From an uncultured Phycisphaerae bacterium (GTDB taxonomy: Bacteria; Planctomycetota; Phycisphaerae; UBA1845; Fen-1342), in contig CALGJV010000017.1 in NCBI GenBank assembly GCA_937928595.1, forward strand, positions 128,744 through 177,027: a stretch of DNA of 48,284 nucleotides. The letters run 5' to 3'. The position numbers and the translations under genes were made by a program. Below the pieces are notes generated by a model. The model made no database searches, had not been told where the DNA came from, and worked only from the letters and a program-made list of their open reading frames with translations. Below are positions 1 through 48,284 of the stretch, piece after piece. Every line of letters starts with the position of its first letter. The stretch's first letter is position 1.

Positions 1-888
1 CGACTCGGCCGGGTCGGCCTTGCAAATCACCACCTGCTCGATCTTGTCGAAGAAGTGGATCCGGTACAGTCCGCGCGTGTCCTTGCCGGCGGCGCCCGCT
101 TCGCGGCGGAAACAGGTGCTCCGCGCGACGTACAGCTTCGGAAGCTCCGCCTCCTCGAGAATCTCGTCACCGTGGTAACCCGTGACCGGGACCTCGGCCG
201 TGCCCACGAGACTCTGGCCGTCGCGCTCGCACAGGTAGACCTCGTCGCGGTGCAGCGGAAAGAAGCCCGTGCCCTCCATGAGCTGGTCGTTCACGAGGAC
301 CGGGACGGTGAGCGGCACGAAGCCGCGGTCCATCATCAGGTCCCAAGCCAGGCGCAGCACCGCTTCGTGGAGACGCGCGCCCGCCCCGCGGAGCACGTAG
401 TTTCGGCTGCCGGCGATCTTCACGCCGCGGTCGATGTCGATGATGCCCAGGTGCAGACCGAGGTCCAGGTGGTCGCGACACTCGAACCCGAACTCGCCGC
501 GGCGTCGTGGCGTCCCGACCCGCCGGACTTCGACGTTGTCGGACGCGTCGCGCCCGACCGGCGCGGCCGGATCGGGGATCTGTGGCACCAGCAGCATCAG
601 CGCGCGCAACTCAGCCTCGACCCGCTCGCGCTCGGCGTCGATTTCCTTGAGGCGCGCCTTGATCTGCCCCATGGCCGCGGTCAGCTCGGCCTTCTGTTCC
701 TTCGGTGCCCGCGCGATCTGCTCGCCGGCCTGGTTCTGGCGGAAGCGGAGGTCGTTGAACTCCGTCTCCAGCGCGCGGCGGCGGGCATCGACCGCGATGA
801 TGCGGTCGATATCCACGTTCATGTTCTTCTGGGCAGCCGCCCGCTTGACGAGGTCGGGTTGCTCGCGAACGAGCCGGAGATCGATCAT
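1..888 (-). CDS. serS: Seryl-tRNA synthetase, 5' part (3' end beyond window)
   Basis: Cytoplasmic class II aminoacyl-tRNA synthetase that charges tRNA-Ser with serine. The reading frame starts at ATG 888 (MIDLRLVREQPDLVK) and stays open to the window edge, giving 296 codons of a family usually about 420-430 residues long. The N-terminal part is the long antiparallel coiled coil that grips the tRNA arm, rich in Lys, Glu and Arg. The catalytic domain begins around residue 115; the class II motif 2 is seen near residues 262-290 (FRREAGAAGKDTRGLYRIH). The C-terminal motif 3 is missing only because the window ends. A perfect TATAAT lies 81 bases upstream. The ribosome binding site is weak. Identification is secure. 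Confidence 0.95.
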   Translation of the reverse strand, partial: MIDLRLVREQPDLVKRAAAQKNMNVDIDRIIAVDARRRALETEFNDLRFRQNQAGEQIARAPKEQKAELTAAMGQIKARLKEIDAERERVEAELRALMLLVPQIPDPAAPVGRDASDNVEVRRVGTPRRRGEFGFECRDHLDLGLHLGIIDIDRGVKIAGSRNYVLRGAGARLHEAVLRLAWDLMMDRGFVPLTVPVLVNDQLMEGTGFFPLHRDEVYLCERDGQSLVGTAEVPVTGYHGDEILEEAELPKLYVARSTCFRREAGAAGKDTRGLYRIHFFDKIEQVVICKADPAES

Positions 889-968
889 GCGTCCGAAGTC
901 CGCAGAAGCCGGGTCGCGCCGCCGCCCCGCCGGCCGACCCGCGCGGTCACGCGACGCGTAAGTGTGGG

Positions 969-974
969 ATTATA
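969..974 (-). promoter_or_regulatory. Putative -10 element for serS
   Basis: On the minus strand this reads TATAAT, a perfect sigma-70 type -10 box, 81 bases upstream of the serS ATG in otherwise very GC-rich sequence. No good -35 hexamer is seen 16-18 bases further upstream. Inferred from sequence only. Confidence 0.4.
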
Positions 975-1470
975 CTGGATCTGTGCGTGCCGGCGGGGCC
1001 GCTGTCGAATCATCGCGGGCGTTAGCAGTGGATGAAATCCGCGTGACCCGGGCAGGGGCGCGGTGGATCGAATTGACGCGCCCGCAGGAAAAACATAATA
1101 TGTAGGCGTCGATCTGCTCGACTCCGAGCGTGCGGCGCGGCACATCAGCACCGCTCTCTGTGATGGTGAACAATCGCTGCATGGACGCGCCGGCGCACGG
1201 TATGTTCGATCGAGGTCCGACCGAAGGGTTGAACGATTGAATAGCCTGGACGGCGGCGCAGGCAGGCCGTCGTGGCGATCACCGCGGGGGGTTGTTGGGC
1301 GGTGTTGAAGGAACGCGCAGCGCTGCGCGGTGCGTGCTCTATCGGGCCGCGCCGCGGGCGGCTGTTGAGGGCGCGTCCGGAGAGCGAGGAGGAGTGCCCG
1401 GACCGCCTCATGGGCGGTGGGGCTGAACCGGAGCGCCGTATTGGAGGCATCGCGGAGACCGGATGCTGGC

Positions 1471-1493
1471 CGGTGAAACTGACGGTTTCACCG
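1471..1493. repeat. Perfect inverted repeat / hairpin in gene-free region
   Basis: CGGTGAAAC at 1471-1479 is exactly complementary to GTTTCACCG at 1485-1493, with a five-base loop. It lies 154 bases past the rarD stop on the minus strand. There is no T-run on either side, so it is not a classical intrinsic terminator. It could be a factor-dependent terminator stem, an operator, or part of a small RNA. Confidence 0.45.
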
Positions 1494-1646
1494 ACGGGTG
1501 CCGGACGCGAGGCTGAGCAGCAGGCTGGCACGCGACTGCCCGCGGTGATGCGCGAACCCTGATTCGGATTGCTTCCGGCGCTCACCCTTCGCGCGATCCG
1601 CGCCGCAGTCGGGGCCAGCCTGTCTCTTTGCGCTGCGAGAGCCGCC

Positions 1647-2606
1647 TCACTCCGGCGGAACGACTTCGGCCGGCCGTCGCGTCCAGAGTGCGGCCTCGAT
1701 CGAATAGAGCGCGAGCGCGGTCCAGATGAAACCGAACGCGATCAGGTGCGCCCGCGGATCAAACCGCTCCCGAAACGCGAAGACGGCCAGCAGGAAATGT
1801 CCGGTCGGCGCGAGGTACTGGATGAAGCCCATCGTCGCCAACCGCAGACGACGGGCGGCTTGGGCAAACCACAGGAGCGGCAGGGCGGTAACGATCCCGG
1901 CGGAAGCCAGCAGCAGGTCCGTGCCGCGCGAGACGTGCCCCAGCGCAAGTGTTCCCGCGAGTCCGCGCGTGATCAGCAGCCCGAGTGCGAAGGGGGTGAG
2001 CAGGGCGGTCTCGACGGTGAGCCCCACCAGCGCATCCACCGGCGCCGTCTTGCGCAGCAGACCGTAGAGGCCGAACGTGAGGGCGAGAAACAGCGCGATC
2101 GTCGGAAACTGCCCGAGCGCCATCGTGAGGTAACCCACACCGATCGCGGCCAGGCCGACGCTCACCAGTTGCAAGCGCCGCAGACGCTCCCGGAGAACGA
2201 TGTAGCCCAGTAGGACGTTCACGAGCGGGTTGACGTAGTACCCGAGGCTGGCATGGAGCGTGTAGCGATTCGTGATCGCCCACACGAACACCGTCCAGTT
2301 GCCGGCGATCAGGACCGTGGTCGCGGAAAGGGTCAGCAGCCCCCGCCGCGACCGCAACGCGGCACGCACCTGCGGCCACGCCCGGCGGAAGGCCAGCACC
2401 AGCGCGAGAAACGCGAGCGACCAGACGACCCGGTGAGCAACGACTTCCCAGATGTCCACGTGCGCCACCGCTTTGAAATAGAGCGGAAAGACGCCCCACA
2501 GGCCGTACGCCGCTACCGCGTACGCCACGCCGGCCCGCGTCCGGGCGGCGGACGCTGGAGCTGCGGGGGAGGCGAGGTCCGTGAGGGCCGGCGGCCGCGT
2601 GGTCAT
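1647..2606 (-). CDS. rarD: RarD-type EamA-family transporter
   Basis: Inner-membrane permease of the drug/metabolite transporter superfamily, RarD subfamily; the physiological substrate is not established for the family. The 319-residue protein has about ten hydrophobic segments and the family's landmarks: the early segment YGLWGVFPLYFK and, around residues 110-130, ASLGYYVNPLVNVLLGY. The ATG at 2606 is chosen because the conserved first membrane helix starts about 25 residues later; an in-frame upstream ATG at 2702 would add a non-conserved Arg-rich tail. There is no Shine-Dalgarno sequence, and a TATGAT -10 box ends seven bases before the ATG, so the message may be leaderless. It is divergent from the methyltransferase gene at 2701. 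Confidence 0.9.
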   Translation of the reverse strand: MTTRPPALTDLASPAAPASAARTRAGVAYAVAAYGLWGVFPLYFKAVAHVDIWEVVAHRVVWSLAFLALVLAFRRAWPQVRAALRSRRGLLTLSATTVLIAGNWTVFVWAITNRYTLHASLGYYVNPLVNVLLGYIVLRERLRRLQLVSVGLAAIGVGYLTMALGQFPTIALFLALTFGLYGLLRKTAPVDALVGLTVETALLTPFALGLLITRGLAGTLALGHVSRGTDLLLASAGIVTALPLLWFAQAARRLRLATMGFIQYLAPTGHFLLAVFAFRERFDPRAHLIAFGFIWTALALYSIEAALWTRRPAEVVPPE

Positions 2607-2612
2607 GGGGGG

Positions 2613-2618
2613 ATCATA
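2613..2618 (-). promoter_or_regulatory. Putative -10 element placing the rarD transcript start at its ATG
   Basis: Minus-strand TATGAT ends six bases before the rarD ATG at 2606. With usual -10 spacing, transcription would begin on or next to the A of the start codon, giving a leaderless message. The lack of a ribosome binding site is consistent with this. No -35 hexamer is evident. Confidence 0.35.
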
Positions 2619-2700
2619 GCGGGCGCGGCGGCCGCGCACCCCTCGCCGGGTCCCGAGGCGTGCATCAGACCGGTACGGTTCGCCGGCCGATAAGAGGACC

Positions 2701-3483
2701 ATGGTCGGATTTTGCGCCCGCCTGCTGCGTTTCGCGGCGGCCGCCCGCGTGCGGGGCGACCGCGCCGGCTACGATTTCGCGCGCGGCTTGCTTTGGGAGT
2801 GCGATGCGCGCCTGCGGCATTTCGCGGCCGGCGGGCCGCTGCGGCTGCCGATCGTGGACCTTGCGGATCTCGTCGGCAACCTCGCGCTGCCGGTGAGCGC
2901 CGCGGCGCTGCGCACCGAGGACGGCGGGGTCAGTCCGCTCGAAAGCCTGTGTCTAGCGGCGCTAGTGCGGCACCGCGCGCCCCGGCGGATCTTCGAGATC
3001 GGCACGTTCAAGGGCCGCACGACGTGCCTGTTGGCGCGGCACGCGCCGCCGGACGCCGAGCTGCTGACGCTCGACCTGCCGCCGGAGGCGGTGCCCGCGA
3101 TGGCGGTGGCGCCCACGGACGGCGACCTGCGGTACATCGCCAAGCCGCGCATCGGCGAGTGCTTTGCTGACGACCCGGCGCGCGGGCGCATCACGCAGTT
3201 GCTGGGCGACTCGCGCACGTTCGATTTCGCGCCGTACCGGGGAACGTGCGACTTCGTCTTCGTGGACGGCGCCCACAGCTACCCGTTCGTCGCCGCGGAC
3301 ACGGCCACGGCCTTCGAGCTGCTACGCCCCGGCGGGGTGATCGTGTGGCACGATTACAAGCCCGGATGTCCGGGAGTTGTGCGGGCGCTGCACGCGATTG
3401 CGGACGAACGCGCGCTGGTCGCGCTGCGGGGGACCTCACTCGCGGTGCACTGGCCGCCGGTCGGCGACGTCAGACCTTCGTGA
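2701..3483 (+). CDS. Class I SAM-dependent methyltransferase (Methyltransf_24-like)
   Basis: A 260-residue protein with the Rossmann methyltransferase core. Motif I appears as IFEIGTFKGRTT (about residues 96-107), an acidic ribose-binding position follows at LLTLDLP, and DFVFVDGAHSY (about residues 184-194) with the later GGVIVWHDYK match the cephalosporin hydroxylase/Methyltransf_24 group. The substrate cannot be told from the sequence; relatives modify sugars and secondary metabolites. The ATG at 2701 is preceded by AAGAGG. The 3' end overlaps the convergent pilB gene by 14 bases, so the two messages are antisense at their ends and no terminator can lie between them. Confidence 0.8.
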   Translation: MVGFCARLLRFAAAARVRGDRAGYDFARGLLWECDARLRHFAAGGPLRLPIVDLADLVGNLALPVSAAALRTEDGGVSPLESLCLAALVRHRAPRRIFEIGTFKGRTTCLLARHAPPDAELLTLDLPPEAVPAMAVAPTDGDLRYIAKPRIGECFADDPARGRITQLLGDSRTFDFAPYRGTCDFVFVDGAHSYPFVAADTATAFELLRPGGVIVWHDYKPGCPGVVRALHAIADERALVALRGTSLAVHWPPVGDVRPS

Positions 3484-5149
3484 CGCGCAGCACTTCCTCG
3501 GGCGTGGTGACGCCCGCGCGGGCCAGCCGCCAACCCTCCTCGCGCATCAGCACGAGGCCCTGCTGCCGCGCCACGGCTTCGAGCTGCGCGGCGGAGGCAT
3601 GCTGCAGCACCATTTCGCGCAGCTTGTCGTTCATCACCAGCAGCTCGTAAAGCGCTCGCCGGCCGGAGAAGCCCGTGCCGCGGCACTCCTTGCAACCGCG
3701 GCCGCGGTGCAGCCGTTCGCCGGGCTGGTAGGCGAAATCGGCCGGCAGCGTCTTGGGATTCTGCGGCTCGTACGCCTCCTTGCAGTGCTTGCAGATCGTC
3801 CGCACGAGCCGTTGCGCCAGAACGCCCTCGAGCGAGCTGGAGACGAGGAACGGCTCGACGCCCATGTCCAGCAGCCGGGTCGTGGCGGTCACGGCGTCAT
3901 TGGTGTGCAGGGTGCTGAAGACGAGGTGGCCCGTGAGCGACGCGTTGATCGCCACTTCGGCGGTTTCCTTGTCGCGAATTTCGCCCACCAGCACGACGTC
4001 GGGGTCGTGCCGCAGGAAGCTCCGCAGGGCCCGGGCGAACGTGAGCCCGATCTTCGGATTGATCGGCGTCTGGTTGATGCCCTCGAGGTAGTACTCGACC
4101 GGGTCCTCGATCGTCAGGATCTTGAGCTCGTCGCTCACGATCGTGCGCAGCGCCGCGTAAAGCGTGGTCGTCTTGCCGGACCCCGTCGGTCCCGTCACCA
4201 GCAGAATGCCGTGCGGGCGGTTGATGAGGTCCATGAAGACTTCGTAGGTGCGGCCCTCCATGCCCAGCTTGTGCAGGTCCAGCGCGACCGAGGTGCGGTC
4301 CAGGATGCGGAGCACGATGCCTTCGCCGAAGGTCATCGGGATGATGCTGACGCGCAAGTCAATCTCGCGGCCGTGGGCCTTGATCTTGAAGCCGCCGTCC
4401 TGCGGCAGGCGGCGCTCGGCGATGTTCAGGCTGGACAGAATCTTGATGCGGGAGACGATCGCGTTCTGGAACCGGCGGATCTCGGGCGGCACGTTCGCGA
4501 CGTGCAGGACGCCGTCCACGCGGTAACGCACGCGGAAGTCGTTCTCGAACGGCTCGAAATGGATGTCGCTGGCGCGCTGGTCGATGGCCTCGATCAGGAT
4601 CTCGTTCACGAGCTTGATGACCGAGGCTTCCTGGGCCATCTGCACGTCGAGGTCTTCGGACTCGACGTGCTGCTCGTCGATGATCTCGACGTCGCCGGAC
4701 TCCGCCACCATCTCCTGGAGAACTTCGCCGCCGACGCCGTAGAACGCCTTGATCAGCTTGTGAATCTCGGCCCGCGGCGCCAGCACCGGCTCGACCGGCA
4801 TGTTGATGCAGGTCCGAACCTCGTCCAGCGCGTACATGTTGAACGGGTCGGACGTCGCCACGCGCACGCCCTTGCCGTTCTTCGAGATCGGCATCAGGCC
4901 GTACTTGTGAATCAGCCGCGGCGGGATCAGCGCCAGCAGTTCGCGGTCGATCTCGCCCTCCCGCAACTCGACCACCGGGATCATGAGCTGCTCGCTGAAA
5001 ACCTCCAGCACATCCCGTTCGGCCACGAGCTGCATACGAATCAGAACCTGGTCAATCCGCTCGGACGGCGACGTCCGCGCGTTCATCGCCTCCGCGAGCT
5101 GCTCACGGGTAATCAGACCCTTGCTGACGAGTGCCTCGCCGATCGACAT
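3470..5149 (-). CDS. pilB: Type IV pilus / type II secretion assembly ATPase
   Basis: Cytoplasmic hexameric ATPase that drives extension of type IV pili or a type II secretion pseudopilus. The 559-residue protein has the N-terminal GspE domain (residues 1-150), the Walker A loop GPTGSGKTT at 310-318, the Asp box around 335-345, Walker B at 372-383 (DPDVVLVGEIRD) and the His box near 397-406. The zinc-binding C4 module is present at Cys443, Cys446, Cys476 and Cys479. Length and order match PilB/GspE. The retraction ATPase PilT is encoded at 41990-43126, which favours a pilus role, but no pilin, PilC or secretin gene is nearby. The start ATG 5149 gives the conserved N-terminus MSIGEALVSKGLIT. 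Confidence 0.93.
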   Translation of the reverse strand: MSIGEALVSKGLITREQLAEAMNARTSPSERIDQVLIRMQLVAERDVLEVFSEQLMIPVVELREGEIDRELLALIPPRLIHKYGLMPISKNGKGVRVATSDPFNMYALDEVRTCINMPVEPVLAPRAEIHKLIKAFYGVGGEVLQEMVAESGDVEIIDEQHVESEDLDVQMAQEASVIKLVNEILIEAIDQRASDIHFEPFENDFRVRYRVDGVLHVANVPPEIRRFQNAIVSRIKILSSLNIAERRLPQDGGFKIKAHGREIDLRVSIIPMTFGEGIVLRILDRTSVALDLHKLGMEGRTYEVFMDLINRPHGILLVTGPTGSGKTTTLYAALRTIVSDELKILTIEDPVEYYLEGINQTPINPKIGLTFARALRSFLRHDPDVVLVGEIRDKETAEVAINASLTGHLVFSTLHTNDAVTATTRLLDMGVEPFLVSSSLEGVLAQRLVRTICKHCKEAYEPQNPKTLPADFAYQPGERLHRGRGCKECRGTGFSGRRALYELLVMNDKLREMVLQHASAAQLEAVARQQGLVLMREEGWRLARAGVTTPEEVLRVTKV

Positions 5150-5406
5150 TTTCTCAACCGTATTCAGTTCAATAGGTTATCGACATCCTCGCCGCCACCG
5201 GCGCACCGCCCGCCGCCGTCTTTTACCGGCGGTGGCGGTCGCGGTTGCACCGGGCGGAGGATCGTTCGCTCAATCCGCAGCGAAGCGATGGTAGGGGGAA
5301 GGCTGCCATCAAGGCCGCCGGGGCCTGCGTCTGCCTCGCGCCAGTCCGAGAGCGGTCCCGGCTGTGCAGTCGAGGCTTGGTTCCGTCGGCGGCGTGGCCG
5401 TCCGAG

Positions 5407-6735
5407 TCAGGTCTTGCCGACCACACGCCGAATCGCCGCCTCGAGCTGCCCCGGACTGCGCTCCTCCAGTTCGTACGTCACCCGCAGCGCCGGTTTGTTG
5501 ATCTTCAGCATGCGGCCCAGGTCGATCGGCGTGCCGATCAGCACGACGTCGCACGGCACGGCGTTGATCGTCTGCTCCAGGTCACGGATCTGCGCCGCGC
5601 CATAGCCCATCGCCGGCAGCACGTCGGTGACGTGCGTGTACTTTTCGAAAGTCGCCCGGATCGTGCCCACCGCGTGCGGCCGCGGGTCCACGATGGCGCT
5701 GGCACCAAGGCGTCGGGCCGCGATATGGCCGGCGCCGTAGCGCATCTCGCCGTGGGTCAGCGTCGGGCCGTCCTCCACGACCAGCACCCGATGGCCCCGC
5801 ACCTGGTCCGGCGCGCTGACTGTGACCGGCGAGTTCGCCTCGATGACCGTCGCCCGCGGGTTGACCTCCGCGACATTGCGAAGCACGGTCGCGACATCCT
5901 CGGGACGCGCGGTGTCCACCTTGTTCACCACCACCACGTCCGCCAGGTACAGGTTCGTCTCACCCGGGTAGTAGCGGCGCTCGTGGCCCGGCCGGTGCGG
6001 ATCGACGAGCGTGATGTGGAGGTCCGGCCGGAAGAAGGGCAGGTCGTTGTTGCCGCCGTCCCACAGCACCACGTCGGCCTCCGCCTCCGCGGCTCGCAGA
6101 ATCTTGGCGTAGTCGATACCGGCGAAGATCAGGTTGCCGGCCGTGATGTGCGGCTCGTACTCCTCGCGTTCCTCGATGGTGCACTCGTAGTGGTCGAGGT
6201 CCGCTAGCGTCGCGAAGCGCTGGCAAACCTGCTTGCGCAGGTCGCCGTACGGCATCGGGTGCCGCACCGCGGCAACACGCAGCCCGAGTTGGCGCAGAAT
6301 GCGCACGACCGCGCGCGAGGTCTGGCTCTTGCCGCACCCCGTGCGCACGGCGCACACCGCGATGACCGGCCTCGTGCTTGCCAGCATGGTGTGTCGCGGG
6401 CCAAGGACGCAGAAATCGGCGCCCGCGGCGTTCACCAGCGCGGCCTTGTTCATCACGGCCTCGTGCGGCAGATCCGAGTAGGCGATCGGCACGAGGTCGA
6501 CGTGGTGCCGGCGGATCAGGGCCGCGATTTCGCTTTCGGCGTGTATCGGAATGCCTTGTGGATAGCGCGGCCCCGCGAGTTCCGGCGGATATACGCGGCC
6601 GGCGATGTCGGGAATCTGGGCGGCCGTGAACGCGACGACCTCCACGTCGGGCTGGTCACGCCAGTACACGTTGAAGTCGTGGAAGTCACGCCCGGCGGCC
6701 CCCATGATGATGACTTTGCGGGTTCCTGCGCTCAT
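5407..6735 (-). CDS. GTPase of the cyclic 2,3-diphosphoglycerate synthase family (COG2403-like)
   Basis: A 442-residue protein. The N-terminal third (KVIIMGAAGRDFHDFNVYW) is a Rossmann-like domain typical of this family. A P-loop follows near residues 129-140 (AVRTGCGKSQTS), and VVVVNKVDTA is the guanine-specificity motif NKxD. Characterised archaeal relatives make cyclic 2,3-diphosphoglycerate, a thermoprotectant; most bacterial members have no proven function, so that role is not asserted here. The start ATG 6735 is preceded by GGAG five bases upstream; an open extension to 6852 has no similarity. A TATTAT lies about 95 bases upstream. It stands alone, divergent from the small membrane-protein cassette. 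Family assignment is firm, function open. Confidence 0.8.
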   Translation of the reverse strand: MSAGTRKVIIMGAAGRDFHDFNVYWRDQPDVEVVAFTAAQIPDIAGRVYPPELAGPRYPQGIPIHAESEIAALIRRHHVDLVPIAYSDLPHEAVMNKAALVNAAGADFCVLGPRHTMLASTRPVIAVCAVRTGCGKSQTSRAVVRILRQLGLRVAAVRHPMPYGDLRKQVCQRFATLADLDHYECTIEEREEYEPHITAGNLIFAGIDYAKILRAAEAEADVVLWDGGNNDLPFFRPDLHITLVDPHRPGHERRYYPGETNLYLADVVVVNKVDTARPEDVATVLRNVAEVNPRATVIEANSPVTVSAPDQVRGHRVLVVEDGPTLTHGEMRYGAGHIAARRLGASAIVDPRPHAVGTIRATFEKYTHVTDVLPAMGYGAAQIRDLEQTINAVPCDVVLIGTPIDLGRMLKINKPALRVTYELEERSPGQLEAAIRRVVGKT

Positions 6736-7025
6736 ATGCTCCGTCCGTTCGTGGTTTTCGATGTGTGGCCGGCCCCGTGCTGTCGGCCCGGCCCGGCAGC
6801 CCCTGCCCGGCCAAGTCCGAACGCGGGATAATAACCAAGGTAACCCCAACATCCGGTTTGCTCAAGCGGCCGCGGCGCTCGGGGCAGTGTTGGACCTGAC
6901 GCCTTGCCGCGCCGCGCACGGACCCGTAGGATGCAGGGAGACCGGCGCTTGCGTCGCCAGGCTGACGGGCCGTGGGCCGGGTTGTGCGGCGGCTGACGCG
7001 GGCTGCGCCAGTTGGAGTCACCGAG

Positions 7026-7265
7026 ATGCGGAGTCGTGTTGCGCACGTCCGGCGTTGGTTGTCGGCCACGCTCATCTGTGGAAGCGTGCTCGTCGCACCG
7101 GCGGCGGCGCAGTCCGGCGAGGAAGAGAAGGGGCCGTTCCGCGAGCCGGGCATCACGTACATGGAATACTCCAAACCGTACATCCAGTGGCTGGCCGGCG
7201 CCTTGATTATCGCCGCCTGCCTGCTGATCGCCTTCAAGAACCCTCACCGGTCGCACTTGGACTAG
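7026..7265 (+). CDS. Small signal-peptide/membrane protein, first gene of cassette
   Basis: A 79-residue protein of unknown function. It begins with a positively charged stretch and a signal peptide that could be cut after APAAAQ (about residue 29). A short acidic linker (SGEEEKG) leads to GITYMEYSKPYIQW, then one membrane helix (about residues 54-70) and a short basic cytoplasmic tail ending KNPHRSHLD. Such a tail and the YMEYSKPYIQW motif look like family landmarks. An in-frame GTG at 6972 would add 18 residues; ATG 7026 fits the signal peptide better. It is followed by two more small membrane-anchored proteins on the same strand with gaps of 70 and 15 bases, so it probably forms an operon with them. 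Confidence 0.7.
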   Translation: MRSRVAHVRRWLSATLICGSVLVAPAAAQSGEEEKGPFREPGITYMEYSKPYIQWLAGALIIAACLLIAFKNPHRSHLD

Positions 7266-7335
7266 CGGCAGGTGGCAGGGGGGATCGGCTGCGGGGCCGG
7301 TCCCGAACCTGGTTCCGCATGACAGGAGCCCGCCC

Positions 7336-7635
7336 ATGCGACGCGCGTCGTTCTGGCTTGCCGCGCTCGTCTGTCTCAACCTGGTCCTGTTGACCGGGGT
7401 GCTGATCGTGGGAACAGCTCCGCGAACCGCGCTGGCCCAGAGCAGCCCGGCGGCCGGCACGACCAGCAACTACGTGGTCGTCAGCGGGCAGGTGCAACGC
7501 GGCCTAGACGTGCTGTACCTGCTCGACGCCCGCGAGCGGGCACTCCATGCCTTCTTCTTCCGCAAGGGGACGCGCGACATCATCTGGGGCGGAATGCGGT
7601 CGCTTGAGGCCGATTTCCGGAACAACCGCGACTAG
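7336..7635 (+). CDS. Small membrane-anchored protein with one propeller-like repeat, copy 1
   Basis: A 99-residue protein of unknown function. Residues 5-27 form a membrane anchor or signal peptide, possibly cut after ALAQ. The remaining part holds one unit of about 50 residues starting NYVVVSGQVQ and continuing with VLYLLDARERALHAFFF. This unit aligns with the one in the next gene (DYIMVTQQV, VIDAAARQMVYYVF), so the two are paralogues. The pattern resembles one blade of a beta-propeller, but only one unit is present per protein. ATG 7336 follows ACAGGAG at a suitable distance. It shares an operon with its neighbours. No enzyme motif is visible. Confidence 0.7.
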   Translation: MRRASFWLAALVCLNLVLLTGVLIVGTAPRTALAQSSPAAGTTSNYVVVSGQVQRGLDVLYLLDARERALHAFFFRKGTRDIIWGGMRSLEADFRNNRD

Positions 7636-7650
7636 CCTGGAGGCGGTGCC

Positions 7651-8067
7651 ATGTCTCGGACAACCAGCGCTCAGACTCATCGAGACGTACACGCCGGCGA
7701 CCTACCGCAGTCCGCACCTGTCAATCCGGCAGCGCCGAGCGCGCTGGACTCGCGCACTTTCGCGATTGGCGTCCTGAGCGTCACCGCGTGCGTGCTCTTC
7801 GTCGGCTTGGTCCTGCTCGCCGCCGCACCGCCGCAACCCGCGCACGCCGCCGCCCAGAACGACCGCGCCGGCGACTACATCATGGTGACACAGCAGGTCT
7901 CGGACTCGACCGAGGTCGTCGGCGTCATCGACGCGGCCGCACGCCAGATGGTCTATTACGTGTTTGACCCGAACCGCGAGACGATCGAGTTCGTGGCGCG
8001 GGTGCCGCTCGACCAGATGCCCAGCCCGCAGCCGCGGGAACCCGAGCCGCGTCCGCGTCGGCGCTAG
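7651..8067 (+). CDS. Small membrane-anchored protein with one propeller-like repeat, copy 2
   Basis: A 138-residue paralogue of the preceding gene. It has a 35-residue cytoplasmic N-terminal extension rich in Thr, Pro and Ala, one membrane helix (about residues 37-59), then the repeat unit at about residues 74-122 (GDYIMVTQQV, VVGVIDAAARQMVYYVFD). The tail after residue 123 is Pro/Arg/Glu rich (PREPEPRPRRR). The start ATG follows GGAGG with good spacing, only 15 bases after the previous stop. Function is unknown. The pair probably acts at the inner membrane with the repeat unit facing outward; this topology is inferred from the N-terminal charges. Confidence 0.7.
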   Translation: MSRTTSAQTHRDVHAGDLPQSAPVNPAAPSALDSRTFAIGVLSVTACVLFVGLVLLAAAPPQPAHAAAQNDRAGDYIMVTQQVSDSTEVVGVIDAAARQMVYYVFDPNRETIEFVARVPLDQMPSPQPREPEPRPRRR

Positions 8068-8251
8068 TCCGCGGCCGTCCGGCCGGAACGGACCGCTTGA
8101 AGGGGGCCTTGGGAGAGGCGAAAGCTCAGGAGGCTCCGCATACCGGGAAACATGTAACACAACATAATATATGTTATCGGACTATAAGTGCCGCAGACTG
8201 TCTTGGCACCGGCTCGCATCATCGCCCCGCCTCTGCAGCATCTCTGCCGCT
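8068..8251. other. Convergent intergenic region with AT-rich patch
   Basis: This stretch separates the small-protein cassette from the convergent YkgJ-type gene. It holds an AT-rich patch at 8155-8185 that includes AACAT-AATAT-ATGTT (8161-8175, five-base arms). The decamer AACATAATAT also occurs at 1092-1101. No T-run terminator is seen. Nothing else was recognised. Confidence 0.3.
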
Positions 8252-8728
8252 TTATTGCAACAACACGGGAAGTGGGATTCCGCGGCGGTCGGCGTGGGCA
8301 ACGCGGTGGCCCGCCACGGCTCTCCTGGGTGCCGTGGGAGTCGGTCGGCCGCGAGAACTCTTGCGGCGGGTGGACGCCCGCTGCTGTGGCGGGTTACGCA
8401 GAAGGTATTCATCGAGATGTTCCGGCGCGGCGAAGTGTTCCTCCCAGCCGTAATCCCCGGAGTGGTAGTCGCAATTGTCCGTGGAGTAGGCCCGGCACAC
8501 GCGGGGCCGCGCCTCATAGATCCCGCAACGGTTGTCGGGCTGGAGATGGCGGCACGGCGTGTTGAAGGCGATGTACCAGTCGCCGTCTTCGACGAAGACT
8601 GAGACGTGTTCGTGCAGCAGATACCAGCGGATGTCATCGAAGTCGGCCCGTGTCTCGGGCTTCTCAATCGGCAGCGCGATGTAGCGGCAGCATGCCGCGG
8701 TGCAGTGTTCGCACAGGGTTCCAGGCAT
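8252..8728 (-). CDS. YkgJ-family CxxCxxxCC cysteine-cluster protein
   Basis: A 158-residue member of the YkgJ family (putative zinc- or iron-binding, annotated as zinc/iron-chelating domain proteins). The N-terminus has CEHCTAACC (Cys6, Cys9, Cys13, Cys14), followed by CRHLQPDNRCGIYEARPRVC and then DNCDYH, the conserved Cys pattern of the family. The last 45 residues are Arg/Pro rich and look non-conserved. The start ATG 8728 is preceded by AGGAG at good spacing; the frame stays open further upstream without similarity. The 46-base gap to the membrane-protein gene upstream suggests a shared transcript. The biological role of the family is poorly known; some members act in protein maturation or metal handling. 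Confidence 0.8.
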   Translation of the reverse strand: MPGTLCEHCTAACCRYIALPIEKPETRADFDDIRWYLLHEHVSVFVEDGDWYIAFNTPCRHLQPDNRCGIYEARPRVCRAYSTDNCDYHSGDYGWEEHFAAPEHLDEYLLRNPPQQRASTRRKSSRGRPTPTAPRRAVAGHRVAHADRRGIPLPVLLQ

Positions 8729-8774
8729 TTCGTACTCCTGTCGCCTGCCGCCGCAGAGTCGGCGATGCTCGGCG

Positions 8775-9260
8775 TCAACCGCTCGGTTTGCCAGTCGCCG
8801 AGGCCGATGGCGGATCCGCCCGCTCGGCGGCGGCCGTGGGAGCGGTAACGGGCAGAGGGCCACGGGGACCGGGCACAACAAGGAACGCAGCCGTCAGGTA
8901 GGCCGCCGCGATGGCGACGGCATCGAGAGCGTTGCACCAGTCCGCCAATTCGGTGCGAAGCGTCGTGTCGGAGAGGGGCACGGACGGCAGCGTGTCCAGG
9001 GCGACGAAATGGCGGAGCGCGTAAACGAGCGCGCACGTCAGCCCCCCTGCCGCGACCGCCACACAACGCAACCACGTCCGGGCCGCGAAGCGCGGGGCCC
9101 CGGCGGCGGCCAGAGAGATGGCAGCGCCGACGGCCAACAGCGCGAGGACGGCGGCCGCGCGCCTGGGCTCGCCACGCAGCGGCGGAACCAGCCGAAGCGC
9201 AAGGACGATCCCGGCCGTGGCCAGGAGGAGCGCAAGAATTCGGGACAGGCTCACGGGCAA
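8775..9260 (-). CDS. Hypothetical small membrane protein
   Basis: About 160 residues with four hydrophobic segments (roughly residues 5-22, 36-54, 64-82 and 112-130) and an Ala/Pro-rich tail. No family was recognised. The start is uncertain: TTG 9260 or GTG 9254 are the only sensible choices, and neither has a clear ribosome binding site. It is placed upstream of, and in the same direction as, the YkgJ-type gene. The frame may be real because its hydrophobic segments are cleanly spaced, but in this GC-rich sequence that is weak evidence. Confidence 0.45.
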   Translation of the reverse strand: MPVSLSRILALLLATAGIVLALRLVPPLRGEPRRAAAVLALLAVGAAISLAAAGAPRFAARTWLRCVAVAAGGLTCALVYALRHFVALDTLPSVPLSDTTLRTELADWCNALDAVAIAAAYLTAAFLVVPGPRGPLPVTAPTAAAERADPPSASATGKPSG

Positions 9261-9445
9261 GGGCGATTCCGGAGAGTCCCAGGCCGATGCGCGGCGGCGA
9301 CGCCGCTGATTTCGGCCCGCCTTTCGGGATCATTGTAACGGGAACCGCGGGCGGCACGCACAGCGCGCAAGGCCGCTGAGTGCCTCGCTTTGAAGCGACC
9401 AGGACGGACAGTCTGAAGCGTCCCGAACCGAAAGGAGACCGCGGC

Positions 9446-10549
9446 TCAGTCGCCCAACGACGTGTCGACGGCACGGGCCATGGCGATCATCGGGTCGTCC
9501 GGCGCGAGGGTCCGCTGGCGGTCCGCCACCGACTCGATCGGGACGCAGTCCACGGCCCCCCGCTGCCAGACGACCAACTGGTTCCACTGGCCCTCGGCGA
9601 TGAGCTGCACCGCCTTGTGGCCGAAGCGCGTCGCCAGGACACGGTCGAACGCGACGGGCGTGCCGCCGCGCTGAACGTGGCCGAGAATAGTCGCGCGCGT
9701 CTCGAGCCCGGTCCGCTCGGAGATCTGCTCGGCGAGGACGGTGCTGACGCCGCCGAGACGCACGGGGTCCGGGCTGTCGTGCACGATCTTGTCGACGACC
9801 TGCTGGCCGCCGCGCGGGGCGGCGCCCTCGGCCACGGCGATCAGCGTGAAGCGCTTTCCGCGGCGATCGCGCTGGATGCAGGCGTCGCAGACCTTTTCAA
9901 TGTCGTAAGGGATCTCCGGGATTAGGATCACGTCGGCGCCGGCGGCCAGCCCCGCGGAGAGCGTGAGCCAGCCGGCGTTACGCCCCATCAGCTCGACCAC
10001 CATGACGCGGTGGTGGCTGGACGCTGTCGAGTGAATCTTGTCGAGGCACTCGGTGGCCGTTTGCACAGCCGTCGTGAACCCGAAGGTGAGGTCCGTGCTC
10101 ATCAGGTCGTTGTCGATCGTCTTCGGCACACCGATGCACTTCACGCCGCGCCGGATCAGGTTGGTCGCGCCGGACATCGTGCCGTCGCCCCCGATGCACA
10201 CGATCGCGTCCAGGCGCCGGTCCTGAATGTGTTCGAGCACGCGCTCGGTCACGTCCTCGAAAACCGGCTTGCCATCCGGTCCCTTGCCGGTGGCGAACTT
10301 CGCCGGGTTGGCCTTGTTGCTCGTTCCCAGGATCGTCCCGCCGGCGGTGAGGATGTTCGACACATCGTCCCGCGTCAGCGGGCGCATGCGGTTGCGGATC
10401 AAGCCGAGGAAACCGTCCTCGATGCCGTAAACTTCGAGGCCCAGCTGCCCAATCGCCGCTTTCGTGACCACCCGAATGACCGCGTTGAGCCCTGGGCAGT
10501 CGCCCCCGCCGGTGAGAACACCGATCCGACTTACTTTCTGGTTGGCCAT
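9446..10549 (-). CDS. pfkA: 6-phosphofructokinase
   Basis: Cytoplasmic glycolytic enzyme that phosphorylates fructose 6-phosphate to the 1,6-bisphosphate. The 367-residue protein shows the family's motifs: GVLTGGGDCPGLNAVIR near the N-terminus, the donor-binding CIGGDGT (residues 118-124), VPKTIDND (141-148) with the catalytic base, and later the effector/substrate segment MGRNAGWL. Gly at position 123 (E. coli Gly104) argues for ATP rather than pyrophosphate, while Lys143 in PKTIDND is typical of group III and pyrophosphate-type enzymes, so ATP use is likely but not certain. ATG 10549 follows GGAGAAGG; an upstream in-frame ATG at 10564 is less well placed. A 12-base LacI-type palindrome lies 64 bases upstream, suggesting sugar-responsive control. 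Confidence 0.95.
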   Translation of the reverse strand: MANQKVSRIGVLTGGGDCPGLNAVIRVVTKAAIGQLGLEVYGIEDGFLGLIRNRMRPLTRDDVSNILTAGGTILGTSNKANPAKFATGKGPDGKPVFEDVTERVLEHIQDRRLDAIVCIGGDGTMSGATNLIRRGVKCIGVPKTIDNDLMSTDLTFGFTTAVQTATECLDKIHSTASSHHRVMVVELMGRNAGWLTLSAGLAAGADVILIPEIPYDIEKVCDACIQRDRRGKRFTLIAVAEGAAPRGGQQVVDKIVHDSPDPVRLGGVSTVLAEQISERTGLETRATILGHVQRGGTPVAFDRVLATRFGHKAVQLIAEGQWNQLVVWQRGAVDCVPIESVADRQRTLAPDDPMIAMARAVDTSLGD

Positions 10550-10612
10550 GGCCTTCTCCGGCAACGTCAGCCCCGCGCGGCACGGCGGCCGCGCGTCTTC
10601 GCACTATCGGCA

Positions 10613-10624
10613 GAAAGCGCTTTC
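10613..10624. promoter_or_regulatory. LacI/CcpA-type operator-like palindrome upstream of pfkA
   Basis: GAAAGCGCTTTC is a perfect 12-base palindrome in the fabG-pfkA gap, 64 bases before the pfkA start. It has the central CG and flanking AA/TT typical of LacI-family operators and of the catabolite-responsive element core. No regulator gene is in the window. Its place before a glycolytic gene fits a sugar-responsive regulator; this is inference. Confidence 0.5.
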
Positions 10625-10671
10625 CGGGTGCAGTCTTGCATGGTCGCGGCCCCCTGCTCCACCCCCCGGTG

Positions 10672-11421
10672 CTACATGTGCAGACCGCCGTCCACCACGA
10701 ATACCTGGCCGGTGATGTACGCCGCCTGCGGCCCGGCGAGGAACGCGACGAGCCCGGCGACCTCCTCCGCCCGACCGAACCGCTGGAGCGGGATCACCTG
10801 CTTGACCTGCTCCTTCAACTTTTCCGGCAGATCCTGCGTCATGTCGGTCTCGATGAAGCCCGGCGCCACGACGTTGCAAGTGATACCGCGCTTGCCGAGC
10901 TCCTTCGCGACGGATTTGGTCAGGCCGACCAAACCGGCCTTCGCCGCGGAGTAATTGGCCTGCCCCGGGTTGCCCATCAACCCCGACACGCTGCCCACGT
11001 TGATGATCCGGCCGTGCCGTGCGCGGACCATATGGCGACTGACCGCGCGGATGGTCGAGAATGCGGCCCGCAGGTTGGTGTCGATCACCTGATCGAACTG
11101 ATCGTCCTCCATGCTCATGATCAGGCCGTCGCGCGTGATTCCCGCGTTGTTCACGAGAATGTCGAGCCGGCCGTGTTTCTCCAGGATCGCATCGACCGCA
11201 GCGCCCACCGCCGCGCGGTCGGTGACATCGAGCGCCAGCGGGACGACGCGCGGAGCCAGATCGCCGCCCGCCGCGCTGACCCAGGCCTGCGTCTTCTCGA
11301 CCGCACGGGCGGCCGCGAGCACGGTCGCCCCCTGCCGCGCGAGCTCGAGGCAGATGGCCTGTCCGATGCCGCGCGACCCCCCCGTCACCAGCGCCACTTG
11401 TTCGGCCAGCACCCGGCTCAT
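10672..11421 (-). CDS. fabG: 3-oxoacyl-[ACP] reductase
   Basis: NADPH-dependent reductase of the fatty acid elongation cycle that reduces 3-oxoacyl-ACP. The 249-residue protein is a classical short-chain dehydrogenase: the cofactor loop TGGSRGIG at residues 13-20, NNAG at 91-94, catalytic Ser144, Tyr157 and Lys161 (YSAAK), and the C-terminal GQVFVVDGGLHM typical of FabG. ATG 11421 is preceded by GGAGA, 17 bases after the fabD stop. It is the last gene of the rpmF-plsX-fabH-fabD-fabG run; acpP, which usually follows, is absent here, and pfkA comes next after a 122-base gap. Confidence 0.95.
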   Translation of the reverse strand: MSRVLAEQVALVTGGSRGIGQAICLELARQGATVLAAARAVEKTQAWVSAAGGDLAPRVVPLALDVTDRAAVGAAVDAILEKHGRLDILVNNAGITRDGLIMSMEDDQFDQVIDTNLRAAFSTIRAVSRHMVRARHGRIINVGSVSGLMGNPGQANYSAAKAGLVGLTKSVAKELGKRGITCNVVAPGFIETDMTQDLPEKLKEQVKQVIPLQRFGRAEEVAGLVAFLAGPQAAYITGQVFVVDGGLHM

Positions 11422-11438
11422 GGCAATCTCTCCGTCGT

Positions 11439-12368
11439 TCAGGCGGCGCGGCTCAGGTCGTCGGCGGTGCCCAGGTTCGTGACCTTCACTCGGCGATCGA
11501 TCTTGCGGAGCATCCCCGCCAGGTGGCGGTTCGGCCCGATCTCGTAGAACTCCGTCACGCCGTCGGCGATGAGGCGCTCGATGCAGGCCTGCCACCGCAC
11601 GGGGCTCGTGACCTGATGGACGAGCGACGTCCGGATCGCGTCCGCGTCGCCATGATACCGGGCATCGACGTTCGCGATCACTCGTACCGTCGGCGCTGCG
11701 ACCGGGGCCGCCGCCAGCACCGGCCGCAGGCCGTCCGCCGCCGGCTGCATGTGCGGGCTGTGGAAGGCTCCCGCCACCTTCAGCGGGACCGCCCGGCCGC
11801 CGAACTCCTCGGCCAACGCGGCCGCGGCCTCGCAGGCGGCGCGGTCGCCGGAGATGACGATCTGGCCGGGGCAGTTGTAGTTTGCGGGGCGGACCTGGCC
11901 GTGCGGTGCGACGCGTTCGCACAGCGCCAGGACCTGCGCCTCGTCCAGGCCGAGCAGGGACACCATGCCGCCCGGCGTACGGAGGGCGGCCTCCTGCATG
12001 AGCTGCCCGCGTCGCTGCACGATGCGCAAGGCGTCCTCCAGCGGCAGCGCCCCCGCCACGTGCAGCGCCGTGTACTCGCCGAGGCTCAGCCCGCCGAGCG
12101 CGACGAACTGCTCCGGTGCAATCCGACCGCACGCGACCGCCGCCCGATACAGAGCGACACTCGTGGCGAAGATCGCCGGCTGCTGGATGTCCGTGGCCTC
12201 GAGGCGCTCCGCCGGACCGTTGAAGCACAGCTCCGACAGCGGAAACCCGAGGACGCGGTCGGCAGTCTGAAAAACCTCCGCGGCCGCCGGGTGGGCCGCG
12301 GCGACGTCCTGCCCCATGCCTACGAGCTGGGCCCCCTGCCCCGGGAAGATCGCCGCGTGACTTGCCAT
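11439..12368 (-). CDS. fabD: Malonyl-CoA:ACP transacylase
   Basis: Transfers malonyl groups from CoA to acyl carrier protein for fatty acid synthesis. The 309-residue protein has the N-terminal FPGQGAQ motif, the nucleophile elbow GLSLGEYTA with Ser95, and the catalytic His203 in AGAFHSPHM. The residue before the nucleophile is Leu instead of the His of E. coli FabD (GHSLG); this variant is also known in plant enzymes, so activity is not in doubt. The gene begins one base after the fabH stop, with its AGGA ribosome binding site inside the fabH end, so translation is probably coupled. Confidence 0.95.
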   Translation of the reverse strand: MASHAAIFPGQGAQLVGMGQDVAAAHPAAAEVFQTADRVLGFPLSELCFNGPAERLEATDIQQPAIFATSVALYRAAVACGRIAPEQFVALGGLSLGEYTALHVAGALPLEDALRIVQRRGQLMQEAALRTPGGMVSLLGLDEAQVLALCERVAPHGQVRPANYNCPGQIVISGDRAACEAAAALAEEFGGRAVPLKVAGAFHSPHMQPAADGLRPVLAAAPVAAPTVRVIANVDARYHGDADAIRTSLVHQVTSPVRWQACIERLIADGVTEFYEIGPNRHLAGMLRKIDRRVKVTNLGTADDLSRAA

Positions 12369-12369
12369 T

Positions 12370-13362
12370 TCAGATCCTCAGCAGAACCGCGCCCCACGTC
12401 AGTCCCGCGCCGAACGCGACCAGCAGCACCCAGTCGCCCGCCCGCACGCGTCCGGTCGCGCGGGCCTCGTGCAAAGCGACCGCCACCGACGCTGCCGACG
12501 TGTTCCCGTAACGGTCGATGTTGATCAGCACCCGCTCAAGCGGCAGGGACAGCCGTTCGCAGGCCGACTCGATGATGCGAAGGTTCGACTGGTGCGGGAT
12601 GACGCAGGCCAAGTCGTCCAGAGCCACGCCCGCATCCGCGCACGTCTCGGCAATCACCGCCTCCATCTGGGTCACCGCGAACTTGTACACGTCGCGGCCC
12701 TGCATCCGCATGTAGTGCAGGCGCTCGTCGACGGTGCGGTGCGAAGCCGGCTCCTTGGCGCCCCCCGCGGGGATGTAGATGAGCCGCCCGCGGTCGCCAT
12801 CGGCGCCCAACCGCACGGCCACGATGCCGCGGGTCGGGTCGGGACTCCGCCGGATGATGGCCGCACCGGCGCCGTCCCCGAACAAGACGCAGGTCTGCCG
12901 ATCCTGGAGGTCGGTGATGTTCGAGAGCACCTCGGCGCCGACGACGAGCACGGTCTCGGCCAGACCGCTGACGACGTACTGGGCTCCCGCCTGAAAAGCC
13001 CACACGAACCCGCTGCAGGCCGCCGCGAGGTCGTAGGCCGGGATCCATCGGCAGCCCAGCGCGGCCTGGAGCAGGCACGCAGTTGCGGGCAACTGGTGCT
13101 CGGGCGTGATCGTGGCGACCACGATCAGGTCGAGATCCTGCGGTGTCAGGCCGGCGTCGGCCAAGGCCGCGCGACTGGCGGCCGTGGCAAGCGACAGCGT
13201 CGTCTCCCCCGGGGCGATCCAGCGCCGCTGGCGGATGCCGGTGCGCTGGGCAATCCACTCGTCGCTGGTGTCCACGTACTGCCGCAGCTCGTCGTTCGTC
13301 ACGATGCGGTCGGGCAGGTACGCGCCGGTGCCGACGATTTCGATCGGCCAGGCGACCTTCAT
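12370..13362 (-). CDS. fabH: 3-oxoacyl-[ACP] synthase III
   Basis: Initiates fatty acid synthesis by condensing acetyl-CoA with malonyl-ACP. The 330-residue protein carries the Cys-His-Asn triad: Cys116 in AAACSGF, His257 in IPHQSN and Asn287 in YGNTSA. The length is normal. The ATG at 13362 overlaps the plsX stop in an ATGA arrangement, which indicates translational coupling. The C-terminus ends GAGLTWGAVLLRI, the standard family ending. The chain-length or branched-chain preference of the primer cannot be read from the sequence. Confidence 0.96.
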   Translation of the reverse strand: MKVAWPIEIVGTGAYLPDRIVTNDELRQYVDTSDEWIAQRTGIRQRRWIAPGETTLSLATAASRAALADAGLTPQDLDLIVVATITPEHQLPATACLLQAALGCRWIPAYDLAAACSGFVWAFQAGAQYVVSGLAETVLVVGAEVLSNITDLQDRQTCVLFGDGAGAAIIRRSPDPTRGIVAVRLGADGDRGRLIYIPAGGAKEPASHRTVDERLHYMRMQGRDVYKFAVTQMEAVIAETCADAGVALDDLACVIPHQSNLRIIESACERLSLPLERVLINIDRYGNTSAASVAVALHEARATGRVRAGDWVLLVAFGAGLTWGAVLLRI

Positions 13363-14366
13363 GCGGCGTCCTCGACGCGGGTCGGCAGTTCGCGGGCGAT
13401 CGCGGGGATGAGATCGTGCCGGACCTGCTCGACGGCAACGCGGATCGCGTTGCTGATGGCGCGCCGGTCGCTGCGGCCGTGGCAGATGATGACGACGCCG
13501 TTGATCCCGAGCAGCGGGGCGCCGCCGTACTCGGCGAAGTCGTGCTTGCGCCAGATGCGGGCGACCACCGGCTCGAACTTCTGGACGAGGTCCTGTCCCT
13601 CGTCGCGGATCTCGGCGACGATCGTCTTGAAGAGGCCCTCGGCCAGGCCCTCGGTGAGCTTGAGCATGACGTTGCCGACGAAGCCGTCGCACACCGCGAT
13701 GTCGCATGCGCCCCCGAAGATGTCGCGGCCCTCGACGTTGCCGATGAACTGGAGCGCCGCGTCGTCCTTGATGAGGGCGGTGGCTTCCTTCACGAGCGGA
13801 CTGCCCTTGCCCTCCTCCTCGCCGATCGACACGAGGCCCACGCGCGGCTGCGCGATTCCGAGGATCAGCCGCGCGTAAAGGTTGCACATCCGCGCGTATT
13901 CGTGCAGGTGGTGCGGTTTGGGCGCGACGTTCGCGCCCACGTCGCAGATGACGACGGGCCCGTGAAATGTCGGCATGACCACCGCGATGCCCGGCCGCGA
14001 AACCCCGCCCACCGGCCCGATCTTCAGTTGACAGGCCGCCGCAAAAGCGCCGGTGTTCCCCGCCGAGATGACCGCGTCGAGCTCACGCTTGCCCGCGGCG
14101 ACCGCCATCCGCGCGATGCTCGCATCGCGCTTGTGCCGCAGCGCATCGACCGGGGGCTCGCCCATCCCGATCACCTGGCTACAGGCCTCGACCCGCACAC
14201 GGGGGTCGGTCAAGCCCGCGGCCCGACACTCGGCCTCCACCGCCTCGGGCAGTCCGTACAGGACGATCTCATCCTTCGGGCCCAGGTGACGCAGCCCGAG
14301 TTCCACGCCGCGCACGATCTCCGTCGGGGCGTGGTCGCCTCCCATCGCATCCATGCCGATTCGCAT
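13359..14366 (-). CDS. plsX: Phosphate acyltransferase
   Basis: Converts acyl-ACP to acyl-phosphate, the donor for PlsY in phosphatidic acid synthesis; a peripheral membrane enzyme. The 335-residue protein starts with the hallmark MRIGMDAMGGDHAP and has SAGNTGA near residue 102, DVGANV near 143 and CDGFVGNV near 228, all typical of PlsX. ATG 14366 follows a perfect AGGAGG, nine bases after the rpmF stop. The order rpmF-plsX-fabH is a widely conserved arrangement that couples ribosome and lipid synthesis. The stop overlaps the fabH start by four bases. Confidence 0.96.
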   Translation of the reverse strand: MRIGMDAMGGDHAPTEIVRGVELGLRHLGPKDEIVLYGLPEAVEAECRAAGLTDPRVRVEACSQVIGMGEPPVDALRHKRDASIARMAVAAGKRELDAVISAGNTGAFAAACQLKIGPVGGVSRPGIAVVMPTFHGPVVICDVGANVAPKPHHLHEYARMCNLYARLILGIAQPRVGLVSIGEEEGKGSPLVKEATALIKDDAALQFIGNVEGRDIFGGACDIAVCDGFVGNVMLKLTEGLAEGLFKTIVAEIRDEGQDLVQKFEPVVARIWRKHDFAEYGGAPLLGINGVVIICHGRSDRRAISNAIRVAVEQVRHDLIPAIARELPTRVEDAA

Positions 14367-14375
14367 GGAGGCCTC

Positions 14376-14561
14376 CTAGGCTTCCTCCGCACCCACCTTG
14401 ATCTTGGTGTGCGCGTTGACGTACCCGCAGTTGCGGCACGCACCGTGCGGCAGCTTCGCCTGGCCGCACTGCGGGCAGGCAATCAGGTGCACCGGACGCA
14501 GAGCGTGGTGCGCCCGCCGCGTGCGTTTCCGCATCTTGCTTTTCTTTGTGACCGGTAACAT
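14376..14561 (-). CDS. rpmF: 50S ribosomal protein L32
   Basis: A 61-residue large-subunit ribosomal protein. The N-terminus MLPVTKKSKMRKRTRRAHHA is the L32 basic segment, and two CxxC pairs (CPQCG and CRNCG) form the zinc ribbon of the four-cysteine type of L32. The tail (NAHTKIKVGAEEA) is a little longer than in E. coli. ATG 14561 is chosen because the protein family begins there; the frame is open upstream to 14648 without similarity. It heads the fatty acid operon. A TATATG-like sequence near 14645-14652 on the minus strand is a weak candidate -10 box. Confidence 0.93.
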   Translation of the reverse strand: MLPVTKKSKMRKRTRRAHHALRPVHLIACPQCGQAKLPHGACRNCGYVNAHTKIKVGAEEA

Positions 14562-14708
14562 CGCGACTCCCGTCGGTGCGGCGCCCCCGCGGGCGCAACA
14601 CGGACCGTGGCGACCGACCACCGGTCGGCCCGCCGCTTCGATCCCCATATAGAATCTCGAAGGCTACGCGGAGCGCAGCATGGTGTCAAGCCGCGTGCCT
14701 GCACGGCT

Positions 14709-17700
14709 CTACGACGGCGGTCCGCCCGGCCCCTCGTCCGGTTTCTCCAGGTCCTCGCGGGCCCGTTTCTTCGCCCGCAGCAACCGGGCGGTGTAGTCCG
14801 CTTCGGACTGCGGCGCCTTGCGGGCCGGCGGCCGGGCGACGACCGGCTGGTCCTGTGACGTCGCCCCGCCCAGGGCCCGGCTCAGGTCGTCGGCCGCCTT
14901 CGCCGCTTCGGGGGCCTCGTACCGCGTCGCGGCGGCGGGCGGCGGCTCCCCAGCTCCCCCTGCTGCCGGCCCCGGCTGGACCTGGGACTCGCGAATCCGC
15001 TCGCGGGCGCCCTTCAGTGTGGAGAGCACGGCGGCGGCTTCCTGGGGCCGGCCGCGCCCGGCCAGGTCGCGGATGAAGCCCCGCACCTTGCGGTAGACCT
15101 CGACCGGCTTCACCGCGATGCGGCGGACAGCCACATCCGCAAGGAACAGCACCAGCATCCACGAGACGAGCGTTTCCCAGACGGACCGGCGATCCTCGGC
15201 CCGCGGCAGCCCAGACCGATCGAAGACCTGCGCAGCCTGCTGCGCGTCGAGCAGCCGGCCGCCCGTCAGGCTGCGGACCTCCTCGAGCAGCGGCAGGTTG
15301 GCGGTGAGCTGGGCGTATTCGGCCGAGTAGGCCATCGACAGCCCGGTGCGGAGCGTGCCGCTGACCGCCTCCGGGCCGCGGCCCATGCGATACGCCAGGT
15401 TGACGATGTAGTTGCCGCGGTCGCGGACGTCGAACTCGCCTTCGTAGCGGCCGGGGCCGGTCTGCGTCAGACGCAGGGGCTGCGCCGCGTTGTTCGGCTG
15501 CACCAGCGTGCCGGCGAGCTCCATGAAGTTGATCGCCTCGGCGTTCTTGTCGAGCGCGTCGACGCGCAGCGTGGCCTTGCCCCCGCGCACGGACGTGCTG
15601 ACGTCGAACGCGGCCGATTCGGCCTGGCGGGAAGCCCAGCGGATCGTCTGCGCCCAGAACTTGCTGAACCGCGGCCAGGCCGTCCAGTCGGGGCCCCACT
15701 GCGGCCACAGGCCGCTGGTGAACGCGACGGTCTTGCCGAGGCCGACCTGCCAGTGCGCGAGGATGGGATCGTCGCCCTCCTCGGATTTGCGGACGATCGG
15801 CACGTCGGCCAGCTCGCGGGCGGTCGTCAGCACGAATCCGCCGAGCTCCGGCAGGCCGCCGTCGCTCAGGCCCGGCACGACCGGCGAGAGCGGGTTCACG
15901 AGGCGCGGTGTGAACAGCCCCTCCTGCACGAGCGAGCGCCGCACCTCGCGCGATTCCTTGACGAAGATCTGCGGCAGCTTGCTGAAGTCGTTCGTGCGGT
16001 AGAACCGCCCGCCGGTCGCGCCCGCGATCTCCTTGGCCAGCGTCTCGTTGATGAAGTGCGAGCCGTAGCCGATCGCAACGGTCGAGCACGTGATCCCGGC
16101 GTCCTTCATCTTCTGGATGGTGGCGTCGGACGGCGGCTGCGGGTCAAAGTCGGACACGACGATCATGTGCTTCGGGCCGTCGCGGTTCTTCGCGATCAGC
16201 GCTTCGGCCGCGGGGCGCATGACGTCCTCGAGGTGCGGCATGTCGCCCATGCTCATCTTCTTGATGGCGTTGATGATGGGCGTCTTGGTGCCGACCTCCT
16301 GCATCGGCACGACCCAGTGCCCCTGCTGGCCCCCCTGCCATGCCCAGGCCAGCACGCCGACCAGGTCGCGGCTGGACAGGGCCTGCACGGCCTCGATCGC
16401 GCAGCGCTCGCCGAGGTAGTTGCCGCGCTCGATCTCGCAGGCGTGCATCACCAGCGCCAGCGCGCCGCGGATGAACTGCTTCTTGTGCTTGACGTCGAAG
16501 CTGACCGGCATGACTTCCTCGACCGGGCTGCCCATCCAACCGCCCGCGCCGAAGGAGTTGTCCCCCCCCACCATCACGAGCCCGCCGCCCAGGTCCCGCA
16601 CGTACGTCGCCAGCGTCTGCTTCTCATCCTCGCGAAGGTCGCCGGCGGGCACGTTCGAGAGGATGACCAAGGAGTACTCGAGCAGCCGCACCTGGTCCAG
16701 CGGCTCGTCGCCGGCGACCGCCACGTCGCAAACGAGGCGCTCCGCCTCGAGCGCACGCTCCAGGATCAGGGCGGACGGCTGCGATCGGCTCAGGTCCTCG
16801 TGCGTCGTGAGAATCAGGATCTTGCCCTGCCCGGCCACGACGGTGAACGCCCGCCCCTCGTTGTTGTCGGGGAGCGTGTCCTCCGCGCTGCTGTCCGGCT
16901 CGAACCGGGCCGTGAAGCGGTGGGCCCCCGCGTAACGGAGCGGAAGCTGAATCACGCGTCGGTTGGGGCCCGCCTGGAGCTCGATGGACAGCCCGGCCCC
17001 GGGGGCCGCCCCGTTCAGGTCGACCTGCTCCTCGTTGTGCCACAGGAGCAGCCGCCCCGTCGTCGCCCGCTGCGACCGCAGCACGACGTGCAGGTTGATC
17101 GTCTCGTCGACGTTGGCCGTCGGCGGGGCCTTGAGCGACTCCAGCACGACCTCGTGCGTGTGCGTGTACTGCACCGGCAGCACGTCGATCGGCACACCCG
17201 CGGCCTTGAACTGCTGCGACTCCCGCAACACCGCGCCGGCGTTCTCGTTGCCGTCGGAGATCAGGACAACCCGGCCGATCGTGTTCGCCGGGAGCAGCGC
17301 CAGGGCCAGTCGGGCGGCCGCCGCGATGTCGGTCTGGTCGGGATTGAAGGGCTCGTGCGGACCCTCGATGATCAACTCGCGCTGGGGAAGCTGCTCGACG
17401 TCCGCGGCGCCGTCGAATCCGATAATGCCCAGCCGGTCGTCGCGGCGGCGCCCCTCGGCCGCCCGCTGCACGAACTGGAACGCCTCGCGCTGCAAGTCCC
17501 CCGGCACGCTGCGCGAGCGGTCGAGCAGGAAAATCACGGACAGGTCGTCGATCCGCAGCGTGCGTTGCGCGCCGGCCAGCGCCAGTACCGCCGCGGTGAC
17601 GACCGCACAGCGCATGACGATCGCCAGCACGCGCCGCACCCGCCCCAGCGCCGCCAGCGAGCGAAACGACAGGGCCACGAGCAGCGGCAGGACCGCCAGC

Positions 17701-17759
17701 AGCACCAGGTAACCCGGCGTCTCGAACCGCACGAACCCCAGCAGTGCCGCCGCGAACAT
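14709..17759 (-). CDS. Large membrane-anchored VWA / glutamine-amidotransferase-like protein
   Basis: A 1016-residue protein. Two membrane helices near the N-terminus (about residues 14-32 and 43-62) are followed by a von Willebrand factor A domain with an intact metal site, DRSRS at residues 80-84, then a beta-sandwich-like region. A middle segment (YSLVILSNVPAGDL, then GGGLVMVGGDNSFGAGGW) matches the glutamine-amidotransferase-like fold common in large planctomycete VWA proteins. A further membrane helix lies near residue 875, and the cytoplasmic tail is charged and low in complexity. The role is unknown; related proteins are linked to envelope or BatA-type stress systems. The true start is ATG 17759: the open frame continues to 18818 but that part is only antisense to the TraB gene. 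No MoxR ATPase gene is nearby. Confidence 0.8.
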   Translation of the reverse strand: MFAAALLGFVRFETPGYLVLLAVLPLLVALSFRSLAALGRVRRVLAIVMRCAVVTAAVLALAGAQRTLRIDDLSVIFLLDRSRSVPGDLQREAFQFVQRAAEGRRRDDRLGIIGFDGAADVEQLPQRELIIEGPHEPFNPDQTDIAAAARLALALLPANTIGRVVLISDGNENAGAVLRESQQFKAAGVPIDVLPVQYTHTHEVVLESLKAPPTANVDETINLHVVLRSQRATTGRLLLWHNEEQVDLNGAAPGAGLSIELQAGPNRRVIQLPLRYAGAHRFTARFEPDSSAEDTLPDNNEGRAFTVVAGQGKILILTTHEDLSRSQPSALILERALEAERLVCDVAVAGDEPLDQVRLLEYSLVILSNVPAGDLREDEKQTLATYVRDLGGGLVMVGGDNSFGAGGWMGSPVEEVMPVSFDVKHKKQFIRGALALVMHACEIERGNYLGERCAIEAVQALSSRDLVGVLAWAWQGGQQGHWVVPMQEVGTKTPIINAIKKMSMGDMPHLEDVMRPAAEALIAKNRDGPKHMIVVSDFDPQPPSDATIQKMKDAGITCSTVAIGYGSHFINETLAKEIAGATGGRFYRTNDFSKLPQIFVKESREVRRSLVQEGLFTPRLVNPLSPVVPGLSDGGLPELGGFVLTTARELADVPIVRKSEEGDDPILAHWQVGLGKTVAFTSGLWPQWGPDWTAWPRFSKFWAQTIRWASRQAESAAFDVSTSVRGGKATLRVDALDKNAEAINFMELAGTLVQPNNAAQPLRLTQTGPGRYEGEFDVRDRGNYIVNLAYRMGRGPEAVSGTLRTGLSMAYSAEYAQLTANLPLLEEVRSLTGGRLLDAQQAAQVFDRSGLPRAEDRRSVWETLVSWMLVLFLADVAVRRIAVKPVEVYRKVRGFIRDLAGRGRPQEAAAVLSTLKGARERIRESQVQPGPAAGGAGEPPPAAATRYEAPEAAKAADDLSRALGGATSQDQPVVARPPARKAPQSEADYTARLLRAKKRAREDLEKPDEGPGGPPS

Positions 17760-17821
17760 CGGGCGGCATCGTACCGCGCGTCCGGGCCGGCGCGAACCCG
17801 TGCGTGAGCGGCCGAAACGGC

Positions 17822-17827
17822 TATGAT
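17822..17827 (+). promoter_or_regulatory. Putative -10 element for the TraB/GumN gene
   Basis: TATGAT, 31 bases before the ATG at 17859, in the 99-base gap between divergent genes. No -35 hexamer was recognised. Confidence 0.3.
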
Positions 17828-17858
17828 TTGGGCTCGGAATTCTCTCCGGAGATCGAAT

Positions 17859-18854
17859 ATGCCGCTTTCGCGTCGTCCGTTGCAGCGCTTCAGCCGGGGC
17901 CTGGCCGGCGTACTCTTCCTGACCGTCGCCGTCGCCGGCTGCGCCCGGCCTACGGAGCACCCGCTGTTGTGGCGCGTCGATGGGGCCCGCACGTCGTACC
18001 TGTACGGCACCATCCACCTGCCCGATCCCCGCGTACTGGCCCGCCCGCCCGCGGTGGAGGCCGCCGTGCGCGAGTGCGCGGTGGTGATTACGGAGATGCC
18101 CCTGGATCGCGACACCCAGAAGCAGGTTGACGCGCGGACGCGCCTGCCCAAGGGCGAGGCGCTGGACCGGCTCCTGCCCCCGCCGTTGTACGAGCGTACC
18201 GACCATTACCTCAAACGGAAGGGCCTGCGGCTGCGGGCCTTCAACGACCGAACGGTCTGGTTCGTCAGCACCACCCTCCCCATGCTCGACCACCTCGGCG
18301 CGTTCGTGCTGCGCGAGCCGCTCGACCGTCAACTGGTTCGCTCGGCCGAGCGGCGGGGCCAGGAGGTCGCTTCGCTCGAGACACTCGACGAGCAACTCGG
18401 TGTCTTCGAGAACCTGAGCGCGGCTGACCAGATCGCGCTCCTGGAGGCCACGCTCGACAGCGTAGAGCGGGCGGCCGCGGCCCGGCAGGATCCGATCACC
18501 GGGCTGGTTGAAGCGTACTTGCGCGGCAACGAGGCGGAGTTGGAGCAGCTCCTGCGGCAGGAGGCTGCGCTGGAGCACCCTGTCAACCAGCGCCTCTACG
18601 ACGAGTTGATGACCCGGCGGAACGGGCGGTTCGCCGAGCGAATCGCGGCGCGCCTGCGTGCGGATCCGGAACGCGGACAGTTCTTCGCGATCGGCGCAGG
18701 GCACCTGGTCGGCGAAGACGGGGTCGTGGCCCGGCTGCGGGCCGCGGGGTTCACGGTGACCCGCATCGGCGCTCCCGCGCCGGTCTCCCCTGAGCTCTCT
18801 GCCCCGCCCGCCGCGCATGTCAACGGGCCGAACTCTGGCGGCACGGCCCGTTGA
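17859..18854 (+). CDS. TraB/GumN-family lipoprotein
   Basis: A 331-residue secreted lipoprotein; the signal peptide ends in the lipobox-like AVAGC. The TraB/GumN (Tiki-like) domain is marked by LYGTIHLPD near the N-terminus, the acidic ITEMPLD, and IGAGHLVGEDGV near the C-terminus. Members share a fold with erythromycin esterase and Tiki proteases, and some are predicted metal-dependent hydrolases; the substrate is unknown. ATG 17859 follows GGAG with seven bases between, and gives a clean signal peptide; the upstream ATG at 17823 is less suitable. An 11-base perfect inverted repeat spans the stop codon and could end transcription. Confidence 0.82.
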   Translation: MPLSRRPLQRFSRGLAGVLFLTVAVAGCARPTEHPLLWRVDGARTSYLYGTIHLPDPRVLARPPAVEAAVRECAVVITEMPLDRDTQKQVDARTRLPKGEALDRLLPPPLYERTDHYLKRKGLRLRAFNDRTVWFVSTTLPMLDHLGAFVLREPLDRQLVRSAERRGQEVASLETLDEQLGVFENLSAADQIALLEATLDSVERAAAARQDPITGLVEAYLRGNEAELEQLLRQEAALEHPVNQRLYDELMTRRNGRFAERIAARLRADPERGQFFAIGAGHLVGEDGVVARLRAAGFTVTRIGAPAPVSPELSAPPAAHVNGPNSGGTAR

Positions 18855-18855
18855 C
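18819..18855 (+). terminator. Terminator-like inverted repeat spanning a stop codon
   Basis: GTCAACGGGCC at 18819-18829 is perfectly complementary to GGCCCGTTGAC at 18845-18855, with a 15-base loop. The second arm contains the TGA stop of the TraB gene. There is no T-run after it, so it would be an atypical or bidirectional terminator; the ferredoxin gene converges from the other side. Confidence 0.45.
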
Positions 18856-18932
18856 GGGAGACCACTGGCACAGACATCCGTAACCGTGCGCCGGGGGTCC
18901 CGCGCGGCGCCCGGAGCCTCGGACCCGGGAGT

Positions 18933-19160
18933 TCAGCTCTTGGGCCAGACCTTCTCGCCCGACTGGGCGTCGGTGAGGATGATCGCGTCCACCGGGCAGA
19001 CCTGGGCCGCCTGGAGGATCTCTTCGTCCGTGTGTCCGTTCGCGTCCTTCACAATCGCGATGTTGTCCGCGTCCATCTCGAATGTGTTCGGAGCCTCACC
19101 CACGCACGCGCCGTCACCGATGCACAAGTCGCGGTTGATCTCGATCTTGTACTTGCCCAT
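18933..19160 (-). CDS. Single-cluster ferredoxin (CxxDxxC type)
   Basis: A 75-residue electron-transfer protein. Cluster ligands are Cys13, Asp16 and Cys19 (CIGDGAC) and Cys55 in VCPVDAI. The second Cys of the usual CxxCxxC motif is Asp here, as in Pyrococcus furiosus ferredoxin, where the site holds a [4Fe-4S] cluster with Asp ligation that easily converts to [3Fe-4S]. There is only one cluster site, in keeping with the Fer4_13/15-type small ferredoxins. ATG 19160 follows AGGAG. The electron partner is not evident in the neighbourhood. Confidence 0.88.
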   Translation of the reverse strand: MGKYKIEINRDLCIGDGACVGEAPNTFEMDADNIAIVKDANGHTDEEILQAAQVCPVDAIILTDAQSGEKVWPKS

Positions 19161-19213
19161 GTCTTGCTCCTGCTGCGGGCCCGTCACGCTCGCCGCCCAA
19201 CGCGAATCACTCC

Positions 19214-19237
19214 CGAGCGGGGCCGCCGCCCCGCTCG
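19214..19237 (-). terminator. GC-rich hairpin, possible terminator of the PP2C gene
   Basis: CGAGCGGGG at 19214-19222 pairs exactly with CCCCGCTCG at 19229-19237 across a six-base loop. It sits between the phosphatase stop (19406) and the ferredoxin start (19160), both read leftward. No T-run is present. Confidence 0.35.
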
Positions 19238-19405
19238 TTGCACGTTCGTAACAACTCGCGTGCCAGCCGGCCCGCCCGGCACGATTTTCTCACGGACGCG
19301 ACATTCCACCCTTCCCGCCCGCGTCCTGTCAACTCCGACCATTGGTCGGGTGAGCGCTTGTTGCGCAATTTCACGCAGGGCCCGAGAAAGCCCCCGCGCA
19401 CCGCC

Positions 19406-20287
19406 TCAATCGGTTGGATGGGGCGGCCGCCGCAGCCGCAGACGGTTTCGCAACGCGTGCAGGATGCCCAGCCCCCGTGGACCGGGCACAAACTCGACCA
19501 GGAGTGCGGTCACGTCGTCGTGGGGAAGGTCCGGCCGGCCCGTGTGCGCAACCACGGCCGCGACGAGGGCACGCACAATCACTTCGATCGGATCACGGTG
19601 GTGCGTGTGGAGCACGGTCTCGACGCGCGTGTCGCCGAAGAACGCCCCATCAGGCCCCGGCGCTTCCAACACCCCGTCCGTCACGAGCAGCAGCCGGTCG
19701 CCCACGCGGACCCGCCGCCGCAGCTTGTTGAAACGCGTATCGCTGCTTGCCGCGAGCGGCAGGTCCACCGATGCCGGCGTGGCGGGATGAGGAATCAAAA
19801 GCCGCTGCCACTGGCGGGATCCGGCCTCATACAGCCACCCCGGCGGGTGGCCGGCGTAGCTCACCGAGAGATAGCCGCGCGGCGGATAGTACGTCACGGC
19901 CGCGGCCGTGGTCATCGTGCGGGCCACCTCCCCGGCTTCCAGCTTGCGATTGAGCGCGCGCAGCACGCGCCGTTGGTCCGGGAAGTTCATGTACCGCCGC
20001 AGCAGGCGGTGCAGCTCGCCGCTGACGGCGGCCACGCTCTCGCCGTGTCCGGCCACGTCTGCCAGGCAGAAGCGGGACAGCAGGCCCGAGCCGCAGATGG
20101 ACAAATAATGCACGTCCCCGCCGCGCCCGCCGACGCACGGGTGCGACCAAAGGTACCCGTCGATGCCCGGCAGGTGGACCGGCCGACTGACGAAGCGATT
20201 GCCGCCCCACACCTCGGCGCACGTAAACTCCCGAACCGTTCCGTCGAATGACGGTGACGGGTTGCCTGGGTCAGCGGTCCGACTCAT
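19406..20287 (-). CDS. SpoIIE/RsbU-type PP2C serine phosphatase
   Basis: A 293-residue cytoplasmic protein consisting of a single PPM phosphatase domain. Metal-binding motifs are visible: an early region with GGRGGDVHYL, FCLADVAGHGESVA near residues 73-86, YAGHPPGWLY near 144-153, LLLVTDGVLEA near 199-209 and HDDVTALLVEF near 257-267. Enzymes of this group dephosphorylate anti-anti-sigma factors or similar regulators; no sensor domain, anti-sigma kinase or antagonist gene is adjacent, so the target is unknown. ATG 20287 follows GGAGGG. It is divergent from the mutase gene. Confidence 0.85.
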   Translation of the reverse strand: MSRTADPGNPSPSFDGTVREFTCAEVWGGNRFVSRPVHLPGIDGYLWSHPCVGGRGGDVHYLSICGSGLLSRFCLADVAGHGESVAAVSGELHRLLRRYMNFPDQRRVLRALNRKLEAGEVARTMTTAAAVTYYPPRGYLSVSYAGHPPGWLYEAGSRQWQRLLIPHPATPASVDLPLAASSDTRFNKLRRRVRVGDRLLLVTDGVLEAPGPDGAFFGDTRVETVLHTHHRDPIEVIVRALVAAVVAHTGRPDLPHDDVTALLVEFVPGPRGLGILHALRNRLRLRRPPHPTD

Positions 20288-20466
20288 GGCGGGTTCCCTC
20301 CGAGGGTAAGCAAGTATGCGGGCACGCGTAACTGAGAACCATCGGGCACTACCGTATCATCCCCGCGGCGCGCGGTTTCGTCCACGCAGGGCCCGGGACC
20401 CCCGACCCCGCCCGCGGCCTGGCCGCCGCCGGTGCCCCGGCCGGTGCCAACCGGGCAGGCGGCGGT

Positions 20467-20472
20467 TACAAT
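20467..20472 (+). promoter_or_regulatory. Putative -10 element for the mutase gene
   Basis: TACAAT, 77 bases before the mutase ATG at 20550, in GC-rich sequence between divergent genes. No -35 hexamer was recognised. Confidence 0.35.
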
Positions 20473-20549
20473 TTGGGGCACGGACGCAGAGCCGAGCGGG
20501 CCCACTTCACCGCTCGGACGATCACGCTGCGTCCCGCAGGAGACCGCGG

Positions 20550-22202
20550 ATGAGTTCGTGTGCCGCCTCGCCGCCGAAAGCTTCCCCCCCGGCCGAGCCC
20601 GCCGCCGGCGAGCTGACCAGCGTCATGACCACGATGTCGGGGATCCCCATCAAGCGGGTGTACGGCCCGGAGGACATCGCCTCCCTGGATGTTGCCGCCG
20701 AGGTGCCGCCGCCCGGGCAGTTCCCCTACACGCGCGGGATCCACGCCGACATGTACCGGCGCCGCATCTGGACCATGCGGCAGTTCGCCGGCTTCGGCAC
20801 CGCCCGCCAGACCAACGAGCGCTTCAAGTACCTGCTGGCGAAGGGACAGACCGGCCTTTCCACGGCGTTCGACCTGCCGACGCTCATGGGCCGCGACTCG
20901 GACGACCCGCTGGCCCTCGGCGAGGTGGGCAAGTGCGGCGTGGCGATCAGCTCGCTCGAGGACATGAAGGTGCTGTTTGACGGCATCAACCTCGGCGAGG
21001 TCAGCACGAGCATGACCATCAACGCGCCGGCCGCGATCCTGCTGGCGTTCTACATCGGCGTAGCGCGGGCCCAGGGTGTGCCGCTGGACCGGCTGCGGGG
21101 CACCCTTCAGAACGACATTCTGAAGGAGTTCCACGCGCAGAACGAGTTCGTGTTTCCGCCGGGGCCGAGTGTGAAGCTCGTGATCGACACGATCGAGTAC
21201 TGCACGCAGCACATGCCGCAGTGGAACACGGTCAGCATCAGCGGGTACCACATCCGCGAGGCCGGCGCCACCGCGCCGCAGGAGCTCGCGTTCACCCTCG
21301 CCGACGGCATGTGCTACGTCGAGGAGGCCCTGAAGCGCGGCCTGGACATCGACGCGTTCGCGCCCCGCCTGAGCTTCTTCTGGGACATCCACAACGAGTT
21401 CTTCGAGGAAATCGCCAAGCTACGCGCCGCGCGGCGCATGTGGGCGCGCATCATGCGGGACCGCTACCACGCCCGCAGCGAGCGGAGCTGGTGGCTGCGC
21501 TGCCACTGCCAGACGGCCGGCGTCTCGCTCACCGAGCAGCAGCCGATGGTCAACATCGTGCGCGTCGCGTACCAGGCCCTGGCGGCCGTGCTCGGCGGCA
21601 CGCAGAGCCTGCACACCAACAGCATGGACGAGACGCTGGCGCTGCCCACCAAGAACGCCGTGAAGGTCGCGTTGCGGACGCAGCAGATCATCGCCGACGA
21701 GACCGGCGTGACGCGGACCGTCGACCCGCTCGGCGGGAGCTGGTTCATCGAGTCGCTCACCAGCGAAATGGAGCGCCGGGCGCAGGAGATCATCGATCAC
21801 GTCTACGGGACGTTCGGCGGCGTGCTGCCCGCGACCGAGCAGGGCTACTTCCGCCGCGCGATCGCCGATTCGTCGCACCGCTACGGGCAGGAGTTCGACC
21901 GGGGCGAGCGGATCATGATCGGCGTCAACAAGTACGTCGAGCACGACTACGAGCGCGTCCCGATCCTCAAGATCGACGAGTCCGTCGAGCGTGAGCAGGT
22001 CGCGCGCGTCCGGGCGCTGAAGGCCCGCCGCGACAAGGCCCGTCACGCCGCCGCCCTCGCCCGGCTCCGCGCGGTCGCGCTGGCCGGAGAAAACGTCATG
22101 CCGGCGCTGATCGATGCGGCCGAAGCCGACGCGACGGTCGGCGAGATGATGGCGACGCTGACGGGCGTGTACGGCCGTTACGACGGCGGGCCGGAGCTCT
22201 AG
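20550..22202 (+). CDS. icmA: Adenosylcobalamin acyl-CoA mutase large subunit, isobutyryl-CoA mutase-like
   Basis: A 550-residue TIM-barrel subunit of a B12-dependent acyl-CoA mutase. The CoA and substrate region is well conserved ([67 protein letters not shown]). Two substrate-specifying residues of methylmalonyl-CoA mutase are changed: Tyr89 is Phe79 here, and Arg207 is Gln197. Phe/Gln is the pair described for isobutyryl-CoA mutase (Phe80/Gln198), and the length matches IcmA rather than full-length MCM. The B12-binding domain is absent and must come from a small subunit encoded elsewhere. ATG 20550 follows AGGAG; the frame upstream is not conserved. Mutase identity is firm; substrate is a strong inference. 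Confidence 0.9.
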
Positions 22203-22269
22203 CGGCCCGGACCGCCCGCCGCGACATCCGATCATGGATCCAGGCCCGAACCACCCACCGAGGGAACAC

Positions 22270-23037
22270 ATGCGTTGCGCCGTGCCCGTCGCCACCGCCC
22301 TGCTTGCCGGCCTGTCTTTCCTCACGGGTTGCACGACGCCGTCTTCGCCCGCGGCCGCGGGCGGTATCGACCCGCAGGCCGACCGGTGCCTGCGCGAAAT
22401 GAGCCGGACGCTGGCTTCGGCCCGGCAGTTCACGTTCCGCTACCGCGTCCAGAGCGAACTGCTGCTCGTCGAGGGCCGCCCCGTGCCGGCCGCGACCGAG
22501 CGGCGCGTCGCGGTGCGACGCCCCGACGGCCTGGCCATCACGCTGACCAGCGCCGCCGGCCGGCGGCAGATCTGGTTCGACGGCCGGCGCTTCGTCAACC
22601 TCGACCCCGCACGCAACGCGTACGCGCGGTTCGATGTGCAGCCGAACATTGAGGAGTTGTGCCTGACGCTCAGCCGCGACTACCACGTCGACACGCCGTT
22701 CGTGCGGCTGATCCTGTTCGCCGACCCGTACGGCGCAATTCGGCCGCGCCTGCAAGGCGCGCGCTATCTCGGGACCGAGAGCCTCGGCGGCCAGATGTGC
22801 CACCATCTCGCGTTGGCCGAGCCGACCCGTACGTGGGAGCTCTGGATCGCGACCCGCCCGGCGGCCGTGCCCCGTCGCCTGACCGCCCGGTTCCTCGACG
22901 ATCCGCAGCGGCCGGCGCTGGAGGCTGAGTTTGACGACTGGAACCTGAGCGCGCAGCTGGCGGACGACCGGTTCGAGCCGCGTGTGCCGGCGGGGGCGTA
23001 CGAAGTCGAGCTGGTCGATCTCGCGGGGGTGCCGTAG
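22270..23037 (+). CDS. DUF2092-family lipoprotein
   Basis: A 255-residue secreted lipoprotein; the signal peptide ends at the lipobox LTGC (Cys about residue 22). The mature part follows the DUF2092 pattern: an N-terminal CLREMSRTLASARQF helix, the RRPDGL segment, IWFDGRRFVNL, YARFDVQPNIEE, CHHLALAEPTRTWELWI and PRRLTARF. The fold is related to LolA/LolB-type lipid carriers, but no function is proven. ATG 22270 gives a good signal peptide; the alternative ATG at 22234 does not. It lies 67 bases downstream of the mutase on the same strand and could share its transcript, although no functional link is apparent. Confidence 0.72.
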   Translation: MRCAVPVATALLAGLSFLTGCTTPSSPAAAGGIDPQADRCLREMSRTLASARQFTFRYRVQSELLLVEGRPVPAATERRVAVRRPDGLAITLTSAAGRRQIWFDGRRFVNLDPARNAYARFDVQPNIEELCLTLSRDYHVDTPFVRLILFADPYGAIRPRLQGARYLGTESLGGQMCHHLALAEPTRTWELWIATRPAAVPRRLTARFLDDPQRPALEAEFDDWNLSAQLADDRFEPRVPAGAYEVELVDLAGVP

Positions 23038-23225
23038 TTTTGCCCCGAAGTTGTCTTCACGCCCCAGCGCGCGCTCCGTGCACGGCGCACGGTCTCGGTC
23101 GGAGTTCTTGACCGCGCGATGCGTCCGCCCCGGCCTACACGTCTGGGCGCAGCGAGGCCCCGCTGCCGCGCTGATCGCTGCAACCGCCCCGACGCTAGGC
23201 GACCTTCACGGCCGTCCGCTCGCCC

Positions 23226-23251
23226 CGGACGCCGCGTTTCGTCGGCGTCCG
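23226..23251 (+). terminator. Perfect 9-base hairpin, possible terminator
   Basis: CGGACGCCG at 23226-23234 pairs with CGGCGTCCG at 23243-23251 across an eight-base loop (CGTTTCGT). It lies 189 bases after the DUF2092 lipoprotein stop. No T-run follows. Confidence 0.35.
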
Positions 23252-23332
23252 CCGCGCGATCCGGCCCCCGAGCCCGGGCCGCCGCAAACGGTCGCAAGTT
23301 GCCCTCCGACGCCGACCGCGGGGTGTCGCTGG

Positions 23333-23338
23333 TACAAT
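23333..23338 (+). promoter_or_regulatory. Putative -10 element for the TPR gene
   Basis: TACAAT, 70 bases before the ATG at 23409. No matching -35 hexamer. Confidence 0.3.
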
Positions 23339-23408
23339 CCAGAGCGCGTCCGGCGGCACTTTCCGCCGTCGCGCGACGTCGGCCGCCATACCGCACCGGA
23401 GAGCTGTG

Positions 23409-24434
23409 ATGTCTTCGTTCGCCCGCATCGGTTCCGTCGTGCTCGTCGTCGCCGCACAGTCCGCCGCCGTCGCCGACCCGCCGCGCGACGCCCAGCCTGC
23501 CCCGGCGCAGGCTCAGCGGGCGGTGCTGGTCGTCCGGGTCAACGACTTCGCGGGGCGCGATCGCCCGGGACGGTCGCTGGAGATCGTGCATCCCCGCCAC
23601 GGCGGCCCCCTCCCATTCGAGTCGGTGCGTAGCGGCGGCGAGATCGCCTATGCCGACGACGGCAGCCCGATCCTCGGCCCGGGCTACCGTCTCGTGCGAA
23701 CGTACCGGCCGGTGCAGCATGTTCCGTACCTGCGGGACTACGTCTACGACGTGGACTTCGCCAACTCGACCACGGTGCGGATCTGGCGCGAGTACCAGCA
23801 GGCCCAGCGGGCCGAAGAGCGCATGGCCCGGGCGGAGGAGCGGCTGGAGGAAGGGTGGAACCGCCGCAACGAACAGCTGCGCACGGCCCATGAGCAGGCG
23901 GTGGACGAGGGGCTCGCCCGGTTGCGGGCGGGCGATTATCGGGGCGCCATCATTGCCCTGACGCGCGCTGCCGAGCTCAACCAGGGCGACCCGGCGTGCC
24001 GCATCTACCTGGCGCTGGCCCGCGTGGCCGTCGGGCACGACGTCGAAGCGGCCAGGGTCCTGCGGCGGGCCCTGGAGCTCCAGGCCCAGCTCGTTCCGAC
24101 CATGCTGAACCTGTCGCAGCACTACCCGGCGCCGGAGGACTTCGCGGCGCACACGGCGGCCCTCGTCGAACGCACGAACCGCCTGGCCGCGCCCCCGCCC
24201 GACCTGTTCCTGCTCATCGGCTTCATGCAGTTCCAGCAGGGCGAGCTCGATCAGGCGCACGTTGCGTTTCAACGCGCCGCCCGCGGCCGGACCAACGATC
24301 GCGTCCTCACGCTTTACCTGGACCTGACGCAGCCGGTCGCCAGCACCCCCCCAGTTGACGCGAGTGCAACCCGGCCGAAGGCCGAGCACCGACCGCAGAA
24401 CGGCGACGCCCGCAAGCCCCTCTCGCGCCGCTGA
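23409..24434 (+). CDS. Secreted tetratricopeptide-repeat protein
   Basis: A 341-residue protein of unknown function with a short signal peptide (cut probably after AAVA). Residues 95-125 include two Tyr-rich segments (YRPVQHVPYLRDYVYDVDF), then a charged coiled coil of about 50 residues (QAQRAEERMARAEERLEEGW). From about residue 155 come two or three TPR units (LARLRAGDYRGAIIALTRAAELNQGDP; LIGFMQFQQGELDQAHVAFQRAA; only parts quoted). It probably binds another envelope protein. ATG 23409 is preferred over the overlapping GTG 23406; GGAG lies upstream. The basic C-terminal tail is not conserved-looking. Confidence 0.75.
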   Translation: MSSFARIGSVVLVVAAQSAAVADPPRDAQPAPAQAQRAVLVVRVNDFAGRDRPGRSLEIVHPRHGGPLPFESVRSGGEIAYADDGSPILGPGYRLVRTYRPVQHVPYLRDYVYDVDFANSTTVRIWREYQQAQRAEERMARAEERLEEGWNRRNEQLRTAHEQAVDEGLARLRAGDYRGAIIALTRAAELNQGDPACRIYLALARVAVGHDVEAARVLRRALELQAQLVPTMLNLSQHYPAPEDFAAHTAALVERTNRLAAPPPDLFLLIGFMQFQQGELDQAHVAFQRAARGRTNDRVLTLYLDLTQPVASTPPVDASATRPKAEHRPQNGDARKPLSRR

Positions 24435-24498
24435 GCGGCGCGGAATGAGCAGCCTCCCCGCCTCCCCCATCGTCGCGGTTTGCGCCGCGGCCGTGCGC

Positions 24499-24720
24499 TC
24501 ACGGCGGGCTCGAGGCGGACGCCGCGTCCGCCTCGGCTTCGAGCACCGCCACGTCCGTCAGCAGCCCGCGGAGCCGTTGCAGTTCGCGGCGCTGGGCCCG
24601 CAGCGTGTCGCGGTAGCGGGCCGCGAACGTGTGGTGGATCTCCGGGCCGAGGGACTCAATGGCCTCGTCCACGAGTGCGACCAGCAGGTCCCGCTGAGCT
24701 GCCGAGAGTTCGACGATCAT
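24499..24720 (-). CDS. Small conserved-looking hypothetical protein (73 residues)
   Basis: A 73-residue, mostly helical cytoplasmic protein starting MIVELSAAQRDLLVALVDEAI, with the segment ESLGPEIHHTFAARYRD and a Leu/Arg-rich second helix. The pattern of an acidic first helix and a basic second helix resembles a small family seen in planctomycete genomes, but no function is known. AGGAT lies upstream of the ATG. It is on the opposite strand, nested between two plus-strand genes without overlap. Confidence 0.55.
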   Translation of the reverse strand: MIVELSAAQRDLLVALVDEAIESLGPEIHHTFAARYRDTLRAQRRELQRLRGLLTDVAVLEAEADAASASSPP

Positions 24721-24845
24721 GGCCGATCCTGCGCGGAGCCGAACGCGTGCCCCCTATGTGAAGTATACGACGCGTCCACGCCGATTGACGCCGAATCCGA
24801 GCCGGTTCCGGCTCGAACCAGCGTGTGCCGCCCGCAGGGCCTCCG

Positions 24846-24851
24846 TATAAT
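24846..24851 (+). promoter_or_regulatory. Putative -10 element for the membrane-phosphatase-DUF155 operon
   Basis: A perfect TATAAT 43 bases before the ATG at 24895, the first gene of a three-gene coupled operon. No clear -35 hexamer. Confidence 0.45.
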
Positions 24852-24894
24852 CCCGGCGGTTGCGGGTATCCCGGGTCCTTCGGAAGGGTGGTCA

Positions 24895-25395
24895 ATGGCC
24901 GGAGCGGAGGCTTACGGCGTCCTGCGAGCCCTGCGGTCGATCCTCACGGCGCTCGCATTGGGCGTCCTCGCGTTCGAAGCCGTCGGCGTGACGCTTGTCG
25001 CGCGGAACAGGCCGTTCACCGCGGGTGACGATACGCATGTTCTGGTCTCGGTGCTGGTCCTGGTGTGTCTCTCAGCGGTACCGGCCACGATCTACGGCAC
25101 CCGCGGGCTCACGAACCGGCTCCGGCCGCGGGCTCGGCTGGAGCCTGATGGGAGCGTCCCCGCCCCCCTGCTGCGGGGTTTCCGGGGGCTGAGGGTGATC
25201 CAGGCCGCCTTCACCGAGGGGCCGGCCCTGCTCGGGAGCGTTGTGTACCTGCTGACCGCACACTGGCTGGGTCCGGTCGTCGGAGCCCTGGGGTTCGCGC
25301 GCCGGCTGCTGCTGGTCCCGCCTTCATCCGCGCCGTCCGCTTTCGTGCGGGACCTGACCGGGTGGATCCCGGACGTTCGTCGAGGTAACGCATGA
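24895..25395 (+). CDS. Hypothetical inner-membrane protein, first gene of coupled operon
   Basis: A 166-residue protein with four hydrophobic segments (about residues 14-36, 46-62, 100-120 and 122-140). No family was recognised. The arrangement of two N-terminal helices, a cytoplasmic loop rich in Arg, and two more helices suggests a four-helix membrane protein. ATG 24895 follows GAAGGGTGG; the frame is open upstream but unrelated. Its stop overlaps the start of the phosphatase gene by four bases (ATGA), which indicates translational coupling and perhaps a joint function. Confidence 0.65.
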   Translation: MAGAEAYGVLRALRSILTALALGVLAFEAVGVTLVARNRPFTAGDDTHVLVSVLVLVCLSAVPATIYGTRGLTNRLRPRARLEPDGSVPAPLLRGFRGLRVIQAAFTEGPALLGSVVYLLTAHWLGPVVGALGFARRLLLVPPSSAPSAFVRDLTGWIPDVRRGNA

Positions 25396-26060
25396 CGCAC
25401 ACATCCCCAGATCGGCTTCTCCGCAGTCGTCGCTGCGCGTGGCTCCTGCTGGCGAGCGGCCTGTTGGGCGGCTGCGGCCTGGGCGCGGGTGACGCGTCGG
25501 CTCCCCTCACCCAGTTCGACAACTTCGGTGTCATCGCGCCGGGTCGCGCGTACCGGTCCGCACAGCTTGATGCGACCTCGCTGCGGCTGGTCCTTGACCA
25601 GTACGGCATCCGTACGATCGTGAACCTGCGCGGGGCCACCCCCGGCGCACTCTGGTACGAGAACGAGCGACGTGTGGCCGCCGAGATGGGCGCGCGGCTG
25701 GTCGACATCGACATGAGCGCGATGCGCCTGCCCGACCGCGCCACGCTGCTTCAGCTCTATGACACCCTCCGCACCGCGGAGGGGCCCCTGCTGATCCACT
25801 GTCAGGCCGGCGCGGACCGCACCGGGGCCGTGGCGACCTTGTGGCGCATGATCGTCCTCGGCGAGCCGCGCGACGTGGCGGCGCGCGAGCTCACCATCTT
25901 CCACGGCCACTTCAGCGCGGTGCGCCCCGAGATGGACCAGCTCGTGCGGATGTTCGAGCCGCGGCGGGAGTGGATCGAGCACGAGTACAGCCCGCGCGGC
26001 CGCGGCGAGCGGCCCGCCCCCGCGACACAACCGACCACGGCGCCGGGTCCCCGCCCATGA
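25392..26060 (+). CDS. Lipoprotein with Cys-based (dual-specificity-like) phosphatase domain
   Basis: A 222-residue protein. The signal peptide ends in the lipobox LLGGC (Cys28), so it is probably a lipoprotein outside the inner membrane. The domain belongs to the DSP/tyrosine phosphatase group: VIAPGRAYRSAQLD, IRTIVNLRG and the active-site loop HCQAGADRTG with Cys137 and Arg143 (CX5R). Substrates of the bacterial relatives may be phosphotyrosine, phosphoinositides or other phosphates. The tail is Pro/Arg rich. It overlaps both neighbours by four bases, so three genes are coupled. Confidence 0.82.
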   Translation: MTHTSPDRLLRSRRCAWLLLASGLLGGCGLGAGDASAPLTQFDNFGVIAPGRAYRSAQLDATSLRLVLDQYGIRTIVNLRGATPGALWYENERRVAAEMGARLVDIDMSAMRLPDRATLLQLYDTLRTAEGPLLIHCQAGADRTGAVATLWRMIVLGEPRDVAARELTIFHGHFSAVRPEMDQLVRMFEPRREWIEHEYSPRGRGERPAPATQPTTAPGPRP

Positions 26061-27193
26061 GTGCATCGTCCCCACCGGCCGCGGGGGTCTCGCCGACCAT
26101 CGAGCACGGTCGGGCCTACGTGTGCTTCGCCTACGATATCGGACAGGCGATCGACCTAGCCGCGGCCGAGCGGCGCATCACGGCCGACAAGCAACGCAGC
26201 ACGATTCGGCACCAGCGCCGGGCGCCGGCGTACTTCGAGTACACGCCGGCGCCGCTGCGCGTGACGCAGCCGGTAGCGCCGCTCCGGGTCGGCGGCGGGG
26301 TCACGGACGCCCTGGTCGATGCCGTGCTGTTTGACTTCGGCGGCGTGTCGGTGCGGTACTCCATCCCGCTGCACGGGCCCCTGTCCGAGCTCCGCACACT
26401 GAGCGACGCGCTCTACGACCACCCGGGGCTGCTGGCCGGCTCCCGCGCGGTGGTCCGGCAACTGCTCGAGGCCGTCGCGCCCGCGATCAGCCGGGCGGCG
26501 CTGGCCGACCTGGTCGAGGACTACGCCCTCTACCACCTGGAGACCCTGTCTCCGAGGTGCGATCCGCGCGCGCTGCTGGTGGAGCAGCGCCTGCGCCTGG
26601 CTCAGGTGCTCCGCGCCGAGAGCGTGCCCCTCTCCGCGCAGGAAGTGGACGATGCGCTAAGCTGCCGCATCGGCTACGGCGCGGAAGATCTGACCGTCAT
26701 CGACTGGAATGCGGCGCTCGTGTTCGGTCCCGGCGCTGAGGACGTCCTGACGGTTCTCGAATTCGCGAATGTGGAGCTGCTCGAGCTGCGCTTCCTGGAC
26801 GACCGGCTCGACGAGGCCCTCGACCAGTCCTACGAGGTGCTCGCCCGGCGCTTCCGCGCGCGCTTCCGCCTCGCGCCCGGCCGGGGCGCGGACCTGTGGC
26901 GGATCGGCCGCCTTCAGGTGGATCACGCCATGCTGTACGAAGGCGTGAACAACGCGCTCAAGCTCGCGGGCGACCCGTATCTGGCACGCGTGCTGCGGCT
27001 GGCGGCGACCCGTTTTCACCTCGCCGACTGGGACGCGAGCATCCTTCGCAAGCTCCAGACGCTCGACAGCATCTACCAGAAGCTCGCGGACCGGGCGGCC
27101 GCGCGCCGCATGGAGCTGCTCGAGTGGATCATCATCCTGCTGATCGCCCTCAGCATCGTGCTGCCGTTCGTGCCGGGGGCCTCCGGCAAGTAG
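26057..27193 (+). CDS. DUF155/RMD1-like membrane-anchored protein
   Basis: A 378-residue protein. It opens with VCFAYDIGQAIDLAAAE, has a central helical region, and ends with a long helical segment (YQKLADRAAARRMELLEWIIILLIALSIVLPFV) that puts a single membrane helix at the very C-terminus. This layout, with LEWIIILLIAL at the end, matches the DUF155 family (yeast RMD1, Sif2/Sif3-type proteins), whose molecular function is unknown although some eukaryotic members act in mitochondria. The match is by pattern, not by search. The ATG at 26057 overlaps the phosphatase stop (ATGA). Confidence 0.6.
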   Translation: MSASSPPAAGVSPTIEHGRAYVCFAYDIGQAIDLAAAERRITADKQRSTIRHQRRAPAYFEYTPAPLRVTQPVAPLRVGGGVTDALVDAVLFDFGGVSVRYSIPLHGPLSELRTLSDALYDHPGLLAGSRAVVRQLLEAVAPAISRAALADLVEDYALYHLETLSPRCDPRALLVEQRLRLAQVLRAESVPLSAQEVDDALSCRIGYGAEDLTVIDWNAALVFGPGAEDVLTVLEFANVELLELRFLDDRLDEALDQSYEVLARRFRARFRLAPGRGADLWRIGRLQVDHAMLYEGVNNALKLAGDPYLARVLRLAATRFHLADWDASILRKLQTLDSIYQKLADRAAARRMELLEWIIILLIALSIVLPFVPGASGK

Positions 27194-27228
27194 CCGCGCC
27201 CATGTCGCGGCTCTCCCCGCGGCGACCC

Positions 27229-28089
27229 TCACGCCCCCATCGCCTGCGCCCGCAGCGCCGCGATGCGCTTTTCGACCGGCGGATGCGTCGCGAAGAGCCC
27301 GCTCAGGCCGCCGCCCAGCGCCAGCGGCTCCACGATGTACATGTTGTGGAACGCCGGATTGGTATCCGTCGGGATCCGCTCGTTCCCGCGCTGGAGCCGC
27401 GCCAGCGCCGCCGCCAGCTTCAGCGGGTTCCCGCACAGCTCGCCGCCGTACGAATCGGCCGCGTACTCGCGCTGCCGGGAAATCGCCGCCTGGATCAGCA
27501 GCGCCGCCAGCGGCGCCAGGATGACCATCGCGATCGCGCCGATCGCCGCCAGCGGACTGTGGTTCTCGTTGTTTCGACTGTGACCGCCACCGAAGAACAT
27601 CAGCATGTAGCCCGCGTAGCTAATCATTCCCGCCAGCACGGCCGCGATCGTGCTGATCAGCACGTCGCGGTGCTTCACGTGCGCCAGCTCGTGCGCGATA
27701 ACGCCTTCGATTTCGTCGGCGGGAAACGTCCGCAGCATGCCCTCGGTCACCGCCACAGCCGAGTTCTGCGGATTCCGCCCGGTGGCAAACGCGTTGGGCG
27801 CGGCCTGCGGGCACACGCACACGCGGGGCTTTGGCAAGCCGGCGCGCGCGGCCAGCCGCTCCACCATGTCGTGCAGCCACGGAAGCTCGTGCGGCGCAAG
27901 CTCGCGTGCGCCCATCGCCATGAGGGCAATCCGGTCCGAGAACCAGTACGCAATGATGTTGCCCAGGCCGCCGAACAGGAGCCCCATCATCAGCCCCTGC
28001 TGGCCGCCGACGAAGTACCCCACCGCCATGCACAGCCCCATCAGCGACCCGAGGAGCATGGCCGTCTTGACATTGTTCACGAACCGCAT
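27229..28089 (-). CDS. htpX: HtpX-family membrane zinc metalloprotease
   Basis: An inner-membrane M48 protease that degrades misfolded membrane proteins. The 286-residue protein has two N-terminal helices (about residues 10-28 and 32-50), the zinc motif HELAH at residues 133-137, two more membrane segments (about 143-166 and 182-202) and the third zinc ligand Glu208 in QREYAAD. NAFATGRNPQNSAVAVTEG is the standard substrate-edge segment. The C-terminus has THPPVEKRIAAL as in HtpX. Length is normal. It converges with the DUF155-like gene, 35 bases apart. Confidence 0.95.
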   Translation of the reverse strand: MRFVNNVKTAMLLGSLMGLCMAVGYFVGGQQGLMMGLLFGGLGNIIAYWFSDRIALMAMGARELAPHELPWLHDMVERLAARAGLPKPRVCVCPQAAPNAFATGRNPQNSAVAVTEGMLRTFPADEIEGVIAHELAHVKHRDVLISTIAAVLAGMISYAGYMLMFFGGGHSRNNENHSPLAAIGAIAMVILAPLAALLIQAAISRQREYAADSYGGELCGNPLKLAAALARLQRGNERIPTDTNPAFHNMYIVEPLALGGGLSGLFATHPPVEKRIAALRAQAMGA

Positions 28090-28393
28090 CGCGCCAACCT
28101 CCTTGTCCCTCAGTTCTCGCCGCCGGCCGGAACACCCTCGCGGACGCGCGGCCGGCCGTCCCTCCCGCCTACGCTCGAAACCCGGACTGCGGAATCATAG
28201 GCAACACCTGTGCCAGCCGCAGGCCCGCGCCGACTGGCCGGCAATGGGCCTGGGGAAGGCCGTTATCGGTAACGCGGCCCTCGTTGAACGCCCATCCCCG
28301 CAGAACCATGACGCGCCAGCGCTGCCGTTTCGGCAGAGTTCGTCCCGGTCCGGCGCGCTCCGCCTCGGGTCTGTGAACGCCGCCGGCCCGCGT

Positions 28394-28399
28394 TAGAAT
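28394..28399 (+). promoter_or_regulatory. Putative -10 element for the small lipoprotein and eno
   Basis: TAGAAT, 36 bases before the GTG start at 28436. It could serve the lipoprotein gene and the closely following enolase gene. No good -35 hexamer. Confidence 0.3.
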
Positions 28400-28435
28400 A
28401 CGCCGCTCCGAGCGTGCGCTTCACGGAGACGCGCC

Positions 28436-30219
<1,784 letters not shown>

Positions 30220-30280
30220 GCGACCATCGCAGGGGCCGCCGGGTCGGGACCGGTGCCCGGCCCGCGGCCGCTGTCTCGGG

Positions 30281-30820
30281 GTGACTGAGTTGGCCCGCGC
30301 GATCGGCCTGGAAACGCTGCTCTTCTGGCTGATGGCCCTGACCGGCGGAGCCGTCCTGGCGCCGTGCCTCCTGCTGCCTCCCTGGCTCGAGCACGAGGCC
30401 CAGCGTGAGCGTTATGCGGCGGCGCTGGCCAACCGCGAGGCCGCCCGGCTCGCCGCCGAGCGCGCCGAGCGGGACATGCAATTTCTGAAGGACGACCCGG
30501 CCTACGTGCTGCGCCTCGCCGAGCAGGAGTTCGGCCTCGGCCCCGCGAACATGATCACGGTGCCGGTCGGCCCCACCCCGCCCGAGCACCCCGACGTGCC
30601 CGTGCCCGGACTCGCCACGCGCCCCAGCGACGCCCCGGCCGCCCCCCTGCTGCCGGAACTGACCGAGTTCGTCGCCCGCGTGCAGGCGCGCTACCCGTAC
30701 ACGGACTACTTCGTGAGCGACCCGAGCCGTGCGGTCTTCATGATCGTCGGCGGCGGGTTGCTCGTGACGGCGATCGTGCTTCTGGGCAACGCCGGGCGCC
30801 GCGACGAACCGGCGCCCTAA
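30281..30820 (+). CDS. FtsB/DivIC-like septum-formation-initiator protein
   Basis: A 179-residue protein. An N-terminal membrane helix (about residues 10-32) is followed by a charged coiled coil (about 37-70: ERYAAALANREAARLAAERA) and by DDPAYVLRLAEQEFGLGPANMITV, which matches the conserved FtsB/DivIC segment. Unlike those proteins it has a Pro-rich stretch and a second membrane helix near the C-terminus (about 152-170). FtsB and DivIC link divisome proteins in the periplasm. The GTG start at 30281 is the best of several weak choices. Its stop is four bases from that of the convergent TPR gene. Assignment is by pattern and by position after eno. Confidence 0.6.
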   Translation: MTELARAIGLETLLFWLMALTGGAVLAPCLLLPPWLEHEAQRERYAAALANREAARLAAERAERDMQFLKDDPAYVLRLAEQEFGLGPANMITVPVGPTPPEHPDVPVPGLATRPSDAPAAPLLPELTEFVARVQARYPYTDYFVSDPSRAVFMIVGGGLLVTAIVLLGNAGRRDEPAP

Positions 30821-30824
30821 CGCG

Positions 30825-31886
30825 TTACTCCGGCTGCGCCGCCAACCACTCTCGCAGGGCCGGTTGATCGGCATCGACCGCCAATGACCGCTCGGCCCAA
30901 GCGCGCCCGGCCCGCCGCCATTCTGCTGCGGCGTCACCGTCCGGGGTGGCGGCCGCCGCGTCCTCCGCCAGACGCACCAGCCGGTTCAGCGTTGGGACAT
31001 GCTGCGGGCGCCGGGCCAGCACACCCAAGAGCACGTCCCGCGCCGCCCCGAACCGGCCAAGCTGTGCGTGCGCCAGAGCGGCATTGGCCGCCAGGTCCGG
31101 ATCGTCGGGGGCCGCGGTCCGTGCGGCCGCGAGGTCCTCCAGCGCAGCGTCCCACTCGCCGAGGTCGAGCAGCACCTCCGCCCGCCGCGCGCGGGCCGCG
31201 GGGGTGGGTGCGAGCGCCACCGCGCGGTCCCAGGCCCGGCGTGCCCGTTCGAGATGCCCCTGAGCCTGATGAGCGACCGCGAGGTTGAACCACGCCCGGG
31301 CGTCATCGGCCCGCCTTTCGATAAGCCGCTCAAGCACGTCCACCGCCTCCACATACCGCCGGACGTGCACCAGCGCGGCCGCCCAGTCGAACCGCACATC
31401 GGCGTCGTCGGGGCGAAGGTTCGCGAGCCGCCCCAAACGGTCTGGCAGCTCCGCCCACCGCTCGAGCGTCGTCAACGCGGCGATCTCGTCGCGCAGGGCC
31501 GGCTCGTGATCCGGGTCGGAAGCCAGCACGGCCCGCGCGGCGGCGAGACGGGCGGCGGCGCGCGCGATGGCCGGGTCGTCCGGCAGTCGGACGGGGGCGG
31601 GGGCGGAAGTCGCGGTCGGCGGGATCGCGGTGTCCGCTTCCGCCGGCGCAGCCTCCACATCGGCAGCCGGCGCGGTCGTCGCGGCCGGAGGCGGCGCGCC
31701 GGGCTCTGCCTCGGCCGTAGCCTGGGAAGCCTCCCGACTGCGGCGCTCCTCCATGAGCCGGCGCTGGTGCGGCAGCGGCTCGGCGTACGGCTGCGCGGCC
31801 TCGTAGCGCCACTGCAACACGAGCCAGAGGCCCGTGGCCACCAGCGCCACGCACACCGTCACAAAAGCGAGCAGCAGCCGGGCCAT
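30825..31886 (-). CDS. Membrane-anchored tetratricopeptide-repeat protein
   Basis: A 353-residue protein. An N-terminal membrane helix (about residues 3-24) is followed by an Ala/Pro-rich linker to about residue 100 and then by five or more TPR units; clear ones are AWFNLAVAHQAQGHLERARR, RAEVLLDLGEWDAALEDLAAA and ANAALAHAQLGRFGAARDVL. The protein probably serves as a scaffold at the membrane; partners are unknown. It lies 52 bases downstream of the ABC permease gene on the same strand and may be part of that operon. Confidence 0.75.
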   Translation of the reverse strand: MARLLLAFVTVCVALVATGLWLVLQWRYEAAQPYAEPLPHQRRLMEERRSREASQATAEAEPGAPPPAATTAPAADVEAAPAEADTAIPPTATSAPAPVRLPDDPAIARAAARLAAARAVLASDPDHEPALRDEIAALTTLERWAELPDRLGRLANLRPDDADVRFDWAAALVHVRRYVEAVDVLERLIERRADDARAWFNLAVAHQAQGHLERARRAWDRAVALAPTPAARARRAEVLLDLGEWDAALEDLAAARTAAPDDPDLAANAALAHAQLGRFGAARDVLLGVLARRPQHVPTLNRLVRLAEDAAAATPDGDAAAEWRRAGRAWAERSLAVDADQPALREWLAAQPE

Positions 31887-31938
31887 CGCGGGTCCTCGGA
31901 CAACGCGCGGGTAACTCTATCCATCGACCGCGGGCCTC

Positions 31939-34731
31939 TCACGCCACGTGCAGCGCGTCAATCACGTTCGTGCGCGCGGCGTGCCGGGCCGGCATCACGG
32001 CCGCCACGATGCACAGCCCGACCGTAAGCGCGACGGACGTGCCCACCAGCGTCCACGGCACGTACAGCGGAACGACATAGCCCCACATCCGCACCGTCAG
32101 CGACGTGATGTTCCAGGCCAGGTGCAGACCGAGCCCCAGGCCGAGCGCGCTGCCCAGCAACCCGAGCACGAGCGCCTCGCCGATGACCAGCCGAAGCACC
32201 AGACCGCGGGTGGCCCCGACCGCCCGCATGATCGCAAGCTGCTTCGCGCGGCTCGCCACGTTGGCGGTCATCAGGTTCGCCACGCCCAGCGCCGCGACCA
32301 CCAGTGCAACGGCTGGGACCGCCGTGAGGAGGTACGTCATGTTCGTGAGCTGCGCGTCGATCTCGTCCTTGAGCTCGCGCGCCGTCCCGTAGAACGTCCG
32401 CGGGGTGTCGAGCGAACCGAGAATCCGGTTCAGCACGCTGACCTCGCGGAAGTTCCGCCAGCGCCGCTCGACGCTCATCCGGGTGTCGTAGTGCTTGCTC
32501 GTCAGCCCCACCGCCTCCGGCGTGCCGCGTGGGGGCGGCCAGCCCGGCGGCACCGGCTCCGGCGGCAGGTCGAAGTTGAGCAGCAGCAGCCGCGTGCCCT
32601 GCACGCCGTAGATCCGCGTCAGGTCCGCGTTCGTGCCGATCACCGAGCCCGACGCGACGACCGTCGACTCGCTCATGACCTGGAAGTAGCTGGCGGCGAT
32701 GTCGAGCGCGGGCGAGTCGATCACACCCGCGACCTTGAACGTCATGAACCGGCCCGCGAACCAGACGCGGACCTCGTTGCTCTTCACCACGTTGCCCTGC
32801 TCGTCCCGCACCTCCTGCACGCTCTTGCGCCGGCTGCGCGCGAAGTCGGCCGCCACCAGGATGTAGCCGCCCTCCTTCAGCCGCGCCCGCGCCGTTTCCT
32901 CGTCACCCTCGACGAACTCGAGCTTCACCATGTCCAGGAACGAATCGGGCTCGATGCCGAGGAACCACGTGGCCGACGTCAGGACCGGATCCAGCAGGCC
33001 GGCCCGCTCCTCCACCACGACGTTCACCGCGTTCGCGGCCGTCACCTCGCGGACGCCGGGGGTCCGGGCGGCGATCGCCCCCGCGTCCGCCCGCATCTGC
33101 TCGAAACTCCAGATGTACGCCTCCGGGAACTGCTTCGGAAAGTTCCACCCGCTGCGGAAGCTCGCGTTGAAGACGATCAGGCCCACGATCAGCGACAGGC
33201 CGACCATGAGCCCGCAGACGATGCCCGCCGACCGCCACACCGCGTGTCCCACCTGGTCCTGGAGCAGACGCAGGCGTACTCGCACCAGTCCCGCGGTGAC
33301 CGGCACGGCCACGCGGCTGGCCAGCCACACCAGCGCTGGCGCCACGAGCGCGTACACGAGGTAGAGCAGCACCACCGCGATCACCGCCCACTTCACGAAG
33401 AACAGGTCGCGCCGCACGTGGACTTCGAGCACGTAGAGCTGCGCGACGAGGCTCGCCAGTCCCAGGAGCCCCGTCAGCACGATCAGCCGCCCGCCCGCGC
33501 GCCGCGCCCGCGGCCGCGTCGCCTCCAGCGGCGTGACCATGGCCGCCGCGAGCGACGGAATCAGCGCTCCCGCCAGCGCCGTGCCCAGCCCGGCCGCGGA
33601 CGCCAGCAGCACACCCCGCACGCTCACGGCGAAGCTGCCGACATATTGCGGCACGAGCCAGACGGTGAGCCCCGCCAGCCCGAGGCCCACGGGCAGGCCG
33701 GCGAGTACGCCGATGACGCCGAGCGGTATCACCTCCGCCAGCGTCAGGCCGACGAGCTGCGGGCCCGTCACGCCGATACAGCGCAGCAGGCCCATCTGGC
33801 GGATCCGCTCCACCATGCCCATGCTCAGCGTGCTCAGGATGATGAACAGTGCCGTCAGCATCGCGACGCTGCTGAGCAGGATCAGGATGGCCTGCTGCTG
33901 GTCCTGCGCCAGTTCGATGCGCTTCTGCCGCGCGGCCGCGCTGCGGACGATGATCTGCGGCACGACCGTGCGGGCCGCGGCCTGAATGACGGCCCGGCTC
34001 TCCTCCAGCTTCGGTCCGCGCGCGTCCTCGAGCACCACGTCCACCGACGTGATCAGCGCGTAGCGCTGGCAAATCTCCTGCAACACCGGCAGCCGCACCA
34101 GCGCGACGCCCTTCAGGAAGCGTGCGATCCGCTTGCGCTCGATGATCCCGACGATTTCCAGGGGCGTCGGCGGCTGGCTCGGCATCGTGCCGCCCCAGAC
34201 GAGCAGCACGTCCCCGACCCCGACCTGCTCCTCCTCCGCCACCGAGGCTTCCAGCACGCAGGCGTTCTGATCGTCCGGGCGCAGCAGCCGCCCCGCCGAC
34301 AACATGGCGCTCCAGTCCCGCACTTCGCTCTCGACGGCCAGGTCGATGCCGTGCAGGTCCAGGTCGTTCATCGCCGGCTCCCACGCCGCCGGATCCGCGC
34401 CGGACGCCGCCCAGGCGGCGCGGGGCACCGCGCTGGCGCTCAGGCGCTGGACCAGCAACGGGACCGCGGTCCGCACGTTCGGCAGGCCCGCGATGCGCGT
34501 CACCAGCCGCTGCGGCAGCGTGTTGTGCCGACCCAGCGGCGACTGCACCGTCACGTGGCTCGTGCCGACGTACCCCTCCGACCATTGCAGCATGATGCGG
34601 CGCACGGACTCGTAGCAGCACGTCACCCACACAACCGCGCCCACCCCCAGCGCGATCGCCGTCACCACGCCGGCCGACCGGAGCGGCTTAGCCCGCCAGT
34701 TCCTGGTAGCCAGTTGCAACCAGTGCCGCAT
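31939..34731 (-). CDS. ABC transporter permease with two FtsX domains (MacB/YbbP type)
   Basis: A 930-residue inner-membrane protein. An N-terminal helix (about residues 19-37) precedes a large extracytoplasmic domain, then about three helices (roughly 280-420), further helices near 425-525 in the middle, a second extracytoplasmic domain and three C-terminal helices (about 805-925). The FtsX signature appears near the first core (LSTLSMGMVERIRQMGLLRCIG) and again near the end (NVASRAKQLAIMRAVGATRG; only parts quoted). Such permeases with a LolD/MacB-type ATPase extrude or move lipids, lipoproteins or peptides. Its ATG at 34731 lies inside the ATPase gene (44-base overlap), so both are probably made together. 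Confidence 0.88.
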   Translation of the reverse strand: MRHWLQLATRNWRAKPLRSAGVVTAIALGVGAVVWVTCCYESVRRIMLQWSEGYVGTSHVTVQSPLGRHNTLPQRLVTRIAGLPNVRTAVPLLVQRLSASAVPRAAWAASGADPAAWEPAMNDLDLHGIDLAVESEVRDWSAMLSAGRLLRPDDQNACVLEASVAEEEQVGVGDVLLVWGGTMPSQPPTPLEIVGIIERKRIARFLKGVALVRLPVLQEICQRYALITSVDVVLEDARGPKLEESRAVIQAAARTVVPQIIVRSAAARQKRIELAQDQQQAILILLSSVAMLTALFIILSTLSMGMVERIRQMGLLRCIGVTGPQLVGLTLAEVIPLGVIGVLAGLPVGLGLAGLTVWLVPQYVGSFAVSVRGVLLASAAGLGTALAGALIPSLAAAMVTPLEATRPRARRAGGRLIVLTGLLGLASLVAQLYVLEVHVRRDLFFVKWAVIAVVLLYLVYALVAPALVWLASRVAVPVTAGLVRVRLRLLQDQVGHAVWRSAGIVCGLMVGLSLIVGLIVFNASFRSGWNFPKQFPEAYIWSFEQMRADAGAIAARTPGVREVTAANAVNVVVEERAGLLDPVLTSATWFLGIEPDSFLDMVKLEFVEGDEETARARLKEGGYILVAADFARSRRKSVQEVRDEQGNVVKSNEVRVWFAGRFMTFKVAGVIDSPALDIAASYFQVMSESTVVASGSVIGTNADLTRIYGVQGTRLLLLNFDLPPEPVPPGWPPPRGTPEAVGLTSKHYDTRMSVERRWRNFREVSVLNRILGSLDTPRTFYGTARELKDEIDAQLTNMTYLLTAVPAVALVVAALGVANLMTANVASRAKQLAIMRAVGATRGLVLRLVIGEALVLGLLGSALGLGLGLHLAWNITSLTVRMWGYVVPLYVPWTLVGTSVALTVGLCIVAAVMPARHAARTNVIDALHVA

Positions 34732-35485
34732 CGGCCGCGCCCTTCGGTTCCAGCGTGCCCACGATCCGGCCGTCCTTCAGCACGATCACGCGATCGGCGA
34801 ATCCGGCTCCCTGCGCCTCGTGGGTCACCATCAGAATCGTCTTGCCCTGCTCCCGCGCAATCCGCCGCAGCAGCGTCCAGATCTCCACTGACTGCTTCGA
34901 GTCCAGATTCCCCGTCGGCTCGTCCGCCAAGATGATCGCCGGATCGTTGAGCAGCGCCCGCGCGATCGCCACCCGCTGCTGCTCGCCGCCGGACAACGCG
35001 TCCGGCCGGTGATCGGCCCGCGCCGTCAGGTGCACGACCGCCAGCAGCTCGTCGACCCGCGCCTCCACGTCCCGCAGCGGCCGGCCGTCAACCAGCACCG
35101 GCAGCGCGACGTTCTCGCGCGCCGTCAGCGTCGGCAGCAGGTTGTACTCCTGGAAAATGATGCCCATCCGGCGGCGCCGGAAGATCGTGCGCGCCCGGTC
35201 CGACATCGCCCCCAGATCCTGCCCCTCCACCCGCACCACGCCGTCCGTCGGCCGCGTCAGCCCGCCCACGACGTGCAGCAGAGTGCTCTTGCCCGAGCCG
35301 CTGGCCCCCATGATCGCGTAGAACGCGCCGGCCGGTACCGCCAGGTCCACCCCGTTCAGCGCCACCACCGGGCTACCCGAGCCCTCGTAGACCTTCCGCA
35401 CCCCCTCCGCGGCAACGACCACCGGCGGTTCGCCCACCGCCCGCAACGGAGAGGGAGTGTCTCTGAAGTCGCCCGGCGCCGTCAT
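34688..35485 (-). CDS. ABC transporter ATPase of the MacB/LolD group
   Basis: A 265-residue nucleotide-binding subunit. Walker A GASGSGKST is at residues 60-68, the Q-loop is FQEYNLLPTL, the signature is LSGGEQQRVAIARAL, Walker B with the MacB-type DEPTGNLD follows, and the H-loop is VTHEAQG. It pairs with the permease that overlaps its 3' end. ATG 35485 gives 24 residues before the conserved core. No Shine-Dalgarno is seen; a TACACT box ends eight bases upstream, so the transcript may be leaderless. Confidence 0.93.
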   Translation of the reverse strand: MTAPGDFRDTPSPLRAVGEPPVVVAAEGVRKVYEGSGSPVVALNGVDLAVPAGAFYAIMGASGSGKSTLLHVVGGLTRPTDGVVRVEGQDLGAMSDRARTIFRRRRMGIIFQEYNLLPTLTARENVALPVLVDGRPLRDVEARVDELLAVVHLTARADHRPDALSGGEQQRVAIARALLNDPAIILADEPTGNLDSKQSVEIWTLLRRIAREQGKTILMVTHEAQGAGFADRVIVLKDGRIVGTLEPKGAADAALVATGYQELAG

Positions 35486-35493
35486 CGGGGGGC

Positions 35494-35499
35494 AGTGTA
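35494..35499 (-). promoter_or_regulatory. Putative -10 element for the ABC transporter operon
   Basis: Minus-strand TACACT, eight bases before the ATPase ATG at 35485. Normal spacing would put the transcript start at or next to the start codon, consistent with the missing ribosome binding site. Confidence 0.3.
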
Positions 35500-35609
35500 G
35501 ACGCCGTGCCCGGCCGCTACAACGCGACCGACGCCGCCAGTCGTCGAGACTTGTGGGCCACGCGGCCCCCCCGGCGCCGGTCGACCACCCGCGCTCGGCC
35601 GCGTTCGCG

Positions 35610-35615
35610 TAAAAT
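35610..35615 (+). promoter_or_regulatory. Putative -10 element for the HAD hydrolase gene
   Basis: TAAAAT, 59 bases before the ATG at 35675, in GC-rich sequence between divergent genes. No clear -35 hexamer. Confidence 0.3.
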
Positions 35616-35674
35616 GCTCCCGCGTTCCCGGGTGCGGTGGGCCGGGCGACGCGGCCTGTGCTCCGGAGCCGGAC

Positions 35675-36334
35675 ATGACGCTCGGCGTGATCTTCGACAT
35701 GGACGGCGTGCTCGTAGACTCCGCGCCGGCGCACCTCGAAAGCTGGCAGAGGCTCGCCGCCCGCCACGGTCTCGAGGTGACCCCGGAGCGCTTCCGCGAG
35801 ACGTTCGGCCGCCCCAGCCGCGACATCATCCGCCTGTTGTGGGGCCCGGGAACGTCGGATCGGCAGATCGCCAAGCTCGACGCCGAAAAGGAGCAGATCT
35901 ACCGCGGCGTGATCAGCGCCCACGTGCCGTTGATGCCGGGCTGTCGCGCGACGCTGCGGACCCTGCACGAGTCGGGCTTCAAGCTCGCCGTCGCAACCTC
36001 CGGCCCGCCCGAAAACATCGAGGTGGTCCTCTCCGAGGGCCTGATCGCCAACTACTTCACCGCCCGCGTCGACGGGTTCGAGGTCTTCCGCGGCAAGCCC
36101 GCGCCGGACTGCTTCCGGCTCGCGGCCGAGCGGCTCGAACTGCCTCCGGAGCGCTGTGTCGTCGTCGAGGACGCTCCCGTCGGGATCGCAGCGGGGCGCG
36201 CCGCGGGCATGCCGGTCATCGGCCTGGTGGGGACGCACCCGGCCGAGACGCTCCGCACCGCGGGCGCCACGGCAGTCGTCACCGAGCTGTCGCAGATCAC
36301 ACCCGACTACGTGCGCAGCCTGGTCGCCGGGTAG
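35675..36334 (+). CDS. HAD-superfamily phosphatase / beta-phosphoglucomutase-like
   Basis: A 219-residue cytoplasmic protein of HAD subfamily I. Motif I is DMDGVLVDS (nucleophile Asp8, acid Asp10), motif II AVATSGP near residue 109, motif III GKPAPD with its Lys near residue 144, and motif IV VVVEDAPVGIAAG near 165-177. The small helical cap fits the beta-phosphoglucomutase or phosphoglycolate/sugar-phosphate phosphatase group; the substrate is not determined. ATG 35675 follows GGAGCCGG. It starts 189 bases from the divergent ABC ATPase gene. Confidence 0.85.
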   Translation: MTLGVIFDMDGVLVDSAPAHLESWQRLAARHGLEVTPERFRETFGRPSRDIIRLLWGPGTSDRQIAKLDAEKEQIYRGVISAHVPLMPGCRATLRTLHESGFKLAVATSGPPENIEVVLSEGLIANYFTARVDGFEVFRGKPAPDCFRLAAERLELPPERCVVVEDAPVGIAAGRAAGMPVIGLVGTHPAETLRTAGATAVVTELSQITPDYVRSLVAG

Positions 36335-36462
36335 CTCCCACCCGTGTCCATGCGCGCGATGCCGCCGCGGCCCCTGCGACCGGCCCGAACGCCATTTTCG
36401 GGCGCCCCGCGCCCACGCTCAGGACCGGCCGAGGCACCGCGCCGCACCTTGCCGGCGGACCG

Positions 36463-36987
36463 CTAAGCCCCCACCCACCGCACGAGCCACCAGAACATGG
36501 CCACGGCCAGGGCCCCCGACGCCGCCAGCGGCGCCCACGACGTCCGCCGCCGCTCCGCGGCGGCCGGCCGGGGCAGCGGCGGCCCGATCGGGATTTCCTC
36601 GTCGCCGAACTGCACCTGCGCGATCAGGAGGTGTGCCTGGAACTCGCTGAAGCCCAGCTCCCGCGCTTTCGCCACGATCGCCTCGCGCCGCGACTGCCGC
36701 AGAAGGCCGCCCTCCAGCGCGCCCGCGATGTACGCGCGCAGCTCCGCCGTCGCGTCGCGCTGCTCCCCGTACCACGCCCGCAGATACTCCGCCTGCCGCC
36801 GCGGGTCGCGCAGCGTTGCGTACGCCAGGTGCAGCTCGTCGAGCTCCGCTCGCGTCTCGGCGTGCCGCCGCGGATCGGCCAGCTCCGCCAGCAACCGCGT
36901 CCGCTCGCGCAGGAAATGCCGCGCGACTTCCCGGCTGTCGTGCGGGCCCGGCGTGAGTCCCAGGATGTTGAAGTAATCGCGTGCCAC
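36463..36987 (-). CDS. Degenerate J-domain protein with C-terminal membrane helix
   Basis: About 174 residues. The N-terminal part (ARDYFNILGLTPGPHDSREVARHFL, then LDELHLAYATLRDPRRQAEYLR) has the layout of a DnaJ J-domain, but the essential HPD tripeptide is not there. A middle helical region (ARELGFSEFQAHLLIAQVQFG) is followed by a Pro-rich linker and one membrane helix near the end (about residues 153-170). The start is uncertain: GTG 36987 fits the domain border and has a purine-rich GGGAGCGGAAC upstream, while the frame continues open to 37239 without similarity. Without HPD it is unlikely to stimulate DnaK. Function unknown. Confidence 0.6.
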   Translation of the reverse strand: MARDYFNILGLTPGPHDSREVARHFLRERTRLLAELADPRRHAETRAELDELHLAYATLRDPRRQAEYLRAWYGEQRDATAELRAYIAGALEGGLLRQSRREAIVAKARELGFSEFQAHLLIAQVQFGDEEIPIGPPLPRPAAAERRRTSWAPLAASGALAVAMFWWLVRWVGA

Positions 36988-37277
36988 GGCGGCGTTCCGC
37001 TCCCACCAGGTCTTAGGCCCCGGGGGCGGTGAGAGTCCTCCACCACGGCCGGGATTCGCCCCAGAACGCACGCCGGCCCGCGAAAACCGCGGCGGCGGGG
37101 GCGGGCGTCCGAGAAGACGTGCGGCCGTGTCGGCAGCGCGCCGCGCGGCGCAGCCCCCGCCTTCAGGACTTCCCCCGGCGCACATGCCGCCGACTGGCTC
37201 AAACCTTGCGCCCGCACCCGCCGATGGACTCTCCGACACCGGCGGCCGGCGCCGTCGGGCCCCTGCGAGGATCGACC

Positions 37278-38306
37278 GTGCAGTCCATTCTCGTCACCGG
37301 CGGTGCGGGTTTTATCGGCTCCAACTTCGTCCGGTTCCTCATGAAACGTCGGCCGGACGTCGAGGTTCACGTCCTCGACGCCCTGACCTACGCCGGCGAC
37401 CCCGAGAACCTGGCCGGCTGGGTCCGCCAGAGCCCGCGCTTCCACTTCTGGTACGGCAACGTCTGCAATGCCGACCTCGTGGACCGCGTGATGCAGCAGG
37501 TCGACACGGTCATCCATTTCGCCGCCGAGTCGCACGTCGCCCGCAGCATCTTCGACAACGCGGTCTTCTTTCAGACCGACGTGATGGGCACGCAGGTGGT
37601 CGCGAACCAGGTGCTCAAGCACCGCCGCCGCATCCACCGCTTCGTGCACATCTCCACCTCGGAGGTCTACGGTTCGGCCCTGTCCGAGCCCATGACCGAG
37701 GAGCACCCGCTCAACCCGCTGACGCCCTATGCGTCCGCCAAGTGCGGGGCCGATCGCCTGGTCTACTCGTACTGGCGTACGTACGGCATCCCGGTCGTCA
37801 TCATCCGGCCGTTCAACCAGTACGGACCGCGACAGCATCTCGAGAAGTGCATCCCGCGCTTCATCACCAGCGCCATCGACGGCGAGCCGCTTACCATCCA
37901 CGGCGACGGCAGCGCCGCCCGCGATTGGGTCTACGTCGAGGACACCTGCCGGGCGCTGCTGGCCGCGCTCGAGGCGCCCCTCGATGACGTGCTCGGGCAG
38001 GTCATCAACCTCGGCACGGGCAAGGCCGTCAGCGTGGCCGACATCGCCGCCAAGATCCTCGACCTCACCGGCCGCGACGACTCGGCCTTGCAGGCCATCC
38101 CCGACCGGCCGGGGCAGGTGCAGAAGCACATCAGCTCCACCGAGAAGGCCGAGCGCGTGCTGCGCTGGCGGGCGACGACCGACCTGGATACCGGCCTCGA
38201 GCGGACGCTCGAGTGGTATCGGGAGCACGAAGATTGGTGGCGCAAGCACTTGTGGATGAAAATCGTCGAGCTGACGCTGGCCGACGGCAGCATCGTGCAG
38301 CATTGA
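37278..38306 (+). CDS. NAD-dependent sugar-nucleotide dehydratase/epimerase (RmlB-like)
   Basis: A 342-residue extended short-chain dehydrogenase. The NAD loop is TGGAGFIG near the N-terminus, followed by the RmlB-like DALTYAGDPENLAG, AAESHVARSI, STSEVYGS, PYASAKCGADRL with the Tyr-Lys pair, and RPFNQYGPRQHLEKCIPRF. RmlB itself has STDEVYG; here the catalytic Asp is Ser, as in LegB-type and several epimerase-type members, so dTDP-glucose 4,6-dehydratase activity should not be assumed. GTG 37278 is chosen because GAGGATCG lies at a good distance and it gives the family N-terminus; ATG 37224 would add 18 poorly conserved residues. The next gene is a glycosyltransferase, suggesting glycan synthesis. 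Confidence 0.85.
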   Translation: MQSILVTGGAGFIGSNFVRFLMKRRPDVEVHVLDALTYAGDPENLAGWVRQSPRFHFWYGNVCNADLVDRVMQQVDTVIHFAAESHVARSIFDNAVFFQTDVMGTQVVANQVLKHRRRIHRFVHISTSEVYGSALSEPMTEEHPLNPLTPYASAKCGADRLVYSYWRTYGIPVVIIRPFNQYGPRQHLEKCIPRFITSAIDGEPLTIHGDGSAARDWVYVEDTCRALLAALEAPLDDVLGQVINLGTGKAVSVADIAAKILDLTGRDDSALQAIPDRPGQVQKHISSTEKAERVLRWRATTDLDTGLERTLEWYREHEDWWRKHLWMKIVELTLADGSIVQH

Positions 38307-38376
38307 GGCTCCCCCGCGGCGGCCGGTCGCCCCGTGCGCCGGCCGCCGCAACCTCTCACAGCGCGTGGAGCAACGC

Positions 38377-40095
38377 ATGACCGTCGCCCCACTGGCCCCC
38401 CCACCCGAACGCCGGCGACTCCAGGAGATCATCGCCGCATTCGACCAGGGCGCGCCGGTGCCGCTGGCGGAGCTGCGCCGGCTGACGGCGGCTGCCGACC
38501 GCGCCACCCGGGGGCTGGCGCGCCGGCTGCTCGCACACGCCGGCCTGCGTCAGGCACAGCAGGACGCCGCCGAGCTGCTCGCGGCCTCGTGCGCCGACCT
38601 CGACTTCCGCCACCCGGCCCTTCTGCTCGAGGCGCTCCAGCACGCGGACGGTCTGGAGCAGCACGACCGCGTGCTCGACTTGTGGCTCGGCTACGCGGAC
38701 GCCGCCGCGCGGCGCGGCGAGTTCCTGCCGGCGCTGATCGCGCTGCTGAACGCCGGAAGCTACGACTTCCGCCACGGCGCCCGACACAGCGCCACACCCG
38801 CGAGCCTGCGACGCACGATCGCGATCTACGAGCGGATCGCCGCGGAGACGGCTCGCCACCTGAACCTCCCCGCAGTGCCGCGCGGCGTACGGCGCTCTCC
38901 AACCGCCGGCAAGCTCCGAATCGGGCACGTCATCGCCCAGCTGGTGGACGGTCCGCACTCGCCGTCGCGGGTCATGTACACGATCCTGCGCAACGCCGAC
39001 CGCGCGCGCTTCGAGACGACGCTGTTCGTGACCGAGGCGCTCGCCGCGCACGCCGATGCTCCTCTTCAGGAGCTGACATCGGACTGGAGCGACCGACGCG
39101 CTCCGAGGCTCATCCGCACACTCGAGCAGGACCTGGGCATCCCGGTCGTCCGGCCGCGCACCCGGCAATCGCTCCTGGCGGCCGCGGTCGATCTGCGCGC
39201 GCAGATGGCCGAGCGGCAGATCGACATCGCGTTCTTCCACGGCTCGATCGCGACGCCGACGGACTGGCTCCTCTGCGCGTGGCGCAGCGCGCCGTGGGAG
39301 TTCGACTACGGCATGGGCGTGCCGCTGTTCTGTCCGGCCGTCGATTACCAGTTTTTCGAGTACCCCGAGTCGATGGAGCGGCTGGCGTTCCTCTGCCGCG
39401 AACGCGGGGTGCCGTACGGCAGCACGCCCTTCGGCGGCACCGACATGTCGTACCTGGACGCGCTGCCGCCGATTCCGCGCGCCGACGTGGGCCTCGCGCC
39501 GGAACACGTGGTCCTCGGCTCGATCGGCAACCATCTGCCGCGGCGCATGAGCGAGCGGTTCTGTCGCACCGTGGCGGATGTCCTGCGGCGACAGCCAGCC
39601 GCCCGTTACCTTGTGATCGGTCCCGGCGACTTCGCCGCGCAGCGCGACTGGCTTGGCGACGACCTGTGCGGCGGGCCGGCCCCCCGCGTGCGGTTCTGCG
39701 GCCCCACCAGCGAACCCGGCCGGTGGACGCTCCTGTTCGACATCTATGTGAACGAGTATCCGGCGGGCGGCGGCGTCGCGGTGTGCGAGGCCATGGCGGC
39801 CCGCAAGCCGGTCGTCGGCATGGCCGTGGACGACTCGAGCCTCGCGCTCGTGGTGCGGAAGTACCTGGGGCCGGAAAACCTCGTGACGCCCGCCACGGAC
39901 GAAGCCTACGCCGCGCGACTGGCGCAGCTCATCGCGGACCCCGCGGCCCGCGCGGAGCTCGGCGCGCGGCTGCGGGCCCGCTACGAGACGGACTTCGACG
40001 GCCGGCGCTGGACACAGGACGTGCACGACCGTATCTGGGCGTTCGTGCACGGCGCGACGAACGGGGCGGCGGTACCGCAGCCGGCTGGCGCGTAA
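38377..40095 (+). CDS. GT-B-fold glycosyltransferase, SPINDLY/GT41-like
   Basis: A 572-residue protein. The N-terminal 180 residues are helical and resemble degenerate helical repeats. The C-terminal part has the two Rossmann-like halves of a GT-B enzyme: LRIGHVIAQLVDGPHSPSRVMY near residue 182 and, later, ARYLVIGPGDF, VRFCGPTSEPGRWTLLFDIYVNEYPAGGG and AVCEAMAARKPVVGM, the donor-binding end. The arrangement recalls SPINDLY/OGT-type enzymes or HMW1C-type transferases, but the assignment to a class is not certain. ATG 38377 follows GGAG; the GTG at 38365 is less likely. It sits 70 bases after the sugar-nucleotide enzyme gene, probably in one operon. Confidence 0.72.
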   Translation: MTVAPLAPPPERRRLQEIIAAFDQGAPVPLAELRRLTAAADRATRGLARRLLAHAGLRQAQQDAAELLAASCADLDFRHPALLLEALQHADGLEQHDRVLDLWLGYADAAARRGEFLPALIALLNAGSYDFRHGARHSATPASLRRTIAIYERIAAETARHLNLPAVPRGVRRSPTAGKLRIGHVIAQLVDGPHSPSRVMYTILRNADRARFETTLFVTEALAAHADAPLQELTSDWSDRRAPRLIRTLEQDLGIPVVRPRTRQSLLAAAVDLRAQMAERQIDIAFFHGSIATPTDWLLCAWRSAPWEFDYGMGVPLFCPAVDYQFFEYPESMERLAFLCRERGVPYGSTPFGGTDMSYLDALPPIPRADVGLAPEHVVLGSIGNHLPRRMSERFCRTVADVLRRQPAARYLVIGPGDFAAQRDWLGDDLCGGPAPRVRFCGPTSEPGRWTLLFDIYVNEYPAGGGVAVCEAMAARKPVVGMAVDDSSLALVVRKYLGPENLVTPATDEAYAARLAQLIADPAARAELGARLRARYETDFDGRRWTQDVHDRIWAFVHGATNGAAVPQPAGA

Positions 40096-40128
40096 AGCGA
40101 GCGGCCTCCGAGGCCCGGCGCTCGCAGG

Positions 40129-40612
40129 TCACGCCTCACCCGGTCGCCCGGCGGCATGGCGTCGGCCCGCGCGGCGCGACGCCTCAGCCGCCCCGAACAC
40201 GCCCTCGGCGCTGACGCCCGGCAGCATCTCCCCGGCACCTGCACCGTCACCGCCCCGCCGCCCGCGGTCGCCGTCAGTTCCCCGAGCGTCGTGAAGCGCG
40301 TGGATTGCCTCACCCGCCGAGACTCGCAAGCCGGCGCGATCACCCGCCTGTTCAGCTCCTCCAAGAGTGCCCTGCGGCGCGGCCGCGAAGCGTCATCGCA
40401 CCCTCCCGCAACCGGCCGAGGCGGCCATGCACGACGATCGGCTGCGTGCTGAACAGGTCCGACGTTCGGGCCGGAAACACAGCCGCGACCGGGAGCGTCC
40501 GCCGGTCGATCGAGACGTCCGAAAGGACCGGTGCGGCCCCGCTCATGTAGGCGGTGCCCGGCGGCACCCGCCTGTTCCGCGAGCGTCACGTACTCGACCG
40601 CACCGAGGCCGT
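40129..40612 (-). pseudogene. Decayed remnant of a VIT/VWA-type protein C-terminus
   Basis: Three pieces in different minus-strand frames read in order like the C-terminal part of a VIT/VWA (sortase-target-like) protein: GLGAVEYVTLAEQ at 40610-40572, then SGAAPVLSDVSIDRRTLPV, AAVFPARTSDLFSTQP and VVHGRLGR within 40567-40355, then LTATAGGGAVTVQVPG and MLPGVSAEGVFGAAEA down to 40129. Frame changes between the pieces and the missing N-terminal part indicate a broken, truncated gene, or insertion/deletion errors in the assembly. Family recognition is by pattern only. The rest of 40096-40722 shows no other gene. Confidence 0.45.
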
Positions 40613-40722
40613 CGCGGCGGCTCGTCCTCCTTGTAGGGACCGGCCGCGGCGCGGTAACGTCTCCGCCAAGGCCCGGTTCGAGCGCGGGCCGTCCGTACCT
40701 GTGCAGACGGAAGGAGCCGTCC

Positions 40723-40881
40723 ATGCGTCTTCGGAAACTGCGTCTCTATGCGGCGGGGTTCGTGGCGTTTCTGCTGGGCGTGCCGCTGACTCAGCAGGCC
40801 CTGGCCGATGATGTGGGCGACATCATCGACGCCTCGCTGGGGCTGGCGTCCGCGATCACGGCTTCGGCCGGGAACAGCTGA
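40723..40881 (+). CDS. Small secreted peptide of 52 residues
   Basis: A very short gene with a strong ribosome binding site (GGAAGGAG before the ATG). The product has a basic N-terminus (MRLRKLRLY), a hydrophobic helix (about residues 9-22), a likely signal cleavage site after QQALA and a mature part of about 25 residues, DDVGDIIDASLGLASAITASAGNS, with two acidic residues up front and a Ser/Ala-rich amphipathic helix. No family is known to me. It stands alone, next to the decayed VIT/VWA remnant and convergent with the acyltransferase gene. Confidence 0.6.
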   Translation: MRLRKLRLYAAGFVAFLLGVPLTQQALADDVGDIIDASLGLASAITASAGNS

Positions 40882-40986
40882 CCCGGCACCGCTCCGCTCA
40901 CCGCGGCTCCAGCGCGGACGCTTCGTCAGGACGCGCGTCGGGCCGCCAAGCGACACCAAGCCGCAACTTCTTGGGGCCCGGTGGGT

Positions 40987-41946
40987 CTATGCGCCTTCAC
41001 CGCTCGGAGGAGCAGCACGCATGACGTGCTGCACGAGGGTCCGCCCCCACCGCGGGTACGCCCACAAGTACTGCGCCGGGTCTTTCAGAACGATACGCTC
41101 CAGACCGCGGACGTAGCGCTCGACAATGTACCGCACCGGGTCGGCCTCCGCGCGCCAGTCCGGCGCACGGATGATGTCGGCGACCTCGATCTCGAATCGG
41201 AACGGCCCAAGCCGCCGCACCCCGGCCACGACCACGTCCGCGTCGTACCGCCACGCGAGCAGACCCACCGAGCGGAACGCGGTCGTTGGCAGCCCGAGGA
41301 ACGTGATCGGCACGCCGCGGCGCTCGTCGACGTGGTCCGCCACCAGCGCCACGGTACCGCCCCCAGCCAGCACTTCCGGCAGCCGGGTCAGCGCCCGCGC
41401 GAGCGGCACGAGCTCGCACCCGCCCCGGCCGCGAATCCGCTGGCGGCGGGCATCAAAGGCGGGGTTCGCGTGCGGCTCGTAGACGGCCGACGTCCGTAGG
41501 CCGCTGCACCCGAGGATGGCAGGCAGCAGATCGTACGGACCGTAGTACGCCGACACGAGGATCGCCGGTTGCCCCCGGGCCTGCGCCGCCCGGAGCTCGC
41601 CCAGGTGCGGCTCGGGGACGACCGCACCGCACCGGGCCGCCGTTCGCGGGTACAGTCGCCGCTCGGCCAGCAGGAGGTCCGTCAGGTTCCAGACGCGGTG
41701 AACCCACGAGGCGGCGGCGATTCGCCGAACTGCGGCCTCCGGCAGGCGCTTTCCCAGAGCGGCCCGGCATTGCCCCTCGCAGAGCGCCCGGAGTCCGGGC
41801 AAGAGGTAGTACAGCCCCCGCGCGAGAAGACCGCTGAGGGCGTAGGCCCACTCCGGCCCGAGCAGCGCGAAGGCCGCGACGAGAACGCTTCGCTGCCACT
41901 CGCTCGCCCGCAGCACCCACCGGACCCACAGCGCCCGCGCGCTCAT
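40987..41946 (-). CDS. LpxL/HtrB-like acyltransferase family protein with altered active site
   Basis: A 319-residue protein of the lysophospholipid/lipid A acyltransferase group, with an N-terminal membrane-associated segment (about residues 20-50). The usual acceptor-site motif of the group is His-x4-Asp/Glu. Here the matching segment is SAYYGPYDLLP, with Tyr (TAC codon) in place of His and Asp at the acidic position. Later VALVADHVDERRGVPITFLG matches the family's second block (D-x4-RG). If the alignment is right, the enzyme may be inactive or use another mechanism. There is no good ribosome binding site before ATG 41946. It lies 43 bases downstream of the PilT gene on the same strand. Confidence 0.72.
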   Translation of the reverse strand: MSARALWVRWVLRASEWQRSVLVAAFALLGPEWAYALSGLLARGLYYLLPGLRALCEGQCRAALGKRLPEAAVRRIAAASWVHRVWNLTDLLLAERRLYPRTAARCGAVVPEPHLGELRAAQARGQPAILVSAYYGPYDLLPAILGCSGLRTSAVYEPHANPAFDARRQRIRGRGGCELVPLARALTRLPEVLAGGGTVALVADHVDERRGVPITFLGLPTTAFRSVGLLAWRYDADVVVAGVRRLGPFRFEIEVADIIRAPDWRAEADPVRYIVERYVRGLERIVLKDPAQYLWAYPRWGRTLVQHVMRAAPPSGEGA

Positions 41947-41989
41947 GGTGTGCCCGTCCGCCGCCGCGCGCCCCCCGGGCCGGCGTCGC

Positions 41990-43126
41990 TCAACTGGTGC
42001 CGGTCCGCTTGACCCGGTGCACCAGCGTCTGGGCTGAGGTCTTGATGCCCGTGAGCTGGCCCTTGAGGGCCTCGCGGTTCGGGGCGTACTCCATGGCGAC
42101 GTCCATGAAGACCAGGCCCTGCTCGACGAGTTCAGCCAGCGACATCGTGAAGCTGCGCATGCCGGCCTCCTTGCTCCCGGCGATGATCTCCGGCAGGTCC
42201 GTATCGCCGCCCTCCCGGATCTTCTCTTTCACGATCGCCTCCCCCAACAGCACCTCGCACGCGGGCACGCGCGAGATCTGCGGATCGATGGCCGGCAGCA
42301 GGCGTTGCGCCAGGATCGCCTTCAGCGCGTTGGCGAGCGAACTGCGGATGAAGTTGTGCTGGTCCGGCGGGAAGAACTCCAGGATGCGGGCCAGCGACTG
42401 CATCGTGTCGGCCGTATGCAGCGTGCAGAACACCAGGTGCCCGGTCTCGGCGGCCTGCAAGGCCGCCATCAGCGTCTCCCGGTCGCGCATTTCGCCGATG
42501 AAGATGACGTCGGGATCCTGACGCACCGCGCCGCGCAGGGCGTCCGCGAACGTGTGCACGTCGAGGCCGATCTCACGTTGGCTGACGATCGACTTCTTCG
42601 GCGTGAACGTGTACTCGATCGGGTCCTCGATGCTCACGATGTTGAGCGCCTGGGTCTCGTTAATGTGGTCGATCATCGCGGCCTGGGTCGTGCTCTTGCC
42701 GCAACCGGTCACGCCGCAGACGATGATGATCCCCTCGCCGGTTTCCTCCGCCAGTCGCCGGTAAATCGGCGGCAATCGCAGCTCCTCGAAGTTCGGGATG
42801 CGCCCCTTCACACGTCGAATCGCCGCGTGCATCTGGTCGCACGACCGAAGGATGTTGATGCGGAATCGGTCTCCGTTCGGCAGGTTGTAGGCGAAGTCGA
42901 GCCCGCCCTTCTCCTCGTACACGCTCTTGCGGGTCGGCGGGATGATGGGATCCATCAGCCTCTCGATGATGCGCGAGTTCACGGGAATCGGCGGCAGATT
43001 CGTTCGCCGCAGCTCCCCCGCGACCCGGTACACTGGCGGGACGCCGGTCTTCAGGTGCAGGTCGCTGGCCTGCAACTCGCCCATCTTCTCCAGCAACGGG
43101 ATGATCGACGTCGGCATGGCATTCAT
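41990..43126 (-). CDS. pilT: Type IV pilus retraction ATPase
   Basis: Cytoplasmic hexameric ATPase that powers pilus retraction and twitching. The 378-residue protein starts with the PilT-type N-domain (LLEKMGELQASDLHLKTGVPPVYRV), has Walker A GVTGCGKST at residues 128-136, the Asp box VSIEDPIEYTF, Walker B DPDVIFIGEMRD and the His box GHLVFCTLHTADT. It lacks the zinc module of PilB, as expected. ATG 43126 follows AGAGG; the nearby ATG 43117 is less favoured, and the frame stays open upstream without similarity. Its partner PilB is about 38 kb away in this window, at 3470-5149. Confidence 0.93.
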   Translation of the reverse strand: MNAMPTSIIPLLEKMGELQASDLHLKTGVPPVYRVAGELRRTNLPPIPVNSRIIERLMDPIIPPTRKSVYEEKGGLDFAYNLPNGDRFRINILRSCDQMHAAIRRVKGRIPNFEELRLPPIYRRLAEETGEGIIIVCGVTGCGKSTTQAAMIDHINETQALNIVSIEDPIEYTFTPKKSIVSQREIGLDVHTFADALRGAVRQDPDVIFIGEMRDRETLMAALQAAETGHLVFCTLHTADTMQSLARILEFFPPDQHNFIRSSLANALKAILAQRLLPAIDPQISRVPACEVLLGEAIVKEKIREGGDTDLPEIIAGSKEAGMRSFTMSLAELVEQGLVFMDVAMEYAPNREALKGQLTGIKTSAQTLVHRVKRTGTS

Positions 43127-43289
43127 CGGGCGACCTCTGCCAATCCGGGTCGGGGACATGGGCGGCCACAACCGCCGGGTGCCAGCATAGACGCGGCGCG
43201 GCCGGCCGGGCAAGCGCGATCCCCCCGGCGTGCGTTGACCGGCCGCGGCGCCGCTCGCACAATGCCGCTCGTCTGGAGCGAGGCTCACG

Positions 43290-44213
43290 ATGCCCTGGTT
43301 GCGACTGCTCCGCCCCGGCCAGTGGACGAAGAACCTCTTCGTCTTCGCCGGGCTCATTTTTGGTCGGAAGCTGCTGGACGAACCGAGCGTCGTCGCCGCG
43401 CTGCTGGGCTTCGTCTGCTTCTGCGTCATCAGCAGCGGGATCTACATTCTCAACGACGTCCACGACCGCAATGAGGACCGCCTCCACCCCAGCAAGCGCA
43501 GCCGGCCGGTCGCCTCCGGCGCGATCGCGGTGCCGAGCGCTCTCCTGGCAGCGCTCGTCTTGCTCGTCGCGGGGCTCGGGGGGGCGGCCGCGCTCGACAC
43601 CGGGTTCGCTCTGGTCGCGTTGTGCTACGTCGGGCTCCAGGCCGCCTACACGTTCCTGCTCAAGCACGTCACCCTCGTGGACGTGATCATCATCGGCCTG
43701 GGCTTCGTGCTCCGGGCGGTCGCGGGCACCGTGCTCGTGCACGTCGAGTTGTCGCACTGGCTCGTGCTCTGCACGTTCACGCTGTGCCTGTTCATGGGCT
43801 TCAGCAAGCGCCGGTGCGAGCTGAACGATCTTGCGGACAGCGGCGGCGGCGATGCGGCCGCGCACCGCCGCACGCTGGCCGAGTATACGCCCGAGCTGCT
43901 CAACCACATGACCACGCTGACCGCCGGGATCGCCGTGGTCAGCTTCATGCTGTACGCGACGGACAAGCGCACGCTGGACGTGTTCGGCACCAACTACCTC
44001 GTCTACACGCTGCCGCTCGTCGTGTACGCCATCTTCCGCTTCGCGCTCCTGGTGGAGCACGGCCGGGTGGACGGTCCGACCGCGGTCCTGCTGCGCGACC
44101 GCCCGTTTCAGGTCGCGCTGCTGCTGTGGGCCGTGGCGGCGCTGGTCATCGTCTACAAGGGCCGGGACCTGCGGGAGTGGCTCCTGGCTCTGGCGGACCG
44201 CCCGCCGGCGTAG
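43290..44213 (+). CDS. UbiA-family prenyltransferase, decaprenyl-phosphate phosphoribosyltransferase-like
   Basis: A 307-residue integral membrane protein with about eight helices. The first Asp-rich motif is NDVHDRNED (Asn55, Asp56, Asp59, Asp63) followed by HPSKRSRPVASG, a pattern typical of decaprenylphosphoryl-5-phosphoribose synthases (UbiA group) rather than of menaquinone enzymes. A second acidic patch is in KRRCELNDL. Such enzymes transfer phosphoribose to polyprenyl phosphate for arabinose-containing glycans, but function in this lineage is not known. ATG 43290 gives a good N-terminal segment (MPWLRLLRPGQWTKN). It is divergent from pilT and ends six bases from the convergent dockerin gene. 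Confidence 0.82.
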   Translation: MPWLRLLRPGQWTKNLFVFAGLIFGRKLLDEPSVVAALLGFVCFCVISSGIYILNDVHDRNEDRLHPSKRSRPVASGAIAVPSALLAALVLLVAGLGGAAALDTGFALVALCYVGLQAAYTFLLKHVTLVDVIIIGLGFVLRAVAGTVLVHVELSHWLVLCTFTLCLFMGFSKRRCELNDLADSGGGDAAAHRRTLAEYTPELLNHMTTLTAGIAVVSFMLYATDKRTLDVFGTNYLVYTLPLVVYAIFRFALLVEHGRVDGPTAVLLRDRPFQVALLLWAVAALVIVYKGRDLREWLLALADRPPA

Positions 44214-44219
44214 CCCGGC

Positions 44220-46676
44220 TCAGAACGCGGACACGAAGCCGTCCACATCCGCCGGCGTCACCGCGCCGTCTCCGTCGAAATCGCCCGCCGCGCCGTGGCA
44301 ATCCGGGTGCGCGGCCGCGTACGCAGCCGGGTCGGTCAGCGCCAGCACGAACGCATCGATGTCGTCGAAGTTCACGACGCCGTCGCAGTTGAGATCGCCC
44401 CGCCGGGGCGTCGGGACCTGCCCCGCCGCATGCAAGACCATGTCCGCCGCATCGATCCAGTCGTCCCGGTTCAAGTCCGCGATGGCGAGGTGGCCGAGCC
44501 CGGCGGCCGTCAACTCGCTCACGGCCATGCGGGCTCGCGGCGTTTCGTCGCGGCCGCGGCTCCCGCACGGCCCGTCGCCGACCCAGAGGAAACGCGTCGC
44601 GATGAACGTGAAGTCCGCCGTCTGCACCAGGCCGTCGCCGCTGACGTCCGCGTGCGGCCGTTGCGTGGCGCAGTTCGTGTCGCCATCCGGGTAGCGCGTG
44701 CCGTAACGCCACGAGTAGACCGCGAAGTCGAGAATGTCGATCGCGTTGTTGCCGTCGAGATCGCCGCCGATCAGGGCATCGCCGCCCGCCAACTCGGCCT
44801 GGTACTCGCCCGCGACCACTTCGAGCGGCACGGTCCGGCGGAGCGTGTGCAGCGCATCACGCACCGCGACGCACGTGTAGGGCGTCGGCGTGCAGGGCAC
44901 GTCCAGCAGCACCGTCGCCGTACCGGCCGCGAAGGCAGCCGGTACGCACCGTGTGACGGACTCGACGGCACTTGCGAACGTCAGCTCGACTGCCCGCGTG
45001 CCGTCCAGTGGCCACTCGAGGCTCACGCTCACCCGGGCGATGCTGCTCGGTGTCACGGTCACGGACTGCACGCCCACGCCGGGATTGCCGCACGCGTCCG
45101 TGACCCGCGCGACGACCCGGTGCGCGCCCGGCGGAAACACGAACGTCGGTGCGGACAAGTCGCCGGAGTCGATCGTCCCGTCCGCATCGAGGTCGACGTC
45201 GTAGCGGACATCCGCGGAGAGGTCTCCTCCGCATGCATCGGCGGCCGTGGCCGCGGGCCATGTCACCGACGCGACGCATGTGCCGGGTGCGCAGTGCGCC
45301 GCCACATCCGGGCCGACGCTCACAACCGGCGGTGTGCCGTCGGTGGCGAGCGGCGGCGGGTCCAGCAACCCAGGGACGATCGCTTCGCCGAAGTAGCCCG
45401 TCAGAAGCGTGCCCTCGTCCGGGGGCGTTTCCGCCGCAAATGCGACGAGTGGCTGCGGCGTACAGGTGTCGCCGATCACCGTGAACGCCAGCCGGGCGAG
45501 CACTCCCTCCGACGCGTGAGCGTTGCCTCCAGGCGGCACGCCGACCGCATACAGCACAGCGCCCGGCGCCGGTAGTTGCTCCGTCATGGTGTGCGTGAAC
45601 GGCGGGTCGCCGGGAATCGCTCCGGCGTAGCTCAGCACCCCGGGATCGTACTGAAGTCGCAACGAGGCACCGCGAACCGGTGCCGACGCCTCACTGAGCC
45701 GGGCCTCGAACCAGATCGGCTCGCCGGCGCGCCGGCAACCCGCCGAACCCACCGGCACCAGCGCCACGGTCGCGACCGGCGTGCAATCGGTCGGCAGGTC
45801 CAACGCGGCCGCCGGCCATTCGTCCGGCAAGGCGCTGAACGGCCGCCGCACGACCCGGTACTGCCACGTCGTTCCCGCCGGGATCGTGCCGGGCAGCGCG
45901 CCGCGTTTCCAGTAGAGCTTGTTGTCCGTCGGGCGGTCCCAGATCATCGCATTATCGGTGGGCAACATCGTGTCGAACACGGTCAGCACGCCGCGGCCCG
46001 AGAGCGGGTCGTACTGCGCGAGCCGCCCCACACCGCCGTAGAAGTAGTGCTCAACGTTATTGTCGGCCGCGGTCGTGCCCGTCCGAGTGCTTCCGTTGAG
46101 GCCGACCGAGACGTAGCGCGTCAGCCCGTTCGCATGGGTACTCAGCCACGGGTAGAACACGTTTACATTCGCACTGGTCAACGCTTCGAGTGTCGCGCTC
46201 TCTTCCACGCACGTCCCGGTGCATACCAGCCTCGCCGTCAGGCGCAGCCGCTGGCCCGCCCGCGCCAGTTCGCTGATCTTCTCGAGCTCGAAGTGCTGAC
46301 CCGAGTAGGTCGTGTCGGGCAGCAGCGGCATCTCCGCGAAGTCGACCCAAAGCCGCGCGGCCTGCACCGTTTCCCCCCCGTGGCAGCTGCCCGCCCAACC
46401 CATTTGCCCCGGCGGCCCCATCCACAACACGGTGCCCTGACAGGACTGCGCGAGAGGATCGACCAGGACGTACCCCCGGTACTCGAGCCGGTGAATCGTC
46501 CAGGCCGAGGCCGGATGTACATCCACGCGGAACGTCGTTCCGTCAAACGTCACCGGCCCCCCGGCCGCAACGCCGCCGGCCAGGCCGATCAGGCACCACA
46601 GCAGTTGTCGCCCGCCCCGCGCGCGTACCGCGCCATATCCAGCACTGCCTGCTTCCCGCCCCAGTCCGCACCCCAT
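44220..46676 (-). CDS. Large secreted protein with cohesin-like and dockerin-type domains
   Basis: An 818-residue protein with a signal peptide (cut probably after VAAG near residue 40). The N-terminal half is a beta-rich region of unknown type with several Cys. Around residues 330-430 lies a cohesin-like domain (RGASLRLQYDPGVLSYAGAI). An HYR-like Ig domain follows (TPPVVSVGPDVAAHC, VVARVTDACGNPGV). The C-terminus has five dockerin-type calcium loops: GGDLDGNNAIDILDF, HADVSGDGLVQTADF, IADLNRDDWIDAADM, RGDLNCDGVVNFDDID and AGDFDGDGAVTPADVD. Such repeats are widespread in planctomycete secreted proteins. ATG 46676 follows GGGGAG; the ATG at 46715 is less suitable. It has no PEP-CTERM or LPXTG sorting signal. 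Confidence 0.82.
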   Translation of the reverse strand: MGCGLGREAGSAGYGAVRARGGRQLLWCLIGLAGGVAAGGPVTFDGTTFRVDVHPASAWTIHRLEYRGYVLVDPLAQSCQGTVLWMGPPGQMGWAGSCHGGETVQAARLWVDFAEMPLLPDTTYSGQHFELEKISELARAGQRLRLTARLVCTGTCVEESATLEALTSANVNVFYPWLSTHANGLTRYVSVGLNGSTRTGTTAADNNVEHYFYGGVGRLAQYDPLSGRGVLTVFDTMLPTDNAMIWDRPTDNKLYWKRGALPGTIPAGTTWQYRVVRRPFSALPDEWPAAALDLPTDCTPVATVALVPVGSAGCRRAGEPIWFEARLSEASAPVRGASLRLQYDPGVLSYAGAIPGDPPFTHTMTEQLPAPGAVLYAVGVPPGGNAHASEGVLARLAFTVIGDTCTPQPLVAFAAETPPDEGTLLTGYFGEAIVPGLLDPPPLATDGTPPVVSVGPDVAAHCAPGTCVASVTWPAATAADACGGDLSADVRYDVDLDADGTIDSGDLSAPTFVFPPGAHRVVARVTDACGNPGVGVQSVTVTPSSIARVSVSLEWPLDGTRAVELTFASAVESVTRCVPAAFAAGTATVLLDVPCTPTPYTCVAVRDALHTLRRTVPLEVVAGEYQAELAGGDALIGGDLDGNNAIDILDFAVYSWRYGTRYPDGDTNCATQRPHADVSGDGLVQTADFTFIATRFLWVGDGPCGSRGRDETPRARMAVSELTAAGLGHLAIADLNRDDWIDAADMVLHAAGQVPTPRRGDLNCDGVVNFDDIDAFVLALTDPAAYAAAHPDCHGAAGDFDGDGAVTPADVDGFVSAF

Positions 46677-47017
46677 GATCCGACTCCCCGCGACACGCGC
46701 AGCGCCGAGTGGCACGCTGCTTCCCCGTATTCACGCGGCGTGAGACCCTCAGGCTCCCACGCAATCGCGCGCTTCCCCGGTTCCCACTCGTGACCGAGGC
46801 GTCGCCCCGCGACTCCACGAACGAGTGTACCACAGCCGCGCGCCGGAGCAACCTGAACAAGCCGGCGTTTCTTGAAGCTATCTATACGGGTTTCACGGTA
46901 GGTCCCGCTCGTGCCGGGCGGCTTTCCTGCGGCACCGCCGGCCCGTACGCTGCTTCGCGGCGCCGTCGCGTGGCCTTCCGGGGCAGGAGGGCGGCCGAGG
47001 ATTGCTGTGAGACGTTC
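46677..47017. other. Divergent promoter region between the dockerin and BtpA-family genes
   Basis: This 341-base stretch has no convincing gene. An AT-rich patch at 46868-46890 (with CTATCTATAC on the plus strand, and TATAGATAG on the minus strand) is the likeliest promoter area for one or both genes. No terminator or RNA gene was seen. Confidence 0.35.
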
Positions 47018-47815
47018 ATGACGCAGGCGAATGCGAAGATGATCGTGGGCATGATCCATGTGCAGGCGCTGCCGGGCACACCGCGCTACCGTGGCCGCCT
47101 GGACAGCGCGCTGACACAGGCCGCCCTGGAGGCCGAGCTCTACACGCGGGCGGGCTTCGACGCGCTGCTGATCGAGAACATGCACGACGTGCCCTACCTC
47201 TGCGGTTCGGTCGGACCGGAGATTGTCGCGGGCATGACCGCAGCCGGCCTGGCCGTTCGACGCGCCAGCCCCTTGCCGCTGGGCGTGCAGATCCTCGCGG
47301 CGGCCAACCGCGAAGCACTGGCGGTCGCGCTGGCCTGCGGCGCCGCGTTCGTGCGCGTGGAGAACTTCGTGTACGCCCACGTGGCCGACGAAGGGCTGAT
47401 GCCGACGGCCGAAGCCGGCCCGCTGCTCCGTTACCGACGGCAGATCGGCGCCGACACGATCGCCGTCTTCGCCGACGTCAAAAAGAAGCACTCGAGCCAC
47501 GCTCTCACCGCCGACGTACCCCTGAGCGAAGCCGCGCGAACGATCGAGTTTTTCGGCGCCGACGGCGTGGTGGTCACCGGCGGGGCCACCGGCGATCCCG
47601 CCGCGGTGGCCGACGTGCAGGAAGTGCGCGGCGCCGTTCGCGGCCGCGTGTGCGTCGGTTCCGGCCTGACGCCGGACAATCTGGCGCAATACTGGCCCTG
47701 CGCGGACGTGTTCATCGTTGGTTCGTACTTGAAGCGGGACGGGCTGTGGTCGAATCCGGTCGATCCGGAGCGGGTGGCCAATTTCATGGCCGCCGCACTG
47801 CGTCTGCGGGGCTGA
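47018..47815 (+). CDS. BtpA-family TIM-barrel protein
   Basis: A 265-residue cytoplasmic protein. The family's landmarks are present: MIVGMIHVQALPGTPRY at the start, AGFDALLIENMHDVPY, LPLGVQILAAANREALAVA, AFVRVENFVYAHVADEG, VFADVKKKHSSHAL and DGVVVTGGATGDPA, then VGSGLTPDN and FIVGSYLKRDG. BtpA was first described in cyanobacterial photosystem I stability, but members occur in many non-photosynthetic organisms and resemble TIM-barrel nucleosidase or phosphate-binding enzymes, so a photosynthetic role is not implied. ATG 47018 gives the family N-terminus; the ribosome binding site is weak. Confidence 0.88.
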   Translation: MTQANAKMIVGMIHVQALPGTPRYRGRLDSALTQAALEAELYTRAGFDALLIENMHDVPYLCGSVGPEIVAGMTAAGLAVRRASPLPLGVQILAAANREALAVALACGAAFVRVENFVYAHVADEGLMPTAEAGPLLRYRRQIGADTIAVFADVKKKHSSHALTADVPLSEAARTIEFFGADGVVVTGGATGDPAAVADVQEVRGAVRGRVCVGSGLTPDNLAQYWPCADVFIVGSYLKRDGLWSNPVDPERVANFMAAALRLRG

Positions 47816-47872
47816 CGCTCCGTCCGAGAATGCGTCGGCACAAGTTCGCTGTGGACATCGGCGGCGGCGCGG

Positions 47873-47878
47873 TATAAT
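47873..47878 (+). promoter_or_regulatory. Putative promoter of tdk
   Basis: TATAAT, 23 bases before the thymidine kinase ATG. TGGACA lies 15 bases upstream (47852-47857) and may be a -35 element, although the spacing is short. Confidence 0.45.
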
Positions 47879-47901
47879 CCTTGTCCGAAAGGTGGCTTGG
47901 C

Positions 47902-48284
47902 ATGTCGACGCTGCCCGATGGCCTTCCCGGCCGGATCGTCGTCATTGGCGGGTGCATGTTCGCGGGGAAAACTGCTCGCCTGATCCAGCATCTGACCCTC
48001 GCGGCGGCCAAGGGCCGGCGGGTGGTCGCGTTCAAGCACGAACTCGACGACCGTTACGACCCCCGGCGTCTGATGACGCACGACGGCCGGGGTTTTCCGG
48101 CCGATGCGGTGCGCTCGGCCGAGCTAGTGCTACGCCGCAGTGCCGCGGCCGACGTGGTCGGCATCGACGAAGCGCAGTTCTTCGGACGGGACCTCATCGC
48201 GGTCTGTCGCGAACTGGAAGCGGCGGGCCGCGACGTGTTTGTGGCGGGCCTCGATCACGACGCCTGGGGGCAGCCGTTCCCGCC
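47902..48284 (+). CDS. tdk: Thymidine kinase, 5' part (3' end beyond window)
   Basis: Type II thymidine kinase that phosphorylates thymidine in nucleotide salvage. The frame is open to the window edge and covers 127 codons of a usual 190-210. The P-loop is GGCMFAGKT (about residues 17-25), close to the usual GPMFSGKT. HELDDRYDP and the Walker-B-like VGIDEAQFFG with its Asp-Glu catalytic pair are intact. ATG 47902 follows AAGGTGG. The zinc-binding C-terminal part is outside the window. Confidence 0.93.
   Translation, partial: MSTLPDGLPGRIVVIGGCMFAGKTARLIQHLTLAAAKGRRVVAFKHELDDRYDPRRLMTHDGRGFPADAVRSAELVLRRSAAADVVGIDEAQFFGRDLIAVCRELEAAGRDVFVAGLDHDAWGQPFP

Follow-up and report, generated by a model that had tools for sequence, protein, structure and literature searches.

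A conserved, unannotated gene triad of the Phycisphaerae, two of whose proteins share a unit predicted to be four-stranded, as candidate subunits of an envelope complex

The closest described counterparts of the proteins reported here are the propellers, whose blades (PROPPIN/WD40, DPP IV and NHL among them) are antiparallel meanders of four strands and about 45-50 residues. Known propellers are described as holding 4-12 blades, almost always in one chain (PMC6805158), and it has been proposed that they arose from single blades (PMC9218822, PMC6805158). Designed fragments of the Pizza and WRAP type are self-assembling blocks of fewer blades, such as Pizza2, a two-blade designed block that trimerises into a six-bladed propeller (PMC7337062). 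Section 6 of PMC6805158 reports that single WD40 blades failed to fold, while the abstract of the same paper counts one-bladed blocks among those giving oligomers; the designed fragments it describes yielded no hetero-oligomers, and by the inference of the Pizza authors a folding nucleus takes two repeats or more (PMC7337062).

The locus considered here lies in a stretch of planctomycete DNA of 48,284 nucleotides, referred to as the window, and comprises three small genes, g1, g2 and g3. In contrast to the known propellers, g2 and g3 carry one unit per chain together with a hydrophobic helix, and in contrast to the designed Pizza and WRAP fragments their units are natural, unlike each other and placed behind that helix. 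The features of the locus are as follows.

3470-5149, - strand: T2SSE/MshEN ATPase, upstream of the triad, 1.9 kb from g1
5407-6735, - strand: 442-aa P-loop protein, upstream of the triad, with a cobW match just above the cut-off
7026..7265, + strand: g1, 79 aa; signal-like N-terminal segment ending in AxAQ, short linker, C-terminal hydrophobic segment, tail KNPHRSHLD
7236..7262, + strand: C-terminal tail of g1, 9 residues, K71-D79
7336..7635, + strand: g2, 99 aa; hydrophobic helix followed by one unit predicted to be four-stranded
7342..7413, + strand: hydrophobic helix of g2, residues 3-26; N15 and L18 invariant in 31/31 class rows
7468..7623, + strand: unit of g2, residues 45-96; predicted four strands and a short helix
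7651..8067, + strand: g3, 138 aa; g2 paralogue
7750..7824, + strand: hydrophobic helix of g3, residues 34-58
7870..8016, + strand: unit of g3, residues 74-122

The cassette of three genes that a sequence-only reading had placed at 7026-8067 is indeed there, as three open reading frames running head to tail on the + strand. Each has a GGAG 7-8 nt 5' of its ATG start, and the third-position GC of 0.83-0.86 across the three is high, as in coding DNA. On the 3' side the opposite strand encodes a CxxCxxCC protein and a phosphofructokinase. In 8 of the 10 family genomes with long stretches the P-loop gene and the triad are divergently arranged (manual count).

The relationship between g2 and g3 can be followed from their motifs, N45-Y-V-V-V-S-G-Q-V and then L-D-A-R-E-R in g2, D75-Y-I-M-V-T-Q-Q-V and then I-D-A-A-A-R in g3, through a two-sequence BLASTP comparison (E 4e-4) to profiles. 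Family profiles of the two proteins, with the hydrophobic helix included, align at P 97.3 and E 2e-11; with the unit alone, the class profiles give P 98.7 and E 2e-16 over 54 columns and the family profiles P 82 and E 1e-5, and none of 60 column-permuted controls matched the class unit score. On sequence comparison, then, the units of g2 and g3, of about 50 residues each, are duplicated copies of one unit. This bears out the duplication and the common unit that had been claimed earlier, with the start of the proposed motif to be corrected from [ND]-Y-V to [ND]-Y-[VI].

The triad is real, conserved and unannotated in the family libraries searched. No family in Pfam, NCBIfam or PHROGs covers g1, g2 or g3, and these searches matched the triad to no enzyme family and to no known pilus family. 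When 31 g2 and 29 g3 rows were compared with Pfam no family recurred, at most 2 rows sharing one (best E 0.0089, non-propeller); MRJP, SGL and the DCAF12 propeller were each hit by one g3 row at E 0.03-0.1, below the Pfam cut-off. Weak stray hits (DUF6498, DPM3, BRANT, PRK15326, MRJP) were set aside, as was NF041392, found with 1 of 31 g2 rows at E 0.0007. No open-access literature describing g1-g2-g3 was found by title or abstract opening.

In g1 the conserved element is the C-terminus, where R[GST]HxD is found in 52 of the 77 scored class members and KNPHRSHLD is the commonest tail among class loci (n=9). The segment YMEYSKPYIQW, to which attention had first been drawn, occupies residues 45-55; W55 excepted, it lies outside the conserved part. 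A match of g1 to the BRANT His-rich protein (NCBIfam NF047414) reaches 20.2 bits over residues 12-30 only, below the 44-bit cut-off, and a pattern search of genome contigs with the g1 peptide gave 8 loci, all planctomycete and from close relatives only.

How widely is this arrangement distributed? Homologues in relatives were found in the family, class and phylum searches alike. The window g2, used as query, has a match in 22 of 27 family genomes, including 13/13 of the best-quality ones; within the class, 196 of 298 genomes were matched by the family profile of g2 and 231 by the class profile. In the phylum sample 135 of 392 genomes match, of which, by manual count, 31 belong to the class of the window, whose own genome is among them, and 104 to other classes. 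The listed class genomes of the families f17, f19, f21 and f23 gave no match to the class profile, which counts against the reading of the triad as one complex that is developed below; four f19 genomes were weakly matched by the family profile (E 1.5e-5 to 9e-4).

The order g1-g2-g3 is kept in 22/22 family loci, the window genome included. Across the class the g2-g3 pair is found in 81 of 82 loci (80 genomes; loci chosen for a g2 match), the one lacking it, L153, being a contig end, and the g1 profile gives a hit of at least 10 bits upstream of the pair in 77 of the 82, so that the proposed three-gene order is upheld. These counts are to be read with the loci having been selected by a match to g2 or U0 (a related gene described below) and with profiles A5-A7 and A10 having been built from some of them. 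Thus 17 of the 82 loci supplied a row to the g1 profile, and g1 was found in 17/17 there; among pair-bearing loci with no row in it, g1 lies upstream in 60 of 64. Elsewhere in the same loci, hits of at least 10 bits number 4 in 175, one of them a second g1-like gene in L157. A scored g1 is absent from L059, L134, L156 and L157, L134 showing a g1 hit in a separate locus reading. In L157 (G092) the g2-g3 pair occurs twice in tandem, and a g1-like gene separates the two.

Neighbouring genes are less constant. Upstream of g1 a PD-(D/E)XK-like gene occurs in 34 of 60 class loci and hisS in 22, and bioB lies downstream of the triad in 17 of the 60; the hisS label comes from a Pfam match, and the PD-(D/E)XK and lipoprotein labels are our own reading of the sequence. 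The order hisS, PD-(D/E)XK-like gene, g1, g2, g3 recurs in many loci, from which it might be supposed that the triad forms one functional set with histidyl-tRNA synthetase and the PD-(D/E)XK-like protein. This is very improbable, for those parts are separate from the triad in the window's family and the products would be expected in different compartments. The PD-(D/E)XK-like gene is present in 24 of 27 family genomes and in the window genome lies on contig C4, away from the triad, and the neighbourhood was set aside as a guide to triad function on account of this separation. Since the neighbours vary across loci, it is the triad itself that is the part staying together. The PD-(D/E)XK-like protein, of about 176-192 aa (L073:7749-8276, L070:9482-10015, L061:8024-8599 and, in the window genome, C4:66230-66718), had no Pfam match in three tested sequences.

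The unit also has a history outside the class, where 40 loci were read, 9 of them from the family f50 and 31 carrying a single-unit gene, termed U0. Directly behind U0 an HTH gene is found in 27 of the 31; the HTH profile includes a row from 8 of the 31, with the gene present in 8/8 of these and in 19 of the remaining 23. It is absent in L125, L175, L180 and L184. Two tandem single-unit genes with no HTH neighbour, outside the window's class, were observed in L125 (G310) and L180 (G328). A TM segment is predicted by hydropathy in 26 of the 27 partner proteins, the exception being in L181. With its HTH_17-like domain (below the Pfam cut-off), acidic linker and C-terminal TM segment, the U0 partner resembles the HTH-TM one-component regulators described in PMC10269533, a likeness that concerns this partner and not the triad. 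Behind the HTH gene, L119 and L120 encode OmpA-family proteins. Within the window's family 23 of 27 genomes have the HTH domain, all but one of them in a single copy, and 15 loci from 14 genomes (the window genome being counted twice) have U0 just upstream of it, the U0 profile score being weak in some of these (E 2e-4 to 0.4), where position and sequence agree. The window genome holds this set on contig C19:

L214:7564-8016: U0, third paralogue of the unit
L214:8052-8957: HTH-acidic-linker-TM protein
L214:9046-9843: OmpA-family lipoprotein-like protein

Sets related to this one recur across the phylum, and U0 is nameless in the libraries searched. To judge by profile similarity, the unit is spread phylum-wide, and the window genome carries the U0 module in addition to g1-g2-g3.

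The f50 family presents the unit in a further form, as one chain with two units behind one helix in 9/9 loci, and an HTH gene behind the unit gene in 0/9. Unit 1 is recognised by g2 at P 97.1, and unit 2 by g2 at P 92.6 and by g3 at P 83.2, with 0/60 permuted controls in each comparison. A tree of 87 units, drawn from 59 columns and with few supported forks, groups the f50 units in first position with g2 and those in second position with g3 (SH-aLRT 92), the same order as that of g2 and g3 in the triad. Units 1 and 2 of f50 show no direct recognition of each other (P 0.5, E 0.11), and this too counts against the complex.

A role beside pili would be suggested by the surroundings of U0. By manual count 19 of the 31 other-class loci have pilus-motor-like genes (T2SSE, T2SSF) upstream and 17 have dnaG downstream, with neighbour labels taken from Pfam on the L118 set (T2SSE, T2SSF, HisKA, CNNM, FGE, RrnaAD, DnaG, sigma-70); a typical order is pilus-motor-like genes, histidine kinase, two CNNM genes, U0 and HTH. 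Taken with the T2SSE/MshEN ATPase near g1, this could make the unit family an accessory of type IV pilus-like machinery. Such a role is improbable, however, in that the U0 clusters also hold rpoD and ksgA beside dnaG and the adjacency may be operon history, and in that in L120, L121, L128, L132 and L190 the stretch read has U0 and its HTH gene but no pilus gene. In the other 10 long stretches of the family (L071, L072, L075-L082) no T2SSE/MshEN ATPase was flagged close to the triad, and no PilB-, PilT- or PilC-like gene was flagged beside the triad in the 68 other long Phycisphaerae stretches.

What, then, is the fold of the unit? AlphaFold2 models of g2 and g3 were built with nine sequences. 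For g2 the model has a helix at residues 3-26, strands at 46-52, 57-64, 69-76 and 82-89 and a helix at 90-96 (pLDDT 76.1, pTM 0.46); for g3 it has a helix at 34-58 and strands at 69-73, 76-82, 88-94, 99-106 and 111-119 (pLDDT 75.1, pTM 0.39). Both models thus show, at moderate confidence, the four-stranded antiparallel meander that characterises a blade, as had been anticipated; that their confidence is moderate (pLDDT 76 and 75) counts against the complex. With VIA-align the top structural matches of g2 are for the most part single blades from propellers, namely WIPI4 (Z 6.8 over 52 residues, 1.9 A), Atg18 (6.5), DPP IV (5.8) and Hsv2 (5.6), as well as DPP6, DPP10, Sec12 and Nup133, all of them weak (Z <=6.8), whereas those of g3 are mixed, with the non-propeller 5hal first (Z 6.8) and WIPI4 next (5.9). 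All of these lie below Z 8, where a match may reflect a common arrangement. Another small protein, YmzC of Bacillus subtilis (3kvp), titled a precursor, aligns 43 residues to the g2 unit at Z 5.8 and 1.7 A, with 0% identity. Among PDB sequences the g2 class profile A5 finds Pizza6 as its best match (E 0.0022 summed over repeats, no single stretch being significant), and the family profile A2, the g3 profile A6 and the U0 profile A11 give only insignificant PDB rows, with Pizza6 not among them.

The models make a propeller blade a plausible reading of the unit, and of the single-blade look first ascribed to it the blade-like sheet stands in the models, but the unit matches no propeller family and its structural matches are weak. 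The competing possibility is a four-stranded meander, other than a propeller blade, that pairs face to face in a simple dimer or sandwich. Foldseek gave no significant match, its best E being 0.72 for g2 and 0.14 for g3; the Z values are within the range of common arrangements, with a non-propeller heading the g3 matches; and pairing, whether of g2 with g3 or within a two-unit chain, fits a dimer as well as a ring. Set against this are the many single blades among the top g2 matches and the detection of Pizza6 by the g2 class profile, and the dimer or sandwich is given somewhat less than an even chance.

The relationship of the units to the membrane allows two readings as well. Each of the three proteins has a hydrophobic segment that is membrane-like or signal-like, with one helix each in g2 and g3. 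Behind that helix, an AxA is found in the linker in 76 of 80 g2 rows, where 44.6 would be expected from shuffled linkers, and in 66 of 79 g3 rows, where the expectation is 30.3; the linker alanines themselves are conserved, A34 in 25/29 g2 rows, and A64 in 25/29 and A66 in 27/29 g3 rows. A hydrophobic segment followed by AxA is a feature of Sec substrates of signal peptidase I, and both g2 and g3 have it, so the units may be cut free. It may be, therefore, that signal peptidase releases them as soluble periplasmic proteins and that only g1 stays in the membrane, a possibility that we rate as appreciable and still below even odds. The strictest g2 columns, N15 and L18 (31/31), sit within the helix, which is odd for a discarded signal peptide and argues for a retained TM helix, and AxA is at the shuffled level in the other classes (13/28 against 12.3) and in f50 (4/8 against 3.2). 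Of the proposal that the units are tied to a membrane helix, the hydrophobic helix is confirmed for g2 and g3, while the AxA site leaves room for release.

The reading that we favour, with a probability of about one half, is that the products of the triad are subunits of a single small complex in the cell envelope; this would be an additional, class-specific copy of an older U0 module and would act as scaffold or sensor. In such a complex g1 would sit in the inner membrane and expose its conserved 9-residue tail to the cytoplasm, and on the outer face the unit of g2 would pair with that of g3. This g2-g3 pair would be the building block, made as a single chain in another planctomycete family, f50, and such pairs may in turn associate, perhaps closing a ring. 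The older envelope module would consist of U0, the HTH-membrane protein and the OmpA-like lipoprotein, with the triad as its extra copy in the class; in the loci read, triad and U0 module lie unlinked, so a shared role would follow from homology. In its scaffold or sensor role the complex would be expected to link the periplasm with the cytoplasmic side, and not to be an enzyme.

A more specific version of the envelope complex has g2 and g3 as subunits of one blade per chain that close into a hetero-oligomeric ring, within a phylum-wide system of U0, HTH-TM protein and OmpA-like lipoprotein. For instance, three g2-g3 pairs would supply six blades above the inner membrane, with the helices and g1 giving the ring its organisation. 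By analogy with Pizza2, whose trimerisation yields six blades, a ring of g2 and g3 is possible. The failure of single WD40 blades to fold, the missing designed hetero-oligomers and the two-repeat nucleus argue against an easy ring, and we hold this full version to be unlikely; a g2-g3 pair or a two-unit chain could itself provide the nucleus of at least two repeats.

Planctomycetes divide without FtsZ, and in Planctopirus limnophila 151 of 748 essential genes are of unknown function (both as given in PMC10632474), and a conserved, unnamed, phylum-wide putative envelope module represents a concrete target in this setting. If the ring proves true, the triad would give the proposed origin of propellers from single blades, tested so far with designed fragments (PMC9218822, PMC6805158), a system found in nature, and would be a living counterpart of the proposed single-blade propeller ancestor.
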